Of a stretch of DNA of 64,000 nucleotides, positions 1 through 64,000 are shown in pieces. This stretch comes from Bacteroidetes bacterium GWF2_35_48 (lineage in GTDB: Bacteria; Bacteroidota; Bacteroidia; Bacteroidales; GWF2-35-48), in NCBI GenBank assembly GCA_001769125.1, contig MEOG01000100.1:1-64000 (forward strand), given 5' to 3'. The first letter of the stretch is position 1. The number at the start of each line of letters is the position of its first letter. The notes beneath the pieces were generated by a model. It was not told the DNA's origin and ran no database searches. It worked only from the letters and a program-made list of their open reading frames with translations. Both the position numbers and the translations under genes were made by a program.

Positions 1-129
1 CTCGTTTTTTTCTCGAAGATAAAATATTACTTTTTAGAAGAATACTCTGAATGTCCCTTTTTATCAACAAAAGATAGTTTATGGACAGACACTAAGTAGT
101 GTCAGCAAGGAGAGTCAATAACATTCAAG

Positions 130-1191
130 CTATTCAGCATCCCTTCCCACGGTGTAGTTTCTCCATTTTTCAATTACCTTTTGCATATCATCAGGTAATT
201 CAGATTGAAATTCCATATATTTTCCAGTGGTAGGATGAACAAAGCCGAGGGAGCGGGCATGCAGCGCATGGCGCGGTAGAAGCGCGAAGCAATTTTGTAT
301 GAATTGCTTGTATTTTGTAAATGTGGTTCCTTTTAGAATTTTATTTCCTCCGTAGGTGTCGTCATTAAAAAGGGGGTGACCTATATGCTGAAAATGCACG
401 CGTATCTGATGTGTACGACCGGTTTCTAGGCGGCACTCAACAAGAGAAACGTAACCAAAACGCTCAAGAACTTTGTAATGCGTTACAGCGTGTTTTCCAT
501 AATCTCCTTCCGGAAATACAGTACGCACCCTGCGGTCTGAAAAGCTGCGCCCAATATGCCCCGTAATAGTTCCCTCATCGGGTTTTACATCTCCCCAGCA
601 TAAAGCTATATAACGCCGAAACGTAGTTTTCTGAAAAAACTGTAATGCAAGTTTGCTGAGCGCAAGTTCATTTTTCGCAACAACAATGAGACCTGTCGTA
701 TTTTTATCAATGCGGTGTACGAGTCCCGGTCTGAGTTCTCCGGTTTTAAAAAGCGGCAACTCTCTAAAATGATATGCCAACGCATTTACTAATGTCCCTG
801 TATAATTGCCATATCCGGGATGCACCACCATCTCAGACGTTTTATTTACGATTACAAGATCGTCGTCTTCATAAATAATTTCAACAGAAATATCCTGAGG
901 AATTAATTCAATTTCGCGCTTTGGATGCGGAAGAAGAATTGTAATTAAATCGGATGGTTTAACCCTGTAATTAGATTTTACAGGAACATCATTAACCCTA
1001 ATACAACCTGCCTCTGCAGCATTCTGCACCTTATTCCGGGAAATTCCTTCAATACGGTTGGTAAGAAATTTATCAATACGTAGCAGGGACTGACCTTTGT
1101 CCACATCGAAACGGTAATGCTCGAATAAATCATTTTGCCCCGTACTTTCGTCGAGTTCATCAATGTCTTCGTCTGCTGGAGTATCTGTCAT
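130..1191 (-). CDS. rluD: RluA/RluD-family 23S rRNA pseudouridine synthase
   Basis: A 353-aa enzyme predicted to isomerise specific uridines of 23S rRNA to pseudouridine in the cytoplasm. An S4 RNA-binding domain lies at about residues 37-87, followed by the RluA catalytic domain. The family catalytic motif HRIDKNTTGL is at 159-168, with Asp162 as the expected nucleophile, and a second conserved block (RTHQIRVHF) follows. An acidic N-terminal extension of about 30 residues is typical of Bacteroidota homologues. The start is an ATG at 1189-1191. It is the last visible gene of a minus-strand set with the T9SS cargo and PASTA genes. In other Bacteroidota this neighbourhood often continues into ddl, which would lie outside the window. 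RluD rather than RluC is inferred from length and domain order, so the exact target uridines are uncertain. Confidence 0.93.
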   Translation of the reverse strand: MTDTPADEDIDELDESTGQNDLFEHYRFDVDKGQSLLRIDKFLTNRIEGISRNKVQNAAEAGCIRVNDVPVKSNYRVKPSDLITILLPHPKREIELIPQDISVEIIYEDDDLVIVNKTSEMVVHPGYGNYTGTLVNALAYHFRELPLFKTGELRPGLVHRIDKNTTGLIVVAKNELALSKLALQFFQKTTFRRYIALCWGDVKPDEGTITGHIGRSFSDRRVRTVFPEGDYGKHAVTHYKVLERFGYVSLVECRLETGRTHQIRVHFQHIGHPLFNDDTYGGNKILKGTTFTKYKQFIQNCFALLPRHALHARSLGFVHPTTGKYMEFQSELPDDMQKVIEKWRNYTVGRDAE

Positions 1192-1330
1192 TTTTAGCTA
1201 CGTAATATTTTGAGGTGTTTGATATATTTTGTTGATTTTGTCATAAAATTTGCAAGGTATAATCACATAAGATATTTTACTACACAAACGAGCAAATTTT
1301 TTGCCAAAATCATTTTATTGCCATTTGTAT

Positions 1331-1355
1331 TAACCCCGAGCTTAGCTCGGGGTTA
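1331..1355. repeat. Perfect GC-rich hairpin, 11-bp stem
   Basis: Arms TAACCCCGAGC (1331-1341) and GCTCGGGGTTA (1345-1355) pair perfectly around a 3-nt loop. The GC-rich stem stands out in AT-rich spacer DNA between rluD and the T9SS cargo gene. No U-tract follows on either strand, so it is more likely a short palindromic intergenic repeat or mRNA-processing hairpin than a canonical terminator. Confidence 0.6.
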
Positions 1356-1425
1356 TCAATATTCGATTCCTCTGGAGTCAGCAAATAGATATAAAAAGCG
1401 ATATTAATAAAAATCACGCAACGCC

Positions 1426-1453
1426 TCAAAAAATTATTACGCGTAATAATTTT
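1426..1453 (-). terminator. Probable intrinsic terminator after the T9SS cargo gene
   Basis: A 24-bp perfect palindrome (arms 1430-1441 and 1442-1453, centre ACGCGT) is followed on the minus strand by a run of T. It starts 10 nt after the stop of the upstream minus-strand gene. The AT-rich stem makes it weaker than usual. Confidence 0.5.
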
Positions 1454-1462
1454 AATTTCTGT

Positions 1463-3340
1463 TTACCTGACAATCAAAATTTTTCTTGAATATTTCGATC
1501 TACCGGGAGTGATGATTGTAACAAAATAAAAGCCCGCGGGCAGCGATGATACATCAATTTGCTCCGGCAGCTGATTTTGAGAAACAACTGTTTTTCCGCA
1601 AATATCTGAAATAAACATTGACGACTGCATTAAATTCAGTTCAGGAGGATAATTAAAATACAGTGTAGCGCAGGCAGGATTGGGGTAAACCTGAAAATGT
1701 TCCGTTTTCAATTCTGAAATAGTCAGAGGAAGCTCCTTTCCGAAAAGAGGCCGCATCATCAGTGCTCCCTGAATGCTTGATTGTTGCCATACGCCGGTAG
1801 TGTTGTAATACAAATTATTTTGCGAGCTTCGGTTTTTATCAAGCCCTATATTCAGGTTATCGGTAGTTGTCATAATTATTCCTAAGAAAAAATTTCCTGT
1901 TGGAATAATTATAGGATTTGTAAATGTAAATTGTGTAAATTCATTAATTTCATTACTGTATTGAACTCTTTCGCCAATTTGTGTATAAAGCGTATCTCCC
2001 GGCATTCCTCCGTTTTCACTCCACACGGCAATGGTAAAATATTTCCCGCTTGTAAAATTTCCATAAACATGATTAAAAAATATACTGATGCCGCGTAAAG
2101 TATCTTCTTTATAGTTATTAAATTTATAGGCAAGTTTTGAACCTTGGGCTCCCTGTCCGCTTAAACCGTATTTTCTTTCAGCAGAGCCATCATCGTAAGC
2201 ATAATAGTTAGAAAATTTCTGTTGAAAACGTGTAGTATCATTCCAACGCATATATTGAGCAATATTTGTACTGTCATTTATTTTCAGGTAGGCTTTCATT
2301 TCAAAATTTGCAGAATCTTGCATCATAGATGAGAATGGATATGAAAAAGTAATTTGTACATCAAAAAGAGTATTAGCTTCGGCATTTAAACTATTTTCTA
2401 AAGTATCGGGTACAGTAATTCCTGACGGATCTGTAAAATCCAAACATCTGTCAACATTCCAGCCTACTGTTTGGCCAATGTTTCTATATACATAGATTAA
2501 ATGTGAAGATAAAATACTAGTACCTACAGCTTGATAATGTGTCCAAGGCATAGCATCATAAAATTTCAGAGCAGATCGTATCGGATATACAAAGCCAATA
2601 TCTTCGGTAATGGTATCTCCCATGAAACGGTTTGTATCTAGATATACGTAATCAATATGCCACTGGTCGAAATTACTTAACCAGCTTGGTTCGCTCTGTC
2701 CGCCATAACTGAAATAATTTTTAAAACGGAAACGAAATCCGTTTTGCAAGAAAATTGTGTCTGTAATGGGTTTCATTACCAAACGAAAAACACTCCCCGT
2801 TGTGTCAGAGGAACTCCAGTACCAGTGCCATTGCTGTGTTACAGGAGAAAACAGCTCAAGAACAAGCGAATCTTCTTCTTCAATGGAATGACCAAGACCT
2901 TTTGACTGATAATAAAAGCTGATATAAACCGAGTCGGAAGGCAGATAATTCAATTTTATTGGTTGGGATGTAAGATAATCTGCAACAAGCGCAGAGCCTG
3001 GTACAAGATGCGGATACAGACTGCCTAAGGGATCCAGCCCATCGAATGTTGCTACACCAATAGAGGGAGGATCAATAGGGTATTGTGTATTAATAAATAC
3101 CGAATCATTCGACCACAGATTCAAATCAGGGTAAATTCCGGGTTTAGAAAAATCATCAAAAAATGGAAGCGACAAAGTATCGCTCATCGCTTGCTTTTTC
3201 AGTACAGAAGAAGCGTTTTCTCTGATATACTTTTTTATTACAGGATTATAATCCAAATCAGACTCATACTCTTGACCGAAAGCAAGCAGAGAAGACCAGA
3301 AAATAAAAAACAGAACAGAAATACTATAAATTTTCTTCAT
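1463..3340 (-). CDS. Secreted T9SS cargo protein with type A sorting domain, function unknown
   Basis: A 625-aa protein with a signal peptide (about residues 1-22, ending LLAFGQ) and a C-terminal T9SS type A sorting domain of about 80 residues. The domain shows the usual FQVYPNP opening and ends in a basic strand (RKILIVR). The body is beta-rich with many Trp/Tyr/Asp residues. It includes a stretch (about 385-530) of a kind common in Bacteroidota secreted proteins, with YDDGSAE and WSENGGMPGDTLY motifs. No catalytic motif is recognised. Its start codon lies 17 nt inside the 3' end of the PASTA gene, which suggests translational coupling. The product is expected to cross the outer membrane through T9SS and stay surface-attached or be released. 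Secretion is well supported; the job of the cargo is unknown. Confidence 0.85.
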   Translation of the reverse strand: MKKIYSISVLFFIFWSSLLAFGQEYESDLDYNPVIKKYIRENASSVLKKQAMSDTLSLPFFDDFSKPGIYPDLNLWSNDSVFINTQYPIDPPSIGVATFDGLDPLGSLYPHLVPGSALVADYLTSQPIKLNYLPSDSVYISFYYQSKGLGHSIEEEDSLVLELFSPVTQQWHWYWSSSDTTGSVFRLVMKPITDTIFLQNGFRFRFKNYFSYGGQSEPSWLSNFDQWHIDYVYLDTNRFMGDTITEDIGFVYPIRSALKFYDAMPWTHYQAVGTSILSSHLIYVYRNIGQTVGWNVDRCLDFTDPSGITVPDTLENSLNAEANTLFDVQITFSYPFSSMMQDSANFEMKAYLKINDSTNIAQYMRWNDTTRFQQKFSNYYAYDDGSAERKYGLSGQGAQGSKLAYKFNNYKEDTLRGISIFFNHVYGNFTSGKYFTIAVWSENGGMPGDTLYTQIGERVQYSNEINEFTQFTFTNPIIIPTGNFFLGIIMTTTDNLNIGLDKNRSSQNNLYYNTTGVWQQSSIQGALMMRPLFGKELPLTISELKTEHFQVYPNPACATLYFNYPPELNLMQSSMFISDICGKTVVSQNQLPEQIDVSSLPAGFYFVTIITPGRSKYSRKILIVR

Positions 3341-3929
3341 CAGGTTCGTTTGTTTGTTTGTTAAGGGAATCAGCTTTTTCCTCAGGGTCGCCTTTACCTA
3401 ATACAAGGTCAATACGAGAACCCTTTTCAATGATGCTGCCTTCAGAGATTTTTTTCCCTTTATACGATTGTTTCAAAACATTATTCCTTGCAATATCCGG
3501 TACATATTTGCATTTGCCGACTTTCAATCCATAAGTTTCAAGGACAGCCTGCGCCTGCCTCAATGAAACGCCAACAATGTCGGGCATTTTAACGCGTTCT
3601 GGAAACATGGAATTTACGGTAACAAAAATCAGGCGTCCGCTTTTAACATGAAAATCAGCGGGCGGATTCTGGTCAACAATCATTCCTTTTGGTTTATCAG
3701 ACAGATATACAGAGTCGGTTATAACACAAGTCATTTTCAGATCATCAAGAATTTTAACAGCTTCATTGTACGTGATGCCATTCAGATTGGGCACAGGAAT
3801 TGCTTCTCCATGCCGCGTATAAATATCAACAAAAAACAAGGAACCCCAAAGCAAAACATTTCCCAAAATAAGTGAGATAATGAAATGCTTTAAAAACTGC
3901 TTGCTGAAAATAAATTGTTTAAGGCTCAT
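3324..3929 (-). CDS. Membrane-anchored PASTA-domain protein
   Basis: A 201-aa protein with a short cytoplasmic N-terminus, one membrane segment (about residues 15-35) and two consecutive PASTA domains (about 42-110 and 113-180). The domains show recognisable cores (PNLNGITYNEAVKIL; PDIVGVSLRQAQAVLE) and a polar tail. PASTA domains bind peptidoglycan stem peptides or beta-lactam-like ligands in penicillin-binding proteins and Ser/Thr kinases. Here no kinase or transpeptidase domain is attached, so a periplasmic cell-wall role is inferred only. It is the first gene of the minus-strand group leading to the T9SS cargo and rluD. The same PASTA-RluD pairing is common in Bacteroidota. Confidence 0.88.
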   Translation of the reverse strand: MSLKQFIFSKQFLKHFIISLILGNVLLWGSLFFVDIYTRHGEAIPVPNLNGITYNEAVKILDDLKMTCVITDSVYLSDKPKGMIVDQNPPADFHVKSGRLIFVTVNSMFPERVKMPDIVGVSLRQAQAVLETYGLKVGKCKYVPDIARNNVLKQSYKGKKISEGSIIEKGSRIDLVLGKGDPEEKADSLNKQTNEPDEENL

Positions 3930-4010
3930 GTTTTTTTTACTGTTATTTACTGATGTTACGCAAAATGTTCTTATTATTCATTTGTTGGAAGCCGGAAGTT
4001 GCTTTGTTCA

Positions 4011-4121
4011 CAGTCTACAGTCTACAGTCTACAGTCTACAGTCATGCCGACTGCTGACTGCTGACTACTGACTGCTGACTACTGACTACCTGACTACTGA
4101 CTACCTGACTACCTGACTATT
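4011..4121. repeat. Heptanucleotide tandem array (CAGTCTA, then GACTGCT/GACTACT)
   Basis: Four exact CAGTCTA units (4011-4038) and a fifth degenerate one are followed, after a 3-nt break, by about ten GACTGCT/GACTACT units. Three of these are 8-nt GACTACCT variants. The period is 7 bp. The array sits upstream of the PASTA gene in a 700-bp gene-free region (3930-4625) that also holds the inverted repeat at 4276-4372 and the mobile-like element at 4443-4624. Confidence 0.9.
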
Positions 4122-4275
4122 TCGACATCCGACCTTTCGACCTCCCCGCAATTTGCGTATCATCTTTATAAAAAATACAAAATTAATAAACGAGGCTTAC
4201 AAAATAAAATTATAAACGATTAATTAAAAAAAAACCTATGATGTTGCAAGTTACAGGTTAAAAGTAATTGAGCTG

Positions 4276-4372
4276 TTCGACAAACTTAATTCGACCACTG
4301 CTATGAAGGCAAACAGGCTCGCTTCGACCAACTCATCGCATAGCAGCACATTGCACTATATCACTTGTCGAA
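4276..4372. repeat. Nested inverted repeat, unclassified
   Basis: Outer arms TTCGACAA (4276-4283) and TTGTCGAA (4365-4372) enclose inner arms CTGCTATG (4298-4305) and CATAGCAG (4339-4346), both perfect. The layout resembles a small MITE or structured RNA, but only one copy is seen here. Confidence 0.55.
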
Positions 4373-4442
4373 ATTACCTTGCACTCTTCAAATACAAATT
4401 CAAAACTATAACAAATTTCATAAATCATATAGGACTATCGTC

Positions 4443-4624
4443 TATCCATAAACTCAGTGTTTGGTTCAGAATGTTCGAGTTCAAGGTGATACATTGAGCT
4501 TGCCGAAATGCTTGCGAAATAATAAAAATTAGGAGTTTACTGATGTAAATGACTTATTTTTATGATGAGCATAACGCAGAAACTTGCCTGCAAGCAAGCA
4601 GGTCGGACATTATGGACAAACACT
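4443..4624 (-). repeat. MITE-like structured repeat, copy 1
   Basis: Imperfect terminal inverted repeats: left AGTGTTTGGTTCAGAATGT (4456-4474), right ACATTATGGACAAACACT (4607-4624). In the middle a long AT helix (4518-4529 with 4556-4567, 10 of 12 paired) encloses a TTTAC/GTAAA hairpin. The reverse complement closely matches 61679-61875 over most of its length, and both ends match the shortened copy at 59106-59184. No open frame of note. It ends 1 nt from the stop codon of the neighbouring hypothetical gene. Confidence 0.82.
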
Positions 4625-4625
4625 T

Positions 4626-5411
4626 CTAATTGAATTTTCTTTTTACAACATCCAAAAAACCAAGAGTAGTTTCATCTTCCTCATTCCATTTAAACTGATT
4701 TTTCAGGAATTCGCTTGCCTCGGCAAAACTACTGCATTTATTTAAGAAAGTTACCGTTTCTGAAAACATTTCAGGGTTTTTATCAAATAATTTATTTATA
4801 AATAATAATTTATCGGCCAGACCAATTTCCTGCGAGATGTCAGAAATTGATTTTTGCTGAAGCTTTGTTGCAAAATCCTGCTTAACATCTGATTTTGAAA
4901 GCACATCTATCAGTGCTTCTTTCTTAACTTCTTCAGCAGTTTTTTCCTGTTTAACAATTTCTGTTTTTTCAACAATTATTTTATTTTCATTTTCTTCTTT
5001 AACCGGAGCTATAATTTCTGCAACAGGTTCAAAAATTATTTCAGGAGCTACTTTTTCTTCAATAACAATTGGCGTTTCATTAATTATTGCGACTTGTTCT
5101 TCTTCAATTATTATATCTTCCTGTGCCTGCTTTTCTTCTTTCTTTTTTGACTTTGAAAAAATCTGCTTCAACTTGCTTTTATTTTCCTTTTCAGAAGATT
5201 CTGCAATAATCTCAGACACATCCATAGTTTTTTTATTGATGTTATTAAGTTGAATAAAATAATCATACAATTCGCGGATTTTTTCAAGCCCAAGATCAAT
5301 TTCAATCTGAGGGATTTCCTTTGCGTTTTCTACTTGTTGTATCCTTTTCCACAGGATATTGAATTCATCGTGTTTCTTTTGAATTTCTTCTTTCATTTTT
5401 ACTCTGTCCAT
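4626..5411 (-). CDS. Bacteroidota-specific hypothetical protein, coiled-coil plus conserved C-terminal domain
   Basis: A 261-aa protein with no signal peptide and no membrane segment, so probably cytoplasmic. The N-terminal 70 residues are helical and charged. Residues of about 75-165 form a low-complexity Lys/Glu/Val/Ile/Pro linker. The last 95 or so residues form a compact helical domain (ISQEIGLADKLLFINKLFD, ending FLDVVKRKF) that I recognise as a recurrent domain of unnamed Bacteroidota proteins. An ATG at 5409-5411 is preferred over a TTG four codons upstream. Function unknown. Confidence 0.75.
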   Translation of the reverse strand: MDRVKMKEEIQKKHDEFNILWKRIQQVENAKEIPQIEIDLGLEKIRELYDYFIQLNNINKKTMDVSEIIAESSEKENKSKLKQIFSKSKKKEEKQAQEDIIIEEEQVAIINETPIVIEEKVAPEIIFEPVAEIIAPVKEENENKIIVEKTEIVKQEKTAEEVKKEALIDVLSKSDVKQDFATKLQQKSISDISQEIGLADKLLFINKLFDKNPEMFSETVTFLNKCSSFAEASEFLKNQFKWNEEDETTLGFLDVVKRKFN

Positions 5412-5582
5412 CCGGAAAAACAATTTATGTTAATAATTTGATAAATGAAAAATCATTGTATAAAACGCAAAACCTGTTTTTTTGTTATTTTTGCTTAATG
5501 TTCTTTTTTAAGGTTTTCTTTTTCGGCGGATTATTCAATCATTGGATTTCTGTTTAGGTTTTAAACATAGTAGATTCTCCCA

Positions 5583-5612
5583 CTCTAACTCCTACTCCTA
5601 AATCCTAAATCC
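5583..5612. repeat. Short degenerate 6-7 bp tandem repeat (CTCCTA / AATCCTA)
   Basis: Units ACTCCTACTCCTAAATCCTAAATCC in tandem, with mixed 6- and 7-bp spacing. The reverse complement resembles the array at 19409-19438. Confidence 0.6.
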
Positions 5613-5672
5613 ATAATTTACTTATCCTCCCTAAAGAACCGCTATAAAAGTACATATTGAAATTTAAAATAC

Positions 5673-5834
5673 AAATTTGAGTCTTCTCCGAAAAGTCTTT
5701 TTTTGCCACAAAGACTCAAAGACCCTAAGTTTCACAAAGGCTATGTGTATGAATATCATAATTTTGTGTTTCTTTGAGTCTTCGTGCCTTAGTGGCTGAT
5801 TTTAATATGTGCTTTTCGGAGTGAATACAAATTT
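5673..5834. repeat. MITE-like element with nested inverted repeats upstream of tdk
   Basis: Outer arms of 23 bp (5673-5695 and 5812-5834) match at 18 of 23 positions and share a perfect CTCCGAAAAG / CTTTTCGGAG core. Inside are two copies, in opposite orientation, of a roughly 36-nt unit beginning GCCACAAAGACTCAAAG (5705-5740 and 5761-5796), so the whole element can fold as one long hairpin. No open frame of note. The right end is 27 nt from the tdk start, and a TACTTTG sequence (5838-5844) just beyond it could be the tdk -7 box. The remainder of the 5412-5861 spacer shows only the short array at 5583-5612. Confidence 0.72.
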
Positions 5835-5861
5835 AGATACTTTGTAAAACAAATAGCAAGA

Positions 5862-6437
5862 ATGTTTTTAGAAAAAAAAGTAGACGGTACAAACAGAAAG
5901 GGCTGGGTGGAAGTAATCGTGGGCTCTATGTTTTCAGGCAAAACCGAAGAATTAATCCGACGTTTGAAACGTGCAAAAATAGCGCAACAGCGGGTTGAAA
6001 TATTTAAACCAACCATTGATGTTCGTTATTCAGAAGAACAGGTTGTTTCCCATGATTCCAATGCAATTCATTCAACTCCGGTTTCCAATTCCGCAGAAAT
6101 TTTATTGCTGGCAAACGACGTGGATGTAGTGGGAATAGATGAAGCGCAATTTTTTGACAACGGATTAGCAGATGTATGCAATACTCTTGCGAATAATGGG
6201 ATTCGTGTAATTGCAGCGGGTCTTGATATGGATTTCAGAGGCAAGCCTTTTGGACCGATCCCCTCGTTAATGGCTACGGCAGAATATGTTTCAAAAGTAC
6301 ACGCAATATGCATGCATTGTGGCGAACTTGCTCAGTTTTCATACAGAAAATCCAAAGCGGAAAACATAGTGTTGCTTGGGGAGAAAGATGTGTACGAGCC
6401 ATTATGCAGAAGATGCTTTAATGCACAAAATCCGTGA
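5862..6437 (+). CDS. tdk: Thymidine kinase (type II, zinc-binding)
   Basis: A 191-aa enzyme of normal length that phosphorylates thymidine (and deoxyuridine) with ATP for dTMP salvage. The P-loop GSMFSGKT is at 21-28, the catalytic-glutamate motif DEAQF at 93-97 (Glu94), and a zinc site is formed by Cys150-x-x-Cys153 and Cys182-x-x-Cys185. The ATG at 5862 fits the short N-terminal extension seen in relatives. The next gene (SRAP) starts 4 nt after the stop, so the two are probably co-transcribed. Confidence is high because all family motifs are intact. Confidence 0.97.
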
Positions 6438-6441
6438 TATT

Positions 6442-7059
6442 ATGTGCGGAAGATTCAAATTAACAAAAAAGCAGCAGGAAGTAGTTGACCGCTACAATGC
6501 AGAAGTAGAAAGGCTTTTTGAAGAAATGTACAATGCTTCTCCAACACAAAATCTGCCGGTTGTTACTAATGAAAAACCAGATAAAATTCAATTTTTCAGA
6601 TGGGGACTGATACCTTACTGGGCAAAAGAAATTGCTATAGGAAATAAAATGTTCAATGCCCGCGCAGAAACCATTCGAGAAAAACCTTCTTTCAAAATTC
6701 CTTTTCAACGAAGGCGCTGCCTTGTTCCTGCAGATGGTTTTTATGAATGGAAAAAATTAGCGGAAGGGAAAAAGCAGCCTTATGTTATAACTTTAAAATC
6801 GGATGCTCTTTTTTCTTTTGCCGGATTATGGGATGTATGGAAAAACCCAGATGGAGATTCCATCAATTCCTTTACCATTATTACCACTACGCCCAATAGT
6901 TTAATGACAGATATTCATGACCGGATGCCGGTAATTCTCAAAAGAGAAGATGAAAAAATATGGTTAGATAAAAACACGAAAACAGAAGATGTTTTTTCAC
7001 TACTCAAACCATTCAACGCCGAAGAAATGAAAGTTGAAATGATATCGAAAGTTGGCTAA
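6442..7059 (+). CDS. SOS response-associated peptidase (SRAP/HMCES/YedK family)
   Basis: A 205-aa DNA-repair protein that crosslinks to abasic sites in single-stranded DNA through its N-terminal cysteine and shields them. The start is set by function: the catalytic Cys must follow the initiator Met, so the ATG at 6442 (MCGRF) is chosen although the frame stays open upstream. Further signatures are the NARAET block (about residue 72) and the RRCLVPADGFYEWK block. The gene follows tdk by 4 nt, pairing thymidine salvage with base-loss repair. Its stop overlaps the stop of the convergent phosphatase gene by 4 nt. The family assignment is certain; in vivo partners are unknown. Confidence 0.93.
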   Translation: MCGRFKLTKKQQEVVDRYNAEVERLFEEMYNASPTQNLPVVTNEKPDKIQFFRWGLIPYWAKEIAIGNKMFNARAETIREKPSFKIPFQRRRCLVPADGFYEWKKLAEGKKQPYVITLKSDALFSFAGLWDVWKNPDGDSINSFTIITTTPNSLMTDIHDRMPVILKREDEKIWLDKNTKTEDVFSLLKPFNAEEMKVEMISKVG

Positions 7060-8543
7060 ACTTTTGCTCCGATTATCAGCACATCATCTACCTGTTCATT
7101 TTCTCCCATCCATGTGTTGAAAGCATTTTCAAGGATTTCTTTTTGCCTGCTCAAATTTTCACTGTTTGCAGAAAATAAAAGTTCTTTAAATCGTTTTGTC
7201 ATAAGTTTTTTACCTTCATTACCACCAAACTGATCGGCATATCCATCCGAAAAAATATAAAAACTATCTTTTTTTTGTAATAAAAATTCATGCGTTTCAA
7301 AAAGTTGATCATTGCTTGTAAAGCCGGCAATTGCTGCTTTGGTTGGTTTGATTTCCTGAAATTTTCCATCCATAAATAACCAAAGAGGACGATTGGCGCC
7401 TGTATATAATAATTTTAATGTAACAGGGTTGAAAGAGCAAAGTGCTACATCCATTCCATCCCGTGTAGAATTATCATCGGCAGTCTGATGCAATGCTTTT
7501 TTTATTTCCCGATTCACTGCAGGAAGCAAATCATTAAAATTATCACACATATCAACACAAGTATGCAATACTTGCATCCCGATTATACTCATAAAAGCCC
7601 CGGGAACTCCATGTCCGGTACAATCTGCTGCTACAAATAAAATTTCATTTTGCCCATTTTTCGAAAAACTATATACCCAGTAAAAATCACCGGAAACAAT
7701 ATCTTTTGGGTTATATAAAACAAATGATTCCCGAAAAAACCTGTTTAAAATAGTAACATCGGGAAGTAAGGCAGACTGAATGCGTAAAGCATATTGAATG
7801 CTTTGAGTTGTTTCAAGACTTTTGTGTTCAATTATTTTGCTTTTCGCTTCAATCATATCGCGTTGTGTGGAAATCTCTTCATTTTGTTGCAAAATTTCAG
7901 CATTGGCTTCTTTTATTTCATCGTAAGCTGCATTCAATTGTGAATTTGCAATAACACTTTCGATAATTTTATTGCCGGCCCAGAAATAAAAAAAAGAAAA
8001 ATTTAATATCATGATTGTTGTAAAAATACCCATCATAAAAAAATATCCTGCATAAGAATAAACCAATACATTCCCGATTACAGCTATTGCAGACGAGAAA
8101 AATATTATTTTTTTATATCCTCTGTATAAACTTAATGTATGAAAAAACAAAAATGCAAAAGACATTGTGAGTAAAAATTCTTTTTGGGTTATCGGATATG
8201 GAAATTTATCAAATCCCATTATAATCAGCGTATAAATTGTACAGCCTAATAAATCTGCTAATACAGTATAATACTTAACCCAAGGCCTATATTTGTTACC
8301 GGATGCAAGCTTATGAATGTAAATAAACCCTGCCAATGGAAAAAGGTACGATAGCAATTCAATCGCTGCCTCTCTTGAAAAAAGGCGATCCATAAAAATG
8401 AAAATAAAAACATCAAAAGCCAGAAGGGCTGCAAAAAAAATAATCCGAAACCGATTTATCAATAATTCGATACGCATTTCCCGATTCTGAAGAATCTTAT
8501 GAATGGCGTCATTAGAAGGTAAGTTAGATTTCAAAAAATTCAT
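7056..8543 (-). CDS. Membrane SpoIIE/PP2C-type serine phosphatase
   Basis: A 495-aa protein. About six membrane segments fill residues 30-195, a coiled coil follows (about 200-245), and a SpoIIE-type PP2C phosphatase domain occupies about 260-495. Metal-binding and family motifs are present: SGDFYW, ADCTGHGVPGAFMS, DGMDVALC and FSDGYADQFGG. Such enzymes dephosphorylate partner-switching anti-anti-sigma factors or related proteins. The target here is not visible: no STAS or anti-sigma gene is nearby. It lies 37 nt downstream of the TPR sensor gene, so the two may act as a split version of the TPR-TM-SpoIIE proteins common in Bacteroidota. Confidence 0.92.
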   Translation of the reverse strand: MNFLKSNLPSNDAIHKILQNREMRIELLINRFRIIFFAALLAFDVFIFIFMDRLFSREAAIELLSYLFPLAGFIYIHKLASGNKYRPWVKYYTVLADLLGCTIYTLIIMGFDKFPYPITQKEFLLTMSFAFLFFHTLSLYRGYKKIIFFSSAIAVIGNVLVYSYAGYFFMMGIFTTIMILNFSFFYFWAGNKIIESVIANSQLNAAYDEIKEANAEILQQNEEISTQRDMIEAKSKIIEHKSLETTQSIQYALRIQSALLPDVTILNRFFRESFVLYNPKDIVSGDFYWVYSFSKNGQNEILFVAADCTGHGVPGAFMSIIGMQVLHTCVDMCDNFNDLLPAVNREIKKALHQTADDNSTRDGMDVALCSFNPVTLKLLYTGANRPLWLFMDGKFQEIKPTKAAIAGFTSNDQLFETHEFLLQKKDSFYIFSDGYADQFGGNEGKKLMTKRFKELLFSANSENLSRQKEILENAFNTWMGENEQVDDVLIIGAKV

Positions 8544-8580
8544 AAAATTATTTTTAAAATTGGTTACGTAGAAAATTATA

Positions 8581-9744
8581 CTATTTGCATTTATTTTTTC
8601 TTTTTAAATACTTTTGAAAATAAAACAATACAAGTAAAAATATCAATAATGATGTAAAAGCAAACAGAAATTTGATTGCAGTCATTTTCTCTGATATTTC
8701 CCCGATGTTTTTATTTAAGCCTGCTATTTCTTTCTCATGTTTTGATTTCTCAAGTTTGATATTCTCGTTATACTGTGAGCTGAAAATGCTATCGTGTAAC
8801 TTTATATATTCCGCCTGATAATTGTAGGCATTCCGGTAATCCTCCGTTTGAGTATAATTTTCAATAATACTTTCATAAAGGTCATGAATTTCATCCAGCG
8901 CATCTAAACCGGTTGCATTATCCAGAGCCTTTTCCAGATACGTCGCAGCTTCTTTATTTTTTTTCATTTTCATGCATGTCTCCCCCATATTTCTGTATGA
9001 CAAATACAACAAAACCTTATCTTGTTTTTCTTCAGCAATTACAATCGCCTCATTAAACATTTTTAACGCTTTATCAAAATCAGAAAAATGAGTAAAAATA
9101 ATTCCGATATTTACCAAACAACGTACAGTGCCCGGCTTATCTTTGATTTTCCGTTTTATTTTCAACGAATGCTTATAAAAATCTAAAGCTTTCGTGTAAT
9201 TCTTTTGCTCCTCATAAATAGTACCCACGTTATTCAGGCAATACGCTCTGCCCCTCTGGTCTTCAAGCTGATCGAACAATTCAAGCGCATCAAGAAAATA
9301 ATTAAGCGCATGTTCCAGATCTGTTGCTTCATAATAAAGATTTCCAATATTTACAAGCGTCATTGCTGCTCCTTTTTTATTCCCGGTTTCTTTTTTTATC
9401 TGAAGAGATTTTTCATAATAATCGAGCGCTTTGCTCATTTTTCCCTGAAGCTGATAATAGTATCCGATATTATTTAAAAACCGTGAAACACTTTTATCAC
9501 GTTTTTTTTCTTTAGAAAAAGTAAGTCCCTTTTCTGCGTAACCCAATGCTTTTTGCGGCTCTGTATGAATATAGGCTAAAAATAAATCGCCATAAGCGCC
9601 TATCACTCCCGTATCTGTTGCAGCTTTTAAAACAACCCGATCAAGACTGTCAACAAAATTTTTATCCTGAGCTTTAGTCATAATAATTGTTATCCCGATT
9701 ATGAGTGTCAGAAAAATTTTCAGATAATGTGTATGTATATTCAA
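8581..9744 (-). CDS. Periplasmic TPR protein with C-terminal membrane anchor
   Basis: A 387-aa protein with a signal sequence (ending TKAQ, about residue 26), six or seven TPR repeats (about 70-315), a charged coiled-coil stretch (about 320-355) and one membrane segment near the C-terminus (about 358-378) with a basic cytoplasmic tail. The architecture equals the sensor half of Bacteroidota TPR-TM signalling proteins, but the kinase or phosphatase output domain is absent. The next gene, 37 nt on, supplies a SpoIIE phosphatase. The only plausible start is a TTG (9742-9744), since no in-frame ATG precedes the signal peptide. Confidence 0.82.
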   Translation of the reverse strand: MNIHTHYLKIFLTLIIGITIIMTKAQDKNFVDSLDRVVLKAATDTGVIGAYGDLFLAYIHTEPQKALGYAEKGLTFSKEKKRDKSVSRFLNNIGYYYQLQGKMSKALDYYEKSLQIKKETGNKKGAAMTLVNIGNLYYEATDLEHALNYFLDALELFDQLEDQRGRAYCLNNVGTIYEEQKNYTKALDFYKHSLKIKRKIKDKPGTVRCLVNIGIIFTHFSDFDKALKMFNEAIVIAEEKQDKVLLYLSYRNMGETCMKMKKNKEAATYLEKALDNATGLDALDEIHDLYESIIENYTQTEDYRNAYNYQAEYIKLHDSIFSSQYNENIKLEKSKHEKEIAGLNKNIGEISEKMTAIKFLFAFTSLLIFLLVLFYFQKYLKRKNKCK

Positions 9745-9813
9745 TTTCTTTTTAGTTTTGAAAAATTCAGGTTTTAAAATTAGAAATATTTTATAATTTT
9801 CAGATTATTTTTC

Positions 9814-10278
9814 ATGACAGAGATACACATCAGACAAGCCAGATTGGCAGACGAAGAAAAAATTATTGCATTCCAGCTCGCTATGGCAGCAGAAACCGAA
9901 GGATTGGAACTTAATCTTGATATCCTAAAAAAAGGTGTTAATTCTATTTTTACAGACGCAACAAAGGGGATTTATTATGTGGCTGAAATAAATGAAGAAG
10001 TTGTGGGATCAATGCTTGTAACCTATGAATGGAGCGACTGGAGAAATGGGCTGGTGCTTTGGTTTCAGTCGGTATATATTCTTCCTGAACACCGGGGTAA
10101 AGGTATTTTCAGAAAAATGTATGACTTTTTAAAAGAAAAAGTCCTTACAGATGAACACCTGAAAGGACTTCGTCTTTATGTTGATAAAAGAAATGTTAAC
10201 GCACAGAAAGTATACACATCGCTTGGTATGAGCGGGGAGCACTATGCTACGTTTGAATGGATGAAGGAGGAGATGTAA
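9814..10278 (+). CDS. GNAT-family N-acetyltransferase
   Basis: A 154-aa single-domain protein with the GNAT fold. A beta-rich N-terminus is followed by an acetyl-CoA-binding motif, ILPEHRGKGIFRKMYDFL (about residues 90-107), and a C-terminal VDKRNVNAQKVYTSLGM block typical of the family. It transfers an acetyl group to an amine; the substrate cannot be predicted. It converges with the thioredoxin gene, and a hairpin lies between them. Confidence 0.88.
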   Translation: MTEIHIRQARLADEEKIIAFQLAMAAETEGLELNLDILKKGVNSIFTDATKGIYYVAEINEEVVGSMLVTYEWSDWRNGLVLWFQSVYILPEHRGKGIFRKMYDFLKEKVLTDEHLKGLRLYVDKRNVNAQKVYTSLGMSGEHYATFEWMKEEM

Positions 10279-10289
10279 AATTAGTTGTA

Positions 10290-10315
10290 GGTTGCAGGTA
10301 TTAAAACCTGCAACC
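10290..10315. terminator. Hairpin between convergent GNAT and thioredoxin genes
   Basis: Arms GGTTGCAGGT (10290-10299) and ACCTGCAACC (10306-10315) pair perfectly with a 6-nt loop. The position between convergent stops suggests a bidirectional terminator or processing site, although U-runs are weak. The same GGTTGCA unit forms the tandem repeat at 63180-63301. Confidence 0.5.
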
Positions 10316-10342
10316 CATACCTAAACCTTACTATTTTACAAC

Positions 10343-10708
10343 CTAACTACTCTTCTCAACACCCAAAATATCCTTTATCGCCTGCACGAAAGATTCTTTA
10401 GGTAAAGCTCCCTGCGCCATTTGTGGTTGTCCATCTTTTGGAACAAAAAGCAGAGAAGGAATGCTTCTGATGCCAAAAACGCCTGCCAACTCCTGCTCCT
10501 CTTCTGTATTGATTTTATAAATAACCAGCTTCCCTTCATACTCTTTCTGAAGTTCTTCTAAAACCGGAGTCACCATTTTACAAGGACCACACCAGTCTGC
10601 ATAAAAATCAATGAGACAAGGCAGGCTTCCTTCGTATTTCCAATCTTTATTTTTTTCAAAGTTAAAAACCTTAGTTTTAAAACTTTCTTTTGTTAAATGT
10701 TCTAACAT
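10343..10708 (-). CDS. trxA: Thioredoxin
   Basis: A 121-aa cytoplasmic thiol-disulfide oxidoreductase with the classical active site WCGPC (39-43; Cys40 and Cys43), preceded by LIDFYAD. The conserved cis-proline loop (IRSIPSLLF) and GALPKESF block follow. It is slightly longer than E. coli thioredoxin because of a short N-terminal extension. No signal peptide is seen, so a cytosolic reductase role is expected. It has a near-perfect Bacteroidota promoter (10731-10761). Confidence 0.94.
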   Translation of the reverse strand: MLEHLTKESFKTKVFNFEKNKDWKYEGSLPCLIDFYADWCGPCKMVTPVLEELQKEYEGKLVIYKINTEEEQELAGVFGIRSIPSLLFVPKDGQPQMAQGALPKESFVQAIKDILGVEKSS

Positions 10709-10730
10709 AATAATAAATTTTAAATATTTG

Positions 10731-10761
10731 CAAATATATACATATCTAAATACGTGCCAAA
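10731..10761 (-). promoter_or_regulatory. Bacteroidota-type promoter for thioredoxin
   Basis: On the minus strand TTTG (10758-10761) is followed by 19 bp and TATATTTG (10731-10738). This is an exact match to the -33 / TANNTTTG -7 pattern known for Bacteroidota. The predicted transcript start is about 15-18 nt before the ATG. Confidence 0.72.
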
Positions 10762-10815
10762 ATGTTTTTATTATTATTTTAATTGAGATTTATCATATTC
10801 ATTCTATCTTGCAGC

Positions 10816-10847
10816 ATTTTTCCCAATATAGGGGAAAAATAATTTTG
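10816..10847 (+). promoter_or_regulatory. Promoter with embedded inverted repeat (possible operator) for the SMR operon
   Basis: A -7 box TAATTTTG (10840-10847) matches the TANNTTTG consensus, and a T-rich -33 (TTTT, 10817-10820) sits 19 bp upstream. A perfect 9-bp inverted repeat, ATTTTTCCC (10816-10824) and GGGAAAAAT (10832-10840), fills exactly the interval between the two boxes. That is where a repressor or activator dimer could bind. No regulator gene is adjacent. Confidence 0.5.
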
Positions 10848-10892
10848 CGGAACTATTGTTGAACAAACTAAAAATAAAAAAGAGAAAAAACA

Positions 10893-11240
10893 ATGAGCCA
10901 GAAAATTCTTTCGCTTGTTTTTTTAAGCTTGGGCATTATTGCTGAAACCATAGCAACATCTTCGCTGGTATATACAAAAGAATTTACACGCCTGTGGCCA
11001 TCGGTAGGGGTTTTAGTTCTTTATATTATAGGTTTGTTTTTTCTTACACTCAGCCTGCGGGTATTGCCGGTAGGAATTGCTTATGCAATATGGGCAGGTC
11101 TTGGAATTGTGTTTGTGGCAATGCTGGGGTACTTCCTTCATAAACAAAAACTTGATATTTATGCTATTATCGGAATAATTTTAATCCTTGCCGGTGTTCT
11201 GCTAATCAATCTTTTTTCCAAATCCATAAAGCACGAATAA
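10893..11240 (+). CDS. Small multidrug resistance (SMR, EmrE-like) transporter
   Basis: A 115-aa inner-membrane protein with four helices. It carries the SMR proton/drug glutamate (Glu18, corresponding to EmrE Glu14) and the conserved stretches FTRLWPSVG and GIAYAIWAGLGIV. SMR dimers exchange protons for cationic drugs, quaternary ammonium compounds or guanidinium; the substrate cannot be told from sequence. It is first in a plus-strand set: the SDR gene begins 6 nt downstream. An inverted repeat in the promoter hints at regulation. Confidence 0.93.
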   Translation: MSQKILSLVFLSLGIIAETIATSSLVYTKEFTRLWPSVGVLVLYIIGLFFLTLSLRVLPVGIAYAIWAGLGIVFVAMLGYFLHKQKLDIYAIIGIILILAGVLLINLFSKSIKHE

Positions 11241-11245
11241 TTCTT

Positions 11246-12406
11246 ATGAATATTTTTCTTACAGGAGCAACCGGATTACTTGGAGGAGAGTTATTAGTTG
11301 AACTTTCAAAGCTCAAAGAGGTTTCAAAAATATTTTGTCTTGTTCGTGCAAAAAATAATGCAGAAGCAAAAAACAGAATAGCAACTATTTTCAATCTTCG
11401 CAACGATTTTTTTGATAAAAACAAAGTGATTCCCTGCATTGGCGATTTGCTTCATGACAATCTTGCAGATTTACTTTCAGAAAACAAAACACTTGCAAAT
11501 GTTGACACCATTATACACGCTGCGGCTAACACCTCTTTTTCTAAAATATACAATCAACTTGTAGAAGATACAAACATTGGAGGTCTTTATAATATTGTAA
11601 ACTGGGCAAAAAAACTGCCGTATCTGAATAATTTTGTATATGTCGGGACTGCATCTATATGTGGTAGTGGAGTAAAGAACAAAATAATTTATGAAAATGA
11701 GTTTCCCGATAAAAAAACAAAACACTTTGTTAAGTACACGTATACAAAGATGCAGGGTGAAATAATTATTCAAAAAGAACTGCCTGTTGAAAAAATTTTA
11801 ATTGTTCGACCTTCCATTATTATGGGAGACAGTCGACACACAACTCCCCGCTCTCCGGTTATTTTATGGGCACTGGCAACGCTGAATGCGCTTCGGCTTT
11901 GTCCTGTGAATGAAAAATCAAAACTCGATATCATTCCGAATGATTATGCTGCCGAAGCAATCATCAAGCTTCTTTTTGCAAAACGCAAGCACCAGGTGTA
12001 TCACATTTCATCTGGCATGAATTCACATACAACACTTGAAAAACTATTAGTTGCAATTGGTCCTTATTATAACGACCTGCCACCTTTTTGTTTTATTCCA
12101 AAATCTTCAATCCCCCAAATTAAAAAATGGGCAAGAGGAAGTATTGAAAGCCATTGTGAATTAGCAAAACATTCTGAATATTTAAAATTCTGGCAGTCTG
12201 AATTTCATAAAAAACAAAATCTTCGTATTATATTTGCAGGACTGGAGCCTTATCTTGAATTTATTGAACTCAATCAGGTTTTTGACAAAACAAGATTACT
12301 TCAGGATACAGATATAGGGACTTCTGCTCCAGCACACGAGTATGTTACCAACAATATTGAATACCTGAAAAAAATTGATCTTCTGGAAGGCGCGGTTAAT
12401 TCATAG
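11246..12406 (+). CDS. SDR-family NAD(P)-dependent reductase, thioester-reductase/acyl-CoA-reductase-like
   Basis: A 386-aa protein whose first 250 or so residues are an extended-SDR Rossmann domain of the NAD_binding_4 kind (thioester reductase / fatty acyl-CoA reductase-like). Visible signs are the TGATGLLGG dinucleotide loop (6-14), a catalytic Ser/Thr region YVGTASICG (132-140) and the catalytic pair Tyr164 and Lys168 (YTYTK). The last 130 residues are less conserved. No acyl carrier or adenylation domain is fused, so it would act on a free thioester or a different substrate. It lies 6 nt after the SMR gene and 30 nt before the CCA enzyme; the functional link is unclear. Confidence 0.8.
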   Translation: MNIFLTGATGLLGGELLVELSKLKEVSKIFCLVRAKNNAEAKNRIATIFNLRNDFFDKNKVIPCIGDLLHDNLADLLSENKTLANVDTIIHAAANTSFSKIYNQLVEDTNIGGLYNIVNWAKKLPYLNNFVYVGTASICGSGVKNKIIYENEFPDKKTKHFVKYTYTKMQGEIIIQKELPVEKILIVRPSIIMGDSRHTTPRSPVILWALATLNALRLCPVNEKSKLDIIPNDYAAEAIIKLLFAKRKHQVYHISSGMNSHTTLEKLLVAIGPYYNDLPPFCFIPKSSIPQIKKWARGSIESHCELAKHSEYLKFWQSEFHKKQNLRIIFAGLEPYLEFIELNQVFDKTRLLQDTDIGTSAPAHEYVTNNIEYLKKIDLLEGAVNS

Positions 12407-12436
12407 GGTATTAAAATTTTCAGAATAATTTTACAG

Positions 12437-13843
12437 ATGCAGAAATTTTTAAACCATAAAATATTTTCCATAATATCTGAAACGGCAGACCAATCTGGCA
12501 TTCCTTGTTATGTTATCGGAGGTTTTGTAAGAGATGCGCTTCTCGGAAGACCATGTAAAGATATTGATATTGTAGTTGTCGGAAGCGGAATTCAATTTGC
12601 GCAGGAAGTGGCAGCCAAAGCCGGCAGAAGAAAAATCAAAGTTTTTAAAAATTTTGGTACAGCCATGCTTCATTTTAAAGAATTTGAAGTGGAATTTGTC
12701 GGCGCCCGAAAAGAATCCTACCAGCGGAATTCCCGTAAGCCTATTGTGGAAAACGGAACGCTGGAAGATGATCAGAACCGCAGAGATTTTACCATCAATG
12801 CGCTTGCAATAAGCCTGAATAAAGAAAGCTACGGTAAACTCGTAGATCCTTTTAACGGATTATCGGATCTTGAAAATAAAATTATTCGCACGCCATTAAA
12901 TCCAGACATTACATTTTCAGACGATCCCTTACGAATGATGCGGGCAATACGCTTTTCTTCGCAGCTTGAATTTCAGATAGAAGAAGATACACTGCGTGCG
13001 ATAAGCGATAATAACGAACGGATTTCCATAATTTCCAAAGAGCGCATCATTGATGAGTTGAAAAAAATTATGCTTACCCAAAAACCTTCGTCGGGCTGGC
13101 TTTTGATTGAATATACTGGGTTGCTGCCCCTGATATTTCCGGAAATTGAAAAATTGAAGGGAGTAGAGGTTCGAGAAAAAATAGGACATAAAGATAATTT
13201 CTGGCATTCGCTACAGGTGCTCGACAATGTCAGTAAAAACTCTGAAGATTTATGGTTGCGTTGGGCAGCACTTTTGCATGATATCGGAAAACCGGCGACA
13301 AAAAGATTTTCTAAAGAACACGGCTGGACCTTCTGGGGACACGAAACACTGGGAGCAAAAATGATTCCCGAAATTTTTGCACGTATCAAACTTCCCCTGA
13401 ATGAAAAAATGAAATATGTTCAAAAGCTTGTTGAGCTTCACCTCAGGCCTATTGCTTTAGTTTCGGAAGAAGTTACAGACTCTGCCGTGCGCCGCCTTCT
13501 CTTTGATGCCGGAGATACAGTAGACGATCTGATGACTCTTGCCGAAGCAGATATTACTTCAAAGAATGAAGCCAAAGTAAAAATGTTTCTTGCAAATTTT
13601 ATCCTTGTCCGCCAAAAGCTGAAAGAAATAGAAGAAAAAGATGCTGTAAGAAATTTTCAACCACCCATAAGCGGCGAAGAAATAATGGAGATATTTTCCC
13701 TGCCTCCCTGTAAAACGATTGGCGATTTAAAGATTGCGATAAAAGATGCTATTCTGGATGGAATAATAGGAAATAACCACGATGAAGCCTATGCTTTTAT
13801 GATGGAAAAAGCAAAAGAAATGGGAATAAAATATCCGACATGA
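12437..13843 (+). CDS. cca: CCA tRNA nucleotidyltransferase with HD domain
   Basis: A 468-aa class II nucleotidyltransferase that adds CCA to tRNA 3' ends. The head motif [11 protein letters not shown] (about 27-37) and the metal-binding DxD (Asp42, Asp44) are intact. The [10 protein letters not shown] motif and the RNA-binding helical region follow. A C-terminal HD domain ([14 protein letters not shown], then [10 protein letters not shown]) resembles those of Bacteroidota homologues and may give 2',3'-cyclic phosphodiesterase or phosphatase activity. Poly(A) polymerase is the alternative in this superfamily. A single copy with an HD domain favours the CCA-adding enzyme. It is third in the SMR-SDR-cca run. 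Confidence 0.92.
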
Positions 13844-13922
13844 ATTCTGCTACGAAAAAAATTATCCTTTAAAATTGGGTAAAAACACGCATTATTATTT
13901 TTTTAAAATTAAAAAATAAATA

Positions 13923-13930
13923 TATTTTTG
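13923..13930 (+). promoter_or_regulatory. Probable -7 promoter box for the outer-membrane protein pair
   Basis: TATTTTTG matches TANNTTTG. A T-run lies 19-20 bp upstream in place of TTTG. The predicted start is about 30 nt before the ATG at 13968. Confidence 0.4.
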
Positions 13931-13967
13931 TTAAAAAATACCAAAGTATTAAATAACTATTTATTGT

Positions 13968-14687
13968 ATGAAAAGTAAAATCTTAATTTCAATTTTTGTA
14001 TTGACAAGCCTTTGGTCTGCAGCGCAGGTTGGGTTTAATTGCCAATACGCACCCGGACTCCAGTTCGGATTATCTAAAGTAAAAAGCGATATAACAAAAA
14101 ACAACTATTCCTATCGAGTAGGTATGCCCGTTATGCTGATAGACTATGTTTCAGACAGGTGGTATTGGAACACAGATATGACCGGTGTTTTTTATATGCT
14201 TTCTGCAACAAACAAATCGAAAACCAAAGAAGCACAGGAAGATCTTGCCCGTACTGATGGAGCGCTATTTGGATTCAGAATGGGAAGAATGTTTGGGGAA
14301 AAAGATAACCTTGGAGGAGATGACGCTTTAAGAATAGGCTTTTCTCTGAATGCAGGTTACAATCAGGTCAATATTGACTCCACTAAGCTTTCAGAGGTAA
14401 GTGAAGCTTATAGTTATGGAAGCTACGGTCTTGGACTTGTTGTGTATAAAAAATTCAAAGAATTTCATACAATGGGAAAAATAGGCTATGAGGTTATTGC
14501 AAAAAAACCTGTTAAAGGTAAATGTATTTATCTTGAAGGAACATTGGGTATGAAAATTTATCAGAAATTCGGAATATCTGTAATGCCGGGAATGTATTTC
14601 AGATCATTCGATAAATTTAACGATACTGATAAAAAAGTCAAATCCAGTTTGCTCACGCTGAGATTCGGCTTTACCAAATTCTTTTAA
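13968..14687 (+). CDS. Predicted outer-membrane beta-barrel protein
   Basis: A 239-aa protein with a signal peptide ending in SAAQ (about residue 20), followed by alternating amphipathic strands rich in Gly and Tyr. The C-terminus ends in aromatic residues (FGFTKFF), as expected for recognition by the BAM complex. No family is recognised. The next gene, 39 nt on, encodes another signal-peptide barrel candidate, so the two may form one outer-membrane unit. Confidence 0.7.
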   Translation: MKSKILISIFVLTSLWSAAQVGFNCQYAPGLQFGLSKVKSDITKNNYSYRVGMPVMLIDYVSDRWYWNTDMTGVFYMLSATNKSKTKEAQEDLARTDGALFGFRMGRMFGEKDNLGGDDALRIGFSLNAGYNQVNIDSTKLSEVSEAYSYGSYGLGLVVYKKFKEFHTMGKIGYEVIAKKPVKGKCIYLEGTLGMKIYQKFGISVMPGMYFRSFDKFNDTDKKVKSSLLTLRFGFTKFF

Positions 14688-14726
14688 CCCTGATTAATTT
14701 ATGATAAATTTTAAAATTGAAATCGT

Positions 14727-15713
14727 ATGAAAAAAATTACATATATTCTTTACTTTTTATTAATAGCCGGTTCTGTAAAAGTAACTGCGCAAAGTGTTAC
14801 TTACAGAATAACAGATGATGATCCTTATGATATTAAGAATTTTTCTTTAGCTATTGATCCTTTGTTTTGCGATGTAAATGCCCAAAATACATTTTCCGCA
14901 GGTTGGGGATTACGTGCAGATTATTTATTTGGAAAAAGCTTGCAATTTAATTTTGATTTCCGTACCGCTTATGCTACTACAGGATATAATCCTGACAATG
15001 TAAATAACCGCAATTATTTCTATACGGAAGGTGGCCTCGGCATTGTTCTTTCACATAAAGAAAAAAGAAGAAATGTTGCGATTGTTTTAAGCAGTACCCA
15101 ATCTGGAAATACAAGAACAACTATTTCTATTGCGGGAGGAGTTCCTGCAACAATCAGAAGAATGATTATGTTCCATGGTGGAGTATATTCTATGACGAAT
15201 GCAATAAAATTTGCAAATCTTAGCGACAGCCTGACTTATTTTGAAGAAGGCTCTGATAAATTAATGTTAAAAGACACCGCTATAGCGAATCACACTTCAG
15301 GTTTAAAAGAAAATGGTTACGGAGGAATGGCTTCTCAGGCTATTTTTGCAGGATTTAACTTCAAAAGAATTGTTCAGCTTTATGTGGATGTAGATGGCTG
15401 GGGAACCCGCTCCAACAGAAGATATACTGACTTTTACATTGATGGCATTTTTTCTCCGGTTTTAACACTGAAAAACTTCACAACAAGTAGTAAAGAATAT
15501 AAAGTTTCGAGCAAAGACAAAAGGTTAATCGGCTGGAGAATGGGTTGGATTTACCGTGATCCTTACAATCAAGGAGTAAGTCTTCGATTTGAATTTGGTC
15601 AGCGTCCGGACTTTATGTTCGCTTCAAACACTAAAATGACAGGATTCTTCTGCATGTTCACATGGGGTATGTATATTCCGCTGAAGGTTGGAGGAATTTA
15701 TAATCCATCATAG
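14727..15713 (+). CDS. Predicted outer-membrane beta-barrel protein
   Basis: A 328-aa protein with a signal peptide ending in VTAQ (about residue 22) and a beta-rich, Gly/Tyr/Phe-rich body consistent with a barrel of about 12-14 strands. The family is not recognised. It is probably co-transcribed with the preceding barrel protein. A 7-bp tandem repeat and then a terminator-like hairpin follow. Confidence 0.68.
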   Translation: MKKITYILYFLLIAGSVKVTAQSVTYRITDDDPYDIKNFSLAIDPLFCDVNAQNTFSAGWGLRADYLFGKSLQFNFDFRTAYATTGYNPDNVNNRNYFYTEGGLGIVLSHKEKRRNVAIVLSSTQSGNTRTTISIAGGVPATIRRMIMFHGGVYSMTNAIKFANLSDSLTYFEEGSDKLMLKDTAIANHTSGLKENGYGGMASQAIFAGFNFKRIVQLYVDVDGWGTRSNRRYTDFYIDGIFSPVLTLKNFTTSSKEYKVSSKDKRLIGWRMGWIYRDPYNQGVSLRFEFGQRPDFMFASNTKMTGFFCMFTWGMYIPLKVGGIYNPS

Positions 15714-15720
15714 TATTAAT

Positions 15721-15755
15721 TAGGAATTAAGAATTAAGAATTAAGAATTAGGAAT
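15721..15755. repeat. Heptanucleotide tandem array (TAAGAAT / TAGGAAT)
   Basis: Five units with exact 7-bp period: TAGGAAT, three TAAGAAT, TAGGAAT. The array lies 7 nt after the stop of the barrel gene. Apart from this array and the terminators at 15811 and 16066, I see nothing in the 15714-16114 spacer. Confidence 0.85.
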
Positions 15756-15810
15756 TATTAATTTATAAAATTTAAAGCTTTTTATTCCTTGTTTTTTCTG
15801 AAATAATAAA

Positions 15811-15840
15811 GGCAAGTTTCTATCCGAGATTTGCTTTTTT
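15811..15840 (+). terminator. Intrinsic terminator after the barrel genes
   Basis: GCAAGTTTC (15812-15820) pairs with GAGATTTGC (15826-15834) over nine positions, two of them G-U wobbles, around a 5-nt loop. Six T follow. Confidence 0.6.
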
Positions 15841-16065
15841 CTTTTTATGGCTTTTTATTTAGGTTTACCACAACAGTAACAGACAGTCTCAAATGTATGA
15901 ACAGCCCATGAAAATGAGCTTCGAATTGATTATATTGCATAATCCTACAGTGTGTTATTCTCGGTTATTCTATTTGTCACAACAGGAATTTTACAATTAT
16001 GCTATGTTTGGTTAACATAAAAAAAAATCTATACAATATACATCGCAAGACTTGAAATAAAAGAC

Positions 16066-16103
16066 AAAAAAAAACGCACCAGATTTCGGTGCGTTTTTTT
16101 TGT
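16066..16103. terminator. Bidirectional intrinsic terminator
   Basis: ACGCACC (16074-16080) and GGTGCGT (16088-16094) form a GC-rich stem with a 7-nt loop, flanked by A-run on the left and T-run on the right. It works as a terminator on both strands between convergent genes, 12 nt after the lipoprotein stop. Confidence 0.88.
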
Positions 16104-16114
16104 CTATATTTTTT

Positions 16115-16906
16115 TTATTTATCAGTTTTTTCTTCTAATGTTTCAATCATTGTTCCATCAACAGACCAAGAAGAACCCGATTGACCGAATAATGTTGTAT
16201 CAACCCCGATAGTCAATTGATTTATTTTGCAGTCAAAAACCATTTTTTTACTTCTTAACTCACGAATATGCAATATTTCCCCACGTTCGCCATTCGCATA
16301 TTTATGTCCAACAACTTGTTGAGATGTTGTAGGGCTTGATGGAGGTAAGTCTTCATAAGTGAAAATGGTTGTTCTAGTATCAGTTTCTGTCATGTCTTCA
16401 TAAATCAAAGCGATTCTTTCTTTTTTCTTGTAATTATCAACACCGCTTAAAAAATCCCATGAACCAACAAATTCTTCTTTATGTGTATATGTAACTTTTC
16501 TGGTATAGTTGCTGTCTTCTCTTAAAAAAGATTGAACAACTCTATACTCATAAATACCTTTAAAAGGACCTTTTTTGTCGAATTCAATCCAGTTTTGAAG
16601 TATGGTTGCATTTTCCACATAAGTGCTATCTCCGGTACCAGAAGCAGGAGCAAGACCGAGCCATTTAATCGTAGTTTTTTGGCTTGTTCCGCTAATAACA
16701 ATGTCTGTCTGGATTCTCATCCCGGAACTAAGCTTGGTAATGTATGAAACATTTTTACTTGTAATATCATATTCCCCCGCAACACGTGCTTTTCTGGAAC
16801 GGAAAGAGAAAAACGGGTCATCCTGTCCCTTTTTACAACCCATGTACAATGTACCCGTTACGAGTATTCCTATTACCAGCAAAAATAAAACGCTATACTT
16901 TTTCAT
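16115..16906 (-). CDS. Bacteroidota lipoprotein, function unknown
   Basis: A 263-aa protein with an N-terminal lipoprotein signal (hydrophobic stretch then LYMGC, Cys24 to be lipidated). The start of the mature protein (KKGQDDPFFSFRSRKARVAGEY) is a pattern I recognise from small Bacteroidota lipoproteins whose body resembles lipocalin-like strands. It is likely anchored in the inner or outer membrane; the function is unknown. It has its own promoter (16932-16963) and strong terminator, so it is monocistronic. Confidence 0.8.
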   Translation of the reverse strand: MKKYSVLFLLVIGILVTGTLYMGCKKGQDDPFFSFRSRKARVAGEYDITSKNVSYITKLSSGMRIQTDIVISGTSQKTTIKWLGLAPASGTGDSTYVENATILQNWIEFDKKGPFKGIYEYRVVQSFLREDSNYTRKVTYTHKEEFVGSWDFLSGVDNYKKKERIALIYEDMTETDTRTTIFTYEDLPPSSPTTSQQVVGHKYANGERGEILHIRELRSKKMVFDCKINQLTIGVDTTLFGQSGSSWSVDGTMIETLEEKTDK

Positions 16907-16931
16907 ACTAGTCTTTTAACTGTTAATTTTG

Positions 16932-16963
16932 CAAAAGTATTTTATTTTTTAACAAAATTCAAA
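16932..16963 (-). promoter_or_regulatory. Bacteroidota-type promoter for the lipoprotein gene
   Basis: On the minus strand TTTG (16960-16963), 20-bp spacer, TACTTTTG (16932-16939). The predicted transcript start is about 19 nt before the ATG. Confidence 0.7.
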
Positions 16964-17023
16964 TTTTTTTGAACAATTCTTGTTGAAAAACACAAAAATT
17001 AACTTTATCACCTAGTTATCAGT

Positions 17024-18046
17024 TTAATTTGCAATGCTTTTCCTATAAAAATTTTCCCACTTCCATGCAGATAACAGTGTTTCATCTAAAGATTTCTCCG
17101 CTTTCCATCCCAGTATTTTATTAGCTTTATCCGTAGAAGCATACACTTTTACCACATCACCCGACCTTCTGTCTGCAAATATATAATTTAATCTGACACT
17201 TGTTGTTTTTTCGAAAGAATTTATTACCTCCAGAACACTTGATCCCATGCCTGTACCAAGATTAAAAACCTCAAATCCCGATTCATTCTCAGATTTCTGC
17301 ATTCTTTTCAATGCGGCAATATGCGCTTTGGCTAAATCTGTTACATTAATATAATCTCTGATGCACGTTCCATCAGGGGTATCGTAATCATTCCCAAAAA
17401 CTTTCAGGCAGTCGCGCAGCCCAAAAGCGGTTTGAGTAATAAAAGGAACTAAATTATTTGGCACGCCAATTGGCAATTCACCAATCAAAGCACTTTCATG
17501 CGCACCAATGGGATTAAAATACCTCAAAGCTATAGATTTCAGTTTTGGATGCGCTTTTATACTATCATGAATAATTTCTTCACAAATTTGCTTTGTATTT
17601 CCATAGGGAGAGGTTGCGGTTTTTATTGGTGCCAATTCAGTAACAGGAAGTGAATCGGGTTCACCGTACACCGTACATGATGAAGAAAAAACAAGCGCAG
17701 GAACATTGTAGGAAGACATTGCATAAAGCAGGTTCATTAAAGAAACCAGATTGTTGTGATAATACGTCAGGGGGCTTGCAACAGATTCTCCCACAGCCTT
17801 ATATGCTGCAAAATGAATTACTGCATCTACACGATTATTCTTAAAAAAGTTATTCAACAGTGAGGCATCACAAAGATCAAACTGTTCAAAAAGCGGTTTT
17901 TTCCCTGTAATTGCAGTTATTCCTTCTAAAACTCTAATGTTTGAATTTGACAAATTATCAATTATTGCAACATCAAAGCCTTCATTCAGCAGCTCAACAA
18001 CTGTGTGAGAGCCTATATAACCCGTTCCTCCGGTAACTAATATCAT
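17024..18046 (-). CDS. galE: UDP-glucose/UDP-GlcNAc 4-epimerase
   Basis: A 340-aa extended-SDR enzyme that interconverts UDP-glucose and UDP-galactose (or the N-acetyl forms). It shows the NAD loop GGTGYIGS (6-13), the catalytic Ser/Thr region SSSCTVYG (121-128) and Tyr148-xxx-Lys152. The sequence RYFNPIGAH is characteristic of GalE. It begins 1 nt after the stop of the UDP-sugar dehydrogenase and ends the nucleotide-sugar cassette, so it probably feeds envelope glycans as well as central galactose metabolism. Confidence 0.95.
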   Translation of the reverse strand: MILVTGGTGYIGSHTVVELLNEGFDVAIIDNLSNSNIRVLEGITAITGKKPLFEQFDLCDASLLNNFFKNNRVDAVIHFAAYKAVGESVASPLTYYHNNLVSLMNLLYAMSSYNVPALVFSSSCTVYGEPDSLPVTELAPIKTATSPYGNTKQICEEIIHDSIKAHPKLKSIALRYFNPIGAHESALIGELPIGVPNNLVPFITQTAFGLRDCLKVFGNDYDTPDGTCIRDYINVTDLAKAHIAALKRMQKSENESGFEVFNLGTGMGSSVLEVINSFEKTTSVRLNYIFADRRSGDVVKVYASTDKANKILGWKAEKSLDETLLSAWKWENFYRKSIAN

Positions 18047-18047
18047 G

Positions 18048-19337
18048 CTATAAACTCCAGTAAGTGATTTTTTTCATTTTATGACGAAAAACTCCTTTTA
18101 CATCAACCAAAACGCCATTTTTCGTAGAAATTGACTGAAAGTATTCTTCCGTTAAAGATACATATTCCTTGTGATTTACAGCAACAATTACTGCATCATA
18201 ATCTTTTCCAATTGATTTTGCAAGTTCAAAACCGTATTCATGCTTCACTTCTTCGGATGATGCATAAGGGTCTACCACATCAATGGTTACTTTATACGAA
18301 TTTAATTCATTAATAATATCAATAACTTTTGAATTACGGATGTCGCTCACATCTTCTTTAAATGTAACACCCATAATCAGGACTTTTGATCCCATGATAT
18401 TTTTATCATTGAACAAAATCTTTTTTACAGTTTGTTCTGCAATATAAGAACCCATGCTGTCATTCAAGGAACGACCTGAGTTTATCATTTGCGCATGGTA
18501 TCCGAATTCTTTGGCTTTAAATGCAAGATAATACGGGTCAACCCCAATGCAGTGACCACCCACTAAACCCGGAACAAACTTAAGAAAATTCCATTTTGTG
18601 CCGGCAGCTTCCAATACATCAAAGGTATTAATACCCATTTTATTAAATATTATTGACAGTTCGTTCATTAATGCGATGTTTACGTCTCTCTGAGTATTTT
18701 CAATAATCTTAGCTGCTTCCGCAACTTTAATGGAGCTTGCCCTGTGAACGCCTGCTTGAATAACCAATTCATACGTTTTTGCAATACTTTCAGCAGATTC
18801 AGCATCGCAGCCGGAGACAACTTTTTTAATTCTGACCAAAGTGTGTTCTTTATCGCCCGGATTAATACGCTCGGGAGAGTAACCCACTTTAAAGTCCTGC
18901 ATAAATTTCAACCCGGATTCTTTTTCTAATACAGGGATACAATCATCTTCCGTACAGCCGGGATAAACCGTAGATTCGTAAACCACATAATCTCCTTTTT
19001 TTAATACTTTTCCTACTGTTTCAGAAGCTTTGATAAGTGGGGTTAAATCCGGCAGATTGTGCTTGTCTATTGGAGTTGGAACTGCCACTATATAAAAATG
19101 TGCTTTTCTTAAATCTTCTAAAGAATGAGTAAAATGAATGTCGCAGCCTTCAAAATCGGATGGAGGCAATTCATTGCTGGGGTCAATTTTATTTTGCATC
19201 ATGGCAACCCTGTCCGGTTTGATATCAAAACCAATTACATGCATTTTTTTTGCAAACTCCAGTGCTATTGGTAGTCCAACATAACCCAGACCAATTACGG
19301 CCAATGTTTTTTCTCCTGAAATTAATTTGTCGTACAT
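18048..19337 (-). CDS. wbpA: UDP-N-acetylglucosamine/mannosamine 6-dehydrogenase (WbpA/WecC family)
   Basis: A 429-aa NAD-dependent enzyme that oxidises C6 of a UDP-N-acetylhexosamine to the uronic acid. The NAD loop GLGYVGLP is at 16-23 and the catalytic cysteine is Cys263 in GGHCIGVDPYYL, a form that favours UDP-HexNAc over UDP-glucose dehydrogenases. With wbpB, wbpE and wbpD upstream on the same strand, the first step of UDP-GlcNAc3NAcA-type synthesis is the likely role. WecC is the alternative. It overlaps nothing and is 1 nt from galE. Confidence 0.9.
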   Translation of the reverse strand: MYDKLISGEKTLAVIGLGYVGLPIALEFAKKMHVIGFDIKPDRVAMMQNKIDPSNELPPSDFEGCDIHFTHSLEDLRKAHFYIVAVPTPIDKHNLPDLTPLIKASETVGKVLKKGDYVVYESTVYPGCTEDDCIPVLEKESGLKFMQDFKVGYSPERINPGDKEHTLVRIKKVVSGCDAESAESIAKTYELVIQAGVHRASSIKVAEAAKIIENTQRDVNIALMNELSIIFNKMGINTFDVLEAAGTKWNFLKFVPGLVGGHCIGVDPYYLAFKAKEFGYHAQMINSGRSLNDSMGSYIAEQTVKKILFNDKNIMGSKVLIMGVTFKEDVSDIRNSKVIDIINELNSYKVTIDVVDPYASSEEVKHEYGFELAKSIGKDYDAVIVAVNHKEYVSLTEEYFQSISTKNGVLVDVKGVFRHKMKKITYWSL

Positions 19338-19408
19338 AATTTTTTTACATTTATTTTTAATATTTTTTTTTCTAATATCGAATTGATTTGATTTTCTGTT
19401 TTATATAT

Positions 19409-19438
19409 GGATTAAGGAGTAGGAGTAGGATTTAGGAA
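19409..19438. repeat. Short degenerate tandem repeat (GGATTAA / GGAGTA)
   Basis: GGATTAAGGAGTAGGAGTAGGATTTAGG, mixed 6-7 bp period. Similar to the reverse complement of 5583-5612 and to part of 22416-22530. Confidence 0.6.
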
Positions 19439-19483
19439 ATCTCCAACTTTAACATAAACAATTACGCTACTTTCTCATAACCC

Positions 19484-19537
19484 GCAAACCTGTGAGGATA
19501 TCCCTGCACAAGCCCTTGTAATACCTCACAGGATTGC
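19484..19537. repeat. CCTGTGAGG hairpin element, copy 1
   Basis: Arms GCAAACCTGTGAGG (19484-19497) and CCTCACAGGATTGC (19524-19537) pair at 13 of 14 positions around a 26-nt loop. Same arms at 22551-22605 and 58502-58558. Confidence 0.88.
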
Positions 19538-19580
19538 TTCCGTTTTTTCCTTTCCCTTAAAATTTAACTCTTTCATTCGA

Positions 19581-20543
19581 CTATTTGCTGTTTTTGCAAA
19601 ACGGATGAAACTCTCCTTTTAATCCAACAGTATTTGCTTTCCTGATATCATAAACGGTTTCAATAGATTTTCTTGTTTCGCTTATCCTGAAACCATTTCC
19701 ATTTAATATACCTTTATAACTTTCTGTATGCAAATCTGTGAAACCATCACTGAATTCGAGGCTTTCTCCATTTACTGTAATGCTTCTGTACGTTCTTTGC
19801 CCTTTAGCAAGCACCTCAACTGGCAGTGCATTCTGATCAACACTCAGAAACCAGCGTACTCTTGCTTTTTCAAGTTGAAGAAAGCCTGATGCAGTTTCAG
19901 GCGTAGAAACATGCACTATATTTTCCTTTACATCTCCGAAAATCCACGTCAGCATATCAAAAAAATGCACGCCGATATTGGTTGCAATGCCTCCGGATTT
20001 TGACATATCTCCTTTCCATGAGAAGAAATACCATTTTCCTCTGCTTGTGATATATGTTAAATCTATATCAAACATTTTATCTTTTGGTGCTTCATCTATT
20101 TTTTTCTTAAGAGCAATTATAGATGGATGCAGACGTAATTGAAGAATGTTGTAAATAGATTTACCGGATTCCTTTTCGATTTCCTGCAAAGCATCAATAT
20201 TCCAGGGATTCAGCACAATTGGTTTTTCACATATAGCATCAGCACCCACTCTTAATGCAAAACGGATGTGAGAATCGTGCATATAATTAGGGGAGCAAAT
20301 ACTAACATAATCCAGATGCAATCCTTCTCTTTTCAGTTTCTCAACATGTCGGTCAAAGCGCTCGAATTCAATAAAAAAATCAGACTCGGGAAAATAACTG
20401 TCAAGAAATCCCACGCTATCGAACTTATCTAGCGAAGCTACAAGACGGTTTCCGGTTTCTTTAATTGCCTTCACGTGGCGGATAGCTATGTAGCCGGCTA
20501 CGCCGATTACAGCGAAATTTTTTGTGGGGTTTGTTTGTGTCAT
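19581..20543 (-). CDS. wbpB: UDP-GlcNAcA 3-dehydrogenase-like oxidoreductase (WbpB/WlbA family)
   Basis: A 320-aa Gfo/Idh/MocA-type oxidoreductase. The N-terminal Rossmann loop (AVIGVAGYIAIRH) and the EKP motif (CEKPIV, about residue 118) are present. The later QLRLHP, GGIATNIGVHFFDML and RWFLSVDQNALP stretches are characteristic of WbpB/WlbA. It oxidises C3 of UDP-N-acetylglucosaminuronate, giving a 3-keto sugar for the aminotransferase. The gene lies between wbpD and wbpA in the expected pathway cluster. Confidence 0.9.
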   Translation of the reverse strand: MTQTNPTKNFAVIGVAGYIAIRHVKAIKETGNRLVASLDKFDSVGFLDSYFPESDFFIEFERFDRHVEKLKREGLHLDYVSICSPNYMHDSHIRFALRVGADAICEKPIVLNPWNIDALQEIEKESGKSIYNILQLRLHPSIIALKKKIDEAPKDKMFDIDLTYITSRGKWYFFSWKGDMSKSGGIATNIGVHFFDMLTWIFGDVKENIVHVSTPETASGFLQLEKARVRWFLSVDQNALPVEVLAKGQRTYRSITVNGESLEFSDGFTDLHTESYKGILNGNGFRISETRKSIETVYDIRKANTVGLKGEFHPFCKNSK

Positions 20544-20566
20544 TTTGTTTGTGATTAAAAAGCATT

Positions 20567-20608
20567 AAAAGCATGATACGCCCTGATAGGGCGTATTTAC
20601 ATGCTTTT
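20567..20608 (-). terminator. Hairpin overlapping the wbpD stop codon
   Basis: Outer arms AAAAGCATG (20567-20575) and CATGCTTTT (20600-20608) enclose inner arms ATACGCCCT (20576-20584) and AGGGCGTAT (20588-20596). The only bulge is the wbpD stop codon (20597-20599). On the minus strand T-rich sequence follows. It could be an attenuator or an mRNA-stability hairpin between wbpD and wbpB. Confidence 0.6.
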
Positions 20609-21175
20609 TGTTACATTATTGTTTTTTAAAAGATACGTTTCTTTGCTTTCGGGACAAACGGCAATTCCTTCTTCGTTAAAGTGAAGCCGGTGCCCGAACT
20701 CGCTCATCCAGCCTGTTTGTTTAGCGGGATTTCCAACAACAAGCGCATAGGGTTTTACTTCTTTTGTTACCACAGCTCCAGCTCCGATAAACGCAAACTC
20801 ACCTATATTATTGCCGCAGACAATGGTTGCGTTTGCGCCAATACTAGCACCTTTTTTCACGATTGTTTTAAGATACTGATCCCTTCTTAATACTGCGCTT
20901 CTGGGATTAATTACATTTGTGAAAACCATGGATGGCCCGAGAAATACATCATCTTCACAAATTACGCCTGTATAGATGGAAACATTGTTTTGCACCTTCA
21001 CGTTTTTTCCAAGTACAACTTCAGGAGAGATCACAACATTTTGCCCGATGTTGCAATTTTCTCCTATAATACAATTTGACATGATGTGAGAAAAATGCCA
21101 GATTTTTGTTCCTGTTCCAATCTTGCAGTTATCATCAATTACTGCTGTTTCGTGCGCAAAATATTCTTTTTCCAT
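20597..21175 (-). CDS. wbpD: UDP-GlcNAc3N-acid N-acetyltransferase (WbpD/WlbB family)
   Basis: A 192-aa left-handed beta-helix acyltransferase with hexapeptide repeats from about residue 14 to 150 (for example [13 protein letters not shown] and [14 protein letters not shown]). The C-terminal WMSEFGHRL tail is conserved in WbpD/WlbB. It acetylates the 3-amino group made by WbpE, giving UDP-2,3-diacetamido uronic acid. The gene is 64 nt after wbpE and 53 nt before wbpB on the same strand. A sugar acetyltransferase of another pathway is the alternative but unlikely in this context. Confidence 0.9.
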
Positions 21176-21239
21176 AGATTTATTTTCGATTCAAAAATAC
21201 TTTATTCTGTTTGGTAAAACAAGAACAAAAATCATTGTT

Positions 21240-22370
21240 TTAAAACTGCAAAAATTTGAGTATATGATTTGTTATATATAATAATTGTTCTTCTGAAAGC
21301 TCTGTATGCATAGGCAAAGATAAAACATTTTTGCAAAGATTATCTGTAACCGGATATAATGCAGCATTAAAACCGCAATCGGCATACGCTTTCTGAATAT
21401 GCAGGGGAACAGGATAATAAATCATGGCAGGAATACCCTGTTTTTCGAGATACAACCTCAATTCATCTCTGTTAAATCCATTTGCAACAATCGTATATTG
21501 ATGAAATGTGTGCGTTGAAAAACTACTTCGTGACGGAATTTGAATTTTTGGATGTACGCCAAGAATCGTATCATAAAAAGAAGCCGCTTTCTGCCTTGCT
21601 TTATTATATTGATCAAGATATTTTAATTTGACACGAAGCAATGCTGCCTGTATGGAGTCGAGCCTTGAGTTCACGCCAATGTCATCGTAATAATAACGGG
21701 TTTTCATTCCGTGGTTCACAATAAGACGAAGACGGGCAGCCAGATCGTCATCATTTGTATACATTGCGCCGCCATCGCCAAAACAACCAAGATTTTTAGA
21801 AGGGAAAAAAGATGTACAAGCTATGTTTCCCATGTTTCCTGCAAATTCAGATCTTCCATCCGGAAAAAAATATTGAGAACCTATTGCCTGCGCGGTATCT
21901 TCAATAACAAACAAATTATGTTTTTTTGCAAGAGAAAGAATTGCAGTCATGTTTGTGCACTGTCCAAACAAATGTACGGGTATAATAGCTTTTGTTTTTT
22001 CAGTAATTGCCTTTTCGAGTTTTTCAATATCAATATTGAACGTATCAGGATAAACATCAACAAGGACGGGCTTTAAGCGAAGTAATTTTATTACCTCAAC
22101 TGTAGCAATAAACGTAAAATCGGAGGTTATTACCTCATCGCCCGGTTGCAGATTTAGTGCCATTAGCGCGATTTGCAAAGCATCTGTACCATTTGCGCAG
22201 GGAATTACATGCTTTACTCCGAGATATTTTTCGAGTTCCGACTGAAATGCTTTAACATCCGGACCATTTATAAATGACGTATTTTCAATAACACCTGCAA
22301 TCGCGGCATCAACTTCTTCTTTTATTTTCAGGTACTGACCCTTGAGGTCAACCATTTTTATATCGTGCAT
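21240..22370 (-). CDS. wbpE: DegT/DnrJ/EryC1 aminotransferase (WbpE/PorR-like)
   Basis: A 376-aa PLP-dependent sugar aminotransferase. Lys192 (FFPSKNLG) is the expected PLP-binding lysine, with EDTAQAIG (about 157-164) as cofactor site and GDGGAMYTND after it. It converts the 3-keto sugar made by WbpB to the 3-amino sugar, with glutamate as donor. The N-terminus (MVDLKGQYLKIKEEV) is typical of WbpE and of P. gingivalis PorR, which is needed for A-LPS and T9SS cargo attachment. It is the first gene of the minus-strand cassette. Confidence 0.92.
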   Translation of the reverse strand: MHDIKMVDLKGQYLKIKEEVDAAIAGVIENTSFINGPDVKAFQSELEKYLGVKHVIPCANGTDALQIALMALNLQPGDEVITSDFTFIATVEVIKLLRLKPVLVDVYPDTFNIDIEKLEKAITEKTKAIIPVHLFGQCTNMTAILSLAKKHNLFVIEDTAQAIGSQYFFPDGRSEFAGNMGNIACTSFFPSKNLGCFGDGGAMYTNDDDLAARLRLIVNHGMKTRYYYDDIGVNSRLDSIQAALLRVKLKYLDQYNKARQKAASFYDTILGVHPKIQIPSRSSFSTHTFHQYTIVANGFNRDELRLYLEKQGIPAMIYYPVPLHIQKAYADCGFNAALYPVTDNLCKNVLSLPMHTELSEEQLLYITNHILKFLQF

Positions 22371-22415
22371 GATTTTATATTACAAACTATTATTACGTAA
22401 TTTAATTCATTAATC

Positions 22416-22530
22416 GGATTAAGAATTAGGATTAAAGATTAAGGATTAAGGATTAAGGATTAAGGATTAAGGATTAAAAAGATACGGAAAAGTCCTTAAT
22501 CCTAAATCTTACTACTAAATCCTAAATCCA
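22416..22530. repeat. Heptanucleotide array in both orientations (GGATTAA / TAATCCT)
   Basis: About nine GGATTAA-type units with a 7-bp period (22416-22477) are followed by related units in the opposite orientation (22493-22530: TTAATCCTAAATC, then AAATCCT). The two halves can fold on each other. The array lies in the divergent spacer upstream of wbpE. With the hairpin element at 22551 and the promoter at 22690 it accounts for most of the 22371-22747 spacer. Confidence 0.88.
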
Positions 22531-22550
22531 AATGTTTCTCTCCTATCCTT

Positions 22551-22605
22551 GCAAACCTGTGAGGAGCTTTCGCTCATGCTGTCGCTCAAAACCTCACAGG
22601 ATTGC
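22551..22605. repeat. CCTGTGAGG hairpin element, copy 2
   Basis: Arms GCAAACCTGTGAGG (22551-22564) and CCTCACAGGATTGC (22592-22605), 27-nt loop containing CTTTCGCTCA, a string shared in part with copy 3. Confidence 0.9.
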
Positions 22606-22689
22606 TCTTAAACCTAAATTAATATCTAACATTTTTTCGTCAAAATCATTTTGAAAAAAGTTTGTAAAGATAGAATTTTATCATATAAG

Positions 22690-22720
22690 TTTCAAAGTTT
22701 GGTACAAAAATCTACTTTTG
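22690..22720 (+). promoter_or_regulatory. Promoter for the U32 gene
   Basis: TTTC (22690-22693), 19 bp, then TACTTTTG (22713-22720), an exact -7 match. It overlaps a TTG that could otherwise be read as a start codon, which favours the ATG at 22748. Confidence 0.55.
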
Positions 22721-22747
22721 CATTTCATATTGATTTGGAATAAAACA

Positions 22748-24007
22748 ATGACAGAAAAAATACCACAAATTGAACTTATGGCTCCGGTCGGATCATTTGA
22801 ATCGCTGGCTGCTGCCATTCAGGGGGGCGCCAATGCTGTATATTTCGGTGTGGAACATCTCAATATGCGATCAAAATCCAGTGTGAATTTTACTTTGCAA
22901 AATCTTAAAGAAATTTCAGCAATTTGCAGGGAACACAATATTCGCTCGTATCTGACTGTAAACACGGTTATTTATGATGAAGAGAAAGAGCTGATGATGG
23001 AAATTGTGAGTGCTGCAAAAGAAAATAACATTGACGCTGTTATTGCCTCCGATCTTGCCGTGATTAGCTATGCCCGCTCCATCAGGGTTGAAGTTCATCT
23101 TTCAACTCAACTCAACATAAGTAATTACGAGGCATTGAAATTTTATGCAAACTACGCGGATGTTGCTGTATTAGCGAGAGAACTCAATCTGAAACAAGTT
23201 GCAGAAATTTCAAAAAAAATTAATGAAGAACAATTGCGCGGACCTTCAGGAAAACTGATGCAGATTGAAGTATTTTGTCATGGAGCATTATGTATGGCCA
23301 TTTCAGGAAAATGTTATCTGAGCCTGCATGAATACAATTATTCTGCTAATCGCGGCGCCTGTCTGCAAATATGCCGGAGAGCTTACAGTGTTACTGAAAA
23401 AGAAAGTGGCAACCAGCTTGAGATTGACCATGAATACATCATGTCGCCGAAAGATCTTTGCACGATTGGGTTTCTTGATAAAATAGTAAAAGCAGGTGTT
23501 ACGGTATTAAAAATCGAAGGCAGGGCGCGTGGACCAGAGTACGTAAAAACAGTAACGGAATGTTATCGTGAGGCTTTGGATGCAATCGTGGAGGGAACTT
23601 ACAACGCAGAAAAAATAGAAGCGTGGGAGCAAAGACTTTCTTCTGTTTTTAATCGCAGTTTCTGGGATGGTTATTACCTTGGCAGAAAATTGGGCGAATG
23701 GAGTAAAAAATACGGATCCGCTTCCACCAGAAAAAAAATGTATGTTGGTAAAGTGATGAATTATTTTTCTAAATTGCAGATAGGCGAAATTTTACTCGAA
23801 GCAGGAACACTTGAAAAAGGAGATGAAGTTCTTATTATTGGGCCTACAACAGGGGTGCTTGAGCAAAAAGTTGAAGAAATCAGGGTTGACCTGAAGTCAA
23901 CAGAAATAGCTAATAAAGGAGAACTTCTTTCTATGCCGGTAAAAACGATTATCCGCAGAGCCGACAAACTTTATAAATGGATTGAAACCAATGATGACAA
24001 TGAATAA
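22748..24007 (+). CDS. Peptidase U32 family protein (TrhP/RlhA-like)
   Basis: A 419-aa protein with the U32 signature IEVFCHGALCMAISGKCYLS and downstream cysteines (GACLQICRRAY) expected to hold an iron-sulfur cluster. Members once called collagenase-like peptidases include E. coli TrhP (YegQ) and RlhA, which hydroxylate tRNA or 23S rRNA; RNA modification is therefore as likely as proteolysis. The N-terminus IELMAPVGSFESLAAAIQGGANAVYFG is a standard TIM-barrel start. The ATG at 22748 is preferred to the TTG at 22718. The next small gene overlaps its end by 8 nt. Confidence 0.9.
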   Translation: MTEKIPQIELMAPVGSFESLAAAIQGGANAVYFGVEHLNMRSKSSVNFTLQNLKEISAICREHNIRSYLTVNTVIYDEEKELMMEIVSAAKENNIDAVIASDLAVISYARSIRVEVHLSTQLNISNYEALKFYANYADVAVLARELNLKQVAEISKKINEEQLRGPSGKLMQIEVFCHGALCMAISGKCYLSLHEYNYSANRGACLQICRRAYSVTEKESGNQLEIDHEYIMSPKDLCTIGFLDKIVKAGVTVLKIEGRARGPEYVKTVTECYREALDAIVEGTYNAEKIEAWEQRLSSVFNRSFWDGYYLGRKLGEWSKKYGSASTRKKMYVGKVMNYFSKLQIGEILLEAGTLEKGDEVLIIGPTTGVLEQKVEEIRVDLKSTEIANKGELLSMPVKTIIRRADKLYKWIETNDDNE

Positions 24008-24227
24008 ATATTTTAAACGTAAAATAATAATTTTAGTGCTTTTTATTTTTTCTGTGTTCGTTTCTTCCTGCAAAAAATGCTATTACTGTCAGGCAAAACA
24101 ACAAGGTATTGAAGAGGCAATAGATTTTGCAAAATCATGCGGAACAAAAGAAGAAAATAAAAAAATGGAAGATGAATTTCGGGCAAAATATCAGGTAAAA
24201 GATGGGTATACGGTTTATTGCAAGTAG
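24000..24227 (+). CDS. Small cysteine-rich lipoprotein
   Basis: A 75-aa product from the ATG at 24000, overlapping the end of the U32 gene by 8 nt (coupled translation). A basic N-terminus and hydrophobic segment lead to a lipobox ending FVSSC. The mature peptide is about 55 residues, with the pattern CKKCYYC then single Cys in KSCG and YTVYC. Five cysteines in a short secreted peptide could bind metal or form disulfides. Function unknown. A further start at 23991 would only lengthen the N-terminus. Confidence 0.7.
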   Translation: MNKYFKRKIIILVLFIFSVFVSSCKKCYYCQAKQQGIEEAIDFAKSCGTKEENKKMEDEFRAKYQVKDGYTVYCK

Positions 24228-24325
24228 GGGGGCTTGGGGGGCAACCGAATAACAGATTCATGAATAAAAACAGAGTTAAAACAATAATGGCATAACTATT
24301 GCCAAATAACAGCACTTTTGAAGTG

Positions 24326-24390
24326 TTTGACAAGATTTACAAGTCTTTAGAAAATCAGGAAAATATTCTGCCTCTTTCTGTCTTGTCAAA
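24326..24390. promoter_or_regulatory. Inverted repeat upstream of lon
   Basis: TTTGACAAGA (24326-24335) and TCTTGTCAAA (24381-24390) are perfect complements 45 nt apart; a small CACTT/AAGTG hairpin precedes (24313-24325). The right arm is 28 nt before the lon ATG. It could be a long-range hairpin in the leader or a pair of half-sites. It does not resemble the CIRCE heat-shock operator. Confidence 0.45.
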
Positions 24391-24418
24391 TTGTCTTATT
24401 TAAAAAACAAAAATATAT

Positions 24419-26890
24419 ATGAGTACAAAAATAGAAATCGGATGGGGAAGCATTGCAGAATCTGACATTCCCGAGGATGCAGAAATAATCCCCATCATTT
24501 CAGACGACATGAATGAACTGATTAAAGATGCTGACATACCTGACATTTTGCCAATATTGCCACTTCGCAATACGGTTTTATTTCCGGGTGTGGTACTCCC
24601 GATTAGCGTAAACAGGAGCAAATCCGTTAAATTAATCAGGGAAGTCTACAAGGGAAATAAAATTATCGGGACTGTTTCACAGAAAGACATCAGCGTGGAA
24701 AGTCCTGAAATAAATGATTTGAACATGACCGGCACTCTGGCGCATATTTTCAAAATTATTGAGATGCCCGATGAATCAACAACCGTAATTATACAGGGGC
24801 AAAAACGTTTAAAAATAAATTCTTTTGTTTCGGAAGACCCTTATTTTAAAGGGAACATTTCTATTCTTCCTGAAATTCTTCCTGAAAAAAAAGATAAGGA
24901 ATTTGAAGCCATTATCAGCTCCCTGAAAGACATTTCGATAAAAATTATCAACCTTACATCGCATATTCCGCATGAAGCAGCGTTTGCAGTAAAAACCATT
25001 GATAATTTCCCTTTTCTTGTCAATTTTATTTGCTCCAACAGCGATTTGAAACCCGAAGAAAAACAAAAACTTCTTGAGACGGACGATTTAAAAGCCCGCG
25101 CCACACTTCTTCTTGAATATCTGAATCGCGAGTTGCAAATGCTGGAACTGAAAATGAACATTCAATCGAAAGTTAAAGTTGAACTCGACAAGCAGCAAAA
25201 AGAATATTTATTACATCAGCAAATAAAAACCATACAGGAAGAACTGGGGGGAAATCCGGTTGAGAAAGAAGCAGAGGAGCTGAAAAATCGTGCGAAAGAA
25301 AAAAAATGGAACAAAGAAATTGCAACGCTTTTTGAAAAAGAAGTAACAAAACTGCAACGCATGAATCAGGCTGCGCCCGATTATTCCATACAACTGAACT
25401 ATATTCAAACGCTTCTCGATTTGCCATGGAATGAGTACACAGAAGATAAATTTGATCTGAAAAAAGCAGAAAAAATTTTAAACGACGATCATTTCGGATT
25501 AGAAAAAATCAAAGAACGCATACTCGAACATCTTGCTGTGCTGAAATTGAAAGGCGACATGAAAGCCCCAATTCTCTGTCTGTTTGGACCTCCCGGTGTT
25601 GGAAAAACATCTTTGGGAAAATCTGTTGCAAAAGCATTGGGACGAAAATATATACGCATTTCATTAGGAGGACTGCACGATGAAGCAGAAATTCGCGGAC
25701 ACAGAAAAACCTACATTGGCGCTTTGCCGGGTCGCATTATTCAGAATATTAAAAAAGTGAAATCGGCAAATCCAGTTTTCATGCTTGATGAAATAGACAA
25801 AGTGGGAAATGATTTTCGTGGAGATCCTTCCTCTGCTCTACTGGAAGTTTTAGACCCTGAACAAAACAATGCATTTCATGATAATTATCTGGAGGCTGAA
25901 TTCGATCTTTCACGGGTCATGTTCATTGCAACCGCAAATACCACAGCCACTATTTCGCCTGCTCTACGCGACAGGATGGAAATGATAAATGTTACAGGAT
26001 ATATTGTTGAAGAAAAAATTCAGATTGCAAAGCGCCACATCATTCCACGCTTACTGGAAGATCACGGCATGAAGAAAAAGCAACTTGTGTTCCCTGATAA
26101 TGTCATTGAAATAATAATTGACAAATACACGAGAGAATCGGGTGTTCGCGAGTTGGAGAAAAAAATGGCAAAGGTCATCCGCAGAATTGCAAAAAATATT
26201 GCATTTGGAAAACGTACCGGAAAAGATATCACAGAAAAAATGATTTTTGATATTCTCGGTCCGCAGGAATATCTGAAAGAAAACTATCAGGGAAATGATT
26301 TTGCAGGAGTTGTTACAGGACTTGCCTGGACATCTGCCGGTGGTGAGATTTTATACATTGAAACCAGCGTTAGCAAAGGAAAAGGAGGCTTAACCCTTAC
26401 CGGAAATCTTGGCGAAGTAATGAAAGAATCTGCTGTTATAGCACTGGAATACATTAAAGCGCATGCAGAAATTTTAAAAATTAATTCCGCAATTTTCGAC
26501 CATTGGAATGTGCATGTACACGTTCCCGAAGGCGCTATTCCTAAAGATGGGCCATCTGCTGGTATTGCCATGGTAACATCACTTGCGTCTGCTTTCACAC
26601 AAAGAAAAGTAAAACCATTTATTGCCATGACCGGCGAAATTACTTTACGTGGAAGAGTGCTTCCCGTGGGCGGAATAAAAGAAAAAATTCTTGCTGCAAA
26701 ACGCGCGGGCATAAAAGAAATTCTTCTGTCTGCTGAAAATAAAAAAGACATTGATGATATTGCTGCAATTTATGTTAAAGGATTGAAATTTCATTATGTT
26801 AAAACGATTCTCGATGTTCTGAAATACGCATTGCTGAAAGAAAAAGTTGAAACCCCTGTGAATTTATTGGTGGAGGAGAAGAAGGCTTGA
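24419..26890 (+). CDS. lon: ATP-dependent protease Lon
   Basis: An 823-aa cytoplasmic AAA+ protease. The N-terminal substrate-binding domain (about 45-240) and coiled coil precede the ATPase. Walker A is GPPGVGKT (390-397) and Walker B VFMLDEID (453-460). The proteolytic domain has the Ser713 ([10 protein letters not shown]) and Lys756 (GGIKEK) dyad, with the same 43-residue spacing as in E. coli Lon. Length and motifs are complete. It degrades misfolded and regulatory proteins. The gene has its own 190-nt leader with an inverted repeat. Confidence 0.98.
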
Positions 26891-27001
26891 TTTGAAAATT
26901 TGAAGATGATACAATTTGAAAATTATATAATATTCTAATAAAGCAGAGCTCTTGTTCAACAGTCAAAGTAACAGGTTTGAAAATAACCAAAAATATTTAC
27001 A

Positions 27002-27616
27002 TTGCATAAAAAATTCATATTAAAATCTTGCTATAAATCGGGAATCATAGAAGCAGGTTGTGATGAAGCCGGGCGCGGTTGTCTTGCGGGTTCTGTATTT
27101 GCTGCTACAGTTATCTTACCTGAAAATTATACAAACAATCGCTTGAATGATTCCAAACAAATAGCAGAAGCTTTACGCTTTTCACTGAGAGAAGAAATTG
27201 AGAAAGATGCATTGTTTTTTGCTGTTGCCTCCGTTGACAACCATGAAATAGATAAAATAAATATTCTGAAAGCATCAATACTTGGAATGCACAAAGCATT
27301 AGATTTGCTGAAAATTACACCGGAACACATCATTGTTGACGGGAATAAATTCAGACCCTACAAAAATATTCCGCATAAATGTATTGTAAAGGGCGACAGT
27401 AAATTTTTATCCATTGCTGCTGCATCCATTTTGGCAAAGACTTACAGAGATGAATACATGCAAAAGCTTCATGAAGAATATCCGGTTTACGGATGGTTTA
27501 AAAATAAAGGATACGGAACAGAAATTCACCGGGAAGCAATCAAAATGCACGGCACTTCTCCTTATCACAGGATGAGTTTTAAATTATTCGAACAACAATT
27601 ATCTTTAGACTTGTAA
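27002..27616 (+). CDS. rnhB: Ribonuclease HII
   Basis: A 204-aa enzyme that cuts RNA in RNA-DNA hybrids and at single ribonucleotides. The catalytic acidic pair is in GCDEAGRG (Asp21, Glu22), with DGNKF further on and AAASILAKTYRDEYM characteristic of type II. It has normal length. There is no in-frame ATG upstream of the catalytic motif before a stop codon, so a TTG at 27002 is the best start. It follows lon by 111 nt on the same strand. Confidence 0.94.
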   Translation: MHKKFILKSCYKSGIIEAGCDEAGRGCLAGSVFAATVILPENYTNNRLNDSKQIAEALRFSLREEIEKDALFFAVASVDNHEIDKINILKASILGMHKALDLLKITPEHIIVDGNKFRPYKNIPHKCIVKGDSKFLSIAAASILAKTYRDEYMQKLHEEYPVYGWFKNKGYGTEIHREAIKMHGTSPYHRMSFKLFEQQLSLDL

Positions 27617-27725
27617 AAAAAAATGTTTTTTGTACTCATTTCACGTCCCATTTTAATTTTTTCTGCCATTTTCATTGAGTGAAAATATTTTCACTAAATT
27701 TAGAGCCTGAAAAACAGGTTTTATT

Positions 27726-29135
27726 ATGTTATTCGATTCTCTACAGTACATTATATTTCTACCTCTTGCTGTTCTAATATATTATTTAATTCCCTATAAG
27801 TTCCGTTGGTTTTTTTTGTTACTTGCCAGTTATTATTTTTACATGTCGTGGCAAGTAGAGTATGCCTTGTTAATTTTATTAACGACCACGGTTGATTTTT
27901 TTATTTCACAAAAAATATATAAAACCACCTCAAGAAAACTGAAAAAAATCTTACTTGCTACCAGCATGACGGTGAATCTGGGAATATTGTTTTTTTTTAA
28001 ATACTTCAATTTTATAAACAGTAGTATTCAAGATGTATTTAGCCAGTTTAACGTTTTTTATGATAAACCGGAATTTCATGTTCTTTTACCTGTAGGAATT
28101 TCTTTTTACACGTTTCAGGTATTAAGTTACACGTTGGAGGTATATCAGGGAAAGCAAAAGCCGGAAAAGCACTTTGGTTATTTTGCCCTTTACGTGGTAT
28201 TTTTTCCACAATTAGTAGCAGGACCCATCGAAAGGTTTTCAAGGCTGGGACCTCAATTCCGGCAAAAAATCAATTTCAGTTGGATAAATTTTAACAATGG
28301 GCTTCGGCTTATTTTATTTGGTCTTTTTATTAAGATGGTAATTGCAGATAATCTCGCCCCCTTGGTAAACGAAGTGTATAATAAACCCGAAGTATATAAT
28401 TCCCTTTCTATTTTGCAGGCAATATTTTTCTATTCATTCCAGATATATTCTGACTTTTTCGGATACTCAACCATTGCAGTAGGTTCAGCCATGATGATGG
28501 GAATTTTTATTATGGACAATTTTAAAACTCCCTATCTTGCAAAAGGAATTGCAGAATTCTGGAATCGCTGGCATATCTCGTTGTCAACTTGGTTTCGCGA
28601 TTATTTATTCATCCCTTTGGGAGGAAGCCGCGTAAAAAAATACAGATTTTTTCTTAATATTTTGATTGTTTTTACTGTCAGCGGTCTTTGGCATGGTGCC
28701 AACTGGACTTTTTTTATCTGGGGATTGCTCCATGCCATCTATTATGTTTTTGAAATGCTGAAAAAGAAACTATTTCCATTGCAGCAAACTACGGGTTGGG
28801 GATTCGTTAACATAACCTCAGCAATTATTACTTTTCTGCTCGTTAGCTTTGCATGGATTTTTTTCCGCAGCGAATCTTTTTCCAAAGCAATGCTGGTTTT
28901 CGAGTCTCTGTTCAACAATTATGGTATTCAGGATACATTCTTTGTAAGTAATATAATCTGGGTGCTACTGGGTTTATTTATTATTCTTGACATCATCCTT
29001 TACAATAAAAGATTCGATACATGGATTGTACCCAAAAAAGCCATAATCCGCTGGTCGGTATATGCTGTACTTTTGTTTTCAATTCTGGCGCTTGCAGGGA
29101 TAAATTATAATCCGTTTATTTATTTTCAATTTTAA
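27726..29135 (+). CDS. MBOAT-family O-acyltransferase (AlgI/DltB-like)
   Basis: A 469-aa inner-membrane protein with about ten to twelve membrane segments. It has the MBOAT signature: FWNRWHISLSTWFRDYLFIPLGGSR (His283) and the catalytic His323 in SGLWHGANWTFF. These proteins pass acyl groups across the membrane to a periplasmic acceptor such as alginate or another glycan. It overlaps in function with the next gene (2 nt apart), an SGNH-like secreted protein, forming a typical transmembrane O-acylation pair. The acceptor is unknown; alginate genes are absent. Confidence 0.93.
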   Translation: MLFDSLQYIIFLPLAVLIYYLIPYKFRWFFLLLASYYFYMSWQVEYALLILLTTTVDFFISQKIYKTTSRKLKKILLATSMTVNLGILFFFKYFNFINSSIQDVFSQFNVFYDKPEFHVLLPVGISFYTFQVLSYTLEVYQGKQKPEKHFGYFALYVVFFPQLVAGPIERFSRLGPQFRQKINFSWINFNNGLRLILFGLFIKMVIADNLAPLVNEVYNKPEVYNSLSILQAIFFYSFQIYSDFFGYSTIAVGSAMMMGIFIMDNFKTPYLAKGIAEFWNRWHISLSTWFRDYLFIPLGGSRVKKYRFFLNILIVFTVSGLWHGANWTFFIWGLLHAIYYVFEMLKKKLFPLQQTTGWGFVNITSAIITFLLVSFAWIFFRSESFSKAMLVFESLFNNYGIQDTFFVSNIIWVLLGLFIILDIILYNKRFDTWIVPKKAIIRWSVYAVLLFSILALAGINYNPFIYFQF

Positions 29136-29137
29136 GA

Positions 29138-30532
29138 ATGACCGCGAAACTCAGATATATTATTATCAGAATACTTGTATTGGCAGGGGTGTTGCTAACA
29201 TTAAACTATCTTTATAAATATACCTTATGGCCCTCTGATGTCCATCAACATGCAGACCTGATTGATTCCATTTCAAAATATCAAATGCAAAGTGATGTGC
29301 TTTTTATTTCCTCGTCTTCCAATTATTTTTATAACAAAACAGACAGCAACAAGATAACTATAAGTACATGGCTGCATAAATTTTATCCCTCACTCCGGAT
29401 TAATGCCATTCATAAAGGATATCTGCATGCCGGGGTTACAGAAAGTATAATGAACTACATAGATAAAGACTCCCCCGTTAAAACCATTATTGTAGAATTA
29501 AACATCCGTTCTTTAGGTTCATTCTGGATTAACAGCGAAACAGAGGCTGCTTATTCTGTTCAGAAATTAATGATGAATAAACAAATTCCTTTAATATTCA
29601 GACGTTTTTTATTATCTCTTGGTTATTACGATGCCCGAACAAAAGAAGAACGGGAAAAAATATACTTGAACGAGTGGAAAACCGACAGCATTTATTTTAA
29701 TGGGAAATACCCTGCCAAAACCGTTTTAGATTGGGAAATCTCTCTTGTCAATAATTTAAAAATTTTTACCGTAGAAGGAACTATTGAAAAGGATAAAACC
29801 TATTTTGCTTGTAACCTTGTTAAAATGTTCGCCCTGCAAATAGATACAGCAACTAATGTTAGGATTAAAAATCTGGATGAAATTGTTCGTATTGCCCAAA
29901 AAAGAAACTGGAATCTGGTTTTCGTGATTTTGCCTGAAGATTTTGACAAAGTGGCTAAAATGGTTGGGGAAGAATTAGCGATGCTTCTTGATCAAACAGC
30001 AGATATTCTTAAAAAACGTTATCAAAAAGATGGAGTCATTGTCGTTGATAATATGAAGCTGCTCTCGTCCAATTATTTTTACGAAACATATCCTACCGAA
30101 CACTATGTTTCCAGTGGGAAAGCTTATGTAGCTGAAAATATTGCGAATGCCCTCAAACCATTATACCCCGATAAATTTAATCCTGTTACGTATAAAAAAC
30201 CTTCTTCATATTTGCCAAGCGAAGAACAGATAAACAAAAAAATTGAGTGCATAAAAAATAATAGCGACTGGTATCAATTTATTCTAAAAAAAGCCGCCGA
30301 TAACAAGGTACATCCTGATACCATGATTAAGGGTGATGCAATATGGGAGCTCAAAAAAGATTATATCATTTTCCCTGAAATTGCTTTTCAAGCAGATTTG
30401 GAGAGAACAAAAAAAATGATACGCGAATATCCTAATTGGATAATGACGATTAAAGAAAAAGCAGAAAAAAAAGGTATTAGTTTCGAAAAACAACTGGATG
30501 ATGATGCACGATACCTGATTGAAAATGATTAG
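29138..30532 (+). CDS. Membrane-anchored SGNH/DltD-like partner of the MBOAT protein
   Basis: A 464-aa protein with one N-terminal membrane segment (about 7-24) and a periplasmic domain. A serine cluster after a hydrophobic strand (VLFISSSSNYF, Ser58-Ser61) and a late Asp304 ... His322 (TEHYVSSGKAYVAENIA) fit an SGNH-hydrolase-like or DltD/AlgX-like fold. It presumably transfers the acyl group to the final polymer. A C-terminal extension of about 110 residues, predicted helical and Lys-rich, goes beyond the usual domain. The role follows from the 2-nt spacing to the MBOAT gene. Confidence 0.75.
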   Translation: MTAKLRYIIIRILVLAGVLLTLNYLYKYTLWPSDVHQHADLIDSISKYQMQSDVLFISSSSNYFYNKTDSNKITISTWLHKFYPSLRINAIHKGYLHAGVTESIMNYIDKDSPVKTIIVELNIRSLGSFWINSETEAAYSVQKLMMNKQIPLIFRRFLLSLGYYDARTKEEREKIYLNEWKTDSIYFNGKYPAKTVLDWEISLVNNLKIFTVEGTIEKDKTYFACNLVKMFALQIDTATNVRIKNLDEIVRIAQKRNWNLVFVILPEDFDKVAKMVGEELAMLLDQTADILKKRYQKDGVIVVDNMKLLSSNYFYETYPTEHYVSSGKAYVAENIANALKPLYPDKFNPVTYKKPSSYLPSEEQINKKIECIKNNSDWYQFILKKAADNKVHPDTMIKGDAIWELKKDYIIFPEIAFQADLERTKKMIREYPNWIMTIKEKAEKKGISFEKQLDDDARYLIEND

Positions 30533-30570
30533 TGGTTATATGTTTTTTTTAACTGTTGTTGAAGCCGGGA

Positions 30571-30673
30571 GTCAGAAGTTGGAAGTTGGAAGTTGGAAGT
30601 CAGAAGTCGATTCAGCTTCGAGCTTCGAGCTTCGAGCTTCCGACTTCGAACTTCGAGCTTCGGGCTTCGGGCT
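30571..30673. repeat. Heptanucleotide array (GTTGGAA / GTCAGAA, then GCTTCGA)
   Basis: GTCAGAA, three GTTGGAA, GTCAGAA, a 9-nt junction, then GCTTCGA x3, GCTTCCG, ACTTCGA x2, GCTTCGG x2: a strict 7-bp period with two unrelated unit families in one array. Confidence 0.9.
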
Positions 30674-30746
30674 TATTAATTAAAAAAATGCATAAAATAA
30701 GTTTTTTACCGTAACAATTTTGTAAATTGCTAAAAATTTAACCGCT

Positions 30747-33700
30747 ATGAAAATTCATAATTATTCTATCTTTTTCGTAATAATCATACTATTTTTATCC
30801 GGGTATGCATCTGGTCAAAACATTAAATTAACTGCATGGGATTCTTTGAGGTTAAAAAAGATTCCTGAAATTAAAATGACTCATTCATACAAAAGTACGT
30901 GCCTTGCATTGCCTTCCGTTGTAGATAATTCTACCCAACCCTACTGGAGGGGCATTTTCTGGCAAAGTGGCTGTTCATGCGGACAAGCATCAAGCGAGAG
31001 CTATGTTTTTACTTACGAGATAAACCGGAAACGAGGCTACAACGCATCCCTTGACTCAAACAGGTACGCGTACAGCTTCACTTATAATTTTTTAAACATA
31101 GGTAACAGTGTTTGTGGAGCTAACTTTCTCGAGAGCATGGATATTATCCGTGAAGCCGGAATCCCTAATTTAACAGTAAATAATGGGGTAATGACGGATG
31201 GCGCTATGACGAAGTGGCTCACGGGTTATGACAAATATTACAAGATAATGCAAAACCGCATTAATTCTGTATATGCTATTCGCGTTGGCACTCCGGAGGG
31301 ATTAGATAATCTCAAACATTGGATCAACGATCATCTTGATAATTCCGCTGTCGGGGGGCTTGCTTTTTTTTATGCCAATCACATTGATTATCCGGAAGAA
31401 ATCCCTGCCGGTTTACCTGAAGCCGGGAAACACATTATAAGAAATTTTTCAAATACATCCCATTCAATGACAATTGTTGGTTATAACGATAGTGTAAGAG
31501 TTGATTTTAATAACGATGGCTTGTATACAAATAATATTGATATAACAGGTGATGGAATAGTAGATCTGAAAGACTGGGAAATAGGGGCAGTAAAAATTGC
31601 GAATTCTTACGCGGGATCTATTTCAGGAGGTCCGATAAATTGGGCTGATGCAGGCTTTTGTTATGTTATGTACCGGGCACTTGCCTTTCATAACAACCAA
31701 GGAGGATTTTGGGATAAAACCGCTTATATTTGTGATGTAAAAACAAACTATTCTCCCCTGCTTACAGCAAAAGTAAGCATGACCTATGACAACCGTGAGA
31801 AAATAAAAATTATGGCAGGAATCTCTACCAATCTGGCATCAAGCTACCCGGAACACATCGAAGAATTTCCTATGTTCAGGTATCAGGGAAGCGACCTTTA
31901 TATGCAGGGAGGCAGCACAAATGACCAGAAAAATATTGAATTTGGTCTTGACTTGTCAGAACTTCTAAATTATGTTGAACCCGGTGTCCAAGCAAAATAT
32001 TTTTTAGTAATTGAAGAATCGGATTCCAATTCAGAAGGAATCGGAACCATCAACAATTATTCCGTTATAGATTATACAAATGGTACAAATGAATATATAT
32101 GTTCTCAGACAAATGTACCATTAACCAATAATAACAGTACCATTTTATCTGTTGAGGCAACAGTAAACTTTAATGATATAATTATTACCACAGACACCAT
32201 TCCCAAGGCTACCTTGAACACCCCATACAATGCGCAGGTGCAGGCACAAGGAGGAATCCAGCCCTACAAGTGGTTTCCGTTTAATAATTATAAAATCACA
32301 CAAGTTTCTAATGTTTTAACTCCAATTACAGGGACAGTACTGTCAAACACCTTTCAAAATGCACCACTACAGTTTGAATTTCCTTTTTATGGTAAAAAAT
32401 ATACTGTTGGAACGGCAACACAAAAGGGAGCACTAATGTTTGAAAACGAAGATCCACAAGTTCCTTATAATAGGCATGAGGATTTAATGCTGCGATATTT
32501 AAAAAACATTGCGCCTTTTTATGGCATTTATAATAGTAACACTATCCGCTATGAAGGCAACACAACGTACGCAAAGTTTTACTGGACTGCAAATTTTCAT
32601 GGTACAGAATTGCAATATCTTGTTACTCTTTTTGTAGATGGGACTATTTATATTGATTATGGAAATTGCCCAACTCCTTCTATAAAAAAATGGCAGGCAG
32701 GAGTTTCAATGGGAGACCAGATTTCGTACCAGGAATTTAGTTTCTCAGGTATGACTTTTCCGGCAAACACAAGAATAATTCTTGAACCACAACCTTTTCC
32801 TAAAGGCTTAGGAATAGATAATAACGGGATTATTTCCGGAACATTAACAGAAGAGTTTCCCGGTGATTCTATTTTTGTAAAAGTAATTGATAATAATTGG
32901 CTCGAAAATATTAAGGGGTTTTTGTTTACAAACCGTGGGTTGCTTTTTTCCAACTATAACCTGACTAGTCCCGACAATAATATTCCGGAATATGGTGAAA
33001 ATGTTCAAATGTCTCTTCGTCTTACAAACGTAGGTGAGGCTTCTATCAATAATATTCAATTGGTGCTCGAAGATGTTGATCCAAACTATTCGCTGGTTGA
33101 CAGTCTGGCATTTTTGTCAAACTTGCAATTAAATCAATCCGGTAATCTGGATACGGTCTTTGAATTCAGTGTTAATGAACAAATCGCTGACAATACCCTG
33201 ATTACATTTGTTATTAATGCCACTTCAGACGAACTACAGGCCTCAGATACCGTATCGTTTATTGTGAGAGCTCCGAATATTCAGATAATTAATACAGTAT
33301 ACACTGATTTGAATGATAACATTTTTGATCCGGGAGAAACAGGCACAATTAATATCCATTACAAAAACACAGGTGGTTCGCCTGCTTATAACCTGATTTC
33401 GGAATATCTTCCTCAAGACTCCTATTTAACAATTAACGCAGTATCTGGAAATACAAAAGCATTATTACTTCCGGACAGCACATGGATTGTCATCCTGAAT
33501 ATTACATCTGATCCTGCAACACCTTATGGATACGTCAGTACTGTTAATTCAGAGATTAATGGTGACAGGTCGTATACAAAAACACAAAACGTTCTTATTG
33601 GAATTGGATTAATCATAGAGAACTGGGAAACAGGTGGCATATCATCTTTCCCATGGGGTCTTGCAGGAAATGCACAATGGTATATTGATAATACAATACA

Positions 33701-35051
33701 TTACGGAGGAAATTATTCATTACATTCAGGGCTTATTACCCACGATCAGGTTAGTGTACTCAAGTTGGTCGGGACTGTCAGTACCGCGGGCTCACTGTCT
33801 TTTTACAAAAAAGTATCCTCTGAGGCAAGCTACGATTTTTTATGTTTTTATATTGATAGTGTAAAAGTTGCTGAATGGTCAGGAGAACAAGACTGGTCCA
33901 TACATGTATTTCAAATGAATTCGGGGTTTCATTCCTTCGAGTGGAAATATGAGAAAGACGGTTCTGTGAATTCCGGAAGTGATGCAGCCTGGGTAGATAA
34001 TATTATTTTTCCACCCATGGATTTTGCAAGTCCTGAATTATTAGTTTCCACAGATCATTATGAAAAAACAATGGTTCAGAATATACTTGATACCGATACA
34101 ATTTATGTAACCAACACCGGGGGAGGTCTGTTGACGTATCAGGCAAATATTGATAATGCCTCTGTATCACGAAAGGCTCAAGGAGCTCAAGAACAAAGAA
34201 GTGTTGACGGGTCAACCTTAACAGCATCCCCATCGGCCATAAATACAGGAGTTCCGGTCGCTCTTAATTTTTCACTTTACAACGGAAGCACAGATTCAGA
34301 ATGGCTGAAAGATGTAACAGTTAGCTTTCCTCTGGGTGTAACACTTGATTCAGCTACAAGCTTTATAGGTGGCACTGGCGGCCCGATGGCATGGAGCGGG
34401 GTTCATGGAAATGGTTCAGATGTGAACTGGCATGGGGAAGATGGTAGTGGTTGGGGTGTGGTTCGAGGCAATGAAACAGCAACCGCAGTTCTGTATTTAC
34501 AAATTGATTCGGCAATACAAAATTCAATTGTTTTATTGTATCAAATCGATGGTGATATATACGGGGCTACCCCTCATTCCATTTCTGATGTTATAATACT
34601 TACTAATAACGGACCTAATTCAACATGGCTTACCCTCTCGTCAGAAAGTGGAAATTTAACATCAAATCAATCGAGCCCACTATTTCTTAACTTTAATACT
34701 TATGGAATTGCGTTGGGTACCTACTACTGTAATATTAATATTTTTTCAGCAACCGATACTGCATCAGTGGCTATAGAACTTAATGTAACGGATTTTACCG
34801 ATATTATCGAAATAAGAAATTCTCTTACATTGCATCCGAATCCTGCTGATACCTATTTTCAGGTTAACATTCCCTCGTGCAAAAAAATCAATGCTGAAAT
34901 CTTTACCATGACCGGTCAATGTATCGCAAAAAAAATTGCAGATGGTTCTATAATAAATTATAACACATCTCAACTGCCCGATGGTGTCTATATATTAGTT
35001 ATCACATGCGACAATACCCGATGGGTGGAAAAAATAATAGTAGCCCATTGA
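30747..35051 (+). CDS. Large papain-like (C1-type) cysteine protease, T9SS cargo
   Basis: A 1434-aa secreted protein: signal peptide (1-23), papain-fold domain (about 55-330), Ig/CARDB-like beta domains through the middle, and a T9SS type A sorting domain (about 1355-1434, LHPNPADTYFQV, ending in a KIIVAH strand). Probable catalytic residues are Gln73 (WQSG), Cys78 (CSCGQASS), His239 (SHSMTIVGY) and Asn286 (IANSY). The spacing from Gln to Cys is one residue shorter than in papain, and Cys76 is a possible alternative. Between His and Asn lie two calcium-loop-like stretches (DFNNDG at 253-258 and DITGDGIVDLKD at 265-276). Catalysis is likely but not certain. Confidence 0.85.
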   Translation: MKIHNYSIFFVIIILFLSGYASGQNIKLTAWDSLRLKKIPEIKMTHSYKSTCLALPSVVDNSTQPYWRGIFWQSGCSCGQASSESYVFTYEINRKRGYNASLDSNRYAYSFTYNFLNIGNSVCGANFLESMDIIREAGIPNLTVNNGVMTDGAMTKWLTGYDKYYKIMQNRINSVYAIRVGTPEGLDNLKHWINDHLDNSAVGGLAFFYANHIDYPEEIPAGLPEAGKHIIRNFSNTSHSMTIVGYNDSVRVDFNNDGLYTNNIDITGDGIVDLKDWEIGAVKIANSYAGSISGGPINWADAGFCYVMYRALAFHNNQGGFWDKTAYICDVKTNYSPLLTAKVSMTYDNREKIKIMAGISTNLASSYPEHIEEFPMFRYQGSDLYMQGGSTNDQKNIEFGLDLSELLNYVEPGVQAKYFLVIEESDSNSEGIGTINNYSVIDYTNGTNEYICSQTNVPLTNNNSTILSVEATVNFNDIIITTDTIPKATLNTPYNAQVQAQGGIQPYKWFPFNNYKITQVSNVLTPITGTVLSNTFQNAPLQFEFPFYGKKYTVGTATQKGALMFENEDPQVPYNRHEDLMLRYLKNIAPFYGIYNSNTIRYEGNTTYAKFYWTANFHGTELQYLVTLFVDGTIYIDYGNCPTPSIKKWQAGVSMGDQISYQEFSFSGMTFPANTRIILEPQPFPKGLGIDNNGIISGTLTEEFPGDSIFVKVIDNNWLENIKGFLFTNRGLLFSNYNLTSPDNNIPEYGENVQMSLRLTNVGEASINNIQLVLEDVDPNYSLVDSLAFLSNLQLNQSGNLDTVFEFSVNEQIADNTLITFVINATSDELQASDTVSFIVRAPNIQIINTVYTDLNDNIFDPGETGTINIHYKNTGGSPAYNLISEYLPQDSYLTINAVSGNTKALLLPDSTWIVILNITSDPATPYGYVSTVNSEINGDRSYTKTQNVLIGIGLIIENWETGGISSFPWGLAGNAQWYIDNTIHYGGNYSLHSGLITHDQVSVLKLVGTVSTAGSLSFYKKVSSEASYDFLCFYIDSVKVAEWSGEQDWSIHVFQMNSGFHSFEWKYEKDGSVNSGSDAAWVDNIIFPPMDFASPELLVSTDHYEKTMVQNILDTDTIYVTNTGGGLLTYQANIDNASVSRKAQGAQEQRSVDGSTLTASPSAINTGVPVALNFSLYNGSTDSEWLKDVTVSFPLGVTLDSATSFIGGTGGPMAWSGVHGNGSDVNWHGEDGSGWGVVRGNETATAVLYLQIDSAIQNSIVLLYQIDGDIYGATPHSISDVIILTNNGPNSTWLTLSSESGNLTSNQSSPLFLNFNTYGIALGTYYCNINIFSATDTASVAIELNVTDFTDIIEIRNSLTLHPNPADTYFQVNIPSCKKINAEIFTMTGQCIAKKIADGSIINYNTSQLPDGVYILVITCDNTRWVEKIIVAH

Positions 35052-35063
35052 TAAGGGTTTATG

Positions 35064-35089
35064 ATCTGAATAAAATCAATTATTCAGAT
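35064..35089. terminator. Hairpin between convergent protease and histidine-kinase genes
   Basis: ATCTGAATAA (35064-35073) and TTATTCAGAT (35080-35089) pair perfectly with a 6-nt loop. The structure covers the last codons and stop of the kinase gene. Confidence 0.5.
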
Positions 35090-38000
35090 ACTTTGCAGAA
35101 ACACACAGCAGAGAGTTCAGGGTAATGGGTTTGGTAATATAATCATCGCAACCGGCGGCAAAACATTTTTCTTTATCTTCGGCCATGGCATAAGCAGTTT
35201 GTGCGATTACGGGTAAATCTTTTCTTATTTCTTTAATAATTTTTGTTGCTTCAAAGCCGTTCATTACAGGCATCTGCATGTCCATAAGCACCATTTGGAT
35301 GCTTTGATTTTCTTTACATATATCAATTGCTTCCTGACCATTTTCTGCGCGAAGAATTTTTGCTTTGGTTTTTTTCAGCAATGTTTTCAGATAATGAAAA
35401 TTCACATGGTCGTCTTCAACAATCAAAATTACCTTTGCATCCCAGTTTTGTTCTATGATGCTTTTTTCTTCTGCCTGTTTTGTTTCTTTATGCTTTGGGC
35501 TTACTTTACGGTAGGGTAAACAAAACGAAAATTTAGATCCGCAGTCAGGAGCAGAAACCAGCTCCATGTAGCCATTCATAAGCTCCACAAGGCTTTTTGA
35601 AATTGCAAGACCTAACCCAGTGCCACCATAATGCTTGGTAGTACTGTCATCAGCCTGACGAAAACGGTCGAATATCAAAGATTGCTTTTGCTCTGAAATG
35701 CCAATGCCGGTATCTTCAACATAGAAACATATTTTATTTCCTTCAATTTTATAACCAAACTCTATAAATCCTTTTTCTGTAAACTTAACCGAATTTCCAA
35801 TTAAGTTGGTGAAAATTTGTTTAAGCCTGAAATCATCTAATAAAACAAAGCAACCTGAATTATCTAATCCGTGTTGTAATCTTAAAATAATATCTTTTTT
35901 ATCGCGAAGTGTGATATCAGACTCAAAGAAATTATATAATTCAAATAAAATTGCATTTAACGAGCATTCTGTATCCTGAATAACAATCTGCCCTGCTTCA
36001 ATTTTTGATATATCAATAATATCATTAATAATATTTAGAAGGTCTTTCCCTCTTTTATTAATGATATCAACAAATTCAGATCTTTTATAAGTAGGAAGGC
36101 TTTCATCTTTTAATAAATCTGTAAAGCCAAGAATAGCATTCATTGGAGTCCTTATTTCGTGGCTCATGTTAGCCAGGAATGCAGTTTTAAGTCTGTCTGC
36201 CTCCATGGCCTGTTCTTTTGAACGCAGAATTTCTTCATTTCTGATTTTGTTAGCAATAGCTCCACCAAGTGTATTTGCAAAATTAACAAGAATATTTTCC
36301 TGCGAAGAACTCCATTTGCGCATTTGCATTTTATCTGAAAAGCCAATAAAACCCCAATATTTATTTTCAATAAGAATAGGAATAGCAAGGAAAGACAAAA
36401 TTTCTTTTTTATCTAAAAACATCCGCTCTTTTAAAGGAAAATCTTTAGGTCTGCCTTTTATATTTTCTTTAGATGAAAGAAGAACGAACCATCTCTCAAT
36501 GCCAAGCGAGGCATAAGGCACATTCTGCAAATCGGGATCATTAAAAAGAAGTTGCTCGGAAGTCCATTCAACTCTGTGATTAAATACAGGCTGCTCATCA
36601 GAATCTGGTAAATGCGAATAAATACAAATTGAAGATAATCCTATTGCATTTCCAATTACAGCAAGAGATTGTCCTATTGCTTCATCATGATTTTCTTCAG
36701 TCAAAAGAATCTGTGCAGAAGTATTGATACTTTTCAACAAGACATCTGTTGATTGCATTATTTCTTCTGTTCTGCGTCTTTCGGTTATATCTTGTGTAAT
36801 ACCATAAATAATACCTTTATCAAAAAACTTGGCGTGTACCTCCATGATACAGATTTCGCCGGAAGGATGAATAAAAGTATACTCGAAAGGCTCGTTGCTT
36901 TCCTCATGATTTTCAGTAATACTTGCTCTCTGAAATTTCTCTAATAATAAAGGAATATCTTTATGGGCAATAAATTTCTCGGCATACTCCATCAAGGGCA
37001 TTATCAAAGGCAAGGCACTCAGGGAATCCAGACCAATTAATAACTGGTGTTCTTTACTTAATGTTATCTCTCTTTTGTTTAAATCAAGTTGCCAGCTTCC
37101 TATCATGGCTACCTGATAAACTTCAGATAATTTTTTTTCGTTTTCTTTTATTTTCAATTCGCTTTTTAATCTTGTTGAAATATCTCTGATTGTTGCAATG
37201 ATTAAAACATCATCTTTAAGAGACAATAATTTATAAGTAATTTCAGCATCAAATAAAGAACCGTCTTTTTTTTTGTGCTTCCAGTTAAAAAACTGTGGCT
37301 TGCCATTTAAACAAGCACTGATTTTTTCTTTTCCGGATTCAGATGATTTTCTGCCGTCGGGTTGAAAAACAGGAGCAAGTTCATTGGGTATTGCGCCTAT
37401 AAGTTCTTTACGTGTCATTTCAAAAAGCTCACAGGCTTTCTGATTACAATCGTGAATAACTTCTTTCATTATAAAATATCCATCAGCAGATTTATCAAAT
37501 AATTCGGTATAGCGACTCTCGCTATCACGAAGGCGTGATATGGTTTGCTGAAGAACGTTGTTGGCTCTGTGAATATTTTCATTCGTAGCCATGTACTCTG
37601 CATTCAGAGAGCGATGTTCTTCCATCTGAATTGCAATTTCTTCACTTTTATCTTTCAATTCCAGTTCAGCCAGTTTCCGCTCTGTTATATCAAAAGCGGT
37701 TCCGATTACAGCATACTCACCGCTAAATTCAATTATTCCGACTGAAAAATCAAGCCAGCGGATATCATTATTTTTTGTTTTTATTTTGAACTCAATACGT
37801 TTAGGAGCTCGCGTGTTAGACTTTAAACGTGTTTCGAGTGTTATTTCAGAAACGATGCCAACATCTTCCGTATCAACAAAACGCCAGATATCAGAATTAA
37901 GAATTTCATCCCTCGAATAACCTGTTAATGTAATTGTGGCATCATTCGCGTATAAAATATTTTCAGCCTTATAAATTACAATTACAGCCGGAGACATATC

Positions 38001-39989
38001 AGAAAGCGCTTTGAATTTTTCTTCACTTTCTTTTAGTTGCCTGTTTAGTTGTTGTAAATTATGTATCGTGAATTTTAATTGTTCATTTTTATCCTGAAGA
38101 ATTGCATCGAAATTTTTTCTTTCTTCGGCAATAAGTGAAACCGCCACCATATCTGCAATTGAAGCCGTAAAAACCTGATCTTCGTAAGTCCAATGTCTTT
38201 CTGTAGTTACTTCTGCGCAAAGCACACCAATAATTTTTCCGCGTAACCAAATAGGAGTATCTACAAGAGCTTTGATATTGTTGGGTATAGAATAGTCTTC
38301 TTTAAATTCTATGGTACGTTCGTCGGTAAGGACATCTTCAACAACAAGATTTCTTTGATTTTTTATCGTGTTTAGATAAATCGGATATTTTGTAATATCA
38401 AGAATTGTTCCTTCTTCGTGTTTTGATTTTGACAAGCAAAAAGAATCAACACATTGCAGTGCCGTTTCTTCCTCATTAAAAAGCCAGACGGATGAAAAGT
38501 CAACCTGAAGAGTCGCTGCATTTATTTCATTTAATCTGGCAATGTCGGTTTTAAAATCAATATTTTCATGCCTTATTAATTCAAGCAAAGTATTCTGGTA
38601 ATGAGATGCTTCTTCAAGGCTTTGTTGTAATTGAATCTCCCTGTTTTTTCTTTCAGTAATATCAGAAATAAGAACAGAAACAGTATCAGGCATACCTCCC
38701 TGATGCCTGATAAGGCATATTTTAGCACTGTACCAACGATTGTCACCTTCAATTATTGATGGATATTCTATGTTTTGAATGATTCCATTCCTGAAAACAT
38801 CATTAATTATTGCTTCAAATTTAGCGCTGAATTCAGGGTCAAAAACTGCGCGGAGTGTTTTTCCTAAAAAAAAGGAGTCTTCAAAAAATAAAAATGATTT
38901 ATCGGATGCCCAAACATTTAAAAAGCGATAATCTTTATCTAATTCAAAAATCACATTTTCAAGAGAAGAAATAATTGCTTCAAGGTCGCTCTCTTGTTCA
39001 AAAACTTTCTTTTGAATTTGATAAAATTCTGTAAGATCATGAAAAATACAACCGAGCATTATTCCTTTTGACAAGGTAATACTAAAATAAGAAAAATGAA
39101 TATTACATATTTTATTATTTTTTGAAACAATATCAGCACGCCTTGAAATATTGAGCCATTCTGCTTTTCCTGTTTTAAAAAAATCTAAAATAATATGCTT
39201 GTATTCCTGCTCTGTTTCATTCGTTCTTTTTTCATGAGGTATCATATTTAACTGAAAATCCCATGCATATTTTTTTATAACTTCTTCTTTTTTATAACCG
39301 GTAATTAGTTCGCATTGTTTGTTCCATTCATATATACAGCCATTATCGCTGATCAGAAAAATACCGTCTGATGCATTTTGAAAAATACTAAAGAAAAGTT
39401 CCTCGCTCGCTATAAGTTTTTTCTGGGTTTTTGAAATAGATGAATTTACTTCAAGCAGTTCTTCATTGATGGATTTTATTGTTTCGTTTTGCGTAGATAT
39501 TTCTGTGTTTTTTTCGAGTAATTTGTGCTCTCCGAGATGACTTTTTATTTCCTGCAATTTGTAACGGGAAATATCTTCGAATAAAACACAAATATAATTT
39601 CCATCTGGAGAAAATTTAGAAATGATAAACCAACGATTAAAAAATTCGGAATGAAATTCAACCTTTTCTTTCTCTCCTGAGTTAATTTGTTTTGATAAAA
39701 ATTCCTTGAAATTAAACTTATCATTTTTAATATCGGGAAGAATACTAAATAATGTTTTTCCAATGATTTGCTGACTTTGATTTGAAAGTGAAAGAAAATT
39801 TCGATTGCAATCTAAAATAAGAAAATCGTAAGGAGTATTGTTTTCATCATAAAGAGTCTGCATACATACATAAGACTGACTCATTCCGTCAAGAAGGGCA
39901 GGATAAAATGATCGGGCATCTACTGTGTTTTCAGCAGGTATTTTCTTCTCATTTTTTTCAGGAATACTATTTTTATTTTCTTTTGCCAC
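35076..39989 (-). CDS. Hybrid histidine kinase with six PAS and two GAF domains
   Basis: A 1637-aa cytoplasmic sensor kinase without membrane segments. Approximate order: PAS (30-145), PAS (197-325), PAS (333-450), GAF (470-620), PAS (652-775), PAS (822-945), PAS (953-1073), GAF (1085-1250), HisKA (1267-1333, SHEIRTP with His1277), HATPase (1375-1493, NLIGNSVKF, DTGIG, GGTGLGL), receiver (1518-1635, Asp1570, Lys1620). A phosphorelay to an unseen partner is expected. The start is a GTG (39987-39989). It lies 67 nt downstream of the EEP gene on the same strand. The stimulus is unknown; stacked PAS/GAF domains suggest redox, light or small-molecule sensing. Confidence 0.95.
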   Translation of the reverse strand: MAKENKNSIPEKNEKKIPAENTVDARSFYPALLDGMSQSYVCMQTLYDENNTPYDFLILDCNRNFLSLSNQSQQIIGKTLFSILPDIKNDKFNFKEFLSKQINSGEKEKVEFHSEFFNRWFIISKFSPDGNYICVLFEDISRYKLQEIKSHLGEHKLLEKNTEISTQNETIKSINEELLEVNSSISKTQKKLIASEELFFSIFQNASDGIFLISDNGCIYEWNKQCELITGYKKEEVIKKYAWDFQLNMIPHEKRTNETEQEYKHIILDFFKTGKAEWLNISRRADIVSKNNKICNIHFSYFSITLSKGIMLGCIFHDLTEFYQIQKKVFEQESDLEAIISSLENVIFELDKDYRFLNVWASDKSFLFFEDSFFLGKTLRAVFDPEFSAKFEAIINDVFRNGIIQNIEYPSIIEGDNRWYSAKICLIRHQGGMPDTVSVLISDITERKNREIQLQQSLEEASHYQNTLLELIRHENIDFKTDIARLNEINAATLQVDFSSVWLFNEEETALQCVDSFCLSKSKHEEGTILDITKYPIYLNTIKNQRNLVVEDVLTDERTIEFKEDYSIPNNIKALVDTPIWLRGKIIGVLCAEVTTERHWTYEDQVFTASIADMVAVSLIAEERKNFDAILQDKNEQLKFTIHNLQQLNRQLKESEEKFKALSDMSPAVIVIYKAENILYANDATITLTGYSRDEILNSDIWRFVDTEDVGIVSEITLETRLKSNTRAPKRIEFKIKTKNNDIRWLDFSVGIIEFSGEYAVIGTAFDITERKLAELELKDKSEEIAIQMEEHRSLNAEYMATNENIHRANNVLQQTISRLRDSESRYTELFDKSADGYFIMKEVIHDCNQKACELFEMTRKELIGAIPNELAPVFQPDGRKSSESGKEKISACLNGKPQFFNWKHKKKDGSLFDAEITYKLLSLKDDVLIIATIRDISTRLKSELKIKENEKKLSEVYQVAMIGSWQLDLNKREITLSKEHQLLIGLDSLSALPLIMPLMEYAEKFIAHKDIPLLLEKFQRASITENHEESNEPFEYTFIHPSGEICIMEVHAKFFDKGIIYGITQDITERRRTEEIMQSTDVLLKSINTSAQILLTEENHDEAIGQSLAVIGNAIGLSSICIYSHLPDSDEQPVFNHRVEWTSEQLLFNDPDLQNVPYASLGIERWFVLLSSKENIKGRPKDFPLKERMFLDKKEILSFLAIPILIENKYWGFIGFSDKMQMRKWSSSQENILVNFANTLGGAIANKIRNEEILRSKEQAMEADRLKTAFLANMSHEIRTPMNAILGFTDLLKDESLPTYKRSEFVDIINKRGKDLLNIINDIIDISKIEAGQIVIQDTECSLNAILFELYNFFESDITLRDKKDIILRLQHGLDNSGCFVLLDDFRLKQIFTNLIGNSVKFTEKGFIEFGYKIEGNKICFYVEDTGIGISEQKQSLIFDRFRQADDSTTKHYGGTGLGLAISKSLVELMNGYMELVSAPDCGSKFSFCLPYRKVSPKHKETKQAEEKSIIEQNWDAKVILIVEDDHVNFHYLKTLLKKTKAKILRAENGQEAIDICKENQSIQMVLMDMQMPVMNGFEATKIIKEIRKDLPVIAQTAYAMAEDKEKCFAAGCDDYITKPITLNSLLCVSAKYLNN

Positions 39990-40056
39990 GGAATTTTTTC
40001 AGAAACAGATAGTACAAAATTAAGAAATTAAATGCAAATAATAAAACTAATCGGCT

Positions 40057-41112
40057 TTATTTCAATACAAAACCTGCAAAAACAGGCTGATGATCTGAAT
40101 TTTGAAAATCAAGATTTTTAGTATGAACATAAACCGCATCAACATTAGGAGATATAAGATAATAGTCAATTATAATTTTCGGTGTTGTTTCAGGGTCGTA
40201 AGGAAAATTCAAATACCTATTCGTGGGAACTGTTGGATCGTAAATCCATTTCCATTCTTTTGGAAGAAAATCTTTTGCAATAGAAATCAATTTAAAATGT
40301 TTCTCAGGAAGGGATTTTGAAAATGAATTTTTATCTGCGCCGAAAGGACTTTGATTCCAATCTCCACCCATAATTATATAATTGCCTTTACTATATTCAT
40401 CTGACAAGAAGCCTTTCAGAAATTCCATGTGCTTTGTTTTTACAACACTGTCTTCAAAAGCGGCATTGTGCGTGTTAATAACCAAAAGTTGTTTATTTTC
40501 AGAAACAGGAAAACGCTTGACTATAAAGCAACGATCGAGCATAAATAAATTTGTTGGAAAAGGACCTTCTCCCGGAAATTTATATCGCTCGCAAAGCAAG
40601 GGTTCATGCTTTGTTAACGAGAGAATTCCGGAAATTACTTTTCCCATGGGGGATGAAATTGGAGAAGGAACAAATTTCACGTTGTAATTCATTGCAAAGT
40701 ATGGTTTCCATCCTATTAAAAAAGAAGATAGGCTGTCGCGTTCATTAATATAATAAGAGCGTTTTGCTTCAACATCAACTTCCTGAAGCATTATGAAATC
40801 TATCGAATCGCTTTCTGCAAGCAATGACTTAATTTTTACAAAATTTTCAAGAGTACGTTCTTTGCTTGTCTGCATATTTTTTCCACCATCATAGAAAAAA
40901 TCCATGTCGCCGCCAAGACCAGCATACCCTATATTCCAGATAAGAAATCGAAGCGTATCTCCCTGTTTAAATTGATTTGGATTTTCACTTTTAAAAATTT
41001 CTTCCCTGTCTTGCGGATCATAGTTTGTAAGCATAGAATATCCCAGAAAAATAAGGAATAATATAACTACCAAAGCAATAATCCCAAAAAAAAGTTTGAT
41101 AATTTTTTTCAT
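40057..41112 (-). CDS. Membrane-anchored endonuclease/exonuclease/phosphatase (EEP) family protein
   Basis: A 351-aa protein with an N-terminal membrane anchor (about 5-27) and an EEP domain facing the periplasm or surface. Motifs are in the family order: WNIG (about 59), LQEVD (about 108), NTHN, GGDWNQSPFG and the terminal SDHQPVF. EEP enzymes hydrolyse phosphodiesters of nucleic acids, sphingomyelin or phosphoinositides. Substrate unknown. A secreted nuclease or lipid phosphodiesterase is plausible. It is upstream of the hybrid kinase on the same strand. Confidence 0.88.
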   Translation of the reverse strand: MKKIIKLFFGIIALVVILFLIFLGYSMLTNYDPQDREEIFKSENPNQFKQGDTLRFLIWNIGYAGLGGDMDFFYDGGKNMQTSKERTLENFVKIKSLLAESDSIDFIMLQEVDVEAKRSYYINERDSLSSFLIGWKPYFAMNYNVKFVPSPISSPMGKVISGILSLTKHEPLLCERYKFPGEGPFPTNLFMLDRCFIVKRFPVSENKQLLVINTHNAAFEDSVVKTKHMEFLKGFLSDEYSKGNYIIMGGDWNQSPFGADKNSFSKSLPEKHFKLISIAKDFLPKEWKWIYDPTVPTNRYLNFPYDPETTPKIIIDYYLISPNVDAVYVHTKNLDFQNSDHQPVFAGFVLK

Positions 41113-41236
41113 CTTATTTTTAAAATATCTTTGTTAAGAAAAACAAACAAATGTAAAATAAATCATAATACGGGCAATCAGAAAAAATTCTAATTTTGAG
41201 AACACTCCGGAAAATATTATATTTGGGATAATATGT

Positions 41237-41289
41237 GGCTAAAGCCGAATTGAGTTTATTTGTATTTATTACGTTGACTAAAGTCAACG
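41237..41289. repeat. Twin CTAAAG hairpins
   Basis: GGCTAAAGCC (41237-41246) and CGTTGACTAAAGTCAACG (41272-41289) are two hairpins with the same CTAAAG centre but different stem bases, 25 nt apart. Otherwise I see nothing in the spacer 41113-41429. Confidence 0.65.
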
Positions 41290-41429
41290 CGAATCAATGT
41301 GAGTCGAGATAAAAAAATGAAAATAGTATCTGATAAAAAGTCAATAGTATTTCAATATTAAAAGTTATCAATTATAATGTCTCGGAAAATCAGAAAAAAT
41401 ACGATTAATTTATACAGTGAAAATCTAAA

Positions 41430-42065
41430 ATGCTAACAGAAATCGAAAAATACATACTTGATCATACAGAGCCAGAAGATGAACTTCTGCGGGAACTATA
41501 TCGCGAAACCCATGTGCGCATGTTGCATCCACGTATGGCATCCGGTCACGTGCAGGGAAAAATTCTTGAGATGATTTGCCAGATGATTCAACCTCAGAAT
41601 ATATTAGAAATAGGAACCTATACCGGTTATTCTGCCCTTTGTCTGGCTAAAAGTCTTCCTGAAAACGGAATACTCCACACAGTTGAAATAAACGACGAAA
41701 TTGAAGATTTTACACGCTCTTATTTTGAACGATCTGAATTGAAAAATAAAATAAAATTTCATATCGGAGATGCGCGAGAAATTATTCCAACTTTAAATAC
41801 CAGCTTTGATCTTGTATTTATTGACGGAGAAAAAAATCAATACTGCGATTACTATGAAATAGCGCTTCCTTTTATTCGTAAAAATGGATTTATCATTGCA
41901 GATAATGTATTATGGAGTGAAAAAGTAGTTGATGGAAACTTGCGGAATAATGATCACTTTGCTCATGGCATAAAGGATTTCAACAATCTTGTACAAAAAG
42001 ATACAAGGGTGCAAAATGTACTTTTTCCTGTTCGGGATGGACTGATGGTGTTGAGGAAATTGTAG
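41430..42065 (+). CDS. O-methyltransferase (class I, COMT-like)
   Basis: A 211-aa SAM-dependent enzyme of the bacterial catechol/caffeoyl-CoA O-methyltransferase group. The SAM-binding motif is LEIGTYTGYSALCLA, followed by acidic HTVEINDE, FIDGEKNQY (metal/substrate region) and IADNVLWSEKVVDG. Members are usually divalent-metal dependent dimers that methylate catechol-like hydroxyls. The physiological substrate in Bacteroidota is not known. It converges with the tdh gene across a hairpin terminator. Confidence 0.92.
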   Translation: MLTEIEKYILDHTEPEDELLRELYRETHVRMLHPRMASGHVQGKILEMICQMIQPQNILEIGTYTGYSALCLAKSLPENGILHTVEINDEIEDFTRSYFERSELKNKIKFHIGDAREIIPTLNTSFDLVFIDGEKNQYCDYYEIALPFIRKNGFIIADNVLWSEKVVDGNLRNNDHFAHGIKDFNNLVQKDTRVQNVLFPVRDGLMVLRKL

Positions 42066-42090
42066 GGGGTATTGTAAAATTGTATCTTAT

Positions 42091-42126
42091 AAAAAAGCCC
42101 CAGAAGAATTTACTCCTGAGGCTTTT
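42091..42126. terminator. Bidirectional terminator between O-methyltransferase and tdh
   Basis: AAAAGCC (42093-42099) pairs with GGCTTTT (42120-42126); a further CAG/CTG stem lies inside. A- and T-runs flank both sides, suited to the convergent genes. Confidence 0.72.
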
Positions 42127-42146
42127 CAATAAAAAAACTTCATGAA

Positions 42147-43115
42147 TTAAATTAATTCATTTTTGTGTTTTTCACCAATAACTTTCAACATATCCTGTGT
42201 CATAGCATCAAGATTATAACTGGGTTTCCATCCCCATTCTTCTCTGGCAGCTGTATCGTCTACAGAATCTGGCCATGAATCAGCAATTTTCTGACGGAAA
42301 TCAGGTTCGTAAGAAATTTGAAATTCAGGAATATATTTTTTAATAGAGTCAGCCATATCTTTAACAGTAAAGCTCATTGCGCCTACGTTAAAGTCACTGT
42401 GATGTTTTAATTTTGTAAAATCTGCTTCCATCAGGTCACAGGTTGCTTTCAGACAATCGGGCATATACATCATCGGGAGGCGTGTGTCCTCTTTAACAAA
42501 ACAAGTATACTTTTTATTTTTAATAGCTTCGTAATAAATAGCCACAGCATAGTCTGTAGTACCTCCACCAGGAAGTGTTTCATTGCTGATAATACCAGGA
42601 TATCTCAACCCTCTAACATCAAGTCCGAATTTTCTAACATAATAATCTGCCAGTAATTCTCCGGATACTTTCGTAACTCCATACATAGTAGTCGGTTTCA
42701 GAATTGTTTCCTGTGGTGCATTCTTAGGTGTTTCGGGACCGAATACAGCAATAGAACTAGGAACAAGTACCTGTTTCATTTTGTACTCAAGGGCAACATC
42801 AAGAATATTTATGAGCCCGTTCATGTTTACATTCCATGCATGTTTTGGATCTGCTTCACCAGTAGCAGAAAGAATCGCTGCCATATTGATAATACAGTCC
42901 ACATTATGTTTTTTTACGACTTCAATCAGTTGCTCTTTGTTTACAGCATCAACTACTTCAAACGGACCAGAATTTTTTAATTTTTCAGAAGGAGCAGTTT
43001 TTCTTACTCCTGCAATAACATTATTATTACCATATATTTTGCGAAGTTCCATTGTGAGCTCAGAACCTATCTGTCCGGCAGAACCAACTACTAAAATTTT
43101 TGAAAATTTTCCCAT
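42147..43115 (-). CDS. tdh: SDR-type L-threonine 3-dehydrogenase
   Basis: A 322-aa extended-SDR enzyme. The NAD loop is GSAGQIGSE (11-19), the catalytic pair Tyr145-xxx-Lys149 (YGVTK), and a substrate-side stretch is RYPGIISNETLPGGGTTDYAV, which I recognise from bacterial SDR-type threonine dehydrogenases. It oxidises L-threonine to 2-amino-3-ketobutyrate with NAD+. The divergent neighbour kbl cleaves that product with CoA, which strongly supports the assignment over a generic UDP-sugar epimerase. Confidence 0.88.
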   Translation of the reverse strand: MGKFSKILVVGSAGQIGSELTMELRKIYGNNNVIAGVRKTAPSEKLKNSGPFEVVDAVNKEQLIEVVKKHNVDCIINMAAILSATGEADPKHAWNVNMNGLINILDVALEYKMKQVLVPSSIAVFGPETPKNAPQETILKPTTMYGVTKVSGELLADYYVRKFGLDVRGLRYPGIISNETLPGGGTTDYAVAIYYEAIKNKKYTCFVKEDTRLPMMYMPDCLKATCDLMEADFTKLKHHSDFNVGAMSFTVKDMADSIKKYIPEFQISYEPDFRQKIADSWPDSVDDTAAREEWGWKPSYNLDAMTQDMLKVIGEKHKNELI

Positions 43116-43159
43116 ATATCTATAAATTTAATTAATTGAAATATTTATAATTACCCGAA

Positions 43160-43167
43160 CAAAAATA
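43160..43167 (-). promoter_or_regulatory. Probable -7 box of tdh
   Basis: TATTTTTG on the minus strand, about 45 nt before the tdh ATG. No clear -33. Confidence 0.4.
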
Positions 43168-43247
43168 AATTAATTTTAAAATTATAAGCATGAATTAAAT
43201 TTTATTTTTTTATGTTGTAAATCATGGAGCAGAAATATAAAATCGCA

Positions 43248-43255
43248 TATATTTG
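43248..43255 (+). promoter_or_regulatory. Probable -7 box of kbl
   Basis: TATATTTG, exact TANNTTTG match, 38 nt before the kbl ATG. The -33 is not clear. Confidence 0.42.
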
Positions 43256-43293
43256 TTTGCTTAAAATTAAGTATAAACTTAAATATCATAAAA

Positions 43294-44535
43294 ATGTACG
43301 GAAAATTAAAAGAGCACCTTGCAAAAGAAATAGGTGCAATTAAAGAAGCTGGTCTTTTCAAAAATGAAAGGATTATTGAAAGTGAACAAGGTGCAGAAAT
43401 TGTTGTTAAAGGAAAAAAATGTCTGAATTTTTGCGCAAATAATTATCTTGGATTGTCATCTCATCCGGATCTGATAAAAGCATCCCATGAAGAGATTGAT
43501 CACAGAGGTTATGGTTTATCCTCCGTACGTTTTATTTGCGGTACTCAGGATATTCACAAACAACTGGAAGAAAAAGTTTCAAAATTTTTAGGAATGGAAG
43601 ATACTATCCTTTTCTCTTCCTGCTTTGATGCTAACGGAGCTGTTTTTGAACCACTCCTTGGTGAAGATGATGCAATTATTACTGATGCGTTGAACCATGC
43701 TTCTATTATTGACGGAATACGTCTTTGTAAAGGACAAAGGTGGATTTATAATCATGGCGATATGCGCGATGTTGAAGAAGTTGATCCTACTACAAATAAA
43801 GCTGGAAAAGGTTTGGAACGCTGCTTAAAGGAAGCGCAAAAATGTCGTTTCAGAATGATTGCAACAGATGGTTCTTTCAGTATGGATGGTGATATTGCCA
43901 AATTACATGAAATATGTGACCTTGCAGAAAAATATGATGCCCTTGTAATGGTAGATGATAGCCATTCAACCGGATTTTTAGGGAAAACAGGCAGGGGAAC
44001 CCATGAGTATCGTAATGTTATGGGTCGTGTTGATATTATAACTACCACTTTTGGAAAAGCCCTTGGTGGTGCTTCCGGTGGCTGCATCTCCGGACCAAAA
44101 GAAATTATTGACTGGATGCGTAATAAAGCCCGTCCATATTTATTCTCAAACTCTGTTGCACCAGCTGTTGTTGGAGCTACAATAAAAGTTATGGATTTGC
44201 TTACATCTTCCACACAACTTCGCGATAAATTAGAAAACAACACCAAATATTTCAGGTCAAAAATGACTGAAGCTGGTTTTGATATTATTAAAGGAGATCA
44301 CCCTATTTGTGCAATTATGTTTGGCAAATACCCCGATTGCTCAAAACTTGCTGTCAATTTCGCAAACAGAATGCTGGAAGAAGGAATTTATGTAATTGCT
44401 TTCTCATTCCCAGTTGTTCCAAAAGGAAAAGACAGAATAAGAGTACAGATTTCTGCCGGACACGAGATGGAGCATCTCGACAAAGCCATTGCTGCTTTTA
44501 CCAAGGTTGGAAAAGAACTTGGAATGATAAAATAA
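43294..44535 (+). CDS. kbl: Glycine C-acetyltransferase (2-amino-3-ketobutyrate CoA ligase)
   Basis: A 413-aa PLP-dependent alpha-oxoamine synthase that cleaves 2-amino-3-ketobutyrate with CoA to glycine and acetyl-CoA. The PLP lysine is Lys255 ([13 protein letters not shown]) and the cofactor-holding VDDSHSTGF lies at about 220-228. [12 protein letters not shown] near the N-terminus is typical. The divergently transcribed tdh supplies its substrate. Serine palmitoyltransferase or AONS are relatives, but sequence and context favour Kbl. A strong terminator follows at once. Confidence 0.95.
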
Positions 44536-44561
44536 AAAAAGGGACGAAAGTCCCTTTTTTT
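44534..44561 (+). terminator. Intrinsic terminator of kbl
   Basis: GGGAC (44541-44545), GAAA tetraloop, GTCCC (44550-44554), then seven T. It starts about 5 nt after the stop. Confidence 0.9.
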
Positions 44562-44627
44562 ATTTATAACGGGTTTCGTGCAGGCTTCATAAGGCAAACA
44601 ATAAACCTGCGATTCGGAAATAAATAT

Positions 44628-47531
44628 TTATTTCCGGAGAATAATATTTGTTGAATATTCTTTACCCTGTTTAATAATTCGAACCAAATAACTTCCATTG
44701 TCAAACGATGACATATCAATGCTCTTTAGGTTACCCGGATTTTCCATTTTCTTAATTATTTCTCCTGTCATATTATAAATAACAACTTTAGCATTGCCAG
44801 CATTTTTGATGTAGATTTTATTACTTGTCGGATTTGGAAAGACTTCAATTGAGTTTTCGAAAACTGTTTTTGATCCTACCACTGTCAGGTCAACGGTACT
44901 AACAACAGAACAATTGTTCGCATCCGTTACGGTAAGGGAATAAACTCCGGCACACAAGCCACTGATTGATGATGTTGTAGCACTGGTACTCCATAGATAA
45001 TTATAAGGCGGAGTTCCACCTGCAACAGATGCATTTGCAGATCCATTACAGGTACCATTATCAGGTGTTTGGTTAAGAGTGACTGTTAGCATTGAACAAT
45101 CGGAGCAGGAAATCACCGATGTCATATTATCCACCTGGATCGTATTGAAACTTCCGTCTGTTACCCTGATTGGCCACACACCTGAAGGAGTAACAGTTGA
45201 TCCGGTTGCAAATGTGGTCCAGGAAGCAGGAGCATTGCATTCGGTAACAGGCATTGAATTTACCATGCAGAGGTTTACAAAAGGAGTCCAGGTTCCACCG
45301 CATGCAGTGCATTCAGCTTCATTTGTGATAGGCGTTGTAGTTGCTGGATTATATTGTTCCCAGATGTATGTTGGAGTGCCATTCAGAACTGTAATATCAC
45401 CATTTGGCTGTTCACAAACTGATAAGGCGGCACAACTATTAACCCTTATTATCACAGAATCCGCTCCGCATGGCATGGTGTAAAATATTTGATGATTACC
45501 TGGACCTGCAACAGCAGGGTTAAAAGTTCCGGTTGAAGCATTTGTTATTCCTGAGCCTGACCAGATACCCCCAACATTGGAAGCAATAAAATCAAAGGGA
45601 GCATCCGTGGAACAAACCGTATCAACATTACAAATATTTGCATCACAGCAGCCCACAGACGTTTGCGGACAAGCGCTCATATTGATGGATTGAATTTTTC
45701 CGTTCCTGTTTGTGACATCGCTGTTTGATTGGGCTCCAACAGCAACAATTTCCCCATTTATGTTTATTGCAATATCGTAAATTGTAAAACCTGTATTTGT
45801 CTCAAGAAGAATATTCAGATCTGGATCAAATTTCACAACTCTGTCTCCCGAGCCGGCATAGACGTTTCCGCAATTATCAATAGCCATCCCGCTATTCTTA
45901 ATAATTTTTTTTCCAAGCAGAATTTGACTGCTGCCACCAGGCAAAGGTACAGAGTTTATCAGTGCCCCTTCAACCTGAGATCTTCTGTGGATAGAATCTC
46001 CGCTATGAGTATAAATATACAAACTGTTGCCACATAAGGCTTTTAAACCTCCCCCGTTTTGTGTTGCAGGAAGATAATTTTCGCATTTATAAGACAACTC
46101 ATAATTATTGGGTACCTGAAATGCAGGAAGGTTTGATGGGCATAAGCCAATATTCTGATTAATAACTCCAACGTCTTTATGAGTTAAAAAGATGTATTTT
46201 GCATTTAATGAAGAAGCTATGGATCTGACTTCAATCGGATTTGCTCCAAAGCCTGCAATATTCGTATAATCCAAATCTTGAGTTGAAATAACTGAACCAT
46301 CGGTCGTATTCATGTTAAAAATGGTTGCATAGGCTGAAAATGCAAGCATATTAAGTTTTGTTCCACCTATTACAAGTTTTGTTTTATCGCAGTTAAATGA
46401 AATTGACCACCATTCATCACTTGTTGCGCTGCCGTCGGTATGCCAGTCCATTCCTCCTAAGTTATTAATCCTTTCAATAGAAGGGGAAGTACCTGATGTA
46501 ATATAGCAAGTTCCTGAGTTATCGGTGGCGAGTGTTCCTAACCATACATTGGAAGTGTCCCACGGTGTGGAATAGGTCCATTGAAGAGACCCAGCATTAT
46601 TATATTTTTCAAGTTTCATAGGGGTTTCCCCTCCAATTACATATACATTGCCTGGTCCATCTGTTTCAACTTCCCAAACTGCGGTGGATGAATTAAATGT
46701 TGCGTTAATAATCCACGGGTCAATAACCATCTCACGTGAATTATCATAATTCTCTGCTTCAAAAAATAATTCATTGTTTTCAAATCTGAATTTAATATTT
46801 AATCTTTCTTTTGTATCAGAATAATAAGCAATAGGTTTAAGTTCTGCGATATCTCCTAATGAAGTCTGAATTTTAAAATCCCCTGATGGCTCAATAGAAT
46901 ACCGGGTATATTCAGATTTGGTTTTTGAATGGAAATCATTATATTTAATTCTGACCTTAGATAAATCTGCTCCGGGACGAAGCGTAATATTATATTTTAT
47001 TCCTTTTTCAGGGTTAATGAAATAATCCACATCCACATTTTGATATAGGTTTTTATATACCAGTTGTTTGTAACCATTGATATGGTTTACATTGGAAATT
47101 TTGCCTGTAGTTGGATTTTTTATTGCATAGGAAAAATAGTGATCTGTTACCTCATTCACAAAAGTTTCAACATTTGGGTTTGAACCTACCCATGAGGCAT
47201 CAACAAGTTCGCTGATAGTAATCCATCTTGGTTTTTTTGATTGTTTTCTGTCAACTAAACTTTCAAATTCAAAATCTTCAGTGTTTCGTAAAAACTTGTC
47301 CATCCGATATGTAAAACCGCTTTGATTGAAAAACATTTTAAATCCATCGTAATCAATTGCGTATTTGATTTTTTTATCACTTTGCCAATTACGACCATCA
47401 AACTGACCTTTATTTTCAATAAAGACTTTTCTTTTAACGCCACTTTGAATGGCCCGATCCGTACCATCAGCGAGTAAGGATAATGTTGTTAGTATATAAA
47501 CAACAAATAATAGTAATAAAGATTTACTCAT
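44628..47531 (-). CDS. T9SS cargo with DUF7948-like, propeller and SprB-repeat regions
   Basis: A 967-aa secreted protein: signal peptide (1-22); a conserved N-terminal region starting [14 protein letters not shown] (about 34-275) of the sort seen in many Bacteroidota gliding/adhesin proteins; a propeller-like region (about 285-620); a Cys-rich stretch with CTACGGTW (741-748) and many CxxC-like pairs; one SprB-type repeat (about 814-885, [22 protein letters not shown]); and a type A sorting domain (893-967, [12 protein letters not shown]). Likely a surface adhesin or structural protein. No enzyme motif seen. Confidence 0.87.
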
Positions 47532-47654
47532 AATATTAATTTTTATGGTTATTAAACAAAAAATTTTATCGTGGGTTTATATTCAGTAAAAATACAATAA
47601 ATTATCTATTTGAAAAAATTATTACAAATTTTAATATCTTCTTATTATAATACA

Positions 47655-48695
47655 TTATATTGCTTCACATCTGCCAGCGTGGTCGAACTTTTTCTGACAG
47701 GCCAGCAAGACTTTCTCTGCAACCTGTTCGGGTTTTATACTGCGAATACAAAGGCAATCCTTTGATTTTTTACAACTTTTACATTCTTTATCAAGCACTA
47801 AATATTCAGAATTAGCTCCGATGGGTGCCCAGCGTGTAGGAAAAATGGGACGCATGGGCGCATAAATACCCAATGCGTATTTTCCTAGCGCAGAAGCAAT
47901 ATGCAGGGGCCCTGTACTTGCAGCCACCAAGCCATCTGCCGCATTGATAAATGCAATTAATTCCGCAAGCGTTAAACGCCCGGTTAAATCAGTTATCTGA
48001 TTGCAGTATTTTTCAAGAAACCCGGAAATCATTTTACCTTCATCAGTGCTGCCTGTAACAAAAATTTTAAATTGATCTTTGGGAAGCAATTCAATAAGTC
48101 TGGTAAAATTGTTCATGCCCCACTCACGTGCGCTGCCTTTCGATTTCGGATGAAGAATCAGGTTAAATTTTTCGTCCGATAACAGCATGGAAAATTGTGG
48201 TGGAAGGACAGAAGTATTCGTCAATCCGAAATATTTTGAAATCTCTTTAATGTCCTTTTCTTTTTTCAATCCTAAAGGCGCCAGAAGTTTACAGTTTAGC
48301 TGCGCTTCATGCAGGTTTGATTTCCTTCTGCTGATATTCACTTTTTTATTACAGAACAAAAGATTGTAAGGTCTTCTGGCTGTTCCGATGCGGGTTTTTA
48401 TCTTTGACAGGAAAGCGAGCTGGGCGATTATTTTATGAGGAAACACATGTACAATCGAATCTGCATTTAAAGATTTGAAATAAGAAACCCGCGCTGTTTT
48501 TGATAATTGTAAAATTTCTTCCCAAATAATAATTTCATCAATATTTTTGCAGGATTCTATGATGGGGCGGGTATAATTTTTCGCAAGAAATGAAATTTTA
48601 CATTCAGGGTAAAGTTCTTTTAAAATACCTGCAAGAGGCAATGTCAGGACAACGTCGCCAATATTATCAACCCGGCTGAGAATTATGTGTTTCAT
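47655..48695 (-). CDS. Glycosyltransferase family 9 (heptosyltransferase-like)
   Basis: A 346-aa GT-B enzyme that transfers a sugar (often ADP-heptose) onto lipopolysaccharide core at the cytoplasmic face. The start IILSRVDNIGDVVLTLPLAG is diagnostic, as is the later AASTGPLHIASALGKYALGIYAP block. The C-terminus has a Cys cluster (CKSCKKSKDCLC) that may bind metal. The ATG at 48693-48695, preceded by AGAGGA at a good distance, is preferred to a TTG five codons upstream. It lies 57 nt after the OmpA gene on the same strand. Confidence 0.9.
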   Translation of the reverse strand: MKHIILSRVDNIGDVVLTLPLAGILKELYPECKISFLAKNYTRPIIESCKNIDEIIIWEEILQLSKTARVSYFKSLNADSIVHVFPHKIIAQLAFLSKIKTRIGTARRPYNLLFCNKKVNISRRKSNLHEAQLNCKLLAPLGLKKEKDIKEISKYFGLTNTSVLPPQFSMLLSDEKFNLILHPKSKGSAREWGMNNFTRLIELLPKDQFKIFVTGSTDEGKMISGFLEKYCNQITDLTGRLTLAELIAFINAADGLVAASTGPLHIASALGKYALGIYAPMRPIFPTRWAPIGANSEYLVLDKECKSCKKSKDCLCIRSIKPEQVAEKVLLACQKKFDHAGRCEAI

Positions 48696-48752
48696 GAAAA
48701 ATCCTCTCAATTAAAATGCAAATTGAAACGCTTGACAAATGCTGTTTTACTA

Positions 48753-50927
48753 TTACTCAATTTCGTAATATTGGTCAACAGAACCAACAATTTTAAATTC
48801 AGTACGTCTGTTTTTAGCGCGACCTGCTTCGTTGTCTGTACCATCATGATTTGTATTGGGTGCAACAGGTTGGCTTTCTCCATATCCTTTAGCAACAAGG
48901 CGTTTTTTATCAAGCCCTTTGCTTATAAGATATTTCACAACGTTTTCAGCGCGCTTTTGAGATAATTTAAGATTATACGCATCAGAACTTATGGAGTCGG
49001 TATGTGCAGCAATTTCAACTACAATTTTGGGCATTTTTAGCATGGTTTGATATACTGTTTTATCAAGATACTTTAACGCATCTTCCGTTAGATCGGCTTT
49101 ACCAAACTCATACGTAATATTATTCATTACAATCGCTTCTTTTTCCTTAATAATTTTCCCTGTATTATCTGCCAGAACTTTCATGTAAACAGCGTCAAGG
49201 CGAATTGTATCAGACTTTGTAATATCTTCTGTTGATACATTAATTTTCTTGTTGTCGTATCCATAATTTTCCACGGTAATAAAATATTTATTTCCCTGTT
49301 CCATGTTAAAATAATATTCTCCCTTATCAGAGGAAACTGTATTCGTAATAAAAATGGAATCGCGGGTATTTTCTTTGTACATAAATAAAGACACCAGCTT
49401 TGAGCCAAGTAAAGAAACAGTAGAAGTATCTAATTTGTCTTTATCGATATTAACAAATTCCGATTGGTCTGATTTTGTGATCATCTTAAAAACACTGCTA
49501 TCTTTAACGGCATACAAAGAGCCTTTTGCAACTATTTTAATAAGGTCGGGCGCCTGAAAAACATATAAATCATCGCAACATGTAGAATTTCTTAATAAAG
49601 CTCCACCCTCACGGTTTGAGGTAAAAAAACCTTCTCCCTTTGTTTTTGAAGAAGCGTAATATAAATCGTCAGCTCCTGAATTTATAGGATATCCAAGGTT
49701 TTCTGGCCTTGTCCAGTTTCTTTGCTCTCCAATAGTTTTATATATATCCATGCCTCCAAAACCGGGAAGTTTATCAGAGCTGAAAAATAAAGATCGGGTT
49801 TGCATATCATAAAACGGTGTCAGTTCATCTCCTGGAGTATTAATTAGCTTTCCCAGATTTTTCTCCTCTGTCCATTTTCCCGTTTTTTTATTGAACTTCG
49901 AAAACCAAATATCCTGTCCCCCTATGGTGCCTTTTCTATCGGATACAAAATAAAGAATTTCCTGACCACTTTTAGAATCTGTACCAAGAGCAGGCATGGT
50001 AGATGTAAATTTTTTCTCATTAATTGGTTTTGGAAGCCGTACCGGTTCTCCCCAGAAATCGTCGTTATCTTTCTGACTGAGATAAATATTACAAATTATT
50101 TTATTTTTCCAATTTTTGGCGCAATACGTAAAATAAAAACGCTTTCCATCCTGCGATATCACAGCGTTTCCTGCATCATACTCATCGTTATTGAAAGGAC
50201 CTGAATACAACCCTGTATTTTTCCAGTCGTTTTTAATTTTTTGTGCAATGTAAAATTTACGAACGGGTTTTTTAGCTGTATCATTTGGATTATAACGCGC
50301 AACAGAATCAAAACGTAAAGAGCCATAAATAAAAGCATTTTCAGAAATTGGCAAAGGAGAAAATTCTATGTTGGGTCTATTTATAGATGTATCCATTCGT
50401 GAAATAATTACCTTATTTTTGGCTTTATTCCAAACCGTATCAATATAACTTTGGGCAAGTTCGCATCCGGTAACTTCAGCTTTTGATAAATTTCGCCAAA
50501 ACTTATCATCCTTTTGCCCTCTGTATTCTTTGCTGAATTTCACATAAAGAGGTATTGCTTCTTTATATTTTCCATTAATTTTTAACATAGATGCATACCA
50601 ATACAGACTAAGTGGAAAATCTTTTCCTTTATCTGTTTCATAAACTCTTAAGTATGCAGATTCTGCATTGTTATAATCTCTTGTTTTGCGGTATAATTCT
50701 GCAAGCTTATATGCAGTTTTTAAATCCTTGGGTTTACGCGCACAATAGGCTTCATAATAATCAATAGCAGTATAGAAATCGCCATCGCGTTCTGCATTTT
50801 TAGCAAAACGTTTCATTTTCCAGGCAGCCTTAACCTTAATTTGATTTGTATCCTTCGGGGTATAAGAAAAAGAAGATAAAACCGGTATTAAAAACAAAAA
50901 AAGGACTAAAGTTATAAGCTGTTTCAT
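48753..50927 (-). CDS. PorE-like OmpA-family protein with TPR and WD40-like propeller
   Basis: A 724-aa periplasmic protein: signal peptide (1-20), TPR region (about 30-155), PD40/WD40-like beta-propeller (about 175-470), a carboxypeptidase-regulatory-like beta-sandwich (about 500-600), and an OmpA C-terminal peptidoglycan-binding domain (about 610-720; HTDSISSDAYNLKLSQKRA, then NRRTEF). The same order is known in PorE of the P. gingivalis T9SS, which ties the secretion machinery to peptidoglycan. It follows the PorP/SprF gene by 18 nt. Other OmpA-TPR-PD40 paralogues exist in Bacteroidota, so PorE itself is not proven. Confidence 0.85.
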   Translation of the reverse strand: MKQLITLVLFLFLIPVLSSFSYTPKDTNQIKVKAAWKMKRFAKNAERDGDFYTAIDYYEAYCARKPKDLKTAYKLAELYRKTRDYNNAESAYLRVYETDKGKDFPLSLYWYASMLKINGKYKEAIPLYVKFSKEYRGQKDDKFWRNLSKAEVTGCELAQSYIDTVWNKAKNKVIISRMDTSINRPNIEFSPLPISENAFIYGSLRFDSVARYNPNDTAKKPVRKFYIAQKIKNDWKNTGLYSGPFNNDEYDAGNAVISQDGKRFYFTYCAKNWKNKIICNIYLSQKDNDDFWGEPVRLPKPINEKKFTSTMPALGTDSKSGQEILYFVSDRKGTIGGQDIWFSKFNKKTGKWTEEKNLGKLINTPGDELTPFYDMQTRSLFFSSDKLPGFGGMDIYKTIGEQRNWTRPENLGYPINSGADDLYYASSKTKGEGFFTSNREGGALLRNSTCCDDLYVFQAPDLIKIVAKGSLYAVKDSSVFKMITKSDQSEFVNIDKDKLDTSTVSLLGSKLVSLFMYKENTRDSIFITNTVSSDKGEYYFNMEQGNKYFITVENYGYDNKKINVSTEDITKSDTIRLDAVYMKVLADNTGKIIKEKEAIVMNNITYEFGKADLTEDALKYLDKTVYQTMLKMPKIVVEIAAHTDSISSDAYNLKLSQKRAENVVKYLISKGLDKKRLVAKGYGESQPVAPNTNHDGTDNEAGRAKNRRTEFKIVGSVDQYYEIE

Positions 50928-50945
50928 TGGGTTCGGAATAAATTA

Positions 50946-51968
50946 TCAATACCTGTCACAAGGAATAGCTTTGTTTGGTGTAATCGTACTCGGAGAAGTA
51001 TAAATCAAAGATATTTCAAAAGCCCCTTTATTTCTGGTTGCAGCCTTTAGCCCGGATAAGTTAATGTCATAGCTGAAGCCAATATCAAAATCACGATAAT
51101 TCACACCAGCAACAAAAAATACAGCATCAGTATTGCTGAAACCATTTCTCAAATAACCGCCAAACCAAAATGAATTTAGCTTTAACAGATTCGATGGGAG
51201 TTTGTATCCTAAATTTGCACCTCCTATAAAATCATTTGCGCTCTTCATGGTCATCCATAATATTTTCGGGTCTAAATAAACCTGCTTTGTAAGATCAATC
51301 GGTATATCTGCATGAAAAACAATACGGGAAGGAAGTTTATTGTCTCCCGGAAGATACGATTCCGTTGGTTGCGTAATATGATAAACAGCAGCTCCTACAG
51401 TAGGTTCAAACTTTTTAAATTTTTTACTCCAGGAAAGTCCTGCATTCAAATCCACATACGAGGGTTCGTCAAAAGCACCTGATTCATTACTGGGCAAAGA
51501 ATTATTAAAAATGCCCGTTAAGGCATCCCATTGTTCGGGATAGGTTTGTCCACTTAAAGAATGACCTTTCATTACATACCCTACCTGAACGCCGATATGC
51601 AAAACATTAAATTCAGGAAGTTTTATATGATATGCGAAAGAACCATAGAATTTATTTGCCTCAAGATTCAGGTTTCCTGATTTATCGTGTACGTAATTAA
51701 TTCCCCAGCTAAAATTCTGACTATATAAATATAGCTGATGATCAAAGCCGACAGATTGTGTAAGATACGGAACATTTACCGATTTCCATTGGGAGCGGTG
51801 TATTCCCATGATGCGCCAATCGCCCTTACAATGACCGGTTAAAGAAGGATTAAGGTTTAAAGGAGTAGCGTAAAACTGGGAAAAATGAATATCCTGAGAA
51901 AAAATATTTTCTCCTGATATTAAAATAAATAAGACGAATATATAATGTAAATATTTTTTCAATAGCAT
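50946..51968 (-). CDS. PorP/SprF-family type IX secretion outer-membrane protein
   Basis: A 340-aa outer-membrane barrel. A signal peptide ends in IFSQ, followed at once by DIHFSQFYATPLNLNPSLTG, the diagnostic start of PorP/SprF proteins. The body is beta-rich with repeated Phe/Tyr/Gly strands and RDFDIGFSYDINLSGL near the end. PorP/SprF paralogues act in secretion or surface attachment of specific cargo, classically large type B-CTD proteins. The divergent gene encodes such a PKD protein 77 nt away. Co-transcribed with the PorE-like gene. Confidence 0.93.
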   Translation of the reverse strand: MLLKKYLHYIFVLFILISGENIFSQDIHFSQFYATPLNLNPSLTGHCKGDWRIMGIHRSQWKSVNVPYLTQSVGFDHQLYLYSQNFSWGINYVHDKSGNLNLEANKFYGSFAYHIKLPEFNVLHIGVQVGYVMKGHSLSGQTYPEQWDALTGIFNNSLPSNESGAFDEPSYVDLNAGLSWSKKFKKFEPTVGAAVYHITQPTESYLPGDNKLPSRIVFHADIPIDLTKQVYLDPKILWMTMKSANDFIGGANLGYKLPSNLLKLNSFWFGGYLRNGFSNTDAVFFVAGVNYRDFDIGFSYDINLSGLKAATRNKGAFEISLIYTSPSTITPNKAIPCDRY

Positions 51969-52045
51969 TATTTTGCAAACAAAAATAGTATTAATTTTAC
52001 AAAATTAAAAATTTGTTCTATTTTTACATAGAAATTTTTTTTTTG

Positions 52046-55000
52046 ATGACAAAACGGATATTCGTATTTTTCTTTTTATTTGGTTTAACCTTTTCGCTCA
52101 AAGCACAGGTTACTGCATCTTTTATTGCTGACATAACAGAGGGTTGCGGGCAGATACCTTTGGTTTCTTTTACAAATTCGTCTACAGGCAGTGGAACATT
52201 AAGCTATCAATGGGATTTTGGAAACGGAAACACTTCATCTGACGCCAATCCTTTTACCAGCTATCCAAACCCCGGAAGCTACACCGTTAGCCTTACTGTA
52301 TCAAATGGAAGTCAGACTGATGTAATGACAATACCTGTTAATGTATGGTACGTTCCCGTGGCTAGTTTTACATCCGGGGCTCATGCAGGCTGTTTGCCCC
52401 TTTCAGTAAATTTTCAGGACGGTTCAAATGTTACAGGCTCAACAATAACAAACTGGCTCTGGTATTTTGGCGATGGCTATTCCTCCACAGAACAAAGCCC
52501 GACACACATATATACTACAGAGGGAAATTACCCGGTATCTTTAACCGTTACAGATGCGCACGGCTGTATTTCGATTCCTTACAATCTAACGGATTATGCG
52601 CAGGCTTCTGTAGTTCCAACCATTTCTATAAGCGGAGATATTACCAGTTACTGCCTTACGCCTCTCACTACAAATTTTACAAATAACTCAAGCGGATCAA
52701 CGCCTCTCGCGTTCCAGTGGAATTTCGGCGATCCAACTTCCGGTTCTGCTAATACATCTACACAACAAAACCCATCGCATACATATAATGATATAGGAAT
52801 CTATGATGTTTCACTCGTGGCTACAGATCAGAATGGTTGCTCCAATGATACTGTTATTACAGAAATGATAGATATATCTACAGTTACAGCTTCCTTTAAT
52901 GTTGTAGAAGGTGATACCGGATGTTTGAATCAGATGGTGCATTTCAACAATACCTCGGGAACACCCGGAATCTGGATTTACGGAAATGGAACAAGCGGTA
53001 CATCAGACTCAATTATTTATACAGCAACCGGAACTTATGAGGTTACATTAATTGCTGCGCCCGTGGAGTGTCCTGATACAATTTCGCATTTCATCACTAT
53101 AGTAAATCCTCCGACTACAGATTTTTTAATAGATAGCGTGTATGGATGCAAAGTGCCTCACAACGTAAATTTCACAAATACCTCCACAGGCGATGTTTCC
53201 TGGAGCTGGAATTTCGGCGATAGCGGAACTTCAACAACAGAAAATCCATCCCATACTTATACTGGTCAGGGTAATTTCAACGTTGTTCTAACGATATTAA
53301 ATCAAAACGGGTGCAGAGCCTCGCAAACGAAAAATGTGATCGTTCAATTTCCGGACGTATCTTTTGAAGCAGATACAAATATGGGTTGTGTGGATATACC
53401 CGTAAACTTTGAAGATAATAGTACATGCAACACACAATATGATAATGTTGTCGGCTGGAATTGGAATTTTGATGACGGACAGACATCAAATCTTCAAAAC
53501 CCTTCTCATACCTATACTGTTGATGGGCAATTCTGGATTACTTTAACAATCACTACCCAGCACAATTGTACAGCAAAAGACTCTGTTCAGCTTTTTTTCG
53601 GAAGCCACCAGCTGCCGGGCTTCACGCTGGATAAATACATTGCATGTGCGCAGGATTCAATATTCATAACCAATACATCTGCCGACACGAATAAAATTCA
53701 AACCTACGATTGGAAATTCGGACTTACACTTACATCAAACCTACAGCATCCCGTCCCTCAAATTCTTCGCAATACTGTAGATACAGGCTATGCCCATTTT
53801 CAACTCGTAACAAATTATTACGGTTGCCGCGATACAATTCTCGACAGTGTGTATATTAAAGGTCCCATCATTAAAACCCGCTCTGTTGTTACAGATTTGA
53901 TGAGTTGCGATGATCCCCATCAATATATCATGACCACCAACACGCAGGGAGCAGAATACTGGACATGGGACTGGCGCGATAGCTCGCTTGTGGACACAAC
54001 AGATCAGGATACAGTTATGCACCAATATCCGGTTGCTCCTTTGAGTACTCCTGATTATATGGTGTTGGTTTATGCATTCAACGATTCTCTGGGATGCGTA
54101 TATAAAGACAGTATTAAGGTTTATCCAAAAGATATTTATGCTAATTTCGATTCCCTCGCATGGAAGGATACTATTTGTTTTGATCCTAATGAATTATTAG
54201 CAAGTACCTTTAAAGATGCTTATTTCTGGAGATGGAATTTTGGAGACGGAACACCCACCACATCTTGGGGTCTTCCATTAACAGATCATTTGTACGACAC
54301 ATCCGGAACATACACCATTTGGCTTTACGCAAAAACAATGAGCTTGAATGAACTGCAATGTGTTGATTCAATATCAAGACAGGTACGTGTATTTAAACCC
54401 GAAGTTGAATTTTACGGCGACACGCTGATAGGTTGTGCGCAATCTCCCATAACAATACCCTTTCACAGCCAGGCATTTTCACCGGACACAAATATTGTTT
54501 CGTGGTTATGGAATTTAGGAGATAACCAAACTTCTACAGATACTGCATTTTCTCATTCGTATCCCACACCCGGAAAATATAACATTACACTTGAAGTTAC
54601 AGATGGTTTCGGATGTATAAATTCTCTTACAAAAAATCAATATATTGCATCGCTTGCTGTAACATCGAACTTTACGCTTTCTCAGACAGTATATTGTACA
54701 GGTGATGATATTCTGCTTAACTCGTCTTCAACATCCATTCCCACAGATTATCCTCCCACAGATTTTCACTGGTATTTGAGCAACGGCGACAGCAGTTACC
54801 AGCAATCGCCGACTATTTCTTTCCCTGTAAAAGGAGATTATGATGTTACATTGATTGTGTTCAACGCGCTGGGCTGTTCCGATACGTTAATCCGACCAGC
54901 TTATATTCAATCACAAAGCATTGACGCCGGATTCTATGTAACATTAAATAATATGATTACTTCTTCCGATAATCTTATTGCTGTTGTGGACACAAATTGT

Positions 55001-56491
55001 TATCCTGTAAATTTCAATCCTATAAATTTGGTAAATACAACACTTGAAGAATACAACCCAACTACCTATTCATGGACATTTGGCAATGGGGTAGGTTCCT
55101 CCAACCTGACTTCGCCATCTTTCCCCTATGAACAGCCCGGGAACTATGAGCTAATCCTTCAAACAACAACATCTCACGGCTGTGTTGATACTGATACAAT
55201 TACAATTAATGTTGGTGGTCCTTGGGCAAACATATTACTTGATGATGATCATATTTGTAAAGGAGATACAGTTAGCTTTAATGTTACGGACACAATTTCC
55301 ATTCAATCTGTAACATGGGATTTTGGAGATGGAAGCATCAGCCACGAGTTTGCTCCTGCCCATGACTATACCTACTTCCCAGACACAGGATTTTTTGTTG
55401 TAACACTAAATGCAACATCAGGTTCCTGTCAGATGCCATTAAAAAAAGATACAATTAATATATATCAGGTTATTGCAGATTTTTTAAGAAATGATTTTAG
55501 TTCCGGAACGTCAGACACATCGGGTTGTGGACCATTTTTGGCAGATTTTACGAATCAATCAACAGGAGCGGATTCATGGTATTGGGATTTCGGGAACGGA
55601 AGTATTTTCAATGGACAAAATCCCGCAACACAAACATTTGTTAACAATGCAGCTTCAGATGTAATTTACAATGTTGCTCTTTATATCTCAGAAAGCATGG
55701 CTGGTTGTGTTGATACGGCAATAAAACAAATAGTAGTGCATCCTACACCTGTATTAGCTTTAACAAATGATACGATTATTTGTTTAGGCGCAACAGCGCA
55801 ATTGAATGCAAGCGGCGGTTCCACAATTCTTTGGTCGCCTGCGAATGCGCTTAGCGATACAATGATTTATCATCCTGTTGCAAGCCCTGTTACTACAACT
55901 ACCTATCACGCTTTGATCACAAGCGACAAAGGATGCACGAATGAAGACTCTGTAAAAATTGCAGTTCAGCAAATTCCAAATCTCAGCACCATTGCAGATA
56001 CAACAATTATTATCGGTGAATCAATTAATTTGTCTACCACAGTAGATCAGGATAATACAAGCTATCAATGGCTCCCTGACTATAAACTCAGTTGCAACAA
56101 CTGCGACGAACCAGTTGCCACACCACTAAGATCAACAGATTACATTATAACAATTTCTGACAGCATCGGGTGTTTTTCAGTTTCAAAGCTTATCCGAATA
56201 ATTGTAGATGCAAAATTTTCAATTGATGTCCCTACAGTGTTTACTCCTAATGGAGATGGACACAACGACATAATCTTTGCAAAAGGCTGGGGCGTTAAAC
56301 AATTCAGAAAATTTCAGATATACAACCGCTGGGGACAACTTGTTTATGAAACCGATGATAAAACACAGGGGTGGAATGGAACTTTTAATGGAATGGCACA
56401 ACCCGCTGATACTTACACTTACTTTATAGAGGTTGAACTTCTTGACGAAACCTTTAAAACAAAACAAGGAAATTTTAGTTTGCTGAGATAA
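52046..56491 (+). CDS. Giant PKD-repeat surface protein with gliding-type (type B) C-terminal domain
   Basis: A 1481-aa secreted protein. The ATG at 52046 gives a clean signal peptide (ending SLKAQ); an upstream TTG is less likely. About fourteen PKD-like modules follow, recognisable by W-x-F-G-D-G turns (for example WDFGNGNTSS, WNFGDSGTST, WDFGDGSISH), some degenerate. An Ig-like pair comes next (about 1240-1390). The end is a gliding-motility-associated C-terminal domain (VPTVFTPNGDGHNDIIF ... YNRWGQLVYE ... GNFSLLR). Expected on the cell surface as adhesin or filament. Divergent to PorP/SprF. Confidence 0.93.
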   Translation: MTKRIFVFFFLFGLTFSLKAQVTASFIADITEGCGQIPLVSFTNSSTGSGTLSYQWDFGNGNTSSDANPFTSYPNPGSYTVSLTVSNGSQTDVMTIPVNVWYVPVASFTSGAHAGCLPLSVNFQDGSNVTGSTITNWLWYFGDGYSSTEQSPTHIYTTEGNYPVSLTVTDAHGCISIPYNLTDYAQASVVPTISISGDITSYCLTPLTTNFTNNSSGSTPLAFQWNFGDPTSGSANTSTQQNPSHTYNDIGIYDVSLVATDQNGCSNDTVITEMIDISTVTASFNVVEGDTGCLNQMVHFNNTSGTPGIWIYGNGTSGTSDSIIYTATGTYEVTLIAAPVECPDTISHFITIVNPPTTDFLIDSVYGCKVPHNVNFTNTSTGDVSWSWNFGDSGTSTTENPSHTYTGQGNFNVVLTILNQNGCRASQTKNVIVQFPDVSFEADTNMGCVDIPVNFEDNSTCNTQYDNVVGWNWNFDDGQTSNLQNPSHTYTVDGQFWITLTITTQHNCTAKDSVQLFFGSHQLPGFTLDKYIACAQDSIFITNTSADTNKIQTYDWKFGLTLTSNLQHPVPQILRNTVDTGYAHFQLVTNYYGCRDTILDSVYIKGPIIKTRSVVTDLMSCDDPHQYIMTTNTQGAEYWTWDWRDSSLVDTTDQDTVMHQYPVAPLSTPDYMVLVYAFNDSLGCVYKDSIKVYPKDIYANFDSLAWKDTICFDPNELLASTFKDAYFWRWNFGDGTPTTSWGLPLTDHLYDTSGTYTIWLYAKTMSLNELQCVDSISRQVRVFKPEVEFYGDTLIGCAQSPITIPFHSQAFSPDTNIVSWLWNLGDNQTSTDTAFSHSYPTPGKYNITLEVTDGFGCINSLTKNQYIASLAVTSNFTLSQTVYCTGDDILLNSSSTSIPTDYPPTDFHWYLSNGDSSYQQSPTISFPVKGDYDVTLIVFNALGCSDTLIRPAYIQSQSIDAGFYVTLNNMITSSDNLIAVVDTNCYPVNFNPINLVNTTLEEYNPTTYSWTFGNGVGSSNLTSPSFPYEQPGNYELILQTTTSHGCVDTDTITINVGGPWANILLDDDHICKGDTVSFNVTDTISIQSVTWDFGDGSISHEFAPAHDYTYFPDTGFFVVTLNATSGSCQMPLKKDTINIYQVIADFLRNDFSSGTSDTSGCGPFLADFTNQSTGADSWYWDFGNGSIFNGQNPATQTFVNNAASDVIYNVALYISESMAGCVDTAIKQIVVHPTPVLALTNDTIICLGATAQLNASGGSTILWSPANALSDTMIYHPVASPVTTTTYHALITSDKGCTNEDSVKIAVQQIPNLSTIADTTIIIGESINLSTTVDQDNTSYQWLPDYKLSCNNCDEPVATPLRSTDYIITISDSIGCFSVSKLIRIIVDAKFSIDVPTVFTPNGDGHNDIIFAKGWGVKQFRKFQIYNRWGQLVYETDDKTQGWNGTFNGMAQPADTYTYFIEVELLDETFKTKQGNFSLLR

Positions 56492-56493
56492 AT

Positions 56494-56541
56494 GGTGTCT
56501 TCGACTCCGCTCAGACACCGCTTGATTCCGCTCAGACACCG
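56494..56541. repeat. Tandem CCGCTCAGACACCG unit with hairpin
   Basis: Two 21-22 nt units ending CCGCTCAGACACCG (56499-56520 and 56521-56541). GGTGTCT (56494-56500) pairs with AGACACC (56513-56519), 2 nt after the PKD gene stop, so it may also act as a 3' hairpin. Confidence 0.65.
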
Positions 56542-56602
56542 ATTGGTGCTTTGACATTGATTGCTGATTCTTTTCCCATCCTCCCCTTGCTCTGTTCTGT
56601 AC

Positions 56603-56646
56603 AATCGTTCCACTTGTGCTGAGCGAAGTCGAAGTATGGAACGATT
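56603..56646 (-). terminator. Long hairpin after the flippase gene, containing GCTGAGCGAAGTCGAAG
   Basis: Perfect arms AATCGTTCCA (56603-56612) and TGGAACGATT (56637-56646), directly next to the flippase stop codon. The loop carries GTGCTGAGCGAAGTCGAAG, a string that recurs in intergenic DNA of many Bacteroidota genomes. Probably an intergenic repeat serving as 3' end. Confidence 0.6.
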
Positions 56647-58149
56647 CTACAGTCGCTTACCGCCTTTCCCACGAACCAGATACTCAACCAAATTTTCTTT
56701 CCACACAACGAATAAAATAAATATCAGCAACAACATGGTTCCAAAGCCAATGTTGAGCCAGAAATTTGTAGTACGCAGATATGCTGCTAAGAAGAAAAAG
56801 CCAACAGCAACGCCAATATAAATAAAAATAGTTTTTAAATCGTATTTGATTTTATAATACTTCTGACCCATAAAATAAGAAAGAATCATCATTAAAAAAT
56901 AGCAGATAAAATGTGTCCATGCCGCTCCCATGTAGCCGCCAAAGTAAGGGTTGTCAAGAGGAACAAGCAGTACATTTAAAAGAATCGTTATTACAGCGCC
57001 GAAAATTGCAATATACGCGCCGTATCTTGTATAGTTTGTTAGCTTATACCAGATAGATAAATTAATAATAATTCCAAGAAATAAATTTGCCATCAGAATT
57101 ATCGGAACAATTTTTATTCCCTCATGAAAACCGGCTCCGATGAAATGCTTGACAATATCTATATAAAACATTACGCCCATAAAAATCAGCAGACAAAAAA
57201 CAATAAAAAACTTCATCACATCGGCATACATTTTTTTTGCATCCTTAGATTTTGCTTCGGAAAAGAAAAAGGGTTCAGCAGCGTATCGGAACATTTGGAT
57301 AAACAAGGTCATCAGCACTGCAACTTTATAATTTGCGCCGTAAATTCCCAACTGGCTCATAACATTTGTATCCGGCGACAAGAGGCGTTTTAGCATTACC
57401 CTGTCTAATGCTTCATTTATCATCCCGGCAAGCCCGGCTACTAAAAGGGGTAAAGAATACCGCAACATTTTTTTCAACAGGGGCGAGTCGAATACCATTT
57501 TTATTTTCATCATCTCCGGAAGCAAAAGCAGGATTGTAAATACGCTGGCTATAAGATTTGAAATAAAAACATAGCCAACACCAATTTCAGGAGAATAAAT
57601 ATTCGATATAAAAGAATCGGGATTGTGTTTTAAAATCCACGGACACAACACAAGGAAAAATAAGTTCCCAAGAATATTAATTGAAATATTAAGAATTTTA
57701 TAAAAAGCAAATTTCCATGCTTTTCGCTTCTGCCTTAAACGAGCAAAGGGTATAGCCGTAAAGGCATCGGCAGCCATTATTATTCCGAACCATGTTATGT
57801 ATTCAGCATGATCAGAATAATTAATAAAGTCCGCGATTTGTCCTGAAAAAATACTTGTAATTAAAATAAAAAGAAACGATGATGATAAAAGAGCAATCAA
57901 AGATGTGCTGTATACGCGGTTTTCGTCTTTCTCGGTTTCAGAAAAACGGAAATAACCGGTCTCCATTCCGTAGGTAAGAACAATCATAATAAAGGTGGCA
58001 TAAGCATACAATTCAGTAATTACCCCAAATTGCTCTGTCGCAAAAACACGGGTATGAAGGGGAACCAGCAAGTAGTTCAGCAAACGACCAAGCATGGAGC
58101 TGAGTCCGTAGATTGCGGTTTGTCCTGCTAATGTTTTAAGCTTACCCAA
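56647..58149 (-). CDS. Polysaccharide flippase (Wzx / MOP family)
   Basis: A 500-aa inner-membrane protein with about 13-14 membrane segments. Its N-terminus (LAGQTAIYGLSSMLGRLLNYLLVPLHTRVF) is typical of Bacteroidota lipopolysaccharide/O-antigen flippases. It would move lipid-linked sugars to the periplasmic face for polysaccharide or glycoprotein assembly. No in-frame ATG precedes this conserved start; a TTG (58147-58149) is used in the call. The isolated position, away from glycosyltransferase clusters, leaves the substrate open. The spacer before it holds a tandem array. Confidence 0.9.
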   Translation of the reverse strand: MGKLKTLAGQTAIYGLSSMLGRLLNYLLVPLHTRVFATEQFGVITELYAYATFIMIVLTYGMETGYFRFSETEKDENRVYSTSLIALLSSSFLFILITSIFSGQIADFINYSDHAEYITWFGIIMAADAFTAIPFARLRQKRKAWKFAFYKILNISINILGNLFFLVLCPWILKHNPDSFISNIYSPEIGVGYVFISNLIASVFTILLLLPEMMKIKMVFDSPLLKKMLRYSLPLLVAGLAGMINEALDRVMLKRLLSPDTNVMSQLGIYGANYKVAVLMTLFIQMFRYAAEPFFFSEAKSKDAKKMYADVMKFFIVFCLLIFMGVMFYIDIVKHFIGAGFHEGIKIVPIILMANLFLGIIINLSIWYKLTNYTRYGAYIAIFGAVITILLNVLLVPLDNPYFGGYMGAAWTHFICYFLMMILSYFMGQKYYKIKYDLKTIFIYIGVAVGFFFLAAYLRTTNFWLNIGFGTMLLLIFILFVVWKENLVEYLVRGKGGKRL

Positions 58150-58221
58150 AATCAGATTTTTTATTACTGCAAAATTAGAAAAATGAATGACAGAAAAGAA
58201 TATAGGGGAAATTTAATTCAG

Positions 58222-58475
58222 TAGATGTACAATTGGGCTACGGTAGATGTTCGATAGATGTACGGTAGATGCACAATAGATGTTCGGTAGGGCAGCAATG
58301 GATGTTCAATAGGGCAACGGTAGATGTATGGTAGATGTACAATTGTTGATTCGATAGATATTCAATTGTGCAACGATAGATGTTCGGTAGATGTTCAATT
58401 GTATTCCTACCGAATTACTATTGTATTCCTATTGTATTTCTATCGAATTCCTATTGTATTCCTATTGTATTCCGA
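58222..58475. repeat. Degenerate tandem array with 11-bp period, about 23 units
   Basis: Units are 11 bp with one exception: a 12-bp unit at 58343-58354. Examples are TAGATGTTCGG, TAGATGTACAA, TAGGGCAACGG, TTGTATTCCTA and TCGAATTCCTA. Junctions between units are CGG-TAG, CGA-TAG, CAA-TAG or CAA-TTG in the left half and CTA-TTG, CTA-CCG or CTA-TCG in the right half; the right-half junctions are reverse complements of left-half ones. The array occupies the gap between the flippase and a GNAT gene. The only other thing I see in the 58150-58575 spacer is the hairpin element at 58502. Confidence 0.9.
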
Positions 58476-58501
58476 ATTTTTAATTTCTAATTTTATCTAC
58501 C

Positions 58502-58558
58502 GCAAACCTTTGAGGATAGCCTTCGCTCAAGCCTACCCGCAATACCTCACAGGATTGC
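58502..58558. repeat. CCTGTGAGG hairpin element, copy 3
   Basis: Arms GCAAACCTTTGAGG (58502-58515) and CCTCACAGGATTGC (58545-58558); one arm base differs from copies 1 and 2. The loop shares CTTCGCTCAAGCC-like text with copy 2. It lies 26 nt right of the 11-bp array. Confidence 0.87.
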
Positions 58559-58575
58559 TTTCCTTAATTCTTAAT

Positions 58576-59007
58576 TTACCCACCATACACCATTTTATAA
58601 TGTTTAATCCCAGCTTCCATAAACATATTTCCTTCAACAATAAAATTATTCTTCAAATAAAAATTCACAGCTTTTTCCTGAGCATGAAGATAAATAGCGC
58701 TTTTCAAAGGTTTTACATCTTTTAAAACAGCGTCAAGAATTACTTTTCCCACACCTGTATTTCTATAATCCGGCAATACGGCAAAGCGTTCTAATTTTAC
58801 TCCGGAATCCGTTTTTCTCCAACGTGCTGTTGCAATATATTTATCTATATTTTTTATCAAATAATGCAGTGCCTCATCATCTCCCTGATATTCTAATGCG
58901 GGATCAACACCTTGCTCGTTAATAAAAACCATCGTTCTTATTTTTCGAGCTTCGGTCAGCAGGTCGCCTGCATCATTGCTGTAAAAATTTATTACCTGAA
59001 ATTCCAT
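58576..59007 (-). CDS. GNAT-family N-acetyltransferase
   Basis: A 143-aa single-domain acetyltransferase of the ElaA-like shape. IRTMVFINEQGVDPALEYQGDD near the N-terminus and the acetyl-CoA motif LERFAVLPDYRNTGVGKVIL (about 72-91), then YLHAQEKAVNFYLKNNF. Substrate unknown. It may share a transcript with the flippase, although a 426-nt repeat-filled gap separates them. Confidence 0.88.
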   Translation of the reverse strand: MEFQVINFYSNDAGDLLTEARKIRTMVFINEQGVDPALEYQGDDEALHYLIKNIDKYIATARWRKTDSGVKLERFAVLPDYRNTGVGKVILDAVLKDVKPLKSAIYLHAQEKAVNFYLKNNFIVEGNMFMEAGIKHYKMVYGG

Positions 59008-59091
59008 AATTGTTATTCTTTAAAAATGATCAAATTTAAACCAATTATAAAATTATATTGACTAAATGTTCATTTGTTATGACAAAAACAT

Positions 59092-59099
59092 TAATTTTG
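59092..59099 (+). promoter_or_regulatory. Probable -7 box upstream of the mini-T9SS protein and asnB
   Basis: TAATTTTG, exact consensus match. Transcription would begin near 59105, exactly at the left end of the structured repeat at 59106-59184. The -33 is weak (TTTG with only 15 bp). Confidence 0.4.
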
Positions 59100-59105
59100 T
59101 ATATC

Positions 59106-59184
59106 GAGTGTTTGTCCATAATGTCCGACCTGCTTGCTTATAGGCAAGTAGTTGCGTTTTTCTCGAACATTCTGAACTAAACAC
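59106..59184 (+). repeat. MITE-like structured repeat, copy 3 (internally deleted)
   Basis: Ends AGTGTTTGTCCATAATGT (59106-59123) and ACATTCTGAACTAAACACT (59166-59184) match the termini of the elements at 4443-4624 and 61679-61875. The middle, about 90 bp including the long central helix, is missing. Internal deletion is typical of non-autonomous elements. Confidence 0.8.
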
Positions 59185-59226
59185 TGAATTTTAGACAGTC
59201 ACTTTCTAACTAATAATGTAGGACGA

Positions 59227-59583
59227 ATGAGAAAAATTGCCTCACTTGTCAGTTTTTTTGTTTTCATTTTTTTACTTCAGGGAGTAGCACAACAGACTAC
59301 TGTCTCGTCCGGCAATTTATCCCTGCTGAACAAAAATATTTTGTTTTACCCCAATCCTGCTTCGAATACGATTAACATTAATTATTCCATAAATACTTCC
59401 CAATTCGTATGTATTAGTATATATAACCAAATTGGGCAGGAAGTAATAAGTGTTATTAAAGAGACTCAAAAAGAAGGAACTTATTCCTACGAAGTGAATG
59501 TTGAAAAACTAGGAATAGGAATATATTTTATACGTATCAACACAGGGAAAGAATTTATTACACGAAAACTAATCATTAGCTGA
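59227..59583 (+). CDS. Mini-protein: signal peptide plus T9SS type A sorting domain only
   Basis: A 118-aa protein. A signal peptide ends near GVAQ (about 21). Only about 15 residues (QTTVSSGNLSLLNKN) separate it from a complete type A sorting domain (ILFYPNPASNTININY ... GIYFIRINTGKEFITRKLIIS). If exported and cleaved by the T9SS sortase, the released cargo would be a peptide of roughly 15-20 residues. It could be a functional peptide, a competitor or carrier for the sorting machinery, or the remnant of a larger cargo. It starts from an ATG and is 9 nt upstream of asnB. Confidence 0.8.
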   Translation: MRKIASLVSFFVFIFLLQGVAQQTTVSSGNLSLLNKNILFYPNPASNTININYSINTSQFVCISIYNQIGQEVISVIKETQKEGTYSYEVNVEKLGIGIYFIRINTGKEFITRKLIIS

Positions 59584-59592
59584 AATATTAAA

Positions 59593-61485
59593 ATGTGCGG
59601 TATTGCAGGATTTTTTTCTTTAAGTAATAAGTTCTCACCCGGAGAGCTTATTAACATGATGGTTTCCCTGAACCATCGCGGTCCTGATGCCAATGATTTT
59701 TATTGCAATGATACAGTTGGTATTGGCAACACCAGATTAAGTATTATTGATTTATCAGCACAAGCAAACCAGCCCATGCACTCGCGGTGCAACCGTTATG
59801 TCATTGTATACAATGGCGAGGTTTATAACTTTCAGGAAATTGCCAGCGAACTAAATATTCGTTTCAGAACAAAGTCAGACACAGAGGTTATATTAGAGGC
59901 TTTCGCTGAATGGGGCGTTACATTCGTGAAAAAATTAAACGGAATGTTTGCCATTGCTATTTACGACAAAGAAGAAGATAAACTTTATATTTTTCGTGAC
60001 CGATTAGGAGTTAAACCTCTTTATTATTACTGGGATGGAGAAAATTTTGCTTTTGCTTCGGAATTGAAAGCGCTATTAAAACTTGATTTTCTAACCAAAA
60101 ATCTTCAAATTTTCAAACGCGCTGTTAATGAATTTCTGTATCTCGGTTTTATTCCCGGCCCAAATACTATTTATCAAAACATTTATAAATTTCCGTCTGG
60201 TCATTTTGCCCGAATTACCCATCGCTCGCTGAAAATTGAACTTTACTGGAAAATTGAAGATCATATACGTCAGAATATATGTACTGACGAAACAGAGGCA
60301 AAACAAAAATTAGACGAATTGCTTCAAAAATCTGTTCAATACAGAATGATATGCGATGTACCTTTTGGTACTTTTTTAAGCGGAGGAACAGATTCCAGCC
60401 TAGTAACTGCTATTGCGCAAAAATATTCCGACAAGCCTGTTAAAACATTTTCTATTGGATTTAAAGAAGACAAATACAACGAATCGGGCTATGCAAGGCA
60501 GGTTGCAGAATATTTGAAAACGGAGCATCATGAATTTATTGTAACGGAAAAAGAGGCAATGCCTCTTTTTGAAAGCCTTGTATCCTGTTTTGACGAACCT
60601 TTTGGAGATTCTTCAGCAATACCTACCATGCTTGTATCAAAACTTGCGAAAGAACATGTAACAATGGTTCTTTCAGGCGATGGGGGGGATGAATTGTTTC
60701 ATGGGTATGGCGCGTATCTGTGGGCGCACCGCTTGGCAAACCCTTTTGTCAAAACATTCAGAAAACCTCTGAAAATGGGCTTTTCAAAACTATCAGACAA
60801 TAAATATCAAAAGGCATCCCAGCTATTAAAACAACCACCTAAAGGACAATTGAAAAGTCATATTTTTTCTCAGGAACAGGCTTTGTTTTCACGTAGCGAA
60901 ATTGATCTGCTTCTCGATAAAAGTTATCTTACTTATATTTCACTTGACGAAAATTACAGCCAATTGTCGCGAACACTGAATCCCGCAGAAGAACAAGCAA
61001 TATTTGATTTGAAATATTATCTCAGAGATGATCTTCTTGTTAAAGTTGACCGTGCAAGCATGCATTATTCTCTCGAAACCCGCGTGCCACTGCTCGATTA
61101 TCAGATTGTTGAATTTGCGCTGAATCTTTCTCCTGATCTGAAAATAAAAAATGGTGTGCAGAAATATTTATTGAAGGAAGTTCTTTATAAATACATTCCG
61201 AAAAATATTATGGAACGGACTAAGTGGGGCTTCGCAATTCCTTTGGCAAAATGGCTGCAAACAGACCTTCGCTACTTAATTGAAGACACGCTTTCTGTAT
61301 CAAATATAAAAAAACACGGAATTGTAAATCCTTCGTATGTTGAAACTCTGAAAAAGGAATTTTTTGCAGGAAAAACTCTTTTATATAACCGCTTATGGCT
61401 TCTCGTTGTTTTGCATTTATGGTTGGATAAGCGAAGCAAACCTTCCTCTCATTCCTCTGAACATCTTTATGTGAAGCAGTTTTAA
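59593..61485 (+). CDS. asnB: Asparagine synthase (glutamine-hydrolysing)
   Basis: A 630-aa class II glutamine amidotransferase. The N-terminal glutaminase begins MCGIAGF with catalytic Cys2, which fixes the start at 59593, followed by LNHRGPD and NGEVYN. The synthase domain has the pyrophosphate loop SGGTDS (263-268). It makes asparagine from aspartate, or amidates a different acid such as a sugar carboxylate; several AsnB-like proteins work in polysaccharide pathways. The flippase nearby makes that alternative worth noting. Its stop codon lies inside the terminal repeat of the next element. Confidence 0.92.
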   Translation: MCGIAGFFSLSNKFSPGELINMMVSLNHRGPDANDFYCNDTVGIGNTRLSIIDLSAQANQPMHSRCNRYVIVYNGEVYNFQEIASELNIRFRTKSDTEVILEAFAEWGVTFVKKLNGMFAIAIYDKEEDKLYIFRDRLGVKPLYYYWDGENFAFASELKALLKLDFLTKNLQIFKRAVNEFLYLGFIPGPNTIYQNIYKFPSGHFARITHRSLKIELYWKIEDHIRQNICTDETEAKQKLDELLQKSVQYRMICDVPFGTFLSGGTDSSLVTAIAQKYSDKPVKTFSIGFKEDKYNESGYARQVAEYLKTEHHEFIVTEKEAMPLFESLVSCFDEPFGDSSAIPTMLVSKLAKEHVTMVLSGDGGDELFHGYGAYLWAHRLANPFVKTFRKPLKMGFSKLSDNKYQKASQLLKQPPKGQLKSHIFSQEQALFSRSEIDLLLDKSYLTYISLDENYSQLSRTLNPAEEQAIFDLKYYLRDDLLVKVDRASMHYSLETRVPLLDYQIVEFALNLSPDLKIKNGVQKYLLKEVLYKYIPKNIMERTKWGFAIPLAKWLQTDLRYLIEDTLSVSNIKKHGIVNPSYVETLKKEFFAGKTLLYNRLWLLVVLHLWLDKRSKPSSHSSEHLYVKQF

Positions 61486-61680
61486 TTAGTGCTTGCAAGA
61501 AAACGTCAATTTCTGCGTTACTCTCAACCTGAAAAACAGTCATGTACATTAGTACACCTGTCTGCCGACAAGGCAGGCTCCTGATTTTCAGGTCTTCGAA
61601 AGCCTTGAACTTGACCTTTTCTTATCAAGCACTCACACTGTTAAGCAAAAAACAAGGGTTTTCTTGCTAACACTAATTAG
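61482..61680. repeat. MITE-like element with 23-bp terminal inverted repeats
   Basis: Termini 61482-61504 and 61658-61680 match as inverted repeats at 20 of 23 positions (TAATTAGTG and GCAAGAAAAC blocks). A second nested pair AGTGCTTG / CAAGCACT is at 61488-61495 / 61626-61633. The central helix ACCTGAAAA (61527-61535) / TTTTCAGGT (61585-61593) encloses TGTAC/GTACA and CTGCC/GGCAG hairpins. Its centre is recognisably related to that of the neighbouring element although stem sequences differ. Confidence 0.8.
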
Positions 61681-61875
61681 TGTTTGTCCATAATGTCCGA
61701 GCATCGCACTAGCTGGCTCAAACAACCACCAGTTGTTTGCCCTGTTATGCTAATAATAAAAACCAGTCATTTACATAAGTAAACTCCTGATTTTTATTAT
61801 TTCGCAAGCATTTCGGCAAGCTCAATGTATTACCTTGAACTCGGTCATTCTGAATCAAACACTGACTTTATGGAT
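61679..61875 (+). repeat. MITE-like structured repeat, copy 2 (full length)
   Basis: Ends AGTGTTTGTCCATAATGT (61679-61696) and CATTCTGAATCAAACACT (61846-61863), with homology to copy 1 continuing to about 61875. A perfect 11-bp helix AATAATAAAAA (61752-61762) / TTTTTATTATT (61791-61801) encloses TTTAC/GTAAA. Together with the adjacent element it fills the 61486-61892 spacer. Confidence 0.85.
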
Positions 61876-61892
61876 AAAGGCTAGTAAGTCAT

Positions 61893-62822
61893 TTAAACCT
61901 CTGATGCAAATCTAATATTACGCATCAAACCTGTATATTTAGCGCGGGTTACAGGTGTTTTGTAAAATAATTTTTTAAATTGTTCTTCTGTTAAATTTTC
62001 AAAATCATTTTTATTTAATTGGAAAAATTCTTTACAGGGAATAAATTTTTCTTCACAGTGCGATACCTTTGTTTTATTCATGGGACACACATTCTGACAA
62101 ATGTCACAGCCAAAAATCTGATTCTGCAATTTTCCTTTTAAAAAATGTGGAATTTCGTTTTTATTTTCAATTGTAAGATAGGATATACATTTGTTGGCAT
62201 TTAACAGAAACGGTGCTTCCAATGCACCTGCAGGGCAAGCGTCAATGCACTTAGTACAATTACCGCATTGATTTGTTTCAGAGAAATCATAATCAAGTTC
62301 AACATCAAGAAAAAGCTCTGAAATAAAAACGTAGGAGCCGAATTTTTTTGAAATCAGATTTGTGTTTTTTCCAATCCAGCCAAGACCTGATTGTTGCGCC
62401 CAAAAGCGTTCAAATACTGGAGCTGTGTCAACAAAAAAGTGAGCGTTTGCACCCGTTTTCTCTTTTATTATTGCTAATAGTTTTATTGATTTTTCTTTTA
62501 TCACATCGTGATAATCGTTACCCCACGCGTACTTTGCAATTTTATACGTATTTTCAGGCTGAGCTTTTTCGGTATAATAATTCAGCAAAAGAGAAACAAT
62601 TGATTGTACAGATGGCTCAAGAATAAAAGGGTTGCAACGTTTTTCGATATTTTTATTCATGTAAGACATGTCTGCATGATACCCATTTTCAATCCATTTT
62701 TGAAAATAAGTCTCCTGTTCTCGCAGTAATACAGGCTTAGATATGCCGCATGCAGAAAAACCGAGAGCAAGGGCTTCGGCTTTAATGGTGGTTGTTATCT
62801 TATTTTTATTATAAGAAGCCAA
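61893..62822 (-). CDS. queG: Epoxyqueuosine reductase
   Basis: A 309-aa iron-sulfur, cobalamin-dependent enzyme that makes queuosine in tRNA wobble positions from epoxyqueuosine. The QueG signature SGLGWIGKNTNLI is present, as are two 4Fe-4S motifs (CGNCTKCIDACPAGA and CDICQNVCPMNK). The start is a TTG overlapping the end of the MIP18-family gene by 14 nt; there is no in-frame ATG before the conserved region. Length fits the short form without C-terminal HEAT repeats. Confidence 0.92.
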   Translation of the reverse strand: MASYNKNKITTTIKAEALALGFSACGISKPVLLREQETYFQKWIENGYHADMSYMNKNIEKRCNPFILEPSVQSIVSLLLNYYTEKAQPENTYKIAKYAWGNDYHDVIKEKSIKLLAIIKEKTGANAHFFVDTAPVFERFWAQQSGLGWIGKNTNLISKKFGSYVFISELFLDVELDYDFSETNQCGNCTKCIDACPAGALEAPFLLNANKCISYLTIENKNEIPHFLKGKLQNQIFGCDICQNVCPMNKTKVSHCEEKFIPCKEFFQLNKNDFENLTEEQFKKLFYKTPVTRAKYTGLMRNIRFASEV

Positions 62823-63126
62823 GATCTAATTTTGCTTCTTCGGTCATACGATCCTGATCCCACGGAGGGTCAAAAGTTAACTGCACTTTTACCTTTTTTA
62901 CGCTCGGAATTTTACCTGTCTGCTCATAAACGTCATTCAGCAAATCATCTGCCATAGGGCAATTCGGAGAAGTCATGGTCATTACTATTTCAACCTGCAT
63001 TTCTTCGTCAATTTTAATTTCATAAATTAAGCCCAGATCATAAATGTTTACAGGGATTTCAGGGTCGTGAATGTTTTTCAGGGTTTTGACAATATCGGCT
63101 TCTAAATTTAATGTTTCGTTGTTCAT
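62809..63126 (-). CDS. MIP18/DUF59 family Fe-S assembly protein (SufT/PaaD-like)
   Basis: A 105-aa protein with the family core HDPEIPVNIYDLGLIYEI, then TMTSPNCPMAD, whose Cys is implicated in metal handling, and LTFDPPWDQDRM. Members assist maturation of Fe-S proteins. It lies between sufE and queG, an Fe-S enzyme, and overlaps queG, which supports a maturation role. SufT is the most likely counterpart. PaaD would need phenylacetate genes, which are absent. Confidence 0.9.
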   Translation of the reverse strand: MNNETLNLEADIVKTLKNIHDPEIPVNIYDLGLIYEIKIDEEMQVEIVMTMTSPNCPMADDLLNDVYEQTGKIPSVKKVKVQLTFDPPWDQDRMTEEAKLDLGFL

Positions 63127-63179
63127 GCGAGAAAACAGTTTTTTATTATTATAATATATGATATTGACGTGAAGTCAGG

Positions 63180-63301
63180 GTTGCAGGTTGCAAGTTGCAG
63201 GTTTGACCGTAGACTTAGCGGAGTCCTCAAGGTTGCAGGTATTTATGCGTAAAAATTTTACCAATATTATCCATATACCAGATTAACCTGCAACCTGCAA
63301 C
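63180..63301. repeat. Heptanucleotide repeat GGTTGCA in both orientations
   Basis: GGTTGCA, GGTTGCA, AGTTGCA at 63180-63200, another GGTTGCAGGT at 63231-63240, and the inverse AACCTGCAACCTGCAAC at 63285-63301. Can fold into a long hairpin. The same unit makes the hairpin at 10290-10315. Located between sufE and the MIP18-family gene. Confidence 0.82.
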
Positions 63302-63331
63302 ATATTTCATAGATATTTCTAATTCCCTTCT

Positions 63332-63754
63332 TCACTTCATTTTTGCCTTATAAGCCAGCGCATACATTTTCAGTTGCTTAATCATTGCAACAAGTCCGTT
63401 GGAGCGTGTAGGAGAAAGATTTTCCTTTAATCCTATTTTATCAATAAAATAAAGCTCTGTATTTAAAATTTCTACAGGCGTATGATTTGTATAAACTTTA
63501 ATTAATAAAGCCACGATTCCTTTTGTTATGATCGCATCACTATCTGCAGAAAAAAGTATTTTACCATCCTGAACTTCTGCATTCAGCCATACCTGCGACT
63601 GACAGCCCTGAATGAGGTTTTCAGGCTTTTTAAATTCCTCGCTTATCGGCGGTACACTATTCCCCAATTCAATAAGATACGAATACTTTTCCATCCAGTC
63701 TTCAAACACAGAAAACTCTTCAATTATTTCGTCCTGTATTGCATTTATTTCCAT
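63332..63754 (-). CDS. sufE: SufE-family cysteine desulfurase activator
   Basis: A 140-aa protein that accepts sulfur from SufS and passes it to the SufBCD scaffold. The acceptor cysteine is Cys51 in LIQGCQSQVW. The fold is complete and of normal length (ending LKMYALAYKAKMK). It is followed on the same strand by the MIP18-family gene and queG. The remaining suf genes are probably to the right, outside the window. Confidence 0.94.
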   Translation of the reverse strand: MEINAIQDEIIEEFSVFEDWMEKYSYLIELGNSVPPISEEFKKPENLIQGCQSQVWLNAEVQDGKILFSADSDAIITKGIVALLIKVYTNHTPVEILNTELYFIDKIGLKENLSPTRSNGLVAMIKQLKMYALAYKAKMK

Positions 63755-63773
63755 AATTCATTTTTAAAAGAAA

Positions 63774-63781
63774 CAAATTTA
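63774..63781 (-). promoter_or_regulatory. Possible -7 box for sufE
   Basis: TAAATTTG on the minus strand, 20 nt before the ATG; no clear -33. Beyond it (63782-64000) I see no gene, only a short AT hairpin GGTAAAAA/TTTTTACC at 63834-63851. Confidence 0.35.
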
Positions 63782-64000
63782 CAGAATGTTTTTGAAATTA
63801 TGGCAGAGATTGAAATGTATCATATTTGTTGGAGGTAAAAAGTTTTTTACCACGAAGCTGCCTGACCTGAAAGGCAAGCAGATGGCTTTAATGAGAGTGG
63901 TGGTTTAAATGTGAGCCCAAGCTTTCTCTATTTGTCATTAAAAACTGGCGATCTTCAATAAGAGAAATATAAAGCAACACTTAAATTATCTGAAATTTAT

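Follow-up and report, generated by a model that had tools for sequence, protein, structure and literature searches.

Over-represented heptameric repeats have been described in bacteria (PMC4692102). The GGGAATC arrays of Xanthomonas and the GGGGA(C/T)T arrays of Nostoc are dispersed and intergenic; in Xanthomonas, neighboring arrays frequently converge as an inverted pair capable of a stem-loop, with 70 and 75 cases given in the excerpted text of that work (Rehm et al., 2015; PMC4692102). Arrays of the heptamer TAACTGA, according to the excerpt of the corresponding report, occur in Beggiatoaceae, Cyanobacteria and five Bacteroidetes (MacGregor, 2015; PMC4679880). REPs are defined, in the available part of a survey, as palindromes of 20–40 bp with a terminal tag (GTAG, CGTC), located mostly downstream of genes and partly linked to RAYT (Di Nocera et al., 2013; PMC3733652). 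No description of two-armed 11-bp arrays was found in the titles and abstract openings of the open-licence literature.

As far as the excerpts of these reports go, the nearest precedent for the array family analyzed here is the inverted heptamer-array pairs of Xanthomonas. Like the arrays of Xanthomonas and Nostoc, the family is dispersed and intergenic and consists of short units with variable positions, and it shares the inverted pairing with Xanthomonas. The heptamer arrays have a period of 7 bp, are G-rich and have quadruplex potential, whereas the present family has a period of 11 bp, is A+T-rich and carries arm-specific linkers and a palindromic pivot (PMC4692102). The TAACTGA arrays are similar as intergenic short units that recur in phyla not related to one another; some Bacteroidetes have mixed heptamers. 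In their main genome, however, the excerpt describes direct repeats in forward orientation immediately before start codons, while the present arrays have inverted arms and indifferent contexts (PMC4679880). REPs are likewise dispersed, extragenic hairpin-forming families, some of them species-specific, but the arms of the present family are tandem arrays, no link to RAYT was found, and the contexts follow intergenic length (compared with the excerpted text of PMC3733652). No GTAG- or CGTC-tagged palindrome of 20–40 bp was found in the family; GTAG occurs only within the CGGTAG and CAGTAG hexamer variants and never as a terminal tag.

The array noted first lies in the window, the whole 64,000-nucleotide stretch of the Bacteroidetes bacterium GWF2_35_48 genome that was analyzed. 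Its self-identity over 58222-58475 reaches 0.588 for a lag of 11 and 0.629 for a lag of 22, while 1000 dinucleotide-preserving shuffles of the same positions gave a lag-11 mean of 0.271 (sd 0.028) and a maximum of 0.354. Tandem Repeats Finder reported periods of 11, 22, and 33 over parts of the array. The 11-bp register, the number of about 23 units and the single 1-bp slip given in an earlier note on this DNA were thus confirmed, the slip being one 12-bp unit. In register, the array comprises 16 left-arm units, one pivot unit and six right-arm units, each consisting of a hexamer and a 5-bp linker. This description, with CRRTAG or CTAYYG hexamers and CAATTG between them, is preferable to the "halves" of 5–6 bp that had been proposed earlier. 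The features are as follows:

58219..58472, plus strand (set with the CRRTAG arm first): entire two-armed 11-bp array, 23 units
58219..58395, plus strand: left arm, 16 units; hexamers mostly CRRTAG, also CAATTG, CAATGG and one TGGTAG; linkers such as ATGTT, ATGTA, and TGCAA
58340..58351, plus strand: 12-bp unit CAATTGTTGATT, the one-base slip of the earlier note
58396..58401, no strand assigned: pivot hexamer CAATTG, a palindrome at which the unit orientation flips
58402..58472, plus strand: pivot linker followed by the right arm of 6 units; CTAYYG hexamers; linkers TATTC, AATTA, TATTT, and AATTC

The array is flanked by two minus-strand ORFs (58576-59007 and 56647-58149). Mechanically called ORFs overlap it (58324-58725), but none is gene-like, in agreement with its earlier designation as non-coding. 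Its supposed difference from CRISPR is also borne out, since the 5-bp linkers come from a small recurrent set and unique spacers are absent. An element recognized by the motif CTATCCTCACAGG / CCTGTGAGGATAG (at most one mismatch) is dispersed in the genome; it occurs at window positions 19489 and 58507, one copy adjoining the array, and has 20 copies in 1.14 Mb of stretches from the same genome.

At least 54 loci of one array family are present in the 5.98-Mb genome. The original observation is correct and larger than had been supposed: the search for further 11-bp arrays with the same vocabulary, suggested in the earlier note, revealed many. The number of loci is a lower bound, composed of 51 arrays recognized as hexamer chains and three loci (C103:106498, C24:12928, and C105:220018) matched only by R1, a sequence-only model built from 27 cores. 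The hexamer chains formed 53 clusters in the fetched stretches, two of which were dropped: C19:14552, where the orientation signal was absent, and C105:90466, which is a 23-bp repeat. A search of the genome with the window array gave at least 69 matches (40 of 92 candidate regions scored), and R1 gave at least 179 matches at E values up to 0.01 (150 of 4648 candidates scored). No run of the family was found in an unbiased 200-kb sample of the same genome or in 479 kb of sequence belonging to other genomes in the order. The window-array search yielded no match in 59 relatives, one of them of the same genus, in phage records (E 1e-5) or in plasmids (E 1e-3). The family is best read as having been amplified in the host lineage.

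Folding, linker and covariation analyses were performed on the first 41 clusters, of which 39 could be split at the pivot and 30 gave cores (one of these, L044, misplaced); 27 cores entered R1. The same plan, comprising a CRRTAG left arm, a CAATTG-like pivot and a CTAYYG right arm, is common to 39 of these 41 clusters. The number of chained hexamers ranges from 5 to 53 among the 51 arrays. Units of 12 bp account for 50 of 405 parsed left-arm units of the 39 arrays, and pieces longer than 12 bp, containing a unit with an unrecognized hexamer, for about 23 of 405 left-arm and 8 of 227 right-arm pieces. Alignment of the 30 cores shows almost no variation at the outer positions of the hexamers, while two positions per hexamer vary, almost exclusively by transitions.

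Conservation of the hexamer core positions alongside variable linkers hints at constraint, although in the parse of 39 arrays it is partly built in by the pattern used to cut the units. Together with the occurrence of 11-bp phased sites at no fewer than 54 loci, it is what would be expected of a protein-binding array, in which the hexamer is read once per 11 bp, about one helical turn, in both orientations, as part of a nucleoid or regulatory scaffold. This explanation, rather unlikely in our assessment, is met below by the evidence from gene contexts and from arrays with a 7-bp period.

The two arms are related mainly through their hexamers. In the 39 arrays hexamers are 0.84 complementary between the arms, while the linkers are arm-specific, with a value of 0.32; the reverse-complement relation that the earlier note gave for the unit junctions of the two halves holds for the former and fails for the latter. 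The longest perfect inverted repeat between the arms is only 6–14 bp (median 9). Computational reversal of one arm weakened the predicted fold of the plus strand in 38 of 39 arrays, the mean changing from -56.8 to -21.9 kcal/mol, and that of the minus strand in 31 of 39. By this test the two arms face each other as in inverted pairs of the Xanthomonas type. For the window array, the predicted fold has -91.5 kcal/mol (z -6.3) on the plus strand and -57.3 kcal/mol (z -4.0) on the minus strand. The plus strand folds better than the minus strand in 34 of 39 arrays, partly via G-U pairs.

Such folds on both strands of the window array are consistent with a functional RNA hairpin, the array being transcribed, for instance within a 3' region or as antisense RNA, and its hairpin stabilizing or ending transcripts, an explanation that we nevertheless regard as unlikely. 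Permutation of unit order within the arms did not weaken the folds of the 39 arrays (mean z +0.29, negative in 13), and covariation was absent among 30 cores for the innermost hexamers (p 0.40) as well as for the second (p 0.87) and third (p 0.95) pairs. The absence of covariation and the irrelevance of unit order indicate that an exact RNA structure is not kept, and no Rfam family matched in the window at the gathering score. The linkers leave a weak signal: their pairing exceeds that of base-permuted linkers, with 0.517 versus 0.434 on the plus strand and 0.420 versus 0.369 on the minus strand. Taken with the strand asymmetry, it makes some selection on the folded strand possible. The permutation and covariation results imply that the two arms correspond mostly at the level of their unit populations and not pair by pair, as expected from separate homogenization of inverted arms.

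Gene contexts do not indicate a consistent relation to neighboring genes. With genes called as the longest ORFs rather than from annotation, and both sides called for 46 of 51 arrays, tandem, divergent, and convergent contexts number 28, 12, and 6, against an expectation by intergenic length of 29.5, 11.5, and 5.0 (p 0.85). Convergent gene pairs are therefore not enriched for arrays, which speaks against a terminator role and against a functional RNA hairpin. In tandem contexts 17 arrays are antisense and 11 sense, which is not significant (p 0.34); a smaller first set had seemed more biased, with 15 antisense and 7 sense. In most tandem contexts it is the antisense strand that folds best, again contrary to the RNA hairpin. 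The median distance between array and gene is 34 bp where the gene's 3' end faces the array (n 43) and 77 bp where its 5' end does (n 54; p 0.0001). The proximity to 3' ends would suit a transcribed hairpin, but intolerance of arrays in promoters and ribosome sites would lead to it as well, and protection of promoters alone would be sufficient.

Growth of arrays dependent on replication orientation, with the stable hairpin forming on the nascent lagging strand, was also considered. It is unsupported in this genome: over 51 arrays, the array strand holds a share of 0.51 (standard error 0.04) of the regional coding, the GC skew by array orientation is 0.006 (standard error 0.006), and neither reveals a link to orientation. 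The arrays in their own genome fill intergenic space according to its length, and the inconsistent relation to adjacent genes means that no regulatory role in the host is needed to account for them.

Other arrays of similar construction are present in the same genome. In 1.14 Mb of its sequence, picked mostly around 11-bp arrays so that the 11-bp count is inflated, intergenic arrays number 29 with a period of 7 bp, 30 with 11 bp and 15 with 22 or 23 bp, while periods of 8, 9, 10, and 12 bp are represented by 0, 1, 1, and 1 arrays, respectively. The 7-bp arrays resemble the 11-bp family in being intergenic and in that many have two facing arms with a shared core (for example, CAGTC versus GACTG) and differing 2-bp linkers. 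Unlike it, they have a period of 7, use several unrelated vocabularies and are in some cases single-armed. Among 33 arrays of 7 and 14 bp, some of which are neighbors with overlapping context, 20 have a fold z below -2 against shuffles. We infer that the 7-bp and 11-bp arrays form one class.

Four intergenic 7-bp arrays are located in the window itself (4006-4119, 15707-15780, 22412-22533, and 30559-30677). The first, third and fourth of these have facing arms, with fold z values of -4.8, -5.4, and -7.7, and a second test recognized inverted arms in 22412-22533 and 30559-30677 only. Arrays with longer periods of 21 and 25 bp, built from GGGGCGATGTTAC/GGGGCGATTTTAC units, occur elsewhere in the genome (G000:C122, L073 2166-2238 and 6003-6098).

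Foreign short-unit arrays, four of 7 bp and one of 8 bp, gave z values of -2.2, 0.9, 1.4, -0.9, and -0.3; only one of five passes -2, indicating that two arms are not universal. Since a 7-bp period keeps no single face of the helix, the similarly built sisters in the same genome provide the main argument against a protein-binding array, to which the absence of promoter preference in the contexts can be added. The proposal of the earlier note that the repeats place protein sites on one helix face is accordingly left unsupported by the 7-bp arrays and by the lack of any preference for promoters or particular gene arrangements.

Slippage or unequal exchange acts in these arrays. Identical units two positions apart are more frequent than in permuted arms, both on the left (57 of 327 pairs; permuted 33.7, sd 4.9) and on the right (51 of 189 pairs; permuted 31.0, sd 4.1). 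The excess does not extend to all lags; at lag 3 in the right arm there are 21 identical pairs of 154, against 26.1 after permutation. Identical units have a frequency of 0.056 within arrays and 0.033 between arrays, and long near-identical runs are present in arrays L018, L021, L042, and L045. The earlier note had argued against ordinary slippage on the grounds that it would produce more uniform units. The runs of identical units in sister arrays contradict this argument, as does the excess of identical units at lag 2.

Local homogenization, as well as the simple 11-mer arrays without an obvious left arm seen in other genomes, might suggest independent simple repeats that arose by slippage and decayed, with no shared element behind them. 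This is very improbable: the pivot, both arms and the 12-bp units recur at dozens of loci, from which it follows that the plan was inherited or copied, and random decay would not spare the hexamers.

The explanation that we favor, with a probability of roughly 0.55, is that the family is a dispersed intergenic element made of two tandem-repeat arms, amplified in the host lineage and grown by slippage within each arm, and that it can be explained without a regulatory role in the host. Both arms are tandem arrays with an 11-bp period, and, the arms being inverted, a single strand is predicted to fold back into a long hairpin. On either side of the CAATTG pivot, this would consist of hexamer helices interrupted once per 11 bp by linkers that pair poorly and differ between the arms. 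Each arm probably grows, shrinks and homogenizes separately, with hairpin-aided replication slippage as the most likely mechanism. Separate homogenization would account for the mosaic units, the arm-specific linkers, the absence of covariation and the shortness of the perfect palindromes. Long palindromes are subject to palindrome-cleaving repair (SbcCD), and short perfect palindromes may spare the element from it. So understood, the family has the look of genomic filler that expands by itself, and not of a switch controlling adjacent genes.

Mobilization of a palindromic element by a Y1 (RAYT/IS200-type) or other transposase, in the manner of REPs and MITEs, could explain the species-level dispersal of the family, and ten Y1_Tnp matches are present in the genome. 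None of the ten loci carries this array family, however, and the array ends fade and differ from locus to locus (judged by eye), so that we consider such mobilization quite improbable. The only run resembling an 11-bp array beside a Y1_Tnp gene proved to be a different, REP-like tandem of 23 bp, and mobilization by RAYT was rejected. The Y1_Tnp (RAYT-like) gene in question (L109 1324-2187; G000:C105, approximately 89.8-90.7 kb) is flanked by CCATCGGTGCAACCGATGG-type hairpins, expanded downstream of the gene to nine 23-bp tandem copies and constituting a separate family.

Simpler arrays of 11-bp units built on the CTAYYG/CRRTAG core are found sparsely outside this genome. A degenerate pattern of three right-arm units was found in 12 stretches of an 84,980-genome collection and in no viral contigs. 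The stretches belong to Indibacter, three Algoriphagus, a Cyclobacteriaceae MAG and MAGs labeled as Bacteroidetes (three stretches), Elusimicrobia, Deltaproteobacteria (two stretches) and Bacillota; the MAG labels may be wrong. Among 395 genomes of the phylum, 2 contained a two-unit pattern, as did 5 among 295 of the order (both counts include the present genome), with 0 for the backward control. In ten genomes from the three-unit list it gave one to nine matches each, the backward control never matching. Since the pattern itself selects the core, the foreign matches indicate that such arrays exist, not that other 11-bp arrays share the core.

R1 matched G675 (L150) with 49.6 bits over positions 9-76 of 77. 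Of 27 right arms in foreign genomes, 5, belonging to two genomes, have chained left hexamers on their upstream side, and none has them downstream; the two-armed plan is thus shown outside the own genome in few genomes. Another dispersed family was noticed in G473, which represents a different family of the same order: at four of its five loci (L153, L154, L156, and L157) a flank GAATTACARCYATTTATTT precedes short TATTTCTATTG arrays.

In tandem gene contexts 12 of 14 foreign arrays are antisense (p 0.013; longest-ORF calls), and the pooled foreign and own contexts are antisense in 29 of 42 cases (p 0.02). The foreign bias, which also counts in favor of a functional RNA hairpin, is the strongest hint that something connects the arrays with transcription or replication, and it would not be expected of neutral filler. 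Arrays antisense between tandem genes are seen in the foreign contigs L053, L150, L064, and L057 (1612-1662), and on L053 a stretch of 5 kb contains four array places, one behind each gene.

A wider reading, conceivable but doubtful, is that the 11-bp CTAYYG/CRRTAG core and its 7-bp sisters belong to a cross-phylum class of two-armed hairpin arrays. Such a class would spread and expand by a shared, undescribed process, for example hairpin-primed slippage favoring periods of 7 and 11, with differing linkers protecting the arrays from palindrome cleavage.

If the slippage-grown two-armed element is the right explanation, bacterial intergenic space can become filled with inverted tandem arrays, whose arm-specific linkers avoid perfect palindromes. 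It would offer a concrete route to asking why certain periods, here 7 and 11, dominate and whether hairpins drive the growth of repeats in bacteria. It would also allow one to ask if these arrays do no harm or if they influence rearrangement and antisense transcription.
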